A program made the position numbers and the translations under genes. The notes beneath the pieces are model-generated. The model saw nothing but the letters and a program-made list of their open reading frames with translations, did no database searches and had not been told where the DNA came from. Source: Larus michahellis (Eukaryota; Chordata; Aves; Charadriiformes; Laridae). From it: DNA of 64,000 bases. Below, in pieces: positions 1-64,000 of this stretch (its first letter is position 1; every line of letters starts with the position of its first letter). The DNA lies in the NCBI RefSeq assembly GCF_964199755.1, contig NC_133930.1, positions 30,929,071 to 30,993,070 on the forward strand. Reading direction: 5' to 3'.

Positions 1-3000
1 GAGGAGAAACTGTGGGTGATTGCTAAGGAAATGGGGATAGTTTCTGAAGAAAAGATGAAGGATTTAAGAAGTAGCAGAGAGAATGCAGGCTGGTTTCGCA
101 TAGGGCATAAAGAGCCGCTGTGGTTCATGTGTGTGGAGAGGAGGCAGGTTTGAGCTACACCAGACTGCAGGCACTGGGGAGGAGCCCATCTGCGACAGGG
201 GTGGCAGCTCTTGCCTCTCCTTGCTGATAGCTGCTTGCTGCTCCAGACATGAGCTGAACAGTAGGATTTCACTCATAACTGTGAATGTTCTTGGCACCAG
301 AGAGGGCACATTGCCTGCCCTATGCCAGTTCCCACACCCCCAGCCACATTGCCGCTCTTCATTTGAGTGCCTGTCACAGGAAATCAGAAACACCTCTGAA
401 GAGCCACAGTGAAATGCAGAATCTCTGATGCCTGTCTTACCCCTCCATCAGTGGCTTGCTACCACTGTGCTTCAGATACATCATGAAAAACAAGAGCTGC
501 GTTAAGCGGTGCTGCCAAGTCTCCTTCGGTGCAGTGCCTTATGCATGATGTGCTGGCACACCATTCTCTGGGAACCATTGTCCTGTGGAGTACAGCAGTA
601 TAAAGTGACATGACTATCCAGTCAGTCATGTCTGCTTTGTTCCTGTCATCTTTTCTCAAAGGTTTAAATGATAAGATGTATTCTCTCCACAAATAGTTGG
701 TCCAAAAATAATTAAATCTTAGAAATTTTGTTTGTGGTACTCATCTGAAAAAAATTAAGTAACGTAAAAATGGAAATAACTGTAACTTGTGCCAATGCAG
801 ATGTTTATTGGATTAATTAAATCTGATTTTTATGTTAAAAGAAGGAAAAAGGAACATAGAAGAATAACCAGAACATATCTTTGGAAGCAAGCAAGCGTTC
901 TTTCTCTTATCTTTATATGTAGTGCACTTTGATGAATCAGTTTGAATTTTACCATAATGGGTGTAAATTTATCAATGGGTGTAAAACTGTTCATTATCCG
1001 CTTCAGTTTGATGATCCAGAATAAGAAGGAAGCAAATCATGCTAGGGATACCCTGCAGAAAGAAGGTTACATCTTTATCGGTCTGCCTGATTGATTCCAT
1101 CCAACTGGAAAGATTGTCTACAAAATTAAACTCAAAAATACATCGACATTCTCCAAAATGGAACAGCAAATGCTTATTTAATACCTTATAACTTTAAAGA
1201 TGCTGGATCAAAATAATTAAATAGTTTGGAAAAGATAAATCAATAAAGATATAAAATAAATAGATAAAAGAAAAAAATCAATGCCCTAAATTCATAGTGT
1301 TTAGCAAACCCATTTCCTGGTTTTGCCACTGTGTATCTGTTTGAGTAAGCTGCCTGTACTGACTGTAAACACAAGTGACCAGAAGACTTTTTTTAACCTC
1401 ACGATAATTCTTTAACTTGTGACAATTGCTTAATTTTGTTTGGGAGTGAGTGTTCAGCAAAAACCCCAAATTTCTGCTGTCTTATGTTAAAGACAAAAAA
1501 TGATTACATCCTTGAAGATTTTGGGGTTTTGTTTTCCTCTTACTATTCGACTTTTGAAAAAAGGAAGTGTGTGAATATATGTAGATAGGTGAACTTTGAA
1601 AATCCAAGCACGTACACAGAACGAGTATAAACTTTTAGCTTTGACACAGCATTTTTTGTTAGTAGTAAGGGAAGTCCCAATGTTATCTAATCCTCTTAGT
1701 TAACCAAAGCATTTATTGGCTTAGTGAAGTTGCTCTTAAACTGGAAGCTTCCTCTTCATTCTGGGAATGTTTTTGTCATTTGTTCTTACTGGAAGGAGAT
1801 TTGTTTCAGCCTGTGACTTCAAAGTGAAGAAGTGACTAAAGAGATATGCTGCTGCTTAATAATTCCCAGGGATAATGATTGCTCAACTCACATTTGCTCA
1901 TTCTGGTTTTCTCTTTGGAAAAGGATTCATACATCACAAGTGCTGTAAATGCTAACCAGGCAGTACCCCCTCCCGCGATCTGATTCTCCTCTTCCTTTCT
2001 GGTGAGATTTGATGTAGTGTTTACTAGAAAGCATTTTCTTCACTATAAAAAAACCTGAAGAATAGTGTTTAACATTTCATTTTTTTTTGTTTGTACTGCC
2101 CTTCTCATGTTGCCACATTTTCTCAGTCTAACAGGGCCCTTCAGTAGCTGATCATGCCTGATACCGTTAGAGAGGTTCCCTAACTCTTCTGGATTGTCTA
2201 TGCAGAGTTTGTAGACGTTGCTGTCCTCTCTGCTACGGTACATGCAGAGGTCACAGACACTGTTGCGGGTATCACAGTGGGCTCTGGTTACTCTCTACAG
2301 CAGCCCCTGTGGATGTTAGAAGAAATTCCAGAGAACCAGATGTGCTCTGAGGCATGGTTTGGTCTGTATCAGTTGGCTACACCTTTTAGCCCTTCTGGTG
2401 ATGAAGGCAGCTTTGTAAAGCTGGGTGTTAACTTCAGTCACTGATCTTGGGTTTCACCTGCAGTCTTTAGAGCCACAAAATAGTTCTACGCTTGTAGCAC
2501 TGCATATTAAATACCAAATGTGACCAATACACAAACTACATATGCTAGGTATGCTACAATACACTGTAACTACTACAGCTAATCCTTGCAGTCCCAGGGA
2601 ACTGCTGTTACCCTGTAGGCCTGTGTTACTCTATCTCCATTCCTAACAGTAGGCCATAAGCTTTGTACTGAGTCTGCCAGGCCTCAGGGATGAGGTTGGC
2701 CAGGCCTGCTCTGTCTAAACTTTTCTTGGCCTGCCTGCAGCTCGGTGTTATTTGGCTTGTCTCTGGCAGCAATTTTGCTGACTGATCAGTTTTCTATAGC
2801 TAATTTGTTTTATTTTGGTTATCTTTGCATGGTACCACCATGATTTTATGACTGGCATAATGGTGTAATGCAGACAAATGCAGGCTTGGTATAATAGCAA
2901 AAGATTCTTAGTTTTATATATAAGCTCTGCTTCCTGCTTGTCCATAAAAAATACTTTAAGTGTACCTGTCATTAAGATTAGTCTAACCTGTATTCTTCCT

Positions 3001-3570
3001 TCAGCATGCTGAAGGTAAATGCACCTTTTTTTACAGTTCCATGAAGATGTGTGTTTGAAAACAGGGGAGATGTGCAGCAAACCCAAATATGGCTATCCTC
3101 AGGAAGGATGCAGTTGTACTGTGCATGAGATGCTCTTTGTTCCCAGTATGGAAAATGTTTCCATATTTTGTTTCCAAATTCCATTTCCATTTACAGGTGT
3201 AAATTTGGCGGTAAATTTGTAGGTCAGTGCGTAAATGCTGTTCAGAGCATACACCAGAATACAGTAAAGCATTCCAGCTGTTGTATTCCAAATCCAGCTC
3301 TTTTTGTCTTTTTGTTTTCAAAGGTATCCAGCACACAGAGGATGGTAACACAGGGCATGGCGCTGTGATTCTGGCTGAAAGGAACAGTTCTGCATGTCAG
3401 GGGAACTGGGCAGATCTGGCAGCCCAAGAGAGGTGAGGCTGCCTCAGCCCCATGTCCACAGGTCCAACCAGCATGAGCTGAGCGTGTATTCCCGGTATGG
3501 GCACGCACACAGAACTCACGTATACACCACATTGCATACATACATACACACACGGCCAGCCACACGGGTA
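1..3570. other. Left flank without a recognisable gene
   Basis: AT-rich, non-repetitive sequence. In mammals PLGRKT lies on this side of CD274 on the opposite strand; I looked for its N-terminal coding exon on the minus strand and did not see it. Frame 1 on the plus strand is open from base 1 to the TGA at 151-153 (about 50 codons), but no donor, domain or family was recognised. The other open frames are short and look random. Confidence 0.6.
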
Positions 3571-3722
3571 GAATCATAGAATCGTCTAGGTTGGAAGGAA
3601 CCTTTAAGACCATCAAGTCCAGCCATTAACCTATCACTGCCAAAACCACCACTAAACCATGTCCCTAAGCACCTACCCGTCTTTTACATGCCTCCAGGGA
3701 TAGTGACTCATCTGCTTCCTTG
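3571..3722 (-). mobile_element. CR1 LINE 3'-end fragment
   Basis: The stretch starts with GAATCATAGAATCGTCTAGG followed by TTGGAAGGAACC, the reverse complement of the 3' tail of avian CR1 LINEs, and continues with CR1-like sequence (CAAGTCCAGCC, CTAAACCATGTCCC). The element is therefore on the minus strand with its 3' end at 3571. It is 5'-truncated, as nearly all CR1 copies are. The family assignment is from recognition, not from a database search. Confidence 0.85.
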
Positions 3723-3899
3723 GAATGACACAGACACACGGACCACCCACAGGAACAGCATCAACAGCTTCATCCTGTTCCTCTCTCTGACAGAGTTCTG
3801 CTGGTGGGAATATGTATACATATGTACAGGGTGGATTCCTCCCGTAGCTGTGCTCATTCAGTCTGCCCTCTGGCTGACCCTGGATCCCAGTCTCCCAGT

Positions 3900-5250
3900 C
3901 TAGCATCTAGGCACATGAGCCAGGAGGTGTGCAGCCCTTCTCCAGTTACTGCTACTGACATAAACCCCAGTCCCCCCCGCACGCCTCCACCCAGGGCTGG
4001 CCAGGACTCCCGTGATCCCACAGCACCAAGCCCCAAGGTCTCTCCCTTAGAGACATACACACCCCAACGCCTCTAAGTGCGTCTGTCCCATAGAGAGTCC
4101 CCAGACGCCGTGGTCTCTCCAGCAGCTGCCTAGAACTCCCTTGGTCCCCCTGATAGGGTCCCAGCTCCTCCTGTGATCTTTCCTTCAAAGACCCCCACCC
4201 CCTGCCTCCCTGGGCACTGCGCATATGCACTGGCTCATCCATCTGGATCTTTTCTCACACACTCACACACCCTCTTGCTCTGGCTCCCAGGGAACATCGG
4301 CCTTTGATCCCGTCTCATCCCAGGGACTGGCATTTGGTGTCACTCACATCTCCCCAGCTGCCGGCACCCAGGCACCGGGGCCCTCTGCCCCATGGTCCCA
4401 GTCTAGCTGCTGGCACTCAGACCTGTGCCTGCTCCAGCTGCTGCTGCCACAGATGTGGGGGCAGCTATGGCCGAGGTCTTGGTGCAGGTGCTGGCACTGA
4501 AGTCCACTCCGGTGTCTAATTGCTGCATCATGGACATGAGTCCTCTGATCCATGGTATGACTCCAGTTGCTGGCACTCAGACCCCCATATACGTACATTC
4601 CCCCCCCCATCACCCCCCGAATAAAGAGTCCCACACGCGTGAAAAGAGTCAGAAAGCAATTTAACGAGAGGACAGACTGCACTAACTGGGCACAGGGCAT
4701 GGCCAGACAAGTGCATCAACTAGCAACTGTTTTTTATATGCAAGCAGTCCTTTTTATTCCCTTATGCCTCTGTTGTCTCACACTTGTTCCTTCCAAAGTC
4801 ACTTAGATCTATCCCTTTTCCCACCTTTGGTCCCTCCCTTAAGCATCTCATAGCAAGCCCTGTGCAATGCCAAAGTGCTCTTCCCCTGCATCCCGTAATG
4901 TGTCCCACAGCACACCACCAGCTCCCTCAGTCTGAAAGGTGCTGTGGTGCTGGCTCATCCTGCTGGGCTTCAGACATGGAGCTGAGGCTCTCCTGGGAGA
5001 GCCCTGGGAGGGGCCCAGGCAGGCTGTCCCTTCCTCTGAGTCTCTTATTTGGCTTCCCACCCGCCCTGGGGCCTCTGTGCTCCTCTGTGCTTGCTGGGGT
5101 GGGTCTCTGATGGGCTGGTAACTCCTGTGATGTGCCTGGGAGCAGTAGGGTGTTATTTGGGTTCCCCACCTGCCATTGCCTCTCTGTGGGGGTGTGGAGG
5201 AGCTTTTATCGGAGAACCTGATGTTCCACATCCTCCTTTCTGAGGGGCTC
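3900..5250. repeat. C-rich, internally repetitive patch of unknown class
   Basis: Base composition shifts sharply to C-rich on the plus strand compared with the AT-rich flanks. A degenerate unit containing GCTGGCACTCAGACC recurs near 4409 and 4570, with weaker versions near 4362 and 4488; the first two are both preceded by CCATGGT. A second pair of similar segments (TTATTTGGsTTCCCCACC-like) is at about 5045 and 5153. Poly-C runs lie at about 4600-4618 and an AATAAA at 4620-4625. Long open frames on both strands here follow from the composition. It could be an old minisatellite or part of an unrecognised transposon or LTR. Confidence 0.45.
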
Positions 5251-5959
5251 ACATTATATCATTTCGGAAGATTTGGACCCAAGTCAGTGAATGAAACCCA
5301 TCTTTGTCAAGCACCTCCCCAGCAATGTGCCGAGAAACTGGATAGCTTCCACGTAGGCTTCTCAACCACCTGCTGGTTTATGGCCCATAAAAATGTTAAC
5401 TACGTATTACAGATGGCAGTACCTGATAATTCCGGCATAGAGAGCACAAGGGTGTGGCTGTCCTTGCCCTCCTTCAGTACATGTCTGTGCCACGTACATG
5501 GTGCCACGGGTTACAGCTTTGAATTTGTTCTATATGCCACTCTGTAAACGTACTCGCTAGTAAACTGTTATCACAATGGCTCCTCGGTTCTGTGGTAGAT
5601 TAATGTCCTGATTAATATTCTCATTTTGGGGTTTCTTTCTTTTGGGGAAGTTGTGGCAGAGATCTTGTTAGGGTTATGTTTCACAACATAACAAACATTT
5701 TCACAGCAAAGAAACCGTGTGCCACACTGTGTTATCAAATTGTATTGTCAGGTTATTGAACTGGAGTTCTATCCCTCTGCAAGATCTTTAAGTGGCAGAG
5801 AGCAGAGTTATTTAAGTAAAGTCGGACTGCTTCTTTCTCTCTGGAGAAGCAGCAAATAGCTCCTGGATTTCACAGGCATCCCGGATGCTGCGTAGTCATC
5901 CAAAAATCCAGCCCTTTGACATCAGTCTTCCTCCACCTAAACAGGTGTCACCAGGCAAG

Positions 5960-6610
5960 CCATCCGTTTGGGGAGCGAAGGACGTGATTTCACGATGACA
6001 CAGCGGCGGTGCCCGCTTTCGGTTTTGTTTCCCGAGAGCCTGTGGCTTTCAGGAATGGACGAGTCTCCCGGGAGGGCTCCCCGGGGCTGGGGCGCTGAGC
6101 AGCGCGGGGCTGTCAGCCGGGCGACGGGGCTTTTCGGGACGCCTTTCCGCGGAGAAGCGCCGACCGGAGGGTTTCCCGGGGCGGCCTCCGACCACCGACG
6201 CGCAGCGGGGGCGGCCGGCTAAGGCCTGGGCCGGGTCTAACGCAGCGGGGCCGACCCGTGAGGGAGGGCCGGGCCGGGCCGGGCCGGGCAGGGCAGGGCT
6301 GGGCTGGGCTGAGCCCCGCTCCGCGCCGCGCCGCGCCGCAGAGCCACAGCCGCCGGGGGCGGCCGCCGGGGGAGGCGTCCCGCAGCGCCCCGAGGGCCCG
6401 CGGAGGTAAGGGGGGAGCCGGGCCGGGGGTCGGCCGGGAGGGTCTCTGCCTGCCCGGGCGGGAGCGGGTGTTTGTCCGCCCCCCCGCCCTACCTCCGGCA
6501 CCTCCGGCTGGCCCCGGAGCTCAGCCCGGCCGGGGGCTGCCGGCAGCGGGTGTCCCGGGGTGGATCCGCAGGGACCCCCGTCCTGCCCTGCCGCGACCCT
6601 GGATTCCCGG
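5960..6610 (+). promoter_or_regulatory. CD274: CpG island, probable CD274 promoter and non-coding exon 1
   Basis: The sequence becomes very GC- and CpG-rich, in contrast to AT-rich flanks. Within it, CGGAG|GTAAGG at 6401-6411 is a strong splice donor, so a non-coding exon 1 of CD274 probably ends at 6405 and is joined to the acceptor at 10618-10619 (intron about 4.2 kb). This matches the mammalian gene plan, in which exon 1 is untranslated. No TATA box was seen. The island could also serve a divergent gene to the left (PLGRKT in mammals), but no minus-strand exon was found. Confidence 0.65.
6266..6310 (+). repeat. Nine GGGCN pentamers (GGGCC x4, GGGCA x2, GGGCT x3)
   Basis: Nine perfect five-base units run head to tail: four GGGCC, two GGGCA and three GGGCT. 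Nine G-triplets separated by two bases have the form of a G-quadruplex. The tract lies about 95 bases upstream of the proposed exon 1 donor, so it is in the CD274 promoter or 5' UTR. A short CGCGC/CGCCG repeat follows at about 6320-6340. Confidence 0.85.
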
Positions 6611-6771
6611 GGGCTTTCTCCCTAAAGGCTATGCCGGTCACAGGTTTTGCTTAGGAGTACCCAGTGACAGGCAAGACAGATATTTGGGAAATCTGGGAAA
6701 TCTGTTGCAGAACAGAGGTCAAACAAGCAAACGAACAAACAGCAACAGCGGTATATAACCGTGCTGTTAAA

Positions 6772-6830
6772 CGTGTGTGTGTATACATGTATATATGTAT
6801 ATATACACACACACATGTATATATACATAT
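6772..6830. repeat. TG/TA/CA microsatellite
   Basis: Alternating purine-pyrimidine tract (GTGTGTGTGTATACATG, then TATATACACACACACATG and TATATACATA) within CD274 intron 1. It is nearly self-complementary and could form a hairpin. Confidence 0.85.
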
Positions 6831-9662
6831 TAAAAAAAAACCCCACCAAAACAAAGCAAAACCCCAAACCAAAAAAACTTGTTCTGGTCTTTTGTTTGCT
6901 ACTAAATACTCAAATGGGAAAAGCAACCCTGCGACCTCAAGGCAAGCAATGGGAAAGAGGAAACTAAATTTCTGACATTGAAAGCTAGCGACATCAATGG
7001 CTTCTGTGGTCTCACAGTATTTTACAAATTTGTTTCCGTTTCTTTTGGTTGCACCTTTTTTTTTTTTTTTCCTTTTTCTATGAGAAAATGTCATTAAACC
7101 TGTTTTTAAGCACAGAAGAAATCAGTGGAAATTAACCTCCATCGGTCTCACCTATTGCGGAAATCCACCCCCTCAACCTCCTAAGGTAGTTTCAGGTTAT
7201 CAGAACGCAAATGTTACATTCAGCTATTTCATATACCACTGTCTCCACGTTCCTCCCACACATCAAGTAAAAAGGTTAACTCTTACCAGTTTTCTGTATT
7301 ATGTTTTTGCTTCCATGACAGATACTGTGAGTGGGCTGTCAAGTGGAACGAAGAAAATACTTCCTGAAAACTTTGAAGGGGTCATTTCACAGCAGTTTAA
7401 CTCTTCTGAGAATCTCAACCCTTTTTTGAGATATGCAAAGACAACATAAGTGTGTGAACTTACACTGAAACATACGTTTAAAATTGTATTTTGTGCTGTT
7501 GACCAAGTTATCCCACTACGGTCTGCAAGTTAACGTGAGTACGTCCTTTGGCTTCTAATACTTGGGTTTGGGCTTGGGTTTTTTTCTGTACTGACTGACT
7601 TCTACAATCAAGAAAAAGAAAAAGACAGCGCTCTTCGTTTTTTGCTAAGCTAATGCATTGGCTTGACAACTCTTCTTGCACTACACAGTGGCAAGGCACG
7701 GGGCCTTCATTGTGTTCAAATCTTAAACAGACAATATCTGTTCTTACCAGCAACAGGTAGGCAATGCTCTTCCCATTATTCCTACTTACAACCTTTGCAG
7801 ACATGAGTAAGTTGTGTAGCATTTTCCAGTCATTGTTATCAGCTGTTTGGCACCACTTGGGATTAGTACAGTAAGGACCCCCAGTTTGTGTAGACGGATG
7901 ACTTCTTGCTATTGGTACTCCAAGGACTTGCTCACATACAGCTTTGATCAGATGACATGTTTCTCAAAATGCCTGTGGCATTTTATGTACTCATTTTCCC
8001 AACATTTCTGTCTCTGGTTACAGTGAACCACTATTAGCAATAGAGAATTTTCCCTAGTGGGGAATTTTCAAATAATGGGGAAGTTTCCTGAAGAAGTAGG
8101 TGGAGTTACATCAACATTTAAGTTCTGTCACAAGAAGTCTTTGGGCAAATAGTTCTGCTTTTCCTGTCTTCTTCATTTGATTGGGAGGGAAACATAAAGC
8201 AGCAATACTGAAGAGCATTTTGCACAGCGAATATCTTTTTGCTTTTATAAAACTGTGTTTGCCATAGATGTCAGAAGCCAGCAGGAGGAGAGAAGCAGCA
8301 TTGTGATAGGTTCTGTGAGAAAAATTGTAAGAAGATTGCAGCTTTGGTAAAAAACTTCAACTGGCATCCAGCTGCTTCAACCAACCCAGCCAGAGGTTCC
8401 TTCTGCTCAAGGTGAAACTGGATAAGGGTCTGTCATGGTTATTGCAGCAGGTTTTTGCATGTGCTTCTGGATTTGACGTGCACCTACTTTTTTTTCTCTC
8501 TGAAAGTGAAAAATTGAGTACAGCAGCAGACTTTCTCAGTCTTGAGGAATTTTGTAAGTAATAGTCATATTTCTTTTGTGTGTAGTAAGGCTTGTTTTCT
8601 TCTACAGTGGGAGAAAACATGCAAATTAAAGGTCAGCAATTGCAGGATACAACCGTGGGTCTTGGAACCATAAAAGCTTACTTCTTGTCATCCGTCTTCC
8701 AGGAGTTAATCCAAACACCTCTCCTGGAGTTCATACCAACATTCACATTTCCTGACAAAAAAGTGGGTATGGGTTGCATGCATGGGTAGGGATATCTTTC
8801 TGTGGCTGTAGTATATGTGCTATTATTTGTTCTGAGCAGTCTCTCAGCTACTTTAGCAAAAAAAAGTAGAAAGTGTTTTGTGGCTGAGTGTGCTACAAGT
8901 CAGCATCTCGCTCTTCTGCAGGCTTGCCTCTAGAGTAAGCCTGGTCAGAGCAGCCCGGTGAGATCGGTGTGCCTCTGCCTTGTTTGAGAAGCTTTGCTCT
9001 GGAGCTCAGTTGGTGCGCTGGACTGTTTGTCACTCAGGCAGTGGCATCATGATGGAGGTACTCTCGTGCGCGCACATCACTCTTAGGTACACACAGGATT
9101 AGGTAGCGGTTTGTGAGTTATTTTTAGAGCATCATGAATTGGGTACCTAACCACATTAAGAAGCTTGGGATTTATTTACCAATGAAACAGATCTTTCACC
9201 CTGGGGATCGGACTTGTATTTTCCTGTCCCTGTTGGCAATACATCCTTTTGTAATTCCTCGTGTCTGCCTAACAATGTATTAGATTGACTCTCTTTCTCA
9301 GCTCCATCTGTGTTGCCTTCTGCAAACCCGCTATTGGGTTTCCAGCAGCAATCTGAGGGAAAAAGGAGCTTGAATCAAATTCTTATGAGGAGTCTAATTC
9401 CGTTAAGCCACAACACTGAAAAGGCACATGTATCTTAAGATTCAGGGCAAAATTGTTATTTTATTATCATCGTAAATTTGGCAATCAGAGAAAGAAAGAC
9501 AAAACATCTTACCAAAAATGGTAAGAGTTGCAGTCCAGATAGGATTTCATCAGTTAGGAAGAGTGACGGGTAGTACAGTTGCCTAATTTCTTATGCAAAC
9601 ACTGGAGTTACCACTAGAAAGCAACTGAAGGCAATCTGTCTTTATTTTTGTGGCTGTTTGGG

Positions 9663-9714
9663 TATCCAAAATGAAGACTTCATATAGATATCCAAAATGA
9701 AGACTTCATGTAGA
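9663..9714. repeat. 26-bp tandem duplication, two copies
   Basis: Two adjacent 26-base units beginning TATCCAAAATGAAGACTTCA differ at one position (A versus G). It lies in CD274 intron 1. The near identity suggests a recent slip or local duplication. Confidence 0.9.
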
Positions 9715-10619
9715 TAAAATTCTACAGTTCTCTGTACTCAAGAAAGACTTCCATTACAGTGAATTTGAATTTTTCTTGAGAGGAATTTGAAAAATTATGG
9801 CAATGCTTGATACGACTATTGCTCTGACCTAATTGCACATTTAGTAAGTGCAGTGGGTGTGTGATGATTAAGTGTATGAATTGACATTAATGAGTGTTTT
9901 ATAATGTTAAAGTGTTGTGTAGGAGTATAAAAGCTTTGTCAATAAAGAGGGGAAAAACTTCTGTCAGAAAATTGAAATAATTTACATGTTCAGAGGTAAC
10001 GCAGCAGTAATTCAAGAAACAGATTTTGTTTGTAGGCTGACTGGTTTTGTCACTGTTTTACAAAGGCGCTATTGTGTAAATACTCATTAAGTGATTAATT
10101 ACGGCACAAATTCCGTTCACATTATATGTAGCTTCATGAGCCCCACGTTAAGTACTGTGAGACCAGGTGTTACAAAGCAGGGTATGTGCACAGTGTGTTA
10201 AAGTAAGGCACACAGGTGGGGAAGAACTGAGTTCTATTTCTTCCACTGGACGCCTACAGAAAACTCCTCCCTTCTTCTCCAGGCAGGAGCAACGCTCCCT
10301 GCTACAATTTAGGGGAACAGTTGGGTATTGGGGAGTATTTATTTACTAATTGACAGACATATAAAGCATATATTTTGCCGTAACCAAGGACAAGTATTTA
10401 AAGCAAATACAATTAGATGTTCTTCCCGCATCCGTGCAGGAAGCTTTCTGCACGATCATCCAAGGTAGTTAATGGTGCAGTTTTGTTACGTTTTCGTCTA
10501 GAGTGGAATTTGGTGCCTTCTGTCCAGTTCTTTGTGTGGAATGACTACAAAATGTATTTCACAGTGCAAGTTAGAAAATGAGCAGATAGTTATATTTGTC
10601 TATTATTTTATCTTTTTAG

Positions 10620-10688
10620 GTTCTGTCTACATCATGGAAAAGTCTTTGCTTTTGTATACATTTTTATTCTACTGGCATTTCCTAAATG
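10620..10688 (+). CDS. CD274: CD274 signal-peptide exon
   Basis: An acceptor (TCTTTTTAG at 10611-10619) is followed by 14 untranslated bases, the start codon at 10634 and 18 codons plus one base. The start was chosen because the peptide MEKSLLLYTFLFYWHFLN is a typical signal sequence and its last residues match the human signal end. The upstream in-frame ATG at 10532 lies before the acceptor, so it would be intronic. Donor ATG|GTAAGA at 10689. Confidence 0.93.
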
Positions 10689-13600
10689 GTAAGAAGCTGA
10701 GTTGTAAGAAGCGGTAGAACTGTTTGTTTCCTTTCAATGTATAAGCACAGAAATGTTAATTCCTGTTTTCATTCAGTGCTAGCGTTTGGGGTTTTTTCCC
10801 TTAGTGCTTTAAATAAAAAGGTCTTAGCTTTCACACTAAACTAGATATGCGTGCTTTGATGTGGGGCCAGGTTAAAATCCCTGTCAGTGTTTCAGCACAG
10901 ACACCGTTTCAGACAAGGTACCATTTGTATTGTGCAAAAAGTTTCATTGGGGCTGTCAAACCTGGGAATTGTCATGTATTCTTTAACATTGTCTGCAAAA
11001 ACTGTTGACATTTTTATAAACAGAACTTCCCCATCCAAGGCACTAACAATTGCCTGTTACCATGGCAGTGTTCTGAAAGCAGCAGCTGAGGGGCCGTGCA
11101 CACACATTCGCCTATTTTTAGGACAGCGTCACACTGCGTATGTGCACAAAGCAGGTGTCTGCAGGTATAAATAGCCCAGTTTGTCCCAAACTTGGGCAAG
11201 TGCATGCAAAAATGTTTAACTTTTCTGAACAGGGCAGATAGATAGATACTTTTGGTCCTTAAACATCCCATGTATATGGTAAGACATGACTTCGAAGATT
11301 AGGCTTATAATTGGAATTATATTATATTTTCTTCCAAATTTTGTTTTTCAGCTTTGTTCACGGTTGAAGCTCCCCAGACACTCTACACTGTGGAACATGG
11401 GAACAACGTGACCATGGAATGCACATTTCCAGTGAATGGGAAATTAAAGTTTAGAGATTTAAGTGTCAGCTGGGAAAAGAAAGATGAGTTAAAGAAGCAG
11501 GTTTATGTGCTTCTCAAAGGAAAGGAAGACTTCAAAAGCCAGCACAGTGACTTTAGGGGAAGAATAAAATTGTTGAAAGAGAATCTGAACTTGGGACAGT
11601 CTCTCCTTCAGATCACTGATGTGAGGCTCAGAGATGCAGGGTTTTACCGCTGCCTTATTGGCTATGGGGGAGCCGACTACAAGACGATCAATCTGAAAGT
11701 TAAGGGTGAGTGTGCTACTGCAGGAGGTTCAGTGCTATCTGATACTGTTAAAAGATTTCAGAGAAGCCCCTGTAGCGAGCTATGTCTGGGCTAGCATTTA
11801 AAGAAACCTCTCCACAGACAGGAGCCACCTCATGGACCTTGCATGGCTGTATAACTTTATGTTTCTGTCTAGGTTGAATCCATGTTCTGTCCTTTATTTC
11901 CCATAATGACATATGAGAAATGGTGTTGCAAAACCATTTAGACAGGACAAAGACCAGAAAGCTAACGCAGTTTTCTAAGTAGCGTGAAAATTGTAATAAA
12001 TCCTGTACCTCCAGTTACTATGGAGAGACACCATAGCAATATTTATTTTCCCTGTCGAGAGCATGTTTTACAAAATCCAAGCTGATGTACAGAAACTTGA
12101 CACAGGGGTTGGGGATAAAGAAAAGGTGTCTTGCTAATATATGCTCTTCTTCTAGCTTCCTATTAGTGATAATTTTCTTCCGTTTGTTTAGCTCCTTATA
12201 GAACTATAACCCAAGGAGTGGTGAGCATAGGAGACAACAATTGGAAGTTGACGTGTCAGTCAGAAGGATACCCACAAGCTGAAGTGATATGGCAAAACAG
12301 AGAATATGAAGATTTGACTGATAAGGCAAACACAAGTTATGAAACTGGAAGTGACCAGCTATATCGTGTGACAAGTACCCTTACAATCAAAAGCAGGGCT
12401 GATGAGGTTTTTTACTGTACATTCTGGAATAAAGAGCTGCAAGAAAATACATCTGCCATTTTACGCATAGCAGGTAACATTTCTAAATTTCACTTATGGT
12501 AACACACTTCAAGGTACTATGTCATTTTGTTCCAGTTGAATCAGCCACGATTTGTTTCTCTTTCCTATCTAATTTTGAAACGGCTAAAAAGAAATACCTG
12601 CGCGGTTAAGTTTCGCTATTAGCGTGTGCTTCCACCCTACTAACTTGTTCATCACGCATGTGTGGACAGAATTCAAGGATAGTAATTTTGCATGACCTAC
12701 AGTTAAGTGAAAATTGAGTCTGAGGGTTAAAAAAAGTTCCATTATTCGAAAAGCGTATAGCTCGGAGCCTAGGAAGGAAACCCTCCCATATAAATTAGAC
12801 ACACCTTCCAAGAATGTTCTGTTTTGCTGATGATAACTGTCAAATAAATTTGAAGAATATGGTCTTCTCCTGCCACTACAGCCTTTGCTTTGAGCATATT
12901 TAAATTTAACAAATCATACACAGATTGTTTTTCTCATAAAGTCTGGACTGAAGGAAGATGCGTGAATGGCGAAGACTAATACAATTTCTCATTGGACCTT
13001 TTAACTGGGCACCACCTCTACGCCTTTTGCTTTTGGTTACTCTTTTAATTTCTGGGTTGCACTGAGATATGTTTGCACAAGCTTTCAACCAGACTGGGGA
13101 CCTGATCCAACTCGAAAATAATATTTCTGTTTATCAGGCAGTTACTTGGTCAGGTCATTCCCCTGGTCCTGTTCACCATGCAGTTTTAAAAATGCCTCTG
13201 CTGGCACACTTTCTGGGACTGACAAGGGGTGGAAACAGGCAGCTGGGAGTGAGAAAGCCAAGTCATCCTTTCAACGAGTGGTGACCGGGCAAGTTTGGTT
13301 TTAACGAGAAGTGCCTCTGGGATTCAAGGAGGTCACTCACCCTTTGCATTCAGAGCTTTTCCAGATGAAAGGGACTCTCTTCTCTTTCTCAATCAGCTCC
13401 TTCCTGTAGTCCTGACGGGAAAGGAATCTAGATGTCACACTTTGTACCCTGGTGACAAGCAGGATTTGTGACTGGAATCAAAGGCACTATCGCATGGAAT
13501 GCAGGAAGCAAAGATAAATATGAATGAAATATGAATCATAGAATCGCCTAGGTTGGAAGGGACCTGTATGTTCTATCTTTTTTTTCCCCCCTTTATTGGG

Positions 13601-16600
13601 ATAATGAGATACGGTAAAGAGCACCATCAGCACCTGACCTTAGGCAAAATCTAAAATGCTGTTATCATGTCTGAACTGCTGATAGCAGAAATAACACGAT
13701 GCAAATGAAAGGAAAAGGGAGAAGCTTAAGCAATTATGTAATGTCTTTCCCCACCCACTTGTTTTTCTCGAAGATTCAGCTGATGGTGTTCTGTGGACTG
13801 AGAGCAGACGCTTTGTTGGAGCAATTCTCATTGTGACTGCTTTGTTTGGATCTGTGCTTCTATGTATGCTCTGCATAAAAAAAGGTATTCAAATTATTTA
13901 TTTCAGTGTATCATCTCAGTTACGATCAGTCTGTTCTGTTAATTCATCCTCACAGAGGTGGAATGAGATAATAAAAGTCTGCCTTAGACCTTTCATCCTG
14001 AAACCACTAAATTTTTTGCCCCATTGTTTATTTCTTTTTCTTTCTCCAACTTAGTTAAATACTATCAAGTTAGCAGAATGGAACAGGTTGTCAGCTCCCC
14101 ACAAACCAGTTACCAAGCATCTCTATTAATTTTTCTTATAGGTAGTGATGTAGAGCAGTAAGATTAGTGTCGAGTCTATTCAAACATCAAAGCATAGCTT
14201 ATGCACCCACTGCAAATTCAACTGTCCTATTCTGTGTCCTCCCTTTTGATCGGGAACCAGAATGTTAGGAGCAGACAGGACACAAGAGGGTTTTTAGAGT
14301 TTTTTTTCCTGCATTTGCTGAAAAATTTCACTGAACTGTGACAGCATGTTTTTTTAAGTGATCTAATTGTTATGAATTCTACATGTATTTTTATTCTGGT
14401 TAAAACACCATAAGAACGGTGGATTACATATAAAATGATATGGTTTTGAGTCTGAAAGACTCCCCTGTGGCTTCATACCACTTGATTCATTTCCTTTTTA
14501 AGTTTTGAGCTTTTTCAGTTCACTTCAATGACTTGAACTGGACATTTTCAGCATCACATTATGCTGAAGAGCTAAAGCGTTGGTGGTAATTTGTTTTCAC
14601 TTGCTAACCAAAGAAAAAACTTAGAGAAATTTTTAGGTTATCTAAGGATGAAAAGAATACAGTTTGCCCTCAAATTAAAGCAAAAATGTTTGAAATGTGT
14701 TGCTTAACTTGAAATAAGTACTGTTACTTTTTTTTCTTTGGTTGGTTGGTTGTATTTTTTTTTCCCTTGTAGTGAAGGTAAGTGTGTTTGAGGATTCTAT
14801 ATTCAGAAATTCTATATTCAGGATTCTATATTTTCTCTCTCTCTCTCTCTCTCATATATATTCTCTATTCAGAATCTATATATAGGTTCTATATTCTATA
14901 TTCACTCTTCATTTTAACAGATACAATAAAGTCATGTAGATCTCAGAACATCCATAGGAGTCATTAGAAAATGTTGAAAGGAAAAGTGTTTTTGCTGAAC
15001 ATTCTAGTTTTGGCCAGAAGCCTTCCTCTGTATAACAAATTTGTGTGGTTTTTTAGCTGATGCATAGTTACTTCTTGTTTTCCAAATAACTTTTTGAGTT
15101 TTTGGGGGGTCAAGTTGTCTGCAGAGAAAAAGTACAGGAGGCATTGAAGCTGATACAGCTTTATCATATTATACTGGTATGACTCTGTAAATTATTACCA
15201 GAAATGCTCCCAAAACCTCAACATGATAGTGGACTAAATGCACCTGTCAAAATTCTTGAATTTGATAGGAGGTGTAAATGTGCGTAGCTAACATGAAACT
15301 CATCCGGAACTAATGCAAAGGCTAGTTGTACTGTCTTTCCAAGTGGTATCTCAAAAGCTTCCACGCTAAGAGAGATGTACTTTCGGAGGGGGTATAGCAG
15401 AACTGTTGGTTTTCCTGTCTCCCAGCTCTCTTTTCCTCAGTGAAAACCAGAAACAGCCCTAATTTCTGCCTGGAAATTACATCTATAAGCAAATTCTATA
15501 CTGAGCATTCATGTTCAAGTTCCACAAAATAAATACAAGATAGAACTAAATGTGGATTTTCAGTGTTTTGGTCACAAATGCATCTCCTGGATTACAGGAG
15601 CTTAACAGGCTTGCAGGTGATGCTAGCAGACTGCAGAAGGCAGGGTTAGGGTAGATAATGCTGCATGTGTGAGAATATACTTGTCCTAAGAACGTGATAG
15701 GAATAGGAGCAGAACATGAAAGTGGAAGAAGGGACAGCAAACTCCTTGACTTCTCAAAAGATTCCCTTCTGGGGATTTCAGTGAAGGTCAGAAGTTTCCT
15801 GGGTTGCTTGAGTAATATTTATTGTTTGTGTTTATACATGATAATGTATATACATGTCACAATGTATGTGATTTTCATGATTATGTTATTTATATATGTG
15901 TGAGTGTAATAAACTACAAGTTGATTCAGAAGCTAAAGTAGTAGCAACAAGTTTTTCCTTCACAACACAAGCTGCCCTACGTGACCAGACAAGTGATTCT
16001 TTCAGAATGGAACCTTTCTGGAATATGGGCTTTTTTCCCCTCAAAAAGCATCAAGAAGGTGATCCCCTTCTTGTTCCCTGTTGCCCAATATATTCAAATT
16101 CTAGGTGAAAATATACAATGGAAAACCATTTGAACAAGTATTTTTCAGTGATATTAGTGTATAGTATCGATGGAGTTCTGACTTAGAAGTGAGGAAAGGA
16201 AATTGGAAAGGAAACTGACAGACTGGGAGCACTGAAGAATATATTTTAAAGTCTTTGAAGAAATTGAGTGTTTTGAGAACCAATGATTACACTGTGCTAA
16301 GTGTGCCTTTACCACCACTGTGCTTAAGCACCCATTAGATCTCAAGTATTTTGTTTTCTTTTTGATTTTTCTCTCTTGTTTTCTTTCAGCTAGAGCAAAT
16401 AAGAACAACAGAACACCTGTGGCTAGTTCATCAATAGCAAGTACGTACATACGGCATAAATCTAGCTCTGTGTGATTCTTGTGGAAATAATTGCTCGAGA
16501 GTTTACTTTGTAATGGTGACAAGAAAATGCAGATTTACATCCAACTTTCGTTTTGCTTTCTACTTTTCACTTATGCAACAACTATAAATTACAATCAAAG

Positions 16601-18488
16601 AGTAATTTTTCATTACTGTGTCACCTTCTTGAAAGGAAAACATGGAAGAAAAAGCATACTTGTTCCAGGAGCACGTCCAGAAAAGAACAGAGTGGTGTGC
16701 TGTGTTTTGGAAAGTCTGTGATAGGATGGGACATGCTCCCTGGAACACCTGCCTCAGGGTGGCAGCACACGGTGGTGTGAGGCTCTGTGCTGCAATTTGA
16801 GCCATGCTGGCATGATCCTGTGTTTTCCCTGATATGATAGTGTGCATTTGAGGGTCTTTGTCACAACATTGAGGACAGACGGTTTGGCCCTGTTGAGAGA
16901 AACACGGGAAGAAGCTTTAACGTCCCTAACAGTTTCTGTTTCCTCCTGTTGAGATAGTTGATGCTATTTGCTATGAGCAAATCTCAGTGAATGGCCGGTA
17001 CCACCATGACAGTCAGAAATGGAGGAAAGAGTGGAGAGAGTTAATATTTACTGTGTGAGAGAAGAGATTAAAATCCTTTAGTCATGATGGCTCATGGCTG
17101 GGTTTATTTTGGTTTTGTGTTTTTGTTTTTTAATTTGTTGTGGGGTTTTCTTTGGACACCACTTCAAATTAAACTGCTGCCTGAAAGTTAGTTCATACCG
17201 GCAGTTGGGGTTTTTCCTATGAAAACCTCTCTTGAGAATAATTACCCCAAATGGACAAAACATTTGGTTTTAATCTCTTCTCCTGATCTGCATTTAAGTC
17301 ACGTTGTTCCTGGATGGCCTGAGATAGCAGCTTTTAGCAAAGATTTATCGCTATATGAAAAGTTTAAGCTATGCTGACTGTTATCTGTATGTATGTCGTT
17401 TTTTTAAAGAGTTGTCAAAAGATAAGGACACACATGACTGCAAAGATGCTGCTTTTGAAGACGAAGAGCTGAAATGTAAGTATAAATGATAAAGGGAATA
17501 ATAGTAGCAAATTGCACACAGCATCAATCATTTGTGGTCATCCGAGCCTTGATTCACGGCTGGTTTATTTAGTCCCTTGTTTCAACAGACAGAGCCTTCA
17601 AGAGAAGTGGAGCCTCCCGTTCTCTGTCTTACAAACTCACCATCATAACTCATTGTGTACTGGAAGTTATATCAAATAATTAATCTGGTTTTAAACATGA
17701 AAATAAAAGCCATGCTAAGGAAAATGGGATGTGGAGATACATAACAACCCAAATTAGTATTTTCCTTAGCTCACACTTCTGCTACAGAAAGAGTTGTGCA
17801 AGCACAACTGAAGGAGTGGGATGGCAATAGGTAGAGAGACCTTAACCCATCAGGGCCACTCAAGCAACTCTCAAGCCGTGAGATTCTGTCTCAGCAAAGC
17901 AAGAAAATAAATGACCTAATCTCTGTAGGCTCTGAAACATACTGTGGTATGGAACAGGAGGGTGAATTTTTTCTTTCATGTTCTCGCTGACTTCTGAAGC
18001 ACTACATCAATTACATCCCGAATCCCTCCCTGCTACACTTTACTGGTATAAACATAAACAAAGGTAAGCCTGCTGGTCTTGCAGGTATAGATCTCCCAGT
18101 TAAAAAGTCAGGGCCTGGGGATACGCTGCTAGGGATGCCAACAGATAGAGCACTGAATGTATCTGAAAGACTTTAAAAGAAGATTTTAAAAGAATGGGGG
18201 ACCTAAGCCACAGCAATTTCACCGTACTTGCTAAAGAGCACTTCCCACCTGTGTGTTTGAACTACCACTTTATTTCCTCCCATGATGATCTTCTTTTTCC
18301 ATTTGACCTTTTAATTAATTTCATTTCAGATCTTTAATTTTGACAATGAAGGAAATTTTTTGGGTACCTCCAAACTCTAGGAAAGAGTCCCAAAGCCATT
18401 AAATGTTCTGTGACATCATCATTTTGTAATCTGATATTTTTTTCATATAATTCTTTCTTTTACAGATATGCAAATTGAGAAGACCTAG
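10634..18488 (+). CDS. CD274: CD274 (PD-L1), complete coding region, 7 coding exons
   Basis: Programmed death-ligand 1, a type I membrane protein that binds PD-1 on T cells and dampens their response. Coding exons: 10634-10688, 11352-11705, 12192-12473, 13774-13884, 16390-16440, 17410-17475, 18466-18488, giving 313 residues (human 290). Every junction is GT-AG and phase 1. Order: signal peptide 1-18, IgV 19-136, IgC 137-230, transmembrane helix about 244-265, then a tail of about 48 residues. The signal end (YWHFLNA) and the G-strand (YGGADYK) closely match human PD-L1 as I recall it. Predicted disulfides are C42-C119 and C158-C212; N-glycosylation sites N37, N183, N222. The tail keeps a DTH triplet shared with mammals, then extends further and contains an ITIM-shaped LKYMQI. 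Upstream is a CpG-island promoter; PDCD1LG2, a paralogue, is downstream. Exon ends were inferred from splice signals and phase, without transcript data. Confidence 0.96.
11352..11705 (+). CDS. CD274: CD274 IgV-domain exon (PD-1-binding domain)
   Basis: The exon encodes residues 19-136, one V-set Ig domain. Landmarks are C42 (M-E-C), W59 (V-S-W-E), R89, the D-A-G-F-Y-R-C motif ending at C119 and the G-strand GGADYK at 124-129. N37-V-T is a glycosylation site. The acceptor is TTTGTTTTTCAG; the donor is AAG|GGTGAG, read as G|GT at 11706-11707 to keep phase 1. Aligned from memory, the human PD-1-contact residues A121 and Y123 are kept (A126, Y128), M115 is leucine, R125 is threonine, and Y56 falls on serine 58. 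Confidence 0.95.
12192..12473 (+). CDS. CD274: CD274 IgC-domain exon
   Basis: The exon encodes residues 137-230, one C-set Ig domain. It starts A-P-Y-R and has C158 (L-T-C-Q-S-E-G-Y-P), W170, and C212 in F-Y-C-T-F-W-N. Glycosylation sites N183-T-S and N222-T-S. Acceptor TTGTTTAG; donor GCAG|GTAACA at 12474. The same core (CQSEG.P.AEV.WQN and FWNKEL) recurs in the PDCD1LG2 IgC exon. Confidence 0.95.
13532..13567 (-). mobile_element. CR1 LINE 3'-end remnant
   Basis: GAATCATAGAATCGCCTAGG plus TTGGAAGGGACC matches the reverse complement of the CR1 3' tail. Only about 36 bases remain, in the CD274 intron before the transmembrane exon. Confidence 0.8.
13774..13884 (+). CDS. CD274: CD274 stalk and transmembrane exon
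   Basis: The exon encodes residues 231-267: a short acidic stalk, R-R at 242-243, a hydrophobic helix about 244-265, and K-K at the cytoplasmic side. Acceptor TTTCTCGAAG; donor AAAAAG|GTATTC at 13885. The exon is 111 bases, phase 1 at both ends. Confidence 0.93.
14790..14911. repeat. TTCTATATTCAG-type and CT microsatellite cluster
   Basis: Several degenerate copies of ATTCTATATTCAG flank an uninterrupted CT run (about 14833-14853) and a short TA run. The cluster lies in the CD274 intron after the transmembrane exon. Confidence 0.85.
16390..16440 (+). CDS. CD274: CD274 cytoplasmic exon 1
   Basis: Encodes residues 268-284, basic then Ser/Thr-rich (ARANKNNRTPVASSSIA). Acceptor TTTTCTTTCAG, donor GCAA|GTACGT at 16441. 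It is 51 bases, phase 1 at both ends, so skipping it would keep the frame. Confidence 0.88.
17410..17475 (+). CDS. CD274: CD274 cytoplasmic exon 2
   Basis: Encodes residues 285-306, highly charged: it starts K-L-S-K-D-K-D-T-H, then an acidic run ending E-D-E-E-L-K. The D-T-H echoes the end of the mammalian tail. The acceptor TTTTTTAAAG is weaker than the others; using the next AG, two bases on, would put a stop in frame. Donor AAAT|GTAAGT at 17476. Confidence 0.85.
18466..18488 (+). CDS. CD274: CD274 terminal coding exon (YMQIEKT-stop)
   Basis: After TTTCTTTTACAG the exon completes a tyrosine codon split as T|AT and encodes YMQIEKT followed by TAG at 18486-18488. The junction with the preceding exon creates L305-K-Y-M-Q-I310. 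Mammalian PD-L1 as I recall it ends soon after its DTH motif and has no equivalent tyrosine. Confidence 0.85.
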
Positions 18489-18713
18489 AGAAAGCATGGG
18501 AAGCTTTTTTTCCTCTGCGGTGAAGTTTTGACAGCTCAGATGTTCTGTGTTCTGTCTGTTAAGGGGGATATTAAGTTTTTGTTTTTGTTGTGTGATGGCA
18601 ATCTTCTTCCATATCACGTTAAGTCAGGAAAAACTGCAATGAAGTTAATAGAATTATTATTCCATAAAAAGTCCTTGGATTCAGGCTTCTGTACATGTGA
18701 CTAGGTTTGGAGG

Positions 18714-18723
18714 TATTTATTTA
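18714..18723 (+). promoter_or_regulatory. CD274: AU-rich element in CD274 3' UTR
   Basis: TATTTATTTA contains two overlapping ATTTA pentamers, the core recognised by mRNA-decay factors such as tristetraprolin. Mammalian PD-L1 mRNA is known to be destabilised through 3' UTR AREs, so conservation of the control is plausible. Confidence 0.6.
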
Positions 18724-19476
18724 AATATCCAGGTTTCTGCTTTCTCAAGTTCATGCACTTTCAAAGACACATTTCATTAAAAATATCTTTAAGGTTAAGC
18801 ACTTTAGGTCTATGACCGTCATGAATTTCATGGCCAGTTCTTGAATAGACCATCTTCTGGCTTTTTTTTTCTTTACCACTTGAGCTCTTGGTTCCCTGTA
18901 GAGATTTTGTATTCCAGCTTTTGGAGGATTTTTTCAATACTTTGATCCTCATAAAAGATAAAGGTGCAACAAGACGGGATGCCATACAGACAGGGCGTTT
19001 TCTGTCCTTAGTGTAGATCTTAAAATACAAGATACTCACAGCTAACCCTGAAAAAGCTGCTGTAACCCTCTTGGCAACTATGGCTTGGAAATTATTAGAT
19101 AACACTGAACTTCTTGATCTCTTTCTCTGACATGTGTTTTGGGGATTTAATTTCCTCGTGATATAGCTGGCACTACTTGGTTACTGCTCATTACTCTTCA
19201 GATTTGCCATTTGGGGATAAGGCAACTCTTCAGACATTCAGGAAGAACCGCTCTTCATTTGGACTTCCGTTTTGTTCATCGTGGGCGTAGAAGGAGAACC
19301 TTCTCACTTCTAGCACATGAAGTACATGCTCTTGTGATTCCTTAAGAAATGCTGAGGGAACATTCCATTTCTTAAGCTATTGCTGTGTTACATTTTGCTA
19401 GTTGCATAGCTTTTTGGGGGGGTCACACACAGGTGGAAAATATTTATTACAAGGCTATTCACAGTTATATTTTTTT

Positions 19477-19482
19477 AATAAA
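19477..19482 (+). terminator. CD274: CD274 polyadenylation signal
   Basis: Canonical AATAAA, the first after the stop codon, with GT-rich sequence 15-40 bases downstream. Confidence 0.7.
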
Positions 19483-19843
19483 ATATGTTTTGTTTTTCTT
19501 GTGTTTTTTCCGTGTCTGTCTGACTTGTCAATAAGCAGTGTTAGCACTGCTTGTGTTTTTTCTGGGAAATTCAGGTGTCTAAGATTTGGGTACAGAACAG
19601 TGTCTATGCCCATGTTATCCCTCTAATGGCTCCCACAAAGAAGAGACAGAGGAGATCTGGAATCTCACTGGACTGAGAGTTTGGTTTTCTTTCAGTTTAA
19701 AACAAATGAGTCTGTTGTGCAGTCCTAAGGATGTGAATGCAGCCCTCATCCAAAGGCTTCGATCTAGCTAATGTAAAGTTGTGTTTAATACATCTCGGAA
19801 AGCTACCCTATATACTAGGACAGAGAAATGTGTTTCATAACCA

Positions 19844-19894
19844 TAACTGAGACCTCAGTCTCAGTCTACCTCTGAGGTCGGTAGACCTCAGTTA
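19844..19894. repeat. Imperfect 51-bp inverted repeat (hairpin)
   Basis: Outer arms TAACTGAG (19844-19851) and CTCAGTTA (19887-19894) enclose inner arms TCTACC (19865-19870) and GGTAGA (19880-19885), with further CTGAGGT/ACCTCAG complementarity. It lies about 360 bases after the CD274 polyadenylation signal. Confidence 0.75.
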
Positions 19895-21408
19895 AGTAAA
19901 ATAGTTACTGTAAAGTGATTTCCCTAATTCACTGTAGAGCTTACATATTCTGATACTGATTTTTGACATTTGATTCTTCAAGGACTCTATGTGAACTTGA
20001 ACATCTCCTCCTGCTTCCCAACATGCTTTTTGAGGCCACAGTCTGGGCATCACTGAAGGTGATGACCAGTTTTTAATTATTCCCGCAGTGCAAGAATGGC
20101 TTTGGAAATATTAGGGCCATTTGTAGAAAAAGCACTGACTCTCCTCAAGTGGAGTTTCATATCACCACATAAATCATTCCCCTTCCAGTCAACCTCTTCA
20201 TTTTCTACTTCCTCTTTGAGACTGCAACAGCTGTTTGCATATTAAAGTAAAAGTAAAAAGTCTACTCCTTTTAGTTCTTATCAGCCTTTGCACGACAGTG
20301 CTGTTAGTGCATGCTTAGTATCACAAAACTGAAGTCGATGTCTTTATCGAGCTCCACCAGACAGCAGGAACTGTTACATTTATCTTTTCCCAGCAGGAGA
20401 AAAGGTAAGTTACTGTTGACAGTGCTGTATATCAGATGAATAAGATAATGAAATGAGGCGTTATAAATATATTTTTAAATTCTGTAGCTGAACCCTGCCA
20501 TCCAAAATGCCAGTGCTTGAATTCCTGAGTGGTTGATAGGAAGCTTGAAATTTTGCTACTTCATTAGACAAACAGGATGTGTGGTGGATAACAGATGATG
20601 TGAAAAGACCTGTCCTTACTAAATAACCTCTACTTTGTATTTCTCTGACATCCAAATCAGAACTTGTCTAATCTAATTTTAGAAATTTTACAAATTAGGC
20701 TTTTAGGATAAGCTAAGTCTCTCTGCTTCCTTTTTATGGATACAGGGAGACAGGCCCACATGCTTATTCTCCAATGCCATGAGTTGTCTTGGCACAGTTA
20801 CTTTCCACTTGTGACAGAAGGAGAATAAGCACCTAAATGAAGAGATGACACATTTAGGTCATGAGAACAAGGTGAGAGGAAATCCTGCCTATCCTAACAC
20901 AAAAAATGTACTTAAACACCATATTTGTAATAATCTTGTTTCCTTCAGTTAGCGATTTTTGCATCCTACTTTGGTGTTTTTGGATATCTGGAAAAAGAAA
21001 TCAGCAAGAAGCTAGAGCAGACTCAGCTTCAGTAAGCTGCATTTTGCTTCCTAATGGCCAAGCATTGTTAGATGCCTAGAAGTGCTCAGAAAAGCCTGGT
21101 TCATGTGCACAAACTAAATTGGCTTATTAGTATTTGAGTTCAGGACTCATTCTTTTGAAAAATATTTTGTGATGTGACATTTAATTTTGTAGAATATGAA
21201 TGCTATTACTAATAACAATTACATTAAAGAATAACTAGTAGTAAGAAAAATAGAATCATTGATATTGACCTGCAGGGCTTTTCATGGAGCTGCATGAAGG
21301 ATGTGTGTCCCTTTTCCCTTTTGGCCAAAAAAGTAACTTAAATGTCCTTGAGTGATATGTACCAATGGTGCATCATTCAAGTGTGGGCTAACCAGCAAAA
21401 TGGCAGAG

Positions 21409-21468
21409 ATGTTAACAGTGGAACTTCTGCTTTTGCAGATGTTACCAATGGGACTTCTGCTTTTGCAG
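21409..21468. repeat. 30-bp tandem duplication, two copies
   Basis: Two adjacent 30-base units that start ATGTTA and end GACTTCTGCTTTTGCAG or AACTTCTGCTTTTGCAG differ at three positions. Each ends with a polypyrimidine-CAG that resembles a splice acceptor. Confidence 0.9.
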
Positions 21469-22645
21469 CGTCTTCTCCCCAGTTCCACGTCTCCCTCTCC
21501 ATATTTCTCTGGTCCTGCAGTTGAGGTGATTGTCCCAGCAGTGTCCCTGCCAGGTACTGCTGGGCTCATGAGATGCCCAAGGCAGGTCTCTGATTCTTGG
21601 GCAATTGCACTGAGCTTTCTGTCTCCCTGTCCCAACACAGGAACACATGAAGGAAGCCAATTGTAGCCAGAGCTGGCTCAGAATGAGTAGAAGGTGATGA
21701 TGGTGACTGTGAAGTAACTTTGGGGTACCTTTTCTGTCAGGTGGGAAGAGAAAAAGAAACACTTTTCTTTTCCTTCCAAAAGAAGTCTCAATACCTGCAG
21801 GGAAACTAGACATGTAGATGCCGGGGAGTTAGAGATTCCTCAAGAAACTGGCGAGGAAGTTGTGGATAGGGTAGGCAAGCAGAGGGCTAATCAGAAGAGA
21901 AGGAACATAGCAATCAACAAAACAAGGCTTCCTCGAGGACTTTATGCAGGTAGAGAGTCTCCCTTGGTAGGACACTGGTATTCTGCAAAGGCATTTGCTG
22001 GAAATCACCATGGCTCCAGCTGGGACATCCATGTTTTACAGTCTGTCTGGCAGAGGGTTATCTCCTGCCTTTCCCACCTCAAAATGCCTATGGGTTCTAC
22101 ATGACTTGCACATCATTCATACTTTCCTGCCTTTTTCCTTATTCACCATTAATAAATCCTTTAAAAGATGTTATTGATTGCAAGGTGCGTTTGCAAAAAT
22201 ACTTCTCCCAAAGTAGGGTATTTGTCTTAGAGTGGAAGGCCACAAAGGAAACAAGGCCTTTGAGAGTTGGTGGCAGGTGGAGGGTAAAGATGGAGTTACG
22301 AGAAATAGTAGGCATAAGCATCATTCAGGAAGAAGTGCCTTAGGAAGAGTCAATTCCCCCACTCTCACATACTTGCAAAAAGAGCACAGACATCAGTTTG
22401 CTGTCATCTTTTCCCCTTTGCTTTTACTTAAAGTGTTAGAACGTCAGGCAAACTTGACTTTAATTTTAAATCATAGCTCAAGCTCAACTCTGGCCCTGTG
22501 GACTTTTCTGTCTCCTTCAAGTGTAAAATCATCCAAGCCATTGACTTCTTCCAGCTGCCCAAGAGCTCAGTGGAGTTTTTCTGGAAAAAGGTCAGGCTAC
22601 CCAGCAATTACTTTATGTGATAGGGCTACGCAGGATAAGTTTACT

Positions 22646-22673
22646 AAAAAACAAACAAACAAACAAACAAACA
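22646..22673. repeat. (AAAC)n microsatellite
   Basis: About six to seven AAAC units in a row following a short A run. Confidence 0.9.
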
Positions 22674-23074
22674 GTAGTTGTTTTGTTGAGATGGATTGGT
22701 CTGCTCCAGACAGCAGGAGACATGATTTCACAATCTGAGTCAGACTGGAACAATGAGGCCAGACATCATCATACATTGTCCCAAACCAGCCAGGATTCAC
22801 GGGACCAAAGCCACAGCCATTATTGTGTGGAGCTGGAGCACAATTCTCCCAAGTGATGAGGCATTAACGGGAGACAAAAGAGTATGTATGTCCCACCTGT
22901 AGCACTAATTCATCCAAGAAACCTGGTAAGAGACCACTGTGTCCTCTTTTATGTCTCCCACCCATTATGTCATCATAAATTAAAAGATAGAGTGATAAAC
23001 TGCAGTATGTAAGTAAATAGTACCTAGTAACAGTAAAATGCACAGACACATCCATTGATAAAGTTTTTTAAGAA

Positions 23075-23222
23075 AATAGAATACTTTATGTTGGAAAGGA
23101 GCTCTGGCAGTCACCAAGTCCAACCTTCCACTCAAAGCAGGGCCAACTGAAATCCAATTGTCCAAGCTTTGTCCTCTCAACTTTGCTATATTTGCAGGAT
23201 GGAGACTCACAACTTTGCTGGG
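23075..23222 (-). mobile_element. CR1 LINE 3' fragment, diverged
   Basis: TTGGAAAGGAGCTCTGGCAG, CACCAAGTCCAACCTTCCACTC and GCAGGGCCAACT are in the order expected of a reverse-oriented CR1 3' region. Divergence is higher than in the copy at 3571. Confidence 0.75.
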
Positions 23223-25990
23223 CAACAGTATTTGACTACCCTCATTTTGATTTTTCTTTTTTTTTTTTTTTTTTGCTAATAATATGGATATAGATGAAAA
23301 TGATCAGGAAATGTATTCTGCAAATGTGTTCTGCAAATATTAGGTAATCTCTTGAGGAATTATTGTAAAATTAATATAATGAAAATTAAGAAAAAGTAAC
23401 TTGATAGTTTGGTGAATGCAGAACAGTTCTAGTAGATGCAAGTTCAGATGCCAAGGCTCTATACTGCTCTAAACAACTATAAATTCAGCAAAAAATTATG
23501 AGTGTAATTAAAAGCAGAATTTGAGCATATGAATTGTACAGAATGCTTTGAATAAATTTGTTTGAATGCATGTTCTCAGCAAGACAGAGTGCTGAACTCA
23601 GAGTACATTCATCATGAAACACCAAAATGAAACTGGAACTGCTCACAAATTCATAAGAAACTTGGTGGTTTCCTTTTAACACGGTCACTTGTTTTGTGAC
23701 ATAGAGCCTGAAGATCAGCCTATAAGCTGTGCTATTGGTGCATGTTTTAAACCGATCACGAGAGGTGGATAGTTGCTGCTATCATGCAAATAGGATAGAG
23801 CTACTTTGTAAAACTTGGAAAATCTTAGCTGTTATATGAACCTGATTCTTCCAATGACTGCATAAAGATCTGATGTGAGTATAATTGCTGCTAAAATGCA
23901 AATCAATATTTACTGTATTTCTGACTGAGGGATTGCAGATTTTTTTTCTTACATTCTTAAGATTTGCTTAAATTAGGTTTATTTTCAAATGATTTGTAGG
24001 GAGTGGACTCTGATTTTGAACCAGGGGTTGTATAAGTCCCAGATCCTAAAACACAGGTCCATATAAATTCAAATCCTGGGGAATGAAGAGTTTCAAAAGC
24101 TGAACCTGTCTCGCGACTCTATCTTCTGTCATAGGTGAAGGCAGAAGAGTGGTGATAGCGAGACTCTTCAGCTTATGCATTTGGCTGCTGCTGTTTGTAA
24201 ATCTTTTATTCTGAATTTCAGGGAAGAGTTTTAAGGAGAAAAAAATAAATATGTATATATTTGTATCTGTATGTTCCTGCTTTCTTTTGGTTGTTATTAA
24301 GCCCCTGCCTGCAGATGGTAGGTTGTTTTGCTTGTACAGCAAATCTGGGGACTTTCACCTTCTGCATTCCCAGGAGGAGCACAGGCTAGAAGTGGGGAAT
24401 TTCTTGTGCTTCTCTGAAAAGTGTTTCTTTCTGTTGAAGTTGGAGATATGCAGTGTATTGCACCAAAATGTTACCCTGTATTGTTCAGTGCCACTGCTAT
24501 GACCTGAAAGGTGTGTGTTCTGTAGAATACATAGCTGCATTTTAAATGTAGTTAATGACATTCTCTGTAACAAAATTTAAACGCAATCTTATCCTAACAT
24601 CTATGGGAAAAAAATACTTATTTGAGATTGTATTAGAATTATTGTTTTTAACGTTGAACAAAAAAAGTGACAGTGAAAAAGATACAACAGGTGACAGTTA
24701 AACAAGGCAGGGAAAGTGAAAATTCACAGCGAGGGTGCGCAAAGAAGGAAGTGAGAAATGATATCTCTTCACCTGAAAGCCGAAGTGAGACGGAGAGCAG
24801 ACTGAAAGAATGCAAATAGGCTGTCACAGGTGATGTGAACATCAGATATAAAACAATGGACCCAAAAGCAGATTGACCACATAGTGAGGTGGACAACAAG
24901 GCGCTGCAGTGAGGGTGCAACAGCAGAGAAGGGGTGTGTGGGTGTGGGGTGGGTTAGAGAGACTGAGAGCTGAAGACTACGTCCACAAGACATACTGAGG
25001 CAGGCCTGAGAAACGGACTTTGAACAAATGTTAATATGCATTGCTAGTTTTTTTTACAAAATCCCTGAAATGGCAACAAAATACCTTCTTTGTGATGGTG
25101 AATTATAGAACAGATGTAGTTTGTATGAGGATCTAGTGCTCCTCTTTTTGTTGTTTGTTTTCTGACCTAGGATTTTAAACTTTTTTTTAAAAAAAAAAAA
25201 CTGGATCCTTCACTGAAGGGAAAATCAGTTTAGTCATTTCATGAGGAGGCTGAAGATTCTATTTTTTTGCACACGTGAGAGTGCTGGAAGGAAGCTTTTG
25301 AAACCGCAAGACGCAGAGAAGACAAAGGAGTTTCAGTAACAGAGAAAGACAAAGAAAGCAGTGGCTGGGACCCCTCAATCTTTTGCAGTGTACATATGTG
25401 TATGAGAACTTTGTAAGAATGCCTGTGTTACACCTGCTAAAACTGAGCATGATCTCATCATAAGTGCTGTCAGTGTGCTAACTTGGTCTGAAGGGAAATA
25501 AAATACAAACAAGGGTCTGTATGCCATACCTACTTAACTTTAAAAGGACTAACTACTCTTTCCTTAGTCCTTCAATCCTTTAATATTTATGGCTGAAGTC
25601 TGAGTGATTATTGTAACCTTCTATGTATGTTTGAGATCTGCTTTAAACCTGGAGAAAAGACGATGTTCTTGGAAGCTTGTTTAGATTTTTCCAACAGTTC
25701 TGATTATTCTAGTGGAAGATATGCCCTTGGTCTATGAAACTTTCCTTGCTTACTGCTGCTAAGTGTCATTATGTAAATGCTAAATGTGTTTACTATTCTT
25801 AATCATCCATTCACTGGAATACAAACATTTTAATAGCTGAAATGGTGTTTCCAGGAAAGGGTTATGCATGATTTGTTAGACTGTAAGGTCCCTGAATCAG
25901 TGACTGTGCCTCTGGTTGTGTTGGTTTAGTGGACAGCATAAAGAAGATTCATGCTGCACAGGATCCTTTGTTCTTCTTGTGTTGGTAGCA

Positions 25991-26082
25991 ATCAGAGAAT
26001 CAGAGAATGGTTTAGGTTGGAAGGGACCCTTTAAGGTCACCTAGTGCAACAACCCTGCAATGAGCAGGGACAATTACAGCAA
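25991..26082 (-). mobile_element. CR1 LINE 3' fragment
   Basis: ATCAGAGAATGGTTTAGG, TTGGAAGGGACC, then AAGGTCACCTAGTGCAAC and GAGCAGGGACAATTACAGC match the reverse complement of a CR1 3' end, with the element's 3' end at about 25991. Confidence 0.85.
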
Positions 26083-29000
26083 GACTACTAAACAAAGGTG
26101 GTGCCAGAGGGTCTTGTACTAAGGTCTTACACTAAGACGCCCCTTTTATCTAAGAAAAGCATTACTATCTTCCAGATACATGGATGAAAGGAATAGAATT
26201 TAATTCACGGTTCACGTTATTCAGATGTGGGTTTCAGTCTGTGATTTCCATGTTCCTTTGCTTACAAAGCTTCTTGCAAACTCTTCAATATTGTCAGCAT
26301 TGTGGGAGCTGTCACTAAGTGAGGTCAAATCAGTCCTAGAATCAGAACAGACTGCTGCCATCCTCCCTCATCAACTCACTGTGATTCACAACCTGAGTGT
26401 TCCCTGAAAATAAGATCCAGCAGGCATAACAAGAAACACGTGCCAAAGAGATCTACTCAAAGCACAGCTACTTAAAAGAACTATCCCAGCTTTTGCTCAA
26501 GAGCTCCATGGTTTAAGCACACACCAGAGTTTGATGTTCCCCTTTTTCCACCACTGTTACCTCCGGAGACCATCTTTATAACATACAGCTCTGTTAGGAC
26601 AAGCACCTCTTCAGGTCTGTCTGTAGAATTGAATTAAGTCTATGCTTTATGTTGAAAATTGAATAATATGTTGAAAACAATATTATGGCCTAGAGCATAC
26701 AGCTTATGCTGTATGCCAATGGGAATGCCAAGTCTAAATTTTCTGAGGGAACAAGAAACATCTTTCTCATTCCTTACCAGGAAAATTTTGGTGAACCACT
26801 TGAAATTTTATGTGAACTGCTGCATTTTGTCGGTCAAAAAATACTTTTTTTTTGAGATGAGCGTTACAATCCCTGTCGGCATGTGAGCTGGAGACAGGAC
26901 TAAAGTCATAGACATGATCAACTGAATCAAAAGTAGGAAAACTATACACAGTGTAATTTTGACATTTGGTGGAACTTTAGAAATTTATTATCATTTCCCT
27001 CTAGATTTCTCTCAGCATTCACTAAGAAAACTTATCAGAATACGCTCCTTTGAGCCAAAGAGAGTCAAGTATGGGTTTCAATTTAGTACTTACAGTAAAA
27101 TATAAAAGCTGTATAAAAAGTGAAGATTATATTCCCCCCTTTTCCCATTCATATTGCAATGCCTTTGTTTTCATTGTTCCGATTCAACTTTTTAGTCTTG
27201 GGCCCTACATCCTCATTGGAACTATTACAACTCATAAAAAGCCACAACGGTTTTTACATGTCTGATGCTATGAACCCTCATCACCTCAACCCTCAAAGGT
27301 TTATTTAGCTTCATTTTCGTAATCACACAGCACTGTGTGAAAACTTGCTTTTTCTTCTGCAGGTTGGTCTGGGAAATCAACTTACTGACAGGATCCGAAT
27401 TGCTGTTGAAATGTCATACAACTTCCTCATGTTCTCAGATGTGGATTTCAATTCCTGACTTTGCTTCCAGAACCACTAACTGCTGAGTTTTATGGTTCCT
27501 TTCTTATATCCCTACGAAGTTGTAACAGACAGATGAAGAATATGCTTTAGAAATGGCCTTTTGCTTAAAGGAAAAAAAAGACAGTGCTGTGACAAAGTTG
27601 TTGGGATTGTTGTGTACACGGGCTACTGCACAGTAGGGCATGGCATATGTTTTACAAAAGACAGGGAGAAAATTAGGGCTATTCTGTAACAGCATGAATG
27701 GTTGGTACTGCAAGCTCAGAAGAAATCACCTTGCAGATGCTCATGCAGGCCTTCTTTATGGAAATATGTCAGGATGCCTGGCAGAGCCAGATGATTAGGT
27801 TGCGTGGGTAGACTGCACTGAGGTTGCGCGACAGGCTGATGTCCACTAGTGCGAGCACGGAAATAATTTCTAATGCAGTTTCTAATACAGATCCTTGCTG
27901 ATAGTTCCTTGACCCTTCTAATACAGACCCTTACTGATCTCCACAAGCATTCCATGAGTCTGCTTTCAGTACCACAAGTAAAAATGTTTCCCTGTTTGGT
28001 TCTTCTACCTATTTATGGTATATGTCGTGTTCTTCTCACACTAATCCATCTGGTCAGGCAAGATTTGCTCTTACTTGATATTTAATAATTATGATTGTTT
28101 TATGCTGCGGATTTGATTATGTATCCCCTTATTTTTGTTCTATCCTTTCACTCTCAGTAATATGTATATTATAAAAAGCCCCTTCCCCTACGTTATGCCA
28201 GATACATACTCTGCATTCTCAATGTATCCCGAGCTGTAAAAACAGAGCAGATGACCCCAAATGTCCCACATGAGGCTAATCCAGGAATCTAAATATCTAT
28301 AGGAAATACTGTTAAATTCCTCATTCAGTTCTTCCCTGTATGTCCACCTGTTTCTAGGTAGGCTGTGTGGAGAAGTGAGTATAGCAGGAGACTGAGGACA
28401 GTAAATTTCTTTATAGTATTAACTGTGAAACACTGTGGTGGCTACGTAATGAGTGAAATTTAACCTGCCTGTCAGGGCAACATTTGTTTCTGCTTGCAAG
28501 AAATGGAGATATTGATGCTGATGTTGTTTATTAGCTCATTTCTCATACAGCTAAAATACTTACCGATTTATCACACATTAAGTAGTGGCATTTCAGTCTG
28601 TCCTCTGATAAAGGTAATTAGCTTTCATTTACATGTAATTAAGTCTGCTTACTGTAGTTTGCATATCCACCTTTATGGTAACATAAAAGTCACCTTCAGC
28701 GGTGACATCAAAAGATTAAGGTCTAAATTTTTAGGAAAAGTCCTCTAATTTTGGCTGCTAACTTTGATAAAGCTTGAGCCTGACTTTCTGAGGTACTGAG
28801 ACCTCAAAGGTGGAAGCAATCAGAAAAATGCAGCACCTAAGAAAATCACAGCCAAAATGTTTCAAGCTGAGGCACAAATGAATGAGGAAGTAAAATTAAA
28901 AGCCTTCTCCAGTAAGTCTAGCTCTGGGGAAGTCTAAAATTGTTCCTTCTTTTCTTTACTTCCTTATGTTTATTTCTGGATCTCCTCTAATCTTTCAGAT

Positions 29001-29867
29001 TATACTGTATGTTAGCATGCCTTATTCAAAGTAATTCTTTCTTCTGATCTGTTATCTCATTAGTTTTGTTACAACTGTTGTCCCTGGGTTGTGGAGTTTT
29101 TTTGCTTTTTAGGTAGGCTGATCTGTATACAGAAGCACAAACAATAGTTCTCTTGTTACTAGAACAGGAAAATACTCACTCTAAAATGACTTTCTGCTTT
29201 TGCATTATTTCAGGGCTGTTGGTTTACTGTCAGCAATACAAGGTACTTTGTACATGTCAGGCATGGCCACCTGCAAAGGGAAAGAATTAGCAGCAGACTT
29301 AAAACCTAATCCATTCTGAAGCACACTTTAATTTACCTACCCCAAGATTTCCAATACCTCACATGGAGCTCCAGGTATCTGCTGGTCCTGAGGTTAAAGA
29401 ACTCAGACAATAAGTATCCTCAAAAAAGTATACAAAGCAGAGTTGAAACAAAATCAGGGTTAGTGATCTTGTAAACGACATAGGTGTTAGTGCAGGCAGT
29501 TAAAAAGTCTGCTTGTGCACGTCTATGAAGCTCTCACAGTTTCAGTGTGAAGCTGTTGAAAAGCGCTGCTCTGTCAGACTATTTAAGACTCCCTGCAAGG
29601 TATGGATCCTGAAAGCCTCACGGACGAAGTTGTGGTAATATTTTCTTTCCCTTCATTGACATAGGTCAGTGGTTCATATTCTGTGTGTGTGCATGGATCG
29701 TTTGAATCAGGATTTTCCTTATTTCTAGTGGTAGTCTAGTGTTTGTTTTTATTTTTGATGATTTTTAGCTGTGATAGGCTTTTAAGGCTAGTATGGCTCT
29801 AATCCATCTCAGCAGAAGACAGTTGTTGCAAGTGATGCAATCTGATGCAATCCTACTTTTGTTTCAG

Positions 29868-29936
29868 ATCCACCTGAGAAAATGTTCCAGATCCTCACAA
29901 TGCTGTTGGTGGAAACACAGCTCTATGTGGTTTCAG
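29868..29936 (+). CDS. PDCD1LG2: PDCD1LG2 signal-peptide exon
   Basis: After TTTTGTTTCAG come 14 untranslated bases, then the ATG at 29882 and 18 codons plus one base (MFQILTMLLVETQLYVVS), ending at TTTCAG|GTGAGA. The 14 + 55 base plan is identical to that of the CD274 signal exon, which supports this start over other hydrophobic ORFs upstream. Confidence 0.9.
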
Positions 29937-32900
29937 GTGAGAGAGAAACTGCCTTTCAATTCCACCAGCAGAACCAATGCAGAGACCGCTACGCCCTCAG
30001 CACATGGGCTTCAGCATCTCCAGCGACACTTGGATGAATAGCCAGTGATGTCTTGAGGCTCTGCGTTACAGAACGCACTGTGTACTAATTGAGTGCAGGA
30101 CAGATGTCCATTGCTTTCCACAACTGGGCTTCTTTAAAGCATGCTGTATGGACAGGCATAGCTGTGAGAGGGAGGATGACCAAACCCACCTAAGGCAACT
30201 GTAAATTAAACAACCTCAGTGTGAGGCCGAGTGAGGTAAAACCACGTGTATTTATTCCCCTGTCCGTGCCTGTAGCGGGAGCAGCTTGGCTGAAGCCCAA
30301 AAGGGGCTTGGCACGTCTTCATATTATTTTTACCCTCACTACAGTTGTATTAAAGTGAATAAACAAACATTGCTAAGAGGAATTGAAGCTTTCCCTCTAA
30401 GTATTTCACAAACAGTTGCATGAACTTCTCTTTTGAATGTTACTATCAATATTTCCAAGTGCTTTTGAAATAAGTCTACCAATATAGGGTACATCCAATA
30501 TAGAAAGTAGTAACAAGGTATATTGAATGATGTATCATAAATAACTCTCCTTTATCAGTACACTTTAAAATGGTAAAATATTCATAAAAATATGAATTTC
30601 AGATTTTCTGAGTGGCTAAGAAGATTATTTTTATATACTTTCTGTAATACTGTTGCATATATCTGAGAAGACACATAGCATCAAATGATACTCACATGGC
30701 CCCAGGCTTATGGAACTCTAATTGCTACATAGCAATTCTTCCAAGTTACACATGCTTATCCAGTTTCACAGGAGTTACACTGGATTTTCTCTTTGTAAAG
30801 GATAACGAAATTAGGTATACTACTTTCAAAATTAACTGTTTCCTTACTAGAATCCTAGGACATATAAGATACAATCATAGTTTCACAGAAGTTCTCCCTG
30901 TGTAATCACTTACTCAGCCTTAAGTTATTTCTAAAATGTGAAAATTGCTCATTTTGTCCTTGTCTTTCAGACTTTGTAATCAATACAGAACACAGATGAT
31001 TTGCTATAAATACTACTGACATGGTAAAAATATTAGTCTGAACAGGGACAAAAAAAGGCTTAAAACTTTTAGTCAAACCAGTAACCATATGCTTGACTAC
31101 ATGACACCGTTTTGCCCAAGTTTAAAGAAAATCAGAACATATTTGAATAGAACAAACGAAACTGTTTTCTTTTCCTGCTCTAGCTTTGTTTACAGTTGAA
31201 GTTCCTCAACAGCTGTATGTTGTGGAGTATGGGAGCAACGTGACCATGGAATGCAGATTCCCCGTGAACGGCTCATTAAACCTAGGACTCCTGACTGTTG
31301 TTTGGGAGCAAAAAAAGCAGGGCCAGCCGAAATCAAAAGAGGTGTACACACTCCACAATGGGAAGGCGTTTGCTCCATCCCAACATCACGATTACAGAGG
31401 AAGAGCAGCACTTCTGCACAGCGAACTGAAATTTGGACGAGCTATCCTTCAGATCACCGGCGTGAAGATCATAGATGCAGGATCATACCTTTGTGTCATT
31501 GACTACCATGGCGTGGACTACAAGTACATTACTTTGGAAGTAAAAGGTTAGTGGCTGAATTGAATGGAAGTATATAGTCATCGAGAGGCCCCTACTAAAT
31601 TCCTACAGGTTTGTAGAAATGGATTAATTTGGAGGAATTTGTTGCTAATTCTCTCACCAAAAGCCTGTGCTCAGGCCCCAGGGGAACCGAAGCAGTTGTC
31701 TTAGTGCTGGCTAGTCTTTAGTTCAATGGTCAGCTGAGCTTCTCTAGAAGCAGCTCGTGCCCTAGAGGAGGAGTGACTGCCTCCTCGTTCATCCCTCCCC
31801 CTTCTTCCCGCACCCTCTTCTCCAGTCGCCCTACACCCTGCCTCTAATTTGACACCCTGCCCTGTTAGGCCGCCTCTGGCCATTCCCAGAAGTCTCTCAG
31901 AGGGGCCTTAATTTACTTACGAGCCCTGCTGCAGCTACCCAAGTGGCTGGGAATTCCCCAAGTGACTGCAGCTCCCAGAGCACGGACGTGTGATTTTCAG
32001 TTTGTCAAAGCCAAATGGACATTAGTAATAAAGGCGCATGTTACTGGATAGCACGATAGACCAGTCCTTTGAAAAGACTCTGGTGTTTCCCACTAACTGC
32101 CGTATGTCTGTGTGATACAAGGCAGCATTCATTTCCCACCCAGGCATTTAAATAACAAGCTTTGCCATGCGCAAAAATGCATACAGCCATTTTTAGGACC
32201 CACATTGCTTCCTCTGAACTATCTTCAGAGAAATTCTAAGTTCATTTTGTTCTAATAAGATGAAAATACCGCACTTGTCTGCAAGCTATGGTAAAACAAA
32301 CATTAAAACCAGCCTTTAAATGGCATATTCAAAAAGTGAAAATAGAGTCCCAAGAGATTTCACTCGTTTCCTCTGTATTGATAAATTATAAATTGTCAAC
32401 TGCTGCCCTGTATAAAGTAGTGATCTAAGTTCTGTGACTGTAGGCATGAGAAGGATTGAATAACAAATATTGAATTGTTCTACAAAACATCCTTCATCAT
32501 TTCAAATAAGTACCACAGATACCACCACAGAAAAAATAAAGGGAAGGGGGTAAAGTGAAGTGGGAAAATTACTATTGTTGCATAAAGTAATTTCACTCTA
32601 CTACTTCTTATGCAGCACCTTACAGGAGGATAAACACTCAAGTAACGAGAAAACCAGGTGAAGACAAGTTTGTTTTTATGTGCCAGTCAGAAGGCTTTCC
32701 TCTGGCAGAGGTTTTCTGGCAAAATGAGAAGAAGTTCAATCTCAGCGGATCTGCAAATACCACCTATATGCTGACTGCAGATGGCCTCTACAATGTCACC
32801 AGCATCCTGACGTTCAAACCGAATATGAGTGAGAACTACAGCTGTGTGTTCTGGAATAAAGAACTGAATGGAGAAACTTCAGCTCACATTTCCACTTCAG

Positions 32901-35900
32901 GTTCGTATCACCTTGAACTTGTATGAGACAGAGAGTGTTCGAACATACATCGTGTCCTAGGAGCCAACACTGGAATTTGGTTCTAGAAAAGAGTGTAATA
33001 TTGATGCTCTGGAAAAAAAAACAAGTCAGTATTATTTACGTCTTTGAAGCCTCAGCTAGCTCACAGTCCAACAAGCCAGCCTGTCATTTTTCAGTATATT
33101 TTAATTTTAGGGTAGCTCCCATTATTTGATAGCCAGGACAGAGGGAATTCTTTAATCTGCATGGGTGTCTTCCCTGACCTAGACTCCTAATTAATTGTTC
33201 TTCAGATATGATACAGATGAACTGCAGTAGTGCTCACTCAAGTGCCATAGAAATAAGAGATTTGATTCATTTATTGTAAAGCTTCTTATAGTAATATTGC
33301 AGAAAAAAGTATTCATAAAATGAGTGTAAAACACTACGTTGATAAATTTTAAGAATCTTTTGCTCAGCCAGAGCAAGACTTTGGAAAATCAGAACTGATA
33401 ACTTCATAAATGATGCCTGTTTTGTAAATTATAAATTTACTTCCTTTTCATGTTTTTGACAGCTTTAATAAGTACACAGTATAGCGGACAAAAATCCCTG
33501 ATCTTATTTATCGTCCCCATGTGTGTGATGGTAGCTGTCCTTTCCTCTGCACTAATATACTTTCAAAAGAGAAAATCATGCAAGAATGGGCAACCCAAAA
33601 AAGGTACATTTTACTTCAGATAGTGGATCTTTTAACTTATTTTTTATTTTCCCTGTGAATGGTCTTTTGGAAATTTTAGTAAGTCTAGGCATGCTTGTGT
33701 GAATTTGGTCCTATTTAATTTCTAGATGCGCCCTGTTCTAAAATGAATCTTGGATCATTTGAGTTAGGTTCTATTTTCCTCGCCTTGCTACTTACCTGAG
33801 ACAAGGTATACAGGAAGATATTTTTTAATCTGACCAGCTACTATTCTGTAAAGAACATAAACAAGCTTTGGCTTGGGTAAGATGGGCTGTAAAAACATAG
33901 TCTGAATGGTGTTTTTATTCATGGCTACAAAGACATTGTAGCTACAGCATATGATACAGAACTTTTATTTTTGACATTAAGGCTGTATAGCTGAAACAGT
34001 ATGCTGTACAGAACTACTATGAATAGTGTTTCTTCCCTTGTTTGCAGGTGCAACAGTGGAAAAGTAATAAAGCAAAGAAGCTATTATTCTAGTCTTTTCT
34101 TGAATATGAATAGACTCCAATAAACTCAGACAAACGTACTTACTGTCGTGAAATGAAAGTCTTGCTGTTATGGACTTCAGAATTTGGTTAAAAATTTGTA
34201 GAGAAGTTTATGTATTTGGTATGAGTTAATAATAAACCTAAAAGTGCTTAAAGCTCAGATTAATCTAAAAGTTTGTTGAATTGTATTTTTTCTTTCAAGT
34301 CTAGAAATGTTTAAGCTAAATTTTTATGTATCTACTTTAACAGACGGGAAAAGAAAACTGAAGCCTAACCTGAAAGATGAGAAGAGTAAGTCATAGGGTT
34401 TTTTATTTTTGTGCTTAAGGCTTTTTCTTCTTACAGCTAAAACCTTTATAAATCTGTAGATGGCAATTTAAATAATGTTACATCATAATAGAGGCTACTT
34501 TTGCATTTAAATACAACTTTTCTTCAGTTTTCTGAAAATGCAGTATCTAAGGTTATGACTTTCTCACAGGCGATGTAAAAATTTATAAATGTTTGCTCCC
34601 TTTCGCTGAGGTACAGATAGCTTGCATAGATAGCTCGGTATATACCTCTGTATACTCAGTGCAGTTCTAGTAGCCTCAGCTGAGTAGGATACACACAGAA
34701 AGCTGGTTGTTTTGTAAGGCATCAAGATTTTTGTGGTAACAGTCTGTTATACTTCTGACTTAGGCCACAGGTCTTAACAACAAATAATGACACCTCTTTT
34801 ATCTGGAATATTAGATCATCTGCTGAGCCACTTCTCATCTTATGAGTATGTGACTTTCCTAGAAATCTAGGAATTTTTACACTGGAGAGGGAAGGTAATG
34901 CCTAAGAAAGTATCAGGATGCATATAACTGTCCTGTACTAAAATTGAACTGAAAAAAGAAACCGCCGTAGAAAACTAAAAAGCAATATGATAAGAAAGAT
35001 CTTAAAATACCTACTTATATAAATCAGCTTTGTTACGTACAAATAAGTCTGAAAGGTTAACATATTGTCAGGAGGAAGGCTGTGGCCAATGTTAGGAACA
35101 GCGGTATTGGGTTCAGCTGTCCAAGCAGCTCCTGACACAGCCTATTGAGGCCAGACCTGAGGCTGCCTAATGTGTTCCAGGAATATGAATGATTCTCTCC
35201 CAAGGAGCAAAATCGAAGCAAAACTGCAATGCAGCTGACCAAGCGGCCTGAAGAAACTATATGTAGCAGTTTCTGGACACGTAGGGAGTTTGGGCTTTTC
35301 CGAGGACACAATTTACCTGAGAAGCCACCCGTGTTTCTCACCGCTAAAAAAAAAATACACAAAGAAGTCACCACCTTGAAAAATGACTTCTGTAGGTGAA
35401 ATGAAAACTAGGGATTGGATGGAGGGGGTATGAATTCACTGATTCTCATATAACCTCAGCTTGCATCTTAACCATATCTGTCCAATCCACTGCCATCAGT
35501 AGATATTACAGTCAAAATGACACTTTCAAAAAAAACACTCTCACCTTTCAGAAATTGGCACTTGCTGGAGTCAAAGGCCCTTTCTTACTTTTCACATGAT
35601 GGTGTGAAACTTCAGTGGAATTATGCCCTGTGCAAATGAACAAAAGCTCAATGCAAGCGTCAATCTGGGGGACAGCGTTGGTGCGTGTCCAGGCGTAATC
35701 CCAGTGCAGGTTGTCTGAGCACAGCATGTCTTCCCATGGCTTTTTGTATTACTGTTGTAGAATTTTCCACTTTGTAGGCCCCAGCCTCCTCTGTGCACTT
35801 ACTGAAATGAAGAAATTGAAGGAGAGGTTGCTGCTTTCTGTGGTTTTGTTTTACTTCTTCATTTTAATGACCGAAAATCTTTATGCAACATGCAGTAAGT

Positions 35901-36612
35901 CATATGACAAACATGTATATTTCTCAGCATCACATATTTTTAAAAAACACTGGAAAGAACCTTTTTTCCATGATGAGTAGGTAGTTGAAACATAAAAGCC
36001 ACAGATACTTTACCAGAGAGCCTTGGAAATGACCCACATGGCCCCGGTTACAGGAACAAGGATTGTTCGTGTTATCATTTTAACTTACAGCTCAAGCTGT
36101 ATCAGCACTGAAGATGTAGGACATTTGACCTCATCACTGAAGTCCCAGTTCTGCAAACTTTTATTCAGACGCACAGATTTTACTGACAAGCATTCCCGTG
36201 GATGCTATCTAACCAGATTTCAGTTTTGTTATTTCATTTATATGTCTGATAGTCAGTGATAGCTTTGACATAATAGAAAATACAGAATTTGGACCACAGG
36301 TAAAACAGAGAGAGAAATTTCTTCCCTTTGAAAAGATTGCAACACGATGTCTTTGTAATTAATGGCAGCTTTAAGGAGCCATTGTAACTTCAGCATGGCC
36401 CAGAAAAGCTTGCATACAATGAAGACAGAGATTTCACTCTTTACCATTCAATTGTTAAAATCAGGATATTTATTTGCTTAAATTATTGCCGCTTTAAAAA
36501 ATAATGCTATTCCATTTTCTTTCTTTAAGGAGACGATTTTAACTCTCAAACTGAGGCTTTATACTTGTCAACTATCACGGCTTCGAGAGACAGCGGGAGT
36601 GTGGGTCTGTAA
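29882..36612 (+). CDS. PDCD1LG2: PDCD1LG2 (PD-L2), coding region with alternative tails
   Basis: Programmed death-ligand 2, a second PD-1 ligand and tandem paralogue of CD274. Shared coding exons: 29882-29936, 31184-31546, 32616-32900, 33463-33603. They give signal peptide 1-18, IgV 19-139, IgC 140-234 and transmembrane segment about 246-268; all introns are phase 1. Two endings fit the phase. Exon 34048-34067 gives a short tail and 287 residues. Exons 34344-34385 and 36530-36612 give a longer tail and 322 residues; the first of these starts with an aspartate and is Lys/Arg-rich like the human tail exon, so it is probably the ancestral path. Disulfides C42-C122 and C162-C216. Many glycosylation sequons: N37, N47, N181, N187, N199, N209, N213. 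The IgV ends YHGVDYKYI, lacking the tryptophan of the human G-strand. Gene identity is firm; the choice of tail needs transcripts. Confidence 0.93.
31184..31546 (+). CDS. PDCD1LG2: PDCD1LG2 IgV-domain exon
   Basis: Encodes residues 19-139. It begins ALFTVEVPQQLYVVEYGSNV, nearly the same as the CD274 exon start, with C42, W59, R92, the D-A-G-S-Y-L-C motif ending at C122 and the G-strand HGVDYKY at 127-133. Human PD-L2 has an extra residue here and a tryptophan (W110, mature family numbering) that contacts PD-1; both are missing. Acceptor CTGCTCTAG, donor AAAAG|GTTAGT at 31547. Confidence 0.94.
32616..32900 (+). CDS. PDCD1LG2: PDCD1LG2 IgC-domain exon
   Basis: Encodes residues 140-234, a C-set domain with C162 (F-M-C-Q-S-E-G-F-P), W174 and C216 in Y-S-C-V-F-W-N. 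Five sequons (N181, N187, N199, N209, N213) make it heavily glycosylated. Acceptor TTCTTATGCAG; donor TTCAG|GTTCGT at 32901 is non-optimal but keeps phase 1. Confidence 0.94.
33463..33603 (+). CDS. PDCD1LG2: PDCD1LG2 transmembrane exon
   Basis: Encodes residues 235-281: a short stalk, a hydrophobic helix about 246-268 with a proline at 253, then a basic stretch (QKRKSCKNGQPKK). Acceptor TTTTTGACAG, donor AAAAAG|GTACAT at 33604. Confidence 0.9.
34048..34067 (+). CDS. PDCD1LG2: PDCD1LG2 alternative short terminal exon
   Basis: A strong acceptor (CCTTGTTTGCAG) leads to six codons, GATVEK, and TAA at 34065-34067. Two polyadenylation signals follow closely (34119-34124 and 34231-34236), so a complete short 3' UTR is available. 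It would give a 287-residue protein with a tail of about 19 residues. If it is not used, the transcript continues to 34344. Confidence 0.6.
34119..34236 (+). terminator. PDCD1LG2: Two polyadenylation signals for short PDCD1LG2
   Basis: AATAAA occurs at 34119-34124 and again at 34231-34236, 50 and 160 bases after the short-form stop codon. Confidence 0.55.
34344..34385 (+). CDS. PDCD1LG2: PDCD1LG2 cytoplasmic exon of the long form
   Basis: Acceptor CTACTTTAACAG, then 14 codons DGKRKLKPNLKDEK and donor GAAGA|GTAAGT at 34386. It is phase 1 at both ends and starts with an aspartate and a basic run, as the human PD-L2 tail exon does. If the donor is not used, reading continues as S-K-S and stops at 34394-34396, a third possible ending. 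Confidence 0.65.
35778..35894 (+). CDS. Orphan signal-peptide-like exon (speculative)
   Basis: After TTTTCCACTTTGTAG at 35763-35777, 29 untranslated bases lead to an ATG at 35807 and 29 codons that read as a signal peptide: a basic start (KKLKER), a hydrophobic core (LLLSVVLFYFFILM) and a polar end (TENLYATC). The run stops at a perfect donor A|GTAAGT at 35895, phase 1, like the signal exons of immunoglobulin-superfamily genes. Joined to 36530 it would encode only 56 residues. It may be a remnant of a lost B7-like gene, an alternative PDCD1LG2 exon, a small secreted protein, or chance. Confidence 0.25.
36530..36612 (+). CDS. PDCD1LG2: PDCD1LG2 putative terminal exon of the long form
   Basis: A pyrimidine-rich acceptor (TTTTCTTTCTTTAAG) is followed by 27 codons in the frame set by the 34344-34385 exon, ending with TAA at 36610-36612. 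The product is Ser/Thr-rich with one tyrosine in A-L-Y-L-S-T-I. AATAAA signals follow at 36960, 37137 and 37708. The exon also fits the phase of the orphan exon at 35778-35894. Confidence 0.5.
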
Positions 36613-37713
36613 AAACTCTTCTTCTCACATGCCATAATTTGCACTTTTTGTATCTGTTTTTGGGGACTTCAAAGTAAAGTTACAGCACTTTAGCTTTGGG
36701 ACGAACAATGAACTCATGGGGATTTATTGGCACTGCAGCAATGGAAAGATATGCCTCTTCAGAGACTATATCTTGAAGTTACTGAGAATTATGCTGTCAT
36801 GAAATGTGGTTTACCATTGTGAAGAGGTTATCTGAGTGCCTTTTATACACTTCACTTTTGGACTTACTGTTGCTCAAGGAATTTTTGTTTAGGAATGCCT
36901 TTATTAACTGTTCCAGTCTCAGGAATGGTGCTTGGATTCAAACATCTTGTGGGAATTTGAATAAAAGCTGTACATGCTATCTTAAGCCTGAACAGTCGAC
37001 TTTCAGGTGGAGACATCATTACATGCCTGTCTCTCATTTCCAAACTTTCCAAAACATTAAACTGGAAATTACCACCAGTACCCACCAGCACCCACCAGCA
37101 TGGCAATATACGGAAGATATTTCATATCACAAAAGCAATAAAAGGTTGAAGTTAAATCAAAGGACAGACAAAAAAAATACCTACACCAACAGTAAATCAA
37201 CATTATGTCACAGAAGAGAATTTTAATGCACAGCCTGTGTAAAACCCCGTCAATAAGTCAAGTAAAAAACGTGAACTGTGATGCTATGCTACATGACAGT
37301 AAGAAGTTTTACATTTGAAATGATTACTCAACAGAATTTTCTTTAGGAGGAATTTGGAAGCAAAAGTGAAAATGAAGCTCAGCCAGATTCTCCACTGATT
37401 ATTTTTAGACAGTAATTTTAACTTTTCTCGGAGGAAAAGATGAGTTTTCCATGCCAGGCACTTACCTGTTTTACTTCCTATTACTGGAATGCCTAAAAAT
37501 GCCTCATTCAACTGCGAATACAGCATGTGCTGGGCATAGCTTCTACGGTGCCAGTTTTGAAAAAACATCCAACAGGAAACAATTCTGCATCTTGCATAAT
37601 CATCAGATACTGAAGCAAGGGCACAGGGTAGGATTTGTCATATTATTTTCAAAGAGCACTGGCTCTGGTGAGCTGCGTTTTCTCCTAAGACAGACCTAAC
37701 AAGGTTGAATAAA
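36613..37713 (+). other. PDCD1LG2: Possible 3' UTR of long PDCD1LG2
   Basis: No exon or repeat was recognised. AATAAA signals at 36960-36965, 37137-37142 and 37708-37713 allow several 3' ends. An imperfect direct repeat ACCCACCAGCACCCACCAGC lies at about 37080-37100. Confidence 0.4.
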
Positions 37714-40700
37714 GGTGTTCACATGGAAATTACTTTTGTCATTAATCTTATTCTTGGAAGAGTGCTATCTGTTCCACAAAAAATATCATATCAGTAATGT
37801 TACGGTTTTCTTCGTAGCACTTGCTCTGGATTAGATGGGAGCTGCTTCTCCAGTGTCACGTTGCAGCTATTTACTCCAACACAAAGTGGACCTACAGTGG
37901 TGCCATGAGACCAGAGAGACCCTCACCCTCTTCTGTTTCACCAGATGTCTAATTTTAAATAGCTGGGCTGCTGTTGATTTTACTTGTGGAAGAGAAAAAA
38001 ACAATCTTTGTCATCACCTCTACTTTAATATCTATGTATTGTACCTTTAAATACTCATTTGTAGCCATTGGATTCAGCTGAGACAAATCCACACCAGGCT
38101 TGCTATGTCCTTGCTGATATGGCAGATCAGGTAGATGTTGGAGAATCAGAGGCAGCTTCTTGAAGCATTGCTTAGCTTCAGAAGCAATAGCAGCTTGGGA
38201 ACTGCCCTGGCTTGCACCATCTAGCAATACTTAAGGGTCAGTGCATAAGGTCAAGCCATTTTCTTCCTGTGCCAGATTTGTATTCTGCTGGGAACCACGA
38301 GGCCCTTCTGTCAGCTGCGGTGAAAAATCTAACCCACTGTGTTCCTGGAAGGACTTCATTTTGCATTTTTCTATTTCCTTTTTCCTCATAAGCACAAAAT
38401 GGAGGTAATTAAAACTGAATTTATGTGCATGAACATAAACAGTACATCACACCCTTTGAAATTAGATTATGCTGATTATCGTTGTTCCTTACTGAAATGG
38501 AAGTCACCCTGACATTATCTTATGCTGCTGAGTAAATGTTGGCTTGGCGTGGGCAGGGAAGAACAGGTGTGGGCAGCGCTTCCTATCCATTTAGCAGGCA
38601 TAGCAAACACTACCCTGCTTTCCCTCTTAATGGTCTGTACATTGAAAGGTTTCACCTGGCATCTCTAGTGAGAGGCAGCTCAGCTTTGCACAACAATCCT
38701 TTGCTCTATCCACTCCATTACATATGAGAGGAGCGATAATACTATTTACTGTAATAACCATAAGAATACCTGGAAATGTATCTTGGTTTACAAGTCTCTA
38801 TTTTTACCAGCTCTGACTGGATACTTATGAACTGCAATAAAAATGAATCAAGATGATTGCCACACCTTAGTATGTGAAAGCTAGCTTGTCAGCAGCTTGA
38901 CCAGTCTGTATGTGTCTATGAATTCACGCATGAGTTATTTTTTACTGTAAACCATTGAGCATATGATATGTGTGTGATACGATGAGTCTCTGTTCTTTCT
39001 GCTTCAGCTACTGCTTACACGCTGTTATCTTGAAACAGCTGAAGTAAGAGTTTTCAGATCCAGAGAAACTGCCTGCAAAATGTTTGAAGGGCTTGGGTTT
39101 GGGTGTTTTTTGGATAGTTTTGAAGTTTACAGTGAGCTGGTATTATTAGACCATAATATGTTAGATATTTTTAGATGTAATATAAAGATTAGTTTGTAGG
39201 GATTGATTTTAAAACTTACTTGTACTCTGAACTGGCATTTTAGAGTGGCATAGTGGATACCTTGCATTGGAAGCTTCTGTTATCTTTTATGATATTTACC
39301 TCCTCTATTAATGTCCTTACATTTGTCCCAACTAGGAGAATGTCATGAGCAATAGTATGTTAGTATACTGTGTAAAGGTATGGATTCAGTTAAAGCTGGT
39401 GGAATGTTTGTATGAAAAGATAAGCAAAGAATCTACCCACTGGTTTATAGTCATAAAAAGCATAGTTCACTGAATTTTAATGATGACCATTTTTCACAAG
39501 CCAGAAAAAAAAAAAAAAAGGCTTTAAGTAGTGAATTCTTCTTGTCTGGCTAAGGAACACTACTTTTGCAATCCTCTGGCCTGCTTTACTATGAGTGAGA
39601 TATTTGCCATTTTAGCACAGGGATGACTGGCAAATTGTTTGATTAGTGTTCCTGCTCGTTCCTCACCTCTGCTATTTACCGTAGATTTTAAGGGCTTGCA
39701 GTAGGTTCACCTGGGCCTTTCTACCACAGCAACATTTTCAGTATCTGTGAGCTGCAGCTTGCTCTGTGATTAGGAGCACAGAGGAGAGTAAGATTAGCTC
39801 TGTTTTGTACCACATTTTCATACCGGCAACAGCCTAAACCCACTCCATTTCCTTGATTTCCATTGGCACAGACATGGTGGAAAGCAACAGTTAACATCAA
39901 GAATGTTGTTAGTATCTTTGGGAAAAGACTGAAATGGAAAAAGGATTTCTAGTGGCCAGTTCTTATGAGACCTACATCTGCATGCCAGAAAACTAGCAGA
40001 TAATTCTGACCATGGCTTTACTGTGAGCAGATGGAAATGCCTTTTAGAGGTTTGGATTGCCAATGAACAAAACCCTATGTCTTTCTTAAGAAATGATGCA
40101 GTCATCTTTTCTTACAGAATTTCTTCCTTCACCTGACAGAAACATGCTGCTTGCCACCAAAACCAGTAACTTCCTACTTCACAAAATAGCAAAGGAGAAA
40201 GGTTTTACAAACCATCTCTATACTGTAAAGAATCACTGTTACTGGAACAGATCTAACTTCAAAGTTGGCTTTACTTTCTGTGGGGTTGGGGGTCAACTAA
40301 GTGATCTCCAGAAGTCCCTTCTAACCAAAAGTGACTGCTGACTGTAAATTTTTTGTTCAATTAGCTTCCATATCCTGTAATTATCTGATTTTTATTATAC
40401 TCTGATAAAAGTGTGGCCTGAAAGTATAGCCCCAGATCAATGACTGTCATCCGGTTTGACAAGACATCCTATTTTTCCTCAGCATGTTGTCAAGTGTGCT
40501 CTGCAATACTATTTTATAGCCAGCGCACTATAATATTTCACTCAACTGCAATATGCAGCCATATGGTAAAAAGTAGCTGACACAGGTAAGTGCACCATGC
40601 AAACATTGTTAAAAGCTGACTTGAAAGAAACATTAATCAACTTCAGATGTATTTGCTTTTGGTTTTGATGTTTACTGCCCATTTTCTGCAGCTGAGGTTT

Positions 40701-43700
40701 GTTTACTCACAAGCCTCTTTCCTTAATGGGCTTTTCCGAGTGAGAAGTGAAACGTCTTTCATGTAAAGTCTGTGTTAGAAACCACATTACATAAGGAAAT
40801 AAAACAAACCATATGCAGTAGAAATTTGAAGGGTGGGTTTAAGTGCATTCGTTATACACACGTGTTTTTCAAGCAGTGGGGCAAGATGATTACATGAATC
40901 TCAGCTGCCCAAGGCAGGGTTTTCTGTGGTGAGGTGGGGAATCTATCTAGTCAGAAATTTAGAGTTCTAATTGCAATGGAAATGTTATTCGCAATAAGAT
41001 TGTTGTACTACTGGATGACTGCATATGTGTATGAGATCCACCTTTTGTCAGGTAAGATGATGAACATACTTTTCCCAGATCTAAAACAGACAATTGTCAA
41101 TCTTAATAATGCTCCAGCTTGGCAACAGTTATACCAAAATGCTAAGCTGACAAACTGAAATAACTCTTTCCACCTTGTATTCATGGAGCAGGAAAGTAAA
41201 GCCTGGCAGAACAAAGAGGTCAGGTATTGGTGAAGAGACATATAAACCGGAGAATGTCACTGAGAAAGGAGAAGCTTTTGGTGGGAAAGGGGAACGGAAG
41301 AAGGTCAACAATTTTTTTTTTAAAAGGGACTCAGAATTTTTGTGAGAATAGTAAAGTCAGATGAAGCACTGTAAGCTCAAAGAATTTCTTGGTTCTTACA
41401 AGAAGCCATGAACTGTTGAGGAATGCTTCTGTAAATCCCCAAAATATTGTGACCCTACTCCACAGAGCTGTCTCAGCCTGGTGAGAAAACTGAGGCAGCA
41501 AGAAAGCTGCAAATTTATTGAGCAAAAGCAACATATGCAAAGTCTTTGATTTTCTGTATGTTTGCCATGCACATATCTCGTGGTCCTAAAGAGTTGTGAA
41601 GTAAAAGGTAAACCACAGAATGCAGACCTTTCTGAGATATTGCAGAAGATGTCAGCGGTAGAGCCTGCTTCTGGACTAGTTAAATGCTCAAAGCCAGGAG
41701 TAGAATCTTACTCAGCAAATTTAGAGATGGAGAATCTGGTGAATTCCCAGCTAAGAAGCTTACTTACAAGAAATCTAGAGTCAAATTTCGCAGAACTGGA
41801 TGAAGATTAGTATATGCTGTGAATGGGAACTATTTCCACTTTCCCATACATTCTGCTGTTGAACAGATTTGCAGTTTAACTTCAGAAAAGACTGCTGGGC
41901 CAGTTGTTTTAATTGCCCCTATGTCACATTTATGAAGGATTGTTCAGATTCTTTATAACAAGCCTCAAACTTCACCTCCACCAAGTTGTTCAGCTTTACA
42001 AAACTAAAAATGTGTATGACAATTGCTGCAAGACAACAGAAGATCAGAGCCCCAGTCGCCTCTAGTGGGAGGAAGTTGGTTGGGTTATGTATTCCCAGGA
42101 TTTCCACAATACTGAGTTATACAATTGTACCCCACATTGGAGAGAGGAAGGTGGAAAAAGCCCAAGGGTGTGAAAAATTTTCTTGCATCAGTGAAGACAG
42201 TCTTGGACAAGACATACTCCAGAAGACATTTCAAGGCATGTGCCAACTTTGCTCAGTTAGCCATTGCTGACCTTGCCCAATCTCTGATACTTCAGACAAG
42301 GGCACCATTATTTTGGAAGCCAAACTGTGCACTGGGATAACTTAATGTTCCTGGTGCTTCCAGGTGAGTGGCTACAGTCTGAAATATGGAGATTTAGGTG
42401 AGCATCTTGCCTGACGGGCAAACTGCTAATGGGCAGAAGCTGAAAGGTTCTTGACTCAAATAGGGAACGCTATGAAGACTTGTAGGAAGTGATTAGCAAA
42501 ATTAACTAGCAGATGGTCTCACAGTCCCATGTAGCGAAGGCCAAGGATTTTCTCAAGTCAAAGGTCACCAACCTACACATCTTCTCTGTGATGAGTCTTG
42601 ATATAAATCATGCATCCTTTGTTGATCTGCATATTTTCAGTTTCGTTCTTTAATTGATTTGCCTCAGATACCCTGTCAGTTATGGCAGCACAACTGCATG
42701 TAAAACTTAGCTCCAGTTCTGTGCTATACATATGACTTGCTCCTTGACATGTTATTTCAAAAAAAGATCACAACTGAGATAATTAAGTTTCTTGTTTCCA
42801 TGCTGCATAGTTGTCCTTTTTGTAATTGCCCTTTGTAGTACTCAAGTACTCCTTGGATTTTCCCTGCCTGGTTGAGAGGGAAGACAGAATTGCAGTTAAG
42901 AAAAATATCTCATTTAGGTTATTGAAGGAATAGTCCACCAGGATGGAAAGGAGCTGTTTAAAAGTCAACAGTGGCATAGAAACAAAGGTATAAAGTGGCT
43001 CTGTGCTAAATGCAGTGTAACAATTAAACTTCTTCAGCATTTTATAGTAGGGAAGCTCAGAAGATGCTTTTCAGTGAAAATGGTAGAGCAAAACCCAAAC
43101 TTGTTTACAGCTAGCGCTCAATAAGTTTATGGAAGGGATTGTATGGCTTGGGTCTTGTGACATTGGGGTCCTGGACATGGTAATCATGAGACCTTCTGTG
43201 CTCCTGTCTTAAAGATCACACAAAGCCATTTTACCACAGGCTGAGGTCTATACGTGTGAGGACAGCAGCGTTCCTACAGTTATAACTTTCGAGGCATTGT
43301 TTCCCTCACAGTAAGTGTTGCCTGTATTAATTTTCCTTCCTAACCCTCTTTAATAAACAAAAGTAACAAGCTGCAGTTATCCACTACTGAGTTCCTACTC
43401 AGAGACTCTGACTGCTTAGGCCTATGAACAAAAAAAATGTCTGTTTTAATAAAAAAGTTTTGCCCTTGGTGTCTGGCCAGACACTTGTTCAAATCTGGGT
43501 TTTTCCCAGGAGAAAAAGAACATGTGCACTGCTTTGATATGTATTGAAACCTTACTTGTCATGGGAAACGGCCCTCATCTTGCAGTGTCATAAAGTATAC
43601 GCTCCAGTAAAGGGACCTGCTGCTGGTTTAGAAACCAGTTAGGTGCAGCCAGCCAGGCTTGGAAAGAGGGCAATCGACAGCACAGATGGGCCCACGGTCC

Positions 43701-46700
43701 AGCCAGGAAAAGCAGTAAGTCAGGATTGCGGGGGACAGGCTGGGCATAGACCTACCTGCAGCTCAGCTCAGGCAAGGCTTGGGTGCCTGGGCACGAGCCT
43801 AAAGGGGGCTCCTGGGCCCATGGGCAGAGGGTGCACCGGCGGGGGTCATCGATGAGGCTGTCCAGGACAGCTAAAGCCTACTGTTAGACGTAGCCCCCTA
43901 GTAATGAGGAGTCCATTGCCTTCTGTAATACATCCCATGTTCATTATTACTAGTTTTAATAGCAATCATCTTTTTACAAGAGTAGGACATCTCCTGTGAC
44001 TCCATTCTTAGAGCAGCCAATTCTGCAGTAACTATGCTCCTTCTGCTTTAACTGTCATATTTAACTACATGTTGCTATTTTTAAATGCAATAGGGAAGTA
44101 CTGATGCGTAGAGCTATTATATTCATACTCAAATATAACTGTTAACAAAAACTAAAAGTCAATTAATTTCCAGTTGCTCTTCGTTGCACAGCAGCACTAT
44201 TTTTTCCTTAGAAAAGCAGGAACAGCCCGAGTTCCAAGTAGAGATTTGGAAAAGTCTGAGCAGAAATATGGCCAACTTGATCCCTGTACCTGCTCCAATG
44301 GACTTTTTTCCCTGATAATATGAAAGTAACAAAGAAACAAAAGTTGTCCCAGTTTCTCTATAGTTAAGCTCCGCTGAGCTGACCACAATGCTGCTAACAG
44401 ATCTTATCTCAAATTAGGCAGATTGGTTACATGCTTTAGTGACCTATTCACTTCTCTCTTTTTCAAAGCAAACTTGTTTAACTTTAACAAGATGCCACCT
44501 CAGGGCAGCTTCCCACATCTACATGGCATGACTTTGCAACTTTGCTACTTCTCACAAGGCAGCAGACCAGAAGATGGGTGGGGCTGATAACACAATACCA
44601 AGTGGTAGAGACCTTCCTTGCACTAGTTCCGCCTTTATTGAACAGCCATGCTCAGCCAAGGCCTTTTAACTTAAAGAGAGCATTACACAAGGTATCATGG
44701 CATGGATCCAAGTGATCTTCAGTTGAATAAATCATCAGCTCAAGTACTACAGAAAGACCTAATAGCAGAGTAATGGAGAATTACAAACAAGATCCCATAA
44801 TAAGATCCCATCATGTGCAGAAAAAAACATGGCAAAATGCAAGAACAAAGCAAGTACTATTAAAAAAAGACAAAGACAGATGGTAGCTATGATACTTCCT
44901 CCCCTGCAAAACAGGGAAAAGGCAGCAGCATGTTTTACTAAGCAGCCCTGGGGATGTGAAAACAAAATAGTTTCATAGCTGAGCAAATTCTGTTGCTGTT
45001 CAGTTATTTAACCGCTGCCCTGGCTGTTGGGCACATAACCCTGGAATACTGTGTCTCAAACAGTAACAGGATTTTGCTGGTGTTTCTAATCAGGAATTTG
45101 TTAGCAAATTACTAAAGGTTTCTTTGTGTGCCAGACTAACGGCTTTCGGTCCTATTTTCTGTCTGATTCCTCTCCTCTTCCCCTGCCCTCCTCTGCATAT
45201 TTCATATTTCAAATTTCCTTGAGCAGACACAGAAAAAGCAAAAATAAAATGACCACACATTTGTTAACATTTTTACCTATATTACTAACACCAGCTGAGT
45301 CAGAGTACAACTCTCTGGCTGATGTCTCCAGTAATCCGTTTCTGCTGGTGAGTCTCTAAAGGCTTTATTCTACAAATATAGAGATTTGAATATTTTATGC
45401 TATTAGACTAAGGTGCCATTTCAAGTCAAACTCTATGAATACAATCGGCAAGCTGTCTGATGCCTAAGCACTGTCCAAGGATGCTGTGGGTGTGTGACGG
45501 CTGTTTTGAATGCCATGAGAACAACTGCACAAGTTGCTTCTCGTAGGAAACATTGAGGGAAAACAATAACATCGCTGCAAGATCTGGTTTTTTTGTTCTT
45601 TTTTAAAAAATTGTTTGCTGTACACTAGCAACATGTGTGAATTTTGTAACAGAGAGACTCGTAATCTGTCTCTGGTGTTCTTAGAGTTTTAATGACACCC
45701 AACCCTTGTCAAGCAGGCATAAAAGTGGTACCTTCCATTGCTATTGGTATGAGAGAGGCTTGTATTTTGCCTGTCATTCACATGTTGAAACACCAGATTG
45801 CTAAGTGGTTCCACCTGTTTCGTCAATAATGAAATTATAATGTCCTGATTCTGGTGCAAAATCCTGTATTTCTGCACCTCTTCTATTCTTCTACTGGTAG
45901 AAGTTCAGTTTTCAGCTCCTTAATTCAGATTTTCACATCGCATTTGGAAGCTTCTCATCAGACCTTTCAGCCACATCTGTAATGTAGCACAGGACTCTGC
46001 CTGTAACATGGGCATTTTTTTTTTGCTATCTCAGCAAAAGGCATATTATTTTGAAATCCAGTTCATAGTGGGAGTAGGAAGGAAGAAAGCATGAAATGTC
46101 AATATTAAAAGGATTGTCATAAAACTTGGAGAAGAGGATCACAAGACCAAGAATGTCACATGACACAAGACAGCATGTGCTCATGAACAAGTGCTTTTTT
46201 TAAATCTTGTTTTTTCTCCAAATTTTGCTGAGCAATGGCGTATCTTTTTTCCCCATATATAGATAGAGCTACATCCTGCGGGGCACCAAGGTCTTGCAGG
46301 TCCCTTTATGTTCAATGTAAGCTGCAAAAACTGAACAGTTTCAAGGACTGGATCTATATACCTAATTTTTCTACTGACTGCAGTTATGCATGTCATGCTT
46401 GCTTACAAGCCTTGCAAGCTTGTAATTTTTTCCAGCTGAAAAAGCAAAGGTTGCAGGAACAGTTTTGCCTGTGTGCCTTCCCATAAGCTCTCAGGTATCT
46501 ATCAGAGGAATTAAATAGCAAACAAAATTTTGCAAATCCATCTATGAAAAATTAATTTGTAATTGGCTAGTCACTAAGGTTCCCTTTTTCATTTCAGTAG
46601 AGATTAACTAGAATTCTATCTATTTGTACATGGTTTTTCAATAAAATGGACACTCTGTCAAAGAACACAAACACGGCATTTTGAAATGTGTTGCCTGAGT

Positions 46701-49700
46701 AAAAGTTGAAGGAGGATCACGGGATAGTGTGGATGAAGCATGAGAGTTTTGCCTCGTTTAATGTTGGGGACTGCTCATGAACTATGTACGATGCATCCCA
46801 AACAGAGAACACAGAAATGACAGGGATTTTGATTCTGGGTGTTATGGTTTTTATCCTTTACGTAAACTTCTTCAAGCTCTTCAAGGAACAATACATACTG
46901 GCTGATCCATTACTTTCGGAAAAAATCATAAAATGGGAAGAAAACATGTCTGCAACATAAAAGCCTGCTCAAGAAGTGGACCCACTGACTTCCTCCTCCT
47001 GTTTATTCAGTGCCTATCCAAAGGCAAGCTTCATTGGATACTCTCTAAGTCTTAGACTGGAGGGGCCAGTGAACACCAGATCCTTATTCATACCGTCGAG
47101 TTTGATAGATTTTGCAATGTTTCCTCCTCATCTCTTCCTTCCATGATTCCCATGTAAACACAAACCACATTCACATAAGCATGGAGATGCAGGTGGCCTC
47201 ATCCAGTTCCTCGTCCCTGGCTGATCAGTCCCGAAGGTCAATAGTGAAACACTCACTCACACATCTTACACATACATCCACATTTGCAGTCCTTTTCAGG
47301 TCATGTACAATAATTTTCCACATCCTGTTCACTGAACTTAGCCCTGGGTCAGATCCTAGCCACGAGCCTGCAGTCCTGAGGCCTTTTTGATCATTCTTGT
47401 TGCCCTTCGTACGCCTTTTTGATGTGAAAGGGTGAGAACAGCCAACAGTGTTCAAGTGACAAGACCACCTTGAATTATGCGCTGATAAAATAACCTTCTC
47501 ATTTCTATCAGTAAAGTACTATTGAGTTGGCATTTGTTAGGGCAAAACGTCAATGATTTTAAAAGTGTTTAAGAGTTGATACTGTAGCCCTGGTTTGGGA
47601 GCACATTAAAAACATGCTAATTTTCAATGTGTGAATAAAAACCTCTCATCTTTACAGTAGGTCACACTGAAAGTACTAAAGTGTTTAACGTATTTAACTA
47701 CCACTGCAGCAAATGGGAGTCACAGAGGCACTTAAAGCACATACTTGCTAAACTGGAGTCTTCTGACTAAACACCTTGCTGCATCTGTCCTCACTCAGGC
47801 ACGTGCATTTTCAGTCACAGAGATTACTTCAATATATTCGGGTCTGTCCAGCAATTTTCATTGGCCTACATAAGCAAAACAGAAAAATAACTCTTAATAT
47901 GGAAGTATAGTATTCTTAATACAATGTAGTAATTATTCTTAATTAGACTGTAAACACGCCAGTCACTCTGAGACCTGTGTTTCCCAGGACTGTTTAAGAA
48001 CAATTGGTGCTGTTTCATCATATGATTCCAAAACAAGAGTAATAGAAACATTTCTGCCTGAGCATGCCCTTATTTTGCATTCATTGTCACGTGTTTACTA
48101 TAAGTATTAAGCCAAGTCATAAAGCAGTATCTGAGCTGGAAAAATGGCATCCAAGGATATATAACTTGCTTAACAAAACAAGTAAGCATTGATGTGCAGA
48201 ACTGTATTTTGTTCTGACAGTATTCCAACCAGTTTGCTTCCCACTCAATAGTTTTGTGGGTATGGTCTACAAAAGCTGAAACACTTCTCTCTTTTTTTAA
48301 CTAAGATTGTATCACTGAAACAAATGCTTTGTTTACATTTAGGAAAATGTCTATTTAACTCTATCAAGGAACTGCTGAAAGGTTGTCGTGGTTCAGTGAC
48401 TGAAAAAATGTGACTACTGGGGTGTAGCCTAAAAGCAGAAGTTCATAAAGCACTTCCCCTTCTAATCTAATTTACATCTCCAGAAGAACAAGCTCTATAG
48501 CTCCACACAGTGTTTATTTACAAATGTCAAATCTCTAAGCAGGTCACAGGATAGTTAATTAGAGATTTTTCTAAATGTGGATAAAGTCAACTAACTCTCT
48601 ATAATTTTTCTAATGCATTCTTCTTTAATGTGTTTATTTTTCTCATAGGTTATTTAGTATTTGTGAGGTCCATCTAAGAATATAACTGACAGTATTCACA
48701 CTTTTTGTGTGCGTCTATATTACCAGCTAGTCCTGATGTTGCATCTTTTGCCCCTTCAGATCTTCAGCTGAAGTACATGCTTCTGCTTGACAAAAAACTT
48801 GAAATCTGTCTCCTTAACTAATTTACATACATAACAATTTGGTGAGGCTCATATTATTAGCAAGATTTTAACAACAGAGGCTTAGGTGACTTCCTAGAGA
48901 CCACACAGGTGTCCCTGAATGGTCTCAGACCAGAAGTCAGAACTCTTTGGATACTATTGTCCTCACTGCTCTGAGACTCCTGACTGGAAAACATATTTTG
49001 GCTTGATGTGCACGGAATAGGCATGAAGAGCAATTTACCCATAAATACAGAAAAGAAGAGGCTCTGCTTTATGCTGATGATAATTCTTGCATCGAATGGG
49101 TTACCGTTACCATTTAATCAATGATGATTTGGGATGAGCAATCAGTTTTCATGTAATTTATCAAGAGAGAAATGATTTCCCAGTTTTGTCCTGCAACTGG
49201 AAGATATTCTAAGTCTGCAATAGATCACCAACAAACAGGAAACAACATCATGAGTTCAAACACCATTTATTTTACATTGCACGTGAACAGGAAAGAGTTA
49301 AAAAATATGATGCCTTCTCTGACAGTGACAATTTCAGTTGTACTTGCAGCTGCATTTTAGGGATATTGGGACAGCTCTACCTCAGTATCGACTTGGCTGA
49401 GTCTGACACAAGGGCCTTACAAAAAAGCTGATTTATTTTCATTGTAGTCACCGATCACAAAGAAGTAAAAACTGAATTGATCGCCCGTTTCTTTCAGACA
49501 CAACCACGTCAGTATAGACAGGGATGAGCTCCTACGGGGAAGAGAGATGGGAACTGGAATTCCTGTCGTTCAGGATGCTGCATGGCTGTAACACACAAAC
49601 TGATAGTAAACCGGGCTCTTGAAACAAGTGGTTTGCGTAACATTTTGTGGATGTTTACTTACAGCACTCTGTGTTTGTTTCCAAGCAGCTTGGGAATAAA

Positions 49701-52700
49701 ATTCCAAAGTTCAGATGATGAACTGCTAGCAAAATATTTAAAAAGAACTAGCTCAACCAGTATAAATACGTAATCAAAATAAAGTGGATTTGCTACAGCT
49801 GTCTTTGCTTACCAAATACAAGCCTGCAGAGGGCAGTGACAATGCTATAGGCACTTTAATACAGTGTCAGAGGTTCTTTAATATGCATCTCAGTCAAATG
49901 CCTACAATGAAGAGACACAGAAGACAAAATTAAGGTAAATATTAACTAATCACATACAAGAAAATCCCTCTATTTTATTTTTTTCTTTTTTCATTTTATT
50001 TTTTTACTTTGTCCCTTGTATCTGCTCAAGAAAATACTTGCAAATGTGTTTTGCATCTTGACACCTGTAAGTCATGATTCTGCTTCTTGGATAGAGGCAG
50101 TGTCCCATGCTGCAGATGATGTCCAACAGCCTACCAGATCAGACTCCCGCCTCCAACATGTATGTTCTTTACTGTTCAAGGCATGATCTATTACAGATAA
50201 CACTGTATCCATAACACAAGTTTATGGGTAACTTGTATCAATATAATATGTAGAGCAATATAATTCAAGTGCACTTTTGTGAGTTTCAGATGATACAATG
50301 CAGCAAATGTTCACAAAATTCCAGAAGCACCTAGTAAAGTCAATGATTTAAATGTATAAAATACAACAAGTCTAGGTCATCCTACCTACCAAAGCTTCCA
50401 TATCCAAGAACTATCTCTCTAACCATTTTGCCCATGATTCCGTAATGTATATGTATATTACATGTAATGTATAGTAACCATACTGTGCACCCCGTACTTC
50501 AGATAGAGTGTGCTACCTGGTAAAAACTTGCAGCCGTCACCCCAAAAAACCTTAATTCATTTCTTTCCACACGTGGCAGTTTGCATGGTGCTTTGGTCAG
50601 TTTGTTCATAATGTTGGTGCTTTCCTTAAGAGGCTGCATTGAATGCTCCAGAATCTAAAAGAATAAACGTATTTCCTAAAGCCAAGACTTTAAAAATTAT
50701 CTGTGATTCTGGATGTTCCGGCTTCCTTGTATCAAATATCAAACATCTTCAATGAATGCAATTCTCTAGACATATTCAGGAACCACAATGGCTTTTGGCA
50801 AAGCAACTGTGCGGACAAAGCAAATACTTCAGTGGTAGGCTGCTCTTGAAACTAAGAGCATATTCATCAGTCACTGAAACCCAGATAATAAAGTCTGAAA
50901 GAAGATAATGTATTTCTAAGGATATTTTTACTGAGGAGGAATTTTTTTTAAAAATAATGTCCTACTGAATTTATAGCACTTATGAAACCAAGTCCTCTGG
51001 ATTCTTTCTATAAGGATTTTGTTCCGAAGAACCCAAATCTTCCACAAATGTTGTGGTAGCGATGTTAAATCTGACAGCCCATGATTTTGGCACATATATT
51101 TATTGACACTGACAATGATTAATCCATTAAGTAATAAGAGTTGCTTTCAGAGCTTTCAAATATTTTTCTACTTTTACCTTCATGTGTGGTTTTATATATC
51201 ATGTATCACTGTTAATGTATGGGTAAGAGCTCTGCTTTGATTTCCCTTTCTATTTTGTCGGAGACGAGTAAACATAAGAAAGTATTTTGGGCCCAAATTT
51301 ATTTGATTCCATAACTACAACTTTATTGCAATATTTATATCCACTCCAAAATTCACTAGCAAATTTACTAACTTACTTGCAAATTTTAGGTTTGGGTTCT
51401 TGAATGCTTGAGGAAAGCTACTTCTGCCAGCTACTAGCGATTTTGTGACCATTTGTGAATAATTGAGTACTGGGAAAAACAGGTGGAGGGTATCCAATTA
51501 ATTTTATAACTTGCACTTCCTTTGCTCAGAATTACCTTTTTACTCTATTTAACCTTAGCTGGGTATAAAAATAAAAAAATAATTTGACTTAAAGTGAGTA
51601 GAACTATAATGATTAATCCAAAAGAAATGTACTGGTCTATTCCAGAATGATTGTTTTGTATGGTAAAATGATGGAGTCTAGCTATTGTAAATGAGCATTG
51701 TCCCAGTATTTCAGGTCATATACCATATATAAGCACAGATTGCTGAATTTGATTTTGCAGTAACAATAGAATATACTGTTCTTCCCCTTCTTTCTAACAG
51801 TCTCTTCACAGGAATACTCCTGACTTGTTTGTTTCATAACCAATTTTAAGATGACAAGATGACTGAATAAAGATATTTTGATATACACAACACAGATGCT
51901 CATGCATTGTCACACACCTTCTATGGTTTATATGATGTAATACCTGCATTTTAAAGCAGCCTGGCAAAAACTTCATGCCATTGACTATGACCATGCGTCA
52001 CTAAAAGTCCTTCTGTAAGTTTTTTTGCCTTTGAGCTATGTTGCTGGCAGTAATAACAGTCAGGGGAAGGGTCTTTTTTAAAAATAACTGTTCATGCAAC
52101 AGCTGCAGACATAAGATTAGGTGAGAGCTAGCTGCATAATCTAAATGACAATACATGGCAATAGCTGCAAAGCAATGCCAGGAGTCTAACAGTGGCAACT
52201 GTGCGAAATACCTACCCTTCTGGATCTACTTTTGCCACCAGCAGTGTCCCCTCCTTCCTCTCACGAGCCTGCTAGTATCGAGACTTAAGGATCTAGGCTT
52301 GTATATTTTAATGTGCATGGATGCTCCCACAGATCTGCAGGAGCTCTTCGTTTTCAGGACACAGCTATCTCAAGAGTGCAGTTTCTAAAACAATAGGTCT
52401 GTCACTGAGTAGGCAGCTGCAAGCAAGTCTTATCTTCAACTAGGTGAACTTGATGACAACTGACAACCGGACCTTTGTGCATAAAAGGCTTTCACAACTC
52501 TGTCGAGCTTTGTTATCATAGTCTCACTGCTATATCCTGTAATTGTGCCTTGGTAGCCACTGCCAGATCTGTTCAAGAAATTCCGTGAGCTTAGTCCCCT
52601 CTGTGCATTTCATTTCCACACAACTTTTGCGTCACAGGGTATTAGGAGTTACATTCCCATACCACAACACTGAAAAATGTGCTTGTGTTTTTGTACTCAA

Positions 52701-54124
52701 GTACAAACAGCCTACGTTTGTCTATTAAAAGTCTGTTATTACCAAATTGCCAATCTAGGCATCTAAATATGTTCTTGATACAGACCACAGAATTGTACCA
52801 AAAGTGACATAGTTTAGATCATATTCATATCACTGATTTGAGGATTTTGATAGTCACATTTTTAACGAAACACTGCACCACCATTATTTCTCATTTCAAT
52901 TGTGTGCCTCGTGTCTCTCCACAGAGAAAGCAACAATAGCAACCATACAAACATTGCAAAGACTTCAGTCTCTTTACTTTTTGCACAATATACAGTTACA
53001 AAAAAAACCCTACAGTGTAGTTGCTATTAACAGCAATAGTCGTTTCCTTCATGAATGCTGCCCTCAGCATACAACCTCGCATTGTTCCACAGGAACAAGA
53101 AGAGCTGGAAGCATGTTTGCCTCTTCTGCGTACACATGTGTTAGGATGCTGTAGCACTAACTAAAGAAGCTACAAGGAAGTATGAAAGACATGCAGGTCC
53201 CTTACTTATTGTTTCATGGACTTTCTTTGAGAAATTTCTCTGTACTTTCATCAAGTAAGGTGCACTTGGCAAAATGTAATTAATCCAGAAGAAGGATCAT
53301 CATAAAAGTCATACCTATTCTTCAAGATGTATTTTGTATCATTCATTTCCTAATATGAGGAATAGAAGGGGAGTTAGTAAGTGAGATGCTGCTACACTCC
53401 TGAATATTATTTCCATTTCCTAGTTTAGAATGCTAGCTATCAAAAAAGCAGGCCAAAAAGAGTTCAGAGAAGAGACTATAGCAAGAAGGGTGCTTGTAGT
53501 GATTGGCACCGATTGGCATCTATCTGACAGCAGGGAATTTGATGGCAACACATTTTCCAGTTGCATACTTAAAAGTCTAAGGTATGAAATATCTTGTTAT
53601 TCTGCTCCTTTACGATAATTTTTTTCAAGTTATATTACAGTTTTGTCTGAATTCCAATATATACATCTTGTAATTCACTTCTCTTCCTGTGTTTGTGTTC
53701 AGACAGAAATATTTCAGCTGGAACGTGGTATTTCGTATGGTAACAACAACAATTTATTAGCAGAAAGATGCTAGGAGAGAGCAGGCCTTAGGTGAGGGGA
53801 CAGACCACGTTCTTTGAAGGGAACTGGGTAATCAGCATGCAGTGAGACCTGTTTCAAGACAGCTCAGCCAGAGAAACTCCTCTAGCAAGTAGTGCTGGGC
53901 GACTGGTTCAGTAAACTTCCCTGGTTATTTCTACTGGTAGATATTTCTTTCCAAGACAGGCACTGCCTTTGGAATAGTGTGGACATCTACCTTTAGTTCT
54001 CTTCCATCTCCTTTTATTTTCTAATTACAAGAGGAGACTAACAAGCCCCATTCACTACATCTAAAGCTATAGCTTTAGTTTCTACTCTTCATCCTTCACA
54101 CTACATGCTCCTGTGCTCTTAACT
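37714..54124. other. Gene-poor intergenic region
   Basis: About 16 kb, mostly AT-rich. Apart from a CR1 fragment at 40281, nothing was recognised. Two small oddities are a GC-rich patch at about 43640-43870 and an 82-codon open frame at 41562-41810 of hydrophilic composition; neither has a recognisable family. An A16-like run lies at about 39507-39523. In mammals no gene is known here between PDCD1LG2 and RIC1. Confidence 0.55.
40281..40332 (+). mobile_element. CR1 LINE 3' fragment, diverged
   Basis: GGGGTTGGGGGTCAACTAAG followed by TGATCTCCAGAAGTCCCTTC and TAACC resembles the CR1 3' end in the plus orientation (typical form GGTTGGACTAGATGATCTCC). Short and diverged. Confidence 0.65.
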
Positions 54125-56306
54125 CTCACAGGAGTTTGCAGTCCTAAGGGATGTGGGTCAGGTGAAGAGTGAAATCAGGACCCTGAATTTTGGGAAAGCA
54201 AACTTCCAGCTCTGCAAGGAGTTAGTCAATGGGAAACTGCCCTCAGGGACAAGGCAGCAGAACAGAGCTGGCAGATCTTTAAGGACACTTTCAATAAAGG
54301 GCAAGAGCTCTTGATCCCCAGGTGTAAGAAATCGGGAGAGGAAGGCAAGAGAGACCATAATGGATGAGTCAAGACCTGCTGGTCAAACTAAAGGGCAAGA
54401 AGGAAATGCACAGGCAGCGGAAGCAGGGACAGGTATCCTGGGAAGAGTACAGGCACCTGCCCTGTTGTGTACGGATGGGCTCAGGAAGGCCAAGGTGTAA
54501 CTGGAGCTGAACTTGGCAAGGGATACAATGAATAATAAGAAGGGCTTCTACAGGTGTGTCAGCCAGAAAAGGAAGGTCAAAGAAAGAGTACCCCCCCTAA
54601 TAAGCAAGACTGGCAAACTGGTAAAAATGGACAAGAAGTCTGAGGTACACAAAAACATTTTTGCCTCAGTCTTCACTGGCAACCTCTCTTTCCACACCCC
54701 TCGAGTTGATGGACCAGAAGATGGGGACTGGGGGAGCAAAGTCCCTCGCACTGTAAGAGAAGATCAGGTTCCAGACCACCTGAGGAACCTGAACATAAAT
54801 AAGCTTATGGAACCTGACAAGATGCATCCAAGTCCTGAGGAAACTAGCTGATGCATTTGCCAAGCCACTCTCCATGATATTTGAAAAGTCATAGCAGTCA
54901 GGTGAGGTCCTCGGCGACTGGAAAAAGGGAAACATCACACTCATTTTTAAAAAGGGTAGACAGGAGGACCCTGGGAACTACCGACCTGTCAGCCTCACCT
55001 CTGTGCCTGGGAAGATTATGGACCAGATATTCCTAGAAGCCATGCTAAGGCACATGGATGACAGGGAGGTGATTTGAGACAGCCAGCATGGCTTCAATAA
55101 GGACAAGTCTTGCTTGACCAACCTAGTGGCCTTCTATGATGGAGTGACTACATCAGTGGACAAGAGAAGAGCTATGGATATCATCTATCTGGACTTCTCT
55201 AAGGCCTTTGACACGGTCCCCACAATATCCTTCTCTCTAAACTGGAGAGATATGGATTTGATGGGTGGACTGTTCAGTGGATGAGGAGTTGGCTGGATGG
55301 CCGCATCCAGAGGGTAGTGCTCAATGGCTCGCTGTCTAGATGGAGACCAGTGACAAGCAGTGTCCCTCAGGAGTCCATATTGGGACCAGTACTGTTCAGT
55401 ATCTTCATCAATTAAATTGCACGATTGAGAGCACTCTCAGTAACTTTGCAGATGACACCAAGCTGAGCAGTGAGGCTGACACTCCTGAGGGATGGGATGC
55501 CACCCGGAGGGACCTGGACAGGCTCAAGAAGTGGGCCCATGTGAACCACATGAGCTTCAACAAGGCCCACTGCAGTGTTCTGCACCTGGGTCAGGGCAAC
55601 CTCCCCGTGCCAATGCAGGCTGGGGGATGAAGGGATTGAGAGCAGCCCTGCTGAGAAGGACTTGGGGGTACTGGTGGACATGAGCCAACAGCACAGCCCA
55701 GAAGGCCAACTGTACCCTGGGCTACATCAAAAGAAGTGCATCCAGCAGGTTGAGGGGGGTGATTCTCCCCCTCTACTCTGCTCGTGTTGAGACCCCACCT
55801 GGAGTACTGCATCCAGCTCTGGAGTCCTCAGCACAGGAAAGACATAGACCTCTTGGGAGTTAGTCCAGAGGAGGGCCACAAAAATAATCATATAGATGGA
55901 ACACCTCTCCTATGAGGAAAGCCTGAGAGTTGGAGTTGTTCTGTGTAGAGAAGGCTCCAGGAAGACCTTATTGCAACCTTTCAGTACTTAAAGGGGGCCT
56001 ATAGGAAAGATGGGGACAGCGTTTTTAGCAGGGCCTGTTGTGATAAGGGGTAATGTCTTTATACTAAAAGAGGGAAGATTTAAACTACATATAAGGAAGA
56101 AATTTTTTACAATGAAGGTGGTGAAACACTGGAACAGGTTGCCCATGAAGTGGTAGATGCATCATCCCTGGAAACATTCAACGTCAGGTTGGACTGGGCT
56201 CTGTGCAACACGATCTAGTTGAAGGTGTCCCTGCTCATTGGAGGGGAGGCTGGACTAGATGACTTTGATTCAAAGTCCCCTCCAACCCAAACTATTCCAT
56301 GATTAA
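54125..56306 (+). pseudogene. Decayed CR1 LINE with reverse-transcriptase remnant
   Basis: A 2.2-kb, 5'-truncated CR1-like non-LTR retrotransposon. Across three plus-strand frames it encodes, in order, a linker region, the RT motifs [20 protein letters not shown] (about 54941-55000), [17 protein letters not shown] (about 55184-55222), a degenerate GSVLGP box near 55375, and the catalytic box FADDTKL (55445-55465). Several stops and frame shifts, for example TGA at 55076-55078 and TAG at 54892-54894, break the frame, so it is dead. The 3' end (CTGGACTAGATGACTTTGA and TCCAACCCAAACTATTCCAT) is typical of CR1. It sits about 340 bases from the RIC1 CpG island. Confidence 0.9.
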
Positions 56307-57010
56307 TACGTGAATAAAAGCACCTGGGCAGCCTTGGAAAGAAGATTAAGGCACAGGCCTTGGCTGAGATATAACCCAGCAGGAAAAAAAAATGACTTTT
56401 TTTTTTTTTTCAGATGAATCAGATTCTTGATGCAACTCATCACTTGGGAGAAATGTTTGTGCCAGCACCTGGCAGAAGCTTGACACCAAACCCATGACGA
56501 TACACACGCAGTGCATGAGCAACTGTTCCCTGCACCTGCGCTCACCTTGTCTGCAAAACACAGCCTTAATGGCAATGTCCATGCTGGTGACTCACAGGTC
56601 TTCCTCAGACAGACTTGTCTTCGTCGCCTACAGCGGCCCACCGTGGCATCCCTCCGCCACTTCATCAACCTCTTCGTGTCCTAAGCCGCAGGCGGGGTGC
56701 CAGAGGGACCTACTTTGTGCAAAGGCTCCGACACCACCAAACCCCGACGCAGGCCGGGCCCTCGCGGCGCTCTGAGTCCCCAGCAGCCCAACCGGCGCCC
56801 TTGCGCGCCTGCGCAGACCCCCCCGCGCATGCCTCGCCCCGAACCTTGACACGGAGGTTCTCGGGGCGGGAACCTCGGACGCCTCTGACGTCACTTCCAC
56901 GAGGCCCCCGCCGCCCTGGCCAATAGGCGCCTCCGTGCCTGGCCCCGCCCCGCCCCCGCCCCGCCCTCCGCCGCGGGGCTCAGACGCCGTCGAGGGCGGG
57001 GAGGAGGGAG

Positions 57011-57157
57011 ATGGCGGCGGCGGCCTCAGTGGCGACGACGAGGACGGCGGTGGCGGCAGCAGCAGAGACACGGAGAGCGGGCGGGCGAGGCACCCGCAGG
57101 AGACAGGAGCCGCTGCTGCAGCAGGAGCAGCTCCCGTGGGCCCGGTCGGAGCAGTGA
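57011..57157 (+). CDS. Upstream ORF in RIC1 leader, 48 codons
   Basis: ATG in GGGAGATGG (purine at -3 and G at +4, a strong start context) opens a 48-codon Ala/Arg-rich frame ending with TGA at 57155. It would be translated before RIC1 if the transcript starts upstream of 57011; otherwise the ATG is only part of a YY1-like initiator. No domain recognised. Confidence 0.35.
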   Translation: MAAAASVATTRTAVAAAAETRRAGGRGTRRRQEPLLQQEQLPWARSEQ

Positions 57158-57389
57158 CCGGCCACCTCCCCCGCCGCCGCCTCCTCCTCCTTCAGGCCGC
57201 GGCCCGCTTTGGCTCTCTCCCCTCCCGGGACTCGCTTCCTCCGCTCCTGCCCTCGGTGTCTCCGGCGCTCCCCGCGTTCCTCCCCCCTACACGAGAGCAG
57301 CGGCGGCGGTTGGGGGCGACGGGCCCCATCGGCGGGGAGACCTGGGCCGCCCCGCTGAGTCGAGGGGTCCCGTCGCTTTGCTGGTGATT

Positions 57390-57515
57390 ATGCATGGTTG
57401 GCTCCGGGCCGGTGGTCAGAGCCCGTCGTGCGGAAGCCGTCGAGCGGACAGCGAGCCCTCCTGCGTCTCCCCTTCGGCTGATGTCCCCGCCGTGCCCCCT
57501 CATAGGCTAGAGTAG
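57390..57515 (+). CDS. Overlapping upstream ORFs in RIC1 leader
   Basis: Two ATGs four bases apart (57390 and 57394, in TTATGCATGG) open different frames of 41 and 38 codons that stop at 57513-57515 and 57508-57510. Both end about 50 bases before the RIC1 start. The second has a G at +4. They may reduce RIC1 translation. Confidence 0.35.
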
Positions 57516-57561
57516 GCTGGGAGCCCCGCGTCTCTCCCCGGGGAGAGGGAAATCTACAGCC

Positions 57562-57702
57562 ATGTATTTCCTCAGCGGCTGGCCCAAGAGGCTGTTGTGT
57601 CCCCTGGAGTCCCTGGAGCAACCTCTTCACATCCAGACGGATCCCCAGAGAGCTTTCTTCGCAGTGTTATCCCCATCTCAGCTAAGCATCTGGTACTGCA
57701 GA
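57562..57702 (+). CDS. RIC1: RIC1 first coding exon (partial gene)
   Basis: RIC1 (KIAA1432) forms, with RGP1, the exchange factor for RAB6 on the Golgi and acts in retrograde traffic to the trans-Golgi. The full human protein is about 1,420 residues with N-terminal WD40 repeats; only the first 47 codons are present. The start [15 protein letters not shown] is the same as human RIC1 as I remember it, followed by [10 protein letters not shown] and LSIWY. The ATG sits in CAGCCATGT, a fair Kozak context. The exon ends at AGA|GTGAGT (57703), phase 0. Exon 2 (human start PSVLIVTYKEP) was not found, so the rest of the window is intron 1. Confidence 0.95.
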
Positions 57703-60107
57703 GTGAGTATCCATGCCCATCCGCCCGCAGACTTTGCTCTCCCAGCTGAAAAGCCCTTTCATATGTAAAATGTGTGGGTTTTTTTCTTTTTTGTTCCTGT
57801 CAGGAAGGGTTGAAAAATTTGCGACTAAAGCCTGCAAAATACATCGTTATTTAAGTGAATCTGAGCATTTAAGCACGGTGTTTACTGATAGCAATGTAGC
57901 ATTAAGAAAATATGTAAGATCAACCTACTTGGAGTTAACACCTGTTATTCCTGAAAATGAGACTTCTGACCAACTTTTTTTTTTCCACTTTGACTTTAAG
58001 TAGCACATAAGCTACTTATATAAGGCATATTTGTAGCAATGCCTTTTTTGCAAGTATGCTACATGTCTTCTGCCTTCATATGTTCTATGTTTTATGTAAA
58101 AGAATGTATGAATCTAAGAGATATGGAATATGTTTTTGAAACACAGACAGACTATAACATTCTGTGTAATGATATAACACAGAAGTTCACAAACTTTTCT
58201 TCTTATGAAAACTAAAAGTTTTGCAGCCCTAAACAGAAGAATTGTCATGGGTTTTGAATGGAAGTTGCTGCTCTAGCAATATCCAGTTTGAGACTACGTG
58301 AATAATTGTCATTAAATGCCTTCCTTTTAATTCACTTTGAATTAGTGTGGCAACAAAAATGCTGTTTGTCAGTTTGATTTGATGCACTTAATGAGACATT
58401 GGTATTGACTTTAAATTTTGATGATGGATCCTTTTAAATACTGCCTAGATTAGATCCTAAATCTGTCTATAAATACCTCGAACTCCAGGTAATTTATAGA
58501 GTTCATCTCGGATTACAGGAGAAAACCAACAATCCAGTTTTAGAAAGCTATTGCTGAAAGGTATCAAATGGCAGTCATAGCCTTAAAATCTTGTTTTAAG
58601 TTATGCTGAGATTTCATCACTTTAGCTTGTGTTATGCTCTGTGTGTGGTATTCATTAGTTCCTGGGTGGAGTGCTGATACTGTTTTTTAACCTATGCAAG
58701 TATCGAATTAGGGCATGTCTGCCCAGTAACTACACTGTGTGAATATCATCGTGTGGCCTCTGTTTTCTTATGTTTGTGGCACATAGCTTTGATAAAGTGT
58801 ATGGTCTTCTGGCATTTGCCAGTTGTTAAACCTATAGTTGTAGTCTATCAACAGAGCACAACTGATCTTATTTTCCAGGAAGATACATTAAAAAAGAACA
58901 GGCTTGTAGAGTGCTTCTCAAGATGTGCCATTGTCTAGAATGTAGTTTACTTTATATATGTTCCTGAGGACAACATTAATTAACTTACGTGCTTGGACTT
59001 GTTTTGAAATGTTGTATAACTGGCTACAGACAGAGCACTAAAAGAATTCACTCGATGCAGAAAAGTTGAGCAAACTTACAGGTCATTAAAAATTATTAAA
59101 TACATTTTAATTCAGTATGTAATGGCTGCTTTTGAGGAGGGTGCTGACTTTGCCAGGCTTGATCACTGACTGATCTTAGACTAAAAAGTATGTTACAATC
59201 TTACCACCTCTGTGGACATCGAGCTGTTAGCAAAATCCTGTAAGACAAAGGTTTCTGTTAAGGGCATTTTTTAAGAGAATCTCTTGCATTATTTTTATGC
59301 ACATGGGTGGGGATTTTTTGTTTGTTTTGTTGCATTTTGGGTTTGGTTTGTTTGTTTTTAAGGTGATGCTTAAAATCATGTGTTGGATTTTTGTAAAACA
59401 AAGTAAAGTTATTGCACTCTATCAAATGTTTTCATTTGTCAGAAGTACCTTTTTTGGAGCAAGGCTAAGTTCTGGTCAGGTTGAACTAATTCAATTTCTT
59501 GAAGTAGAAAAGCCTTCAGCCTTATGTTCTTGTTATGACTTATTACTGTCTCAACTATATATGAAATGTTTCATGTAAGAATGAGGTGATGAGGCTGGTG
59601 TAGTTCTGTTTTGAATTTTTCAGGAACAGTGAGCCCTTTGAAATAGTTTCAGACGTGTGAATTTACATTCAGTATATATATTTTTTTCAAGTGAGGTGGT
59701 AATGTTTAAAGCTTCTTTTCACCTACCATGTGCTAAGAACTAATGGAACTAAGGAAAGTTTATCCCAAAGTGTGTATTGTTTTCTGGTTTGGAAACAGTG
59801 TAGGTATTAAGATTAGAAACTGGGGTAAATGGTGTGGGTAAAAACAGATGGAATTCTGTTAGTGGTTTTGGGCCAAAAAGTCGGTGACTATTTTACGTGT
59901 TATTTTGTAGGGAAAGATTGGATTGTGGATAGAAAGACCCCTGATCAGTGGTGAACGTTTTTGCTTATGCACCAGTATTGGTGAAAGATTTTTGATCTCG
60001 CACCCCTGATATGTGTACATTTATTTATTTATGAACTACATGCCTGTGCTACCGTGCTGGTATGCGCATTATCAAGCATACACAACATAGAAATTAAAAA
60101 ATAGAAT

Positions 60108-60222
60108 AAAGTATTTCAATTGGATGGGACCTACAACAATCACCTTGTCCAAATGCCTCTTCAACACTGACAGGCTAGGGGCATTGACAGCTTCTCTAGG
60201 AGGCTTGCTACAGTGTTTGAAA
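60108..60222 (-). mobile_element. CR1 LINE 3' fragment, old
   Basis: AAGTATTTCAATTGGATGGG, ACCTACAACAATCACCTTGT and CCAAATGCCTCTTCAACACTG follow the order of a reverse-oriented CR1 3' region, with AATAGAATAAAG in place of the AATAGAATCATAG start. Strongly diverged. Confidence 0.7.
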
Positions 60223-60931
60223 AGGAGAAAAAACTAGAATACAGTTAGCTGAAATAAACACATTTTTAAATTTTTACTTTATTTATTAACGGTACAAATC
60301 ATATTTTCTTCTTGCACTCCAATGGATTGTACTAAATGCATCCCACTGAAGACTGCTGTTTCAAGTATTTTTCTTAAATCAGAAGTTGTTTATGGCCTAG
60401 GAGCTTCAAAAGATTCCTTGACACTAAGAGCCAGTGAAACTGTTTTCACCGACAGCATTAGGAAGTTTATCAATGTTTTTATTCTGGAAATGTTATGTAC
60501 TTGGATGCTTGAAATGAGAAACTTTCTAAAATGAGGTAAATGCTGTTTAATAGATTGACTTGGGAAGTAAAGGTGAGGTTTCATGAGGCAGATGTGCAGT
60601 CCTAAGTGTTGTGATCATTCCTGCTTGCACCTGTGTTTTAGTGGCCCTTCTGGTGGACTAGTGGTGGCTTTTACGGGGCTGTTGAGCTTGCGGAACAAAG
60701 AGATGCCTGGGTTTTTTCAGCTCATGAAGGGATCAAAGGAGCATTGTAGTTGGCTCGTTGAAAGTATTACTCCTTTAACAGTAGTGGCTTTTAATTTTAA
60801 AATGGTTTGGTTATCTCATGAAATAAGAGCTTGAGGCGGTACAGGGAATTCTAGGTATTCGCCCACAGGGCTGTAGGTGTTAAGGGAAGATGTATGCAAC
60901 CGAGGAAAGAGGTGTGATAGATGAGTGGAGT

Positions 60932-60970
60932 TCCCGCCCCCGCTTCCTCACCCCCCCCCACCCCCCGCCC
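60932..60970 (-). repeat. Poly-C tract (G-quadruplex-forming on the minus strand)
   Basis: CCCGCCCCCGC, then CACCCCCCCCCCACCCCCCG and CCC. The minus strand has at least five runs of three or more G with short loops. It is in RIC1 intron 1. Confidence 0.8.
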
Positions 60971-63900
60971 AGTGTTGAAGAGTGAATTGTTTGCCACAAG
61001 AATAGTCTGATGATGTAAGTTATATGGATAAATATAGTTCAGCATTTCCTTTATTTGATCTTAACAAACTTGTGGCAATGACAGGAATAAGTACCAGCCT
61101 TGAATATTTAATGAAAACTACTGGAGGGTGTTGGGCTATCTGCTGTGACTCTGCCAGTTAAAACCAGTTTCGTAAGCTCTTTGAAGCCAAGTAGCTTGCC
61201 CCAACCAGTCATTTTGAGGAGCATTTTTTAATTACCTAGGTGCTTATCAGCTTTTGATTTACATTTACCCTTGTTTTTAAACTTTCCTGGTTTTTTTTTT
61301 ATGATGGTCTGATGTTGGATCAGATTATCCGTATGAACTATAAGTTTATGGGAAAGCATGCATGTCAGAATCTTAGATTGTCAAATAATTTCTATTCATT
61401 CTAAATGCTGAATAATTCTATATAAGTCTATATATATATTCTCATAACTCACTCTTACATGCTTTTCAGTCCCTAGTTGTTGCAGTATTAGAACTGAGCT
61501 TGATATGTGCTTTAAATCTAAGTATACGCATTATTTAAACAAATACAACAGAAGAGGGGACTATGCTTCTGTTCGAGAAGTGGTCTCTATAACCTGGAAT
61601 TTTGGCACGCTATGAAAGGAATTACTTGTGACAACAGTGCTTATAGTTCATATGATGTATGAATAAATATCTTAAAAAATGTGCAGTTGTTCATGTAATC
61701 TTTTTTATTATAGGTGGCCATTAAAAGAAAATAAAATGTTTGCAGCACGCTTTCAGGATTATGCTTTCAACTCAGAACTGTAAGCAGAATAACTTACTGA
61801 ATTGTTGTATGTGGCCTTTTCTTAGATAGGATTAGAAACAATCTCTGTTGCGTTTTTATCTGAAATTTGATTGCAAAATGGACAACAGACGTCTTTATAA
61901 TGATTGGGATTGTGTTTTGTGAACAATATGACACAGCATCAGTGCAAACTAAGATGTCTTGCCTCTTCTGCTGTGTTTTTTCCTTAGTAATTAAGCCCTG
62001 AGATGCTAACCTCTTACTCATAGCCATCAGGTATTTGCTTGAGAAGGCCCTTTCTTTTTATATGTCGATAACCATAACAGTTGTGCTGTTGCTTCTATTA
62101 TAAAGAAGTATTTGTGATTACAGAATTAATGAAAAGAGAAGTACCTGTTGGACTGATGGATTTATCATGTGAAATGTAAAATTGTCATGCACGTATTCAG
62201 CAGACCTTACCAAGTTTTCAGTGTCTCCTGTATTAATGTAATGACCCCTGAAAGACATCTCAGAGTTACCTGCATGAAGAGAAAAGCGTCCTCAGGTTAT
62301 GGGGTTTTACTGTTAGTTGCACATAACAGAGTTGTTCACCAGTATAAGATCAGAGATGAGTTTAGAGAGTCTGTTATCCATGACACACAATTCCATTTAA
62401 TCTAGATTTAAGCACTTGGCAATTCATGGGGCTTAGGAGCAGGGAAGATCTATGGAATATGGCCTTTCTTACTGGCAACAGTTTTGAGCTATAGGTTAAC
62501 TTTCATTTGTAAGATGTAGCGATTGACAGTTCTGCTGCACTTTGTTTTTTTGAAATCTCTCACAGTAGCTTACATGAAGCACAGTATTGGGGGCTGTGTC
62601 TGCTGTGTTTGTTGGATAGATACTCTGCTGATTCTAAGCTTTCCAGTTGCGGAATTAAGGAGTTATGTTTTTATAATTAACCCTGCTTTTAGAAATTATT
62701 TTGTCACCACCTTATATCTCTGTGACTGGCAAAATGGCTTTTTGTGGTGGTTTGGTTTTTTTGGTCCTTACTAATGAATTTTCTTCTTCCTTATGCATGC
62801 ATTCATGCTTTTTTTTCTCAGTCTTACCTTTCTGGTTTATTAGTTTATAAACCTACAAAGCTTCAGCCTTTAAAGTGGAGCACAGACCATCTAACGACAA
62901 AATAAAGTCCACAGTGTCACCAGGCCTTTGTTTTGTTTTCGCCAAGCCTTTTCTTTGTCACTTAGATTGGAAGCTCATCAGAACAGGGTGGTTTTGATTT
63001 TTGTCTTGTGCCTATAGCCTAATGAAGTGTGGAAGCATTTGTCTAACAGAACATTTGTGTGTTTGAAATAAATTGCCTCTTGATTCTAAATGAGATTAAT
63101 TTTTGATGTCTAGAAGACTAAATTGTTAGGGCATGAGAATATCAGGATTTTAACAGTTGTCTACGGCCGTGCAGGCTCTTGTATTGATGTTCCATTACAA
63201 AACCTAAACCCATACATAATACCATGTTGTCAGCTGCTACTGCTGTTGCGTGTTCTCAGCAAATACAAGAATCTTCTTGGTAGACATAACAGTTGTGAAA
63301 AGGCTGTTAGCCTTCCAGATATTCAGTGTCTGAAAGCTATAATTAAATATAAAAAATTCTTTGGAAAGTAAATTAGTAATAGTGAACTAGTGGCATTAAG
63401 GATGAAAATCTTTAAAGACAGAAGGACACATTAAGGATTGTGAAATTTACTTGGGTTTAAAATTCAAGTTACTTTGGATTTATAGCTACAATAAATAAAA
63501 GCAAAATAAGAAATGGAGTTCAGAGCTGAATGTGTTGGCTGTGGATAGGCTAGACAAAACATTCAGAACTTCCCAGTGTTCTTGGGTATTATTTGGGCAG
63601 AAATAGTTGGATTCAGTGCAACTTTATCAGTGTTTTAAAGAAGTCGTTTAACTTTTTGCGTGCATAAGAACTTGAGTACGACTATATCAACTAGTTGATG
63701 CAACATTCTTAGAAATTAGGCAAAGATACAATTTTGCTATTCATATTTAATACGGATATAATAACTACTTCTTTGTTTTGCATAAAAATTATGGGAGTGA
63801 TGGTGTCTTACAGGAACATCCACAGGCCTGGGCAAGAGTATTATTACTTCATATTTTTACTGATTTTTTTTTTGCATGACTATAGATGGCAGTGTTCCTG

Positions 63901-64000
63901 TCTTGCTCTCTTTCCTTCTGGGTTCAAGTGAATTAATGGTAAGAGAGCAACTAAACATGAAGGAACACTAAGAAGTTTCAGTGTCTGAATGCATAGATGC

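Follow-up and report, generated by a model that had tools for sequence, protein, structure and literature searches.

Does bird PD-L1 end in a tyrosine signal, and what would such a signal do? The question arises from a window of 64,000 nt (the whole stretch of DNA analysed) from Larus michahellis, in which a sequence-only reading had joined two exons of a PD-L1 gene into a tail with an immunoreceptor tyrosine-based inhibitory motif (ITIM). The function of the mammalian PD-L1 tail is debated, and the human tail has no tyrosine. A tyrosine-tailed PD-L1, if birds make it, would be a natural gain or retention with which ligand signalling or sorting could be tested; if exon 8, which completes the motif, is unused, the finding is ordinary. 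Judged from the DNA and a published chicken cloning primer, the 3′ end of bird PD-L1 is probably composite and offers a choice of C-terminus, CKYK or YMQIEKT, and the tyrosine signal of the spliced form is a lead, not yet a fact.

Gene identity and exon map

Gene models were built by enumerating the GT and AG options within 6 bases of every boundary, which gave eight open models of 309–315 residues. In a whole-protein search of the PDB, the assembled 313-residue protein matched human PD-L1 (35tl_A) with 226.5 bits (E 4.9e-66), and the top PD-L2 chain scored 117.9 bits. Pfam identified V-set and C-type Ig domains. Published chicken PD-L1 primers align to exons of the gene; of the 27 bases of the forward cloning primer, 22 agree with the sequence at 10631, at the signal-peptide exon. 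The gene at 10634–18488 is thus, by sequence, an ordinary PD-L1 (CD274) gene encoding an IgV-IgC-transmembrane protein closest to PD-L1, as the sequence-only reading had proposed. A query restricted to the transmembrane region and tail returned nothing from the PDB up to E 5.

All exons lie on the plus strand. The signal-peptide exon (10634–10688, beginning MEKSLLLYTFLFYWHFLN) is followed by the IgV exon (11352–11705; V-set), the IgC exon (12192–12473; Pfam), both with human PD-L1 matches, and the stalk and transmembrane exon (13774–13884, ending AILIVTALFGSVLLCMLCIKK), whose hydrophobic stretch was identified by reading rather than by a membrane predictor. Two short tail exons, each in phase 1 at both ends, come next: exon 6 (16390–16440, 51 nt, ARANKNNRTPVASSSIA) and exon 7 (17410–17475, 66 nt, KLSKDKDTHDCKDAAFEDEELK), the latter with donor GTAAGTAT. 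The coding part of exon 8 (18466–18488) holds the rest of Y307, MQIEKT and TAG. A predicted 3′ UTR extends from 18489 to an approximate end at 19500.

A protein search of the same genome with PD-L1 gave nine matches, with 47 of 47 candidates scored. Four lie in this gene and two in a second B7 gene; the remaining three, one on C27 and two on C13, are distant (30–31% identity). A retrocopy or W-linked copy was considered as proof of splicing and dropped, as no spliced PD-L1 copy was among the nine.

The second B7 gene (31159–32899) lies downstream on the same strand. It scores best against PD-L1 chains (162 bits), with 137 bits against PD-L2 chains. In the known gene order PD-L2 adjoins PD-L1 on one strand, and the gene is taken as PD-L2, mainly by position. 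An NxS site was rejected as proof, since NxS/T sites occur in both IgC exons; IgC residues specific to PD-L2 are given in the accessible part of PMC12151841. Two possible 3′ exons follow its transmembrane exon (33463–33603). One, at 34048, would end GATVEK, with an AATAAA at 34231 (rank 5 of 53 by the poly(A) ranking used below); the alternative, at 34344–34385 (DGKRKLKPNLKDEK), has a GTAAGT donor. Both ligands may have alternative C-termini. A further candidate at 36530–36612, after ctttctttaag, is in the phase of 34344–34385 and could be the last exon of this gene (RDDFNSQTEALYLSTITASRDSGSVGL, then stop); it holds one tyrosine and no ITIM match by eye. Farther along, long open frames run through 56600–57500 on either strand; their residues are rich in P, R, G and A, so this is probably a CpG-island promoter of the next gene, which could be RIC1 by human gene order.

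Two candidate C-termini

Joining 17475 to 18466 gives the 313-residue PD-L1 with L305-K306-Y307-M308-Q309-I310 and the Y307 codon split T|AT, as had been claimed. All eight open models share this ending (...EDEELKYMQIEKT, then stop), with the exon 8-type C-terminus ..DTHDCKDAAFEDEELKYMQIEKT common to all. The boundaries read tttttttaaag|AG at the exon 7 acceptor, AAAT|GTAAGTAT at its donor and ttctttcttttacag|AT at the start of exon 8, where the TAG occupies 18486–18488. Donors and acceptors were scored with simple matrices and ranked within the window on the plus strand only. The 17475 donor outscores 99.4% of the 3643 GTs and the 18466 acceptor 99.1% of the 4492 AGs; no rival acceptor within 17500–18700 comes within 1.5 bits of the latter. 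As AAT|GTAAGTAT, the donor agrees with the U1 complement in 9 of its 11 positions, completely from +1 to +8; ten of the 3643 GTs, this one included, have nine such matches. A candidate branch-point A sits 32 nt upstream of the acceptor, and the AATAAA at 19477 ranks first for downstream GU/U content among the 53 plus-strand AATAAA in the window. By sequence, a last intron between 17475 and 18466, with a last exon after it, is thus credible.

The model is weakened because a competing donor-like site in the same intron, AAG|GTAAGC at 18063–18068 (last exon base 18063), scores above the 17475 donor (6.9 vs 5.0 bits) and because the acceptor of exon 7 reaches no more than the 89th percentile, a weak score. 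The 18063 donor could replace that at 17475; a splice from it following the read-through stop would fall within the 3′ UTR. It had also been proposed that splicing of one small exon switches the motif on or off. Exon 7 can indeed be skipped in frame, giving ...SSIANMQIEKT with the tyrosine gone, but the switch that has some support lies in whether the exon 7 donor is used. Other birds may not conserve exon 8. Beyond its TAG another 71 codons follow in frame before a stop (18489–18701), a weak hint at an older, longer tail. That this is the remnant of a longer exon 8 like that of fish was considered and rejected: 43 of 2000 dinucleotide shuffles reach at least 72 codons, and Pfam gave only a sub-threshold hit (E 0.12) to an unrelated family.

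If the 17475 donor is unused, the protein would end ..EDEELKCKYK at 310 residues, with CKYK and the TGA at 17487–17489 read from 17476–17489, and without an ITIM. This read-through end is a second plausible PD-L1 C-terminus that the sequence-only reading had missed. The available text of PMC3447683 describes amplification and cloning of the chicken PD-L1 ORF with reverse primer PDL1-R-SalI. The complement of this primer, its tail removed, aligns ungapped on 17458–17486 (25 of 29 bases), so the primer passes the 17475 donor unspliced into the predicted intron. It encodes ..DAELKCKHK; we infer the stop of this chicken ending. The primer is the sole transcript evidence found, and it carries the read-through form, which lacks the motif; neither the spliced form as main product nor a conserved tyrosine is supported. 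In the same text the chicken clone reduced IFN-gamma mRNA in PD-1-rich Lee1 cells, so the read-through end is compatible with ligand function.

The weight of the primer depends on its origin. The chicken qPCR primers cite XM424811 in the accessible part of PMC3447683, a predicted-type record by its prefix, and the cloning primer was probably also based on it. The PCR could have picked up a minor intron-retained RNA. The intronic AATAAA pair (17702 and 17906; 17702–17911) was tried as support for read-through and counts against it: their weak downstream elements rank 41 and 28 of 53, so read-through may be mere intron retention. Donor position +6 is T in this genome and C in the chicken primer sequence; pairing with U1 is weaker with the C, and species may accordingly differ in how much of each form they make. 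A later paper, in the portion available (PMC6930881), gives a chicken PD-L1 ORF of 315 aa and reports that PD-1 bound COS cells expressing full-length chicken PD-L1. This length was tried and rejected as a means of choosing the end: the chicken primer starts MM, and without indels the spliced form would have 314 residues and the read-through form 311.

Proposed function of the tyrosine end and competing readings

LKYMQI (305–310) fits the ITIM pattern [SIVL]xYxx[ILV] in the spliced model only, and YMQI (307–310) fits the YxxΦ pattern Y-x-x-[LIMFV]; both fits had been noted before and stand. In tails of the same length, the ITIM pattern arises by chance in 2.2% of tail shuffles and 6.6% of random tails, and YxxΦ in 15.6% and 27.9%. 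The ITIM match exceeds chance weakly, and at these rates the motif alone weighs little; conservation decides. The whole protein has two ITIM-pattern and nine YxxΦ matches, the second of the former at residue 6, inside the N-terminal hydrophobic stretch. Y307 stands 43 residues past the transmembrane end, at the boundary that we set, and acidic EDEE precedes LKYMQI. Caution in calling such motifs is advised by their occurrence, in ITIM-like form, in ectodomains of other checkpoint molecules (excerpts of PMC5413580). No ITIM in bird PD-L1 was reported in the passages of open-licence literature searched, and string searches for the junction and for either C-terminus retrieved only an unrelated yeast paper. 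Scans of public contigs for bird contamination gave four pattern matches in viral and 15 in prokaryote contigs, among which tblastn identified no relative.

The reading we favour, at a probability of roughly 0.4, makes exon 7 a composite terminal exon that can be processed in two ways. It holds that both ends are produced and that the spliced form is sorted through YxxΦ and AP-2. Read through, exon 7 would give four further residues and end ..ELKCKYK, as in the chicken cloning primer. Spliced from 17475 to 18466, it would end ..ELKYMQIEKT and gain one tyrosine, in YMQI. If made, YMQI would most likely be a YxxΦ sorting signal bound by AP-2, leading to faster uptake of PD-L1 from the surface, and its phosphorylation would block reading by AP-2. 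The sequences of the two ends, the splice-site quality and the passage of the chicken primer across the donor are observations; production of both forms here, the use of AP-2 and any switching we infer. If the spliced form is made, endocytic sorting is likelier than SHP signalling, because YMQI needs no phosphorylation, because CTLA-4 offers a precedent that includes chicken, and because LKYMQI fits SHP-2 only in part. Counting against the sorting reading are the low information content of YxxΦ and the distance of Y307 from the membrane. Constitutive internalisation is reported for mammalian PD-L1 in the available text of PMC12794375; as human PD-L1 has no such tyrosine, no tyrosine signal is needed for uptake.

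It had been suggested that the motif lets bird PD-L1 signal in reverse through SHP phosphatases. Under that reading birds would make mainly spliced PD-L1, and on binding of the ligand a dimer with phosphorylated Y307 would recruit SHP-1 or SHP-2 and inhibit the bearing cell. The pattern fit and the EDEE before the motif speak for it, as do the preferences of the SHP-2 N-SH2 domain listed in the accessible part of PMC12151841, which LKYMQI fits at −2, +2 and +3; the same text describes the sites with which SHP-1 and SHP-2 bind ITIM/ITSM as well conserved. However, Lys at −1 and Met at +1 fall outside these preferences, the L at −2 is absent from the C-SH2 list of that text (T/V/I/y), and no aromatic residue follows at +4 or +5. 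The motif is single, its pattern arises by chance at the rates given, and it is missing from the end encoded by the chicken clone primer. Phosphatase recruitment is thereby left unsupported, and we regard reverse inhibition as improbable. The earlier interpretation as a whole is partly supported, with the function of the motif unproven.

In human PD-L1, exon 7 is the last coding exon. Bird PD-L1 could be the same, with read-through as the main form, the 17475 donor rarely used, the tyrosine end noise and the 18063 donor perhaps splicing the 3′ UTR. The chicken ORF primer and clone (PMC3447683, as far as available), the C for T at the chicken +6 position and the stronger donor at 18063 are consistent with this. 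Yet few GTs of the window match U1 as well as the 17475 donor, which faces a strong acceptor; the poly(A) signals within the intron are weak; and 18063 lies 574 bases past the read-through stop, where a splice would be expected to elicit nonsense-mediated decay; we find this reading doubtful. Splicing to exon 8 could instead be constitutive, the chicken read-through end being an artefact of annotation and PCR and the motif having no special role. The splice-site scores and the distal poly(A) signal agree with constitutive splicing, as does the length of 315 residues given for chicken (PMC6930881, text available in part), which is near the 313 predicted here for the spliced form, a matter of length alone. 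But 315 residues can be assigned to neither end, and in the accessible chicken text cloning with a primer that reaches into the intron yielded a product that was expressed. Constitutive splicing, too, appears unlikely.

The dilysine ER-retrieval signal KxKxx has K at −5 and −3 and a free cytosolic C-terminus. KCKYK at the read-through end fits it, and chicken KCKHK likewise, with the proviso on its stop given above. By chance, 0.65% of ends would show the KxKxx or KKxx form at background lysine content and 6.7% at the lysine content of this tail. The match is not to be over-read, because the donor consensus in the phase of exon 7 forces the lysine codon AAG and because of the 6.7% chance. It seems very unlikely that in birds the choice of last residues sets the surface level of PD-L1, with the read-through form retained by KxKxx early in the secretory pathway, the spliced form freed of that signal and given a tyrosine for uptake or phosphatase recruitment, and the donor acting as a two-state switch. 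If true, one donor, its sequence also encoding the lysine signal, would form a switch of a kind not known from mammals.

Comparison with known systems

A two-ended bird PD-L1 tail was found undescribed in the literature searched; it would be a variant of known alternative 3′-end processing. If birds make the tyrosine-tailed form, this would bear on the use of chicken PD-L1 clones in studies of Marek's disease, since one clone or more was built with the read-through end.

The human PD-L1 tail belongs to the orthologous gene and has DTH in common with this one. Human PD-L1 chains in the PDB end DTHLEET without a tyrosine (RLRKGRMMDVKKCGIQDTNSKKQSDTHLEET), which bears out what had been said earlier of the human tail. 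The human tail has 31 residues, four of them past DTH, whereas the spliced tail here has 49, with 20 past DTH. The human strings RMMDVKKC, DTNSK and HLEET are all absent from this tail. The same holds for RMLDVEKC, DTSSK and QFEET, named as motifs conserved in mammal PD-L1 tails in the accessible part of PMC12110588. Close to the membrane, the human tail shows little conservation beyond mammals, according to the available text of PMC12151841.

Human soluble PD-L1v4, as described in excerpts of PMC10741404, likewise alters its C-terminus by splicing versus an earlier 3′ end, in its case through an intron 4 poly(A) signal. Its product is soluble, whereas here only the last four or seven residues differ and the anchor is kept. 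In many ray-finned fish PD-L1 has a C-terminal tail extension in exon 8, as does the model here, though exon numbering may differ. The extension of fish is long, with conservation in 9 of 13 species (PMC12151841, portion available), whereas exon 8 here adds seven residues and could be a shortened relative. PD-1 carries ITIM/ITSM motifs of the same [SIVL]xYxx[ILV] pattern as LKYMQI, but it has two conserved motifs with demonstrated SHP-2 binding, according to that portion, and the bird tail has a single predicted motif on the ligand side. The closest likeness to the sorting signal proposed here is YVKM of CTLA-4, a Y-x-x-hydrophobic motif in a checkpoint tail like YMQI. In the accessible text of PMC3614947, YVKM is experimentally proven, the chicken tail included, whereas YMQI is known from sequence and lies far from the membrane.
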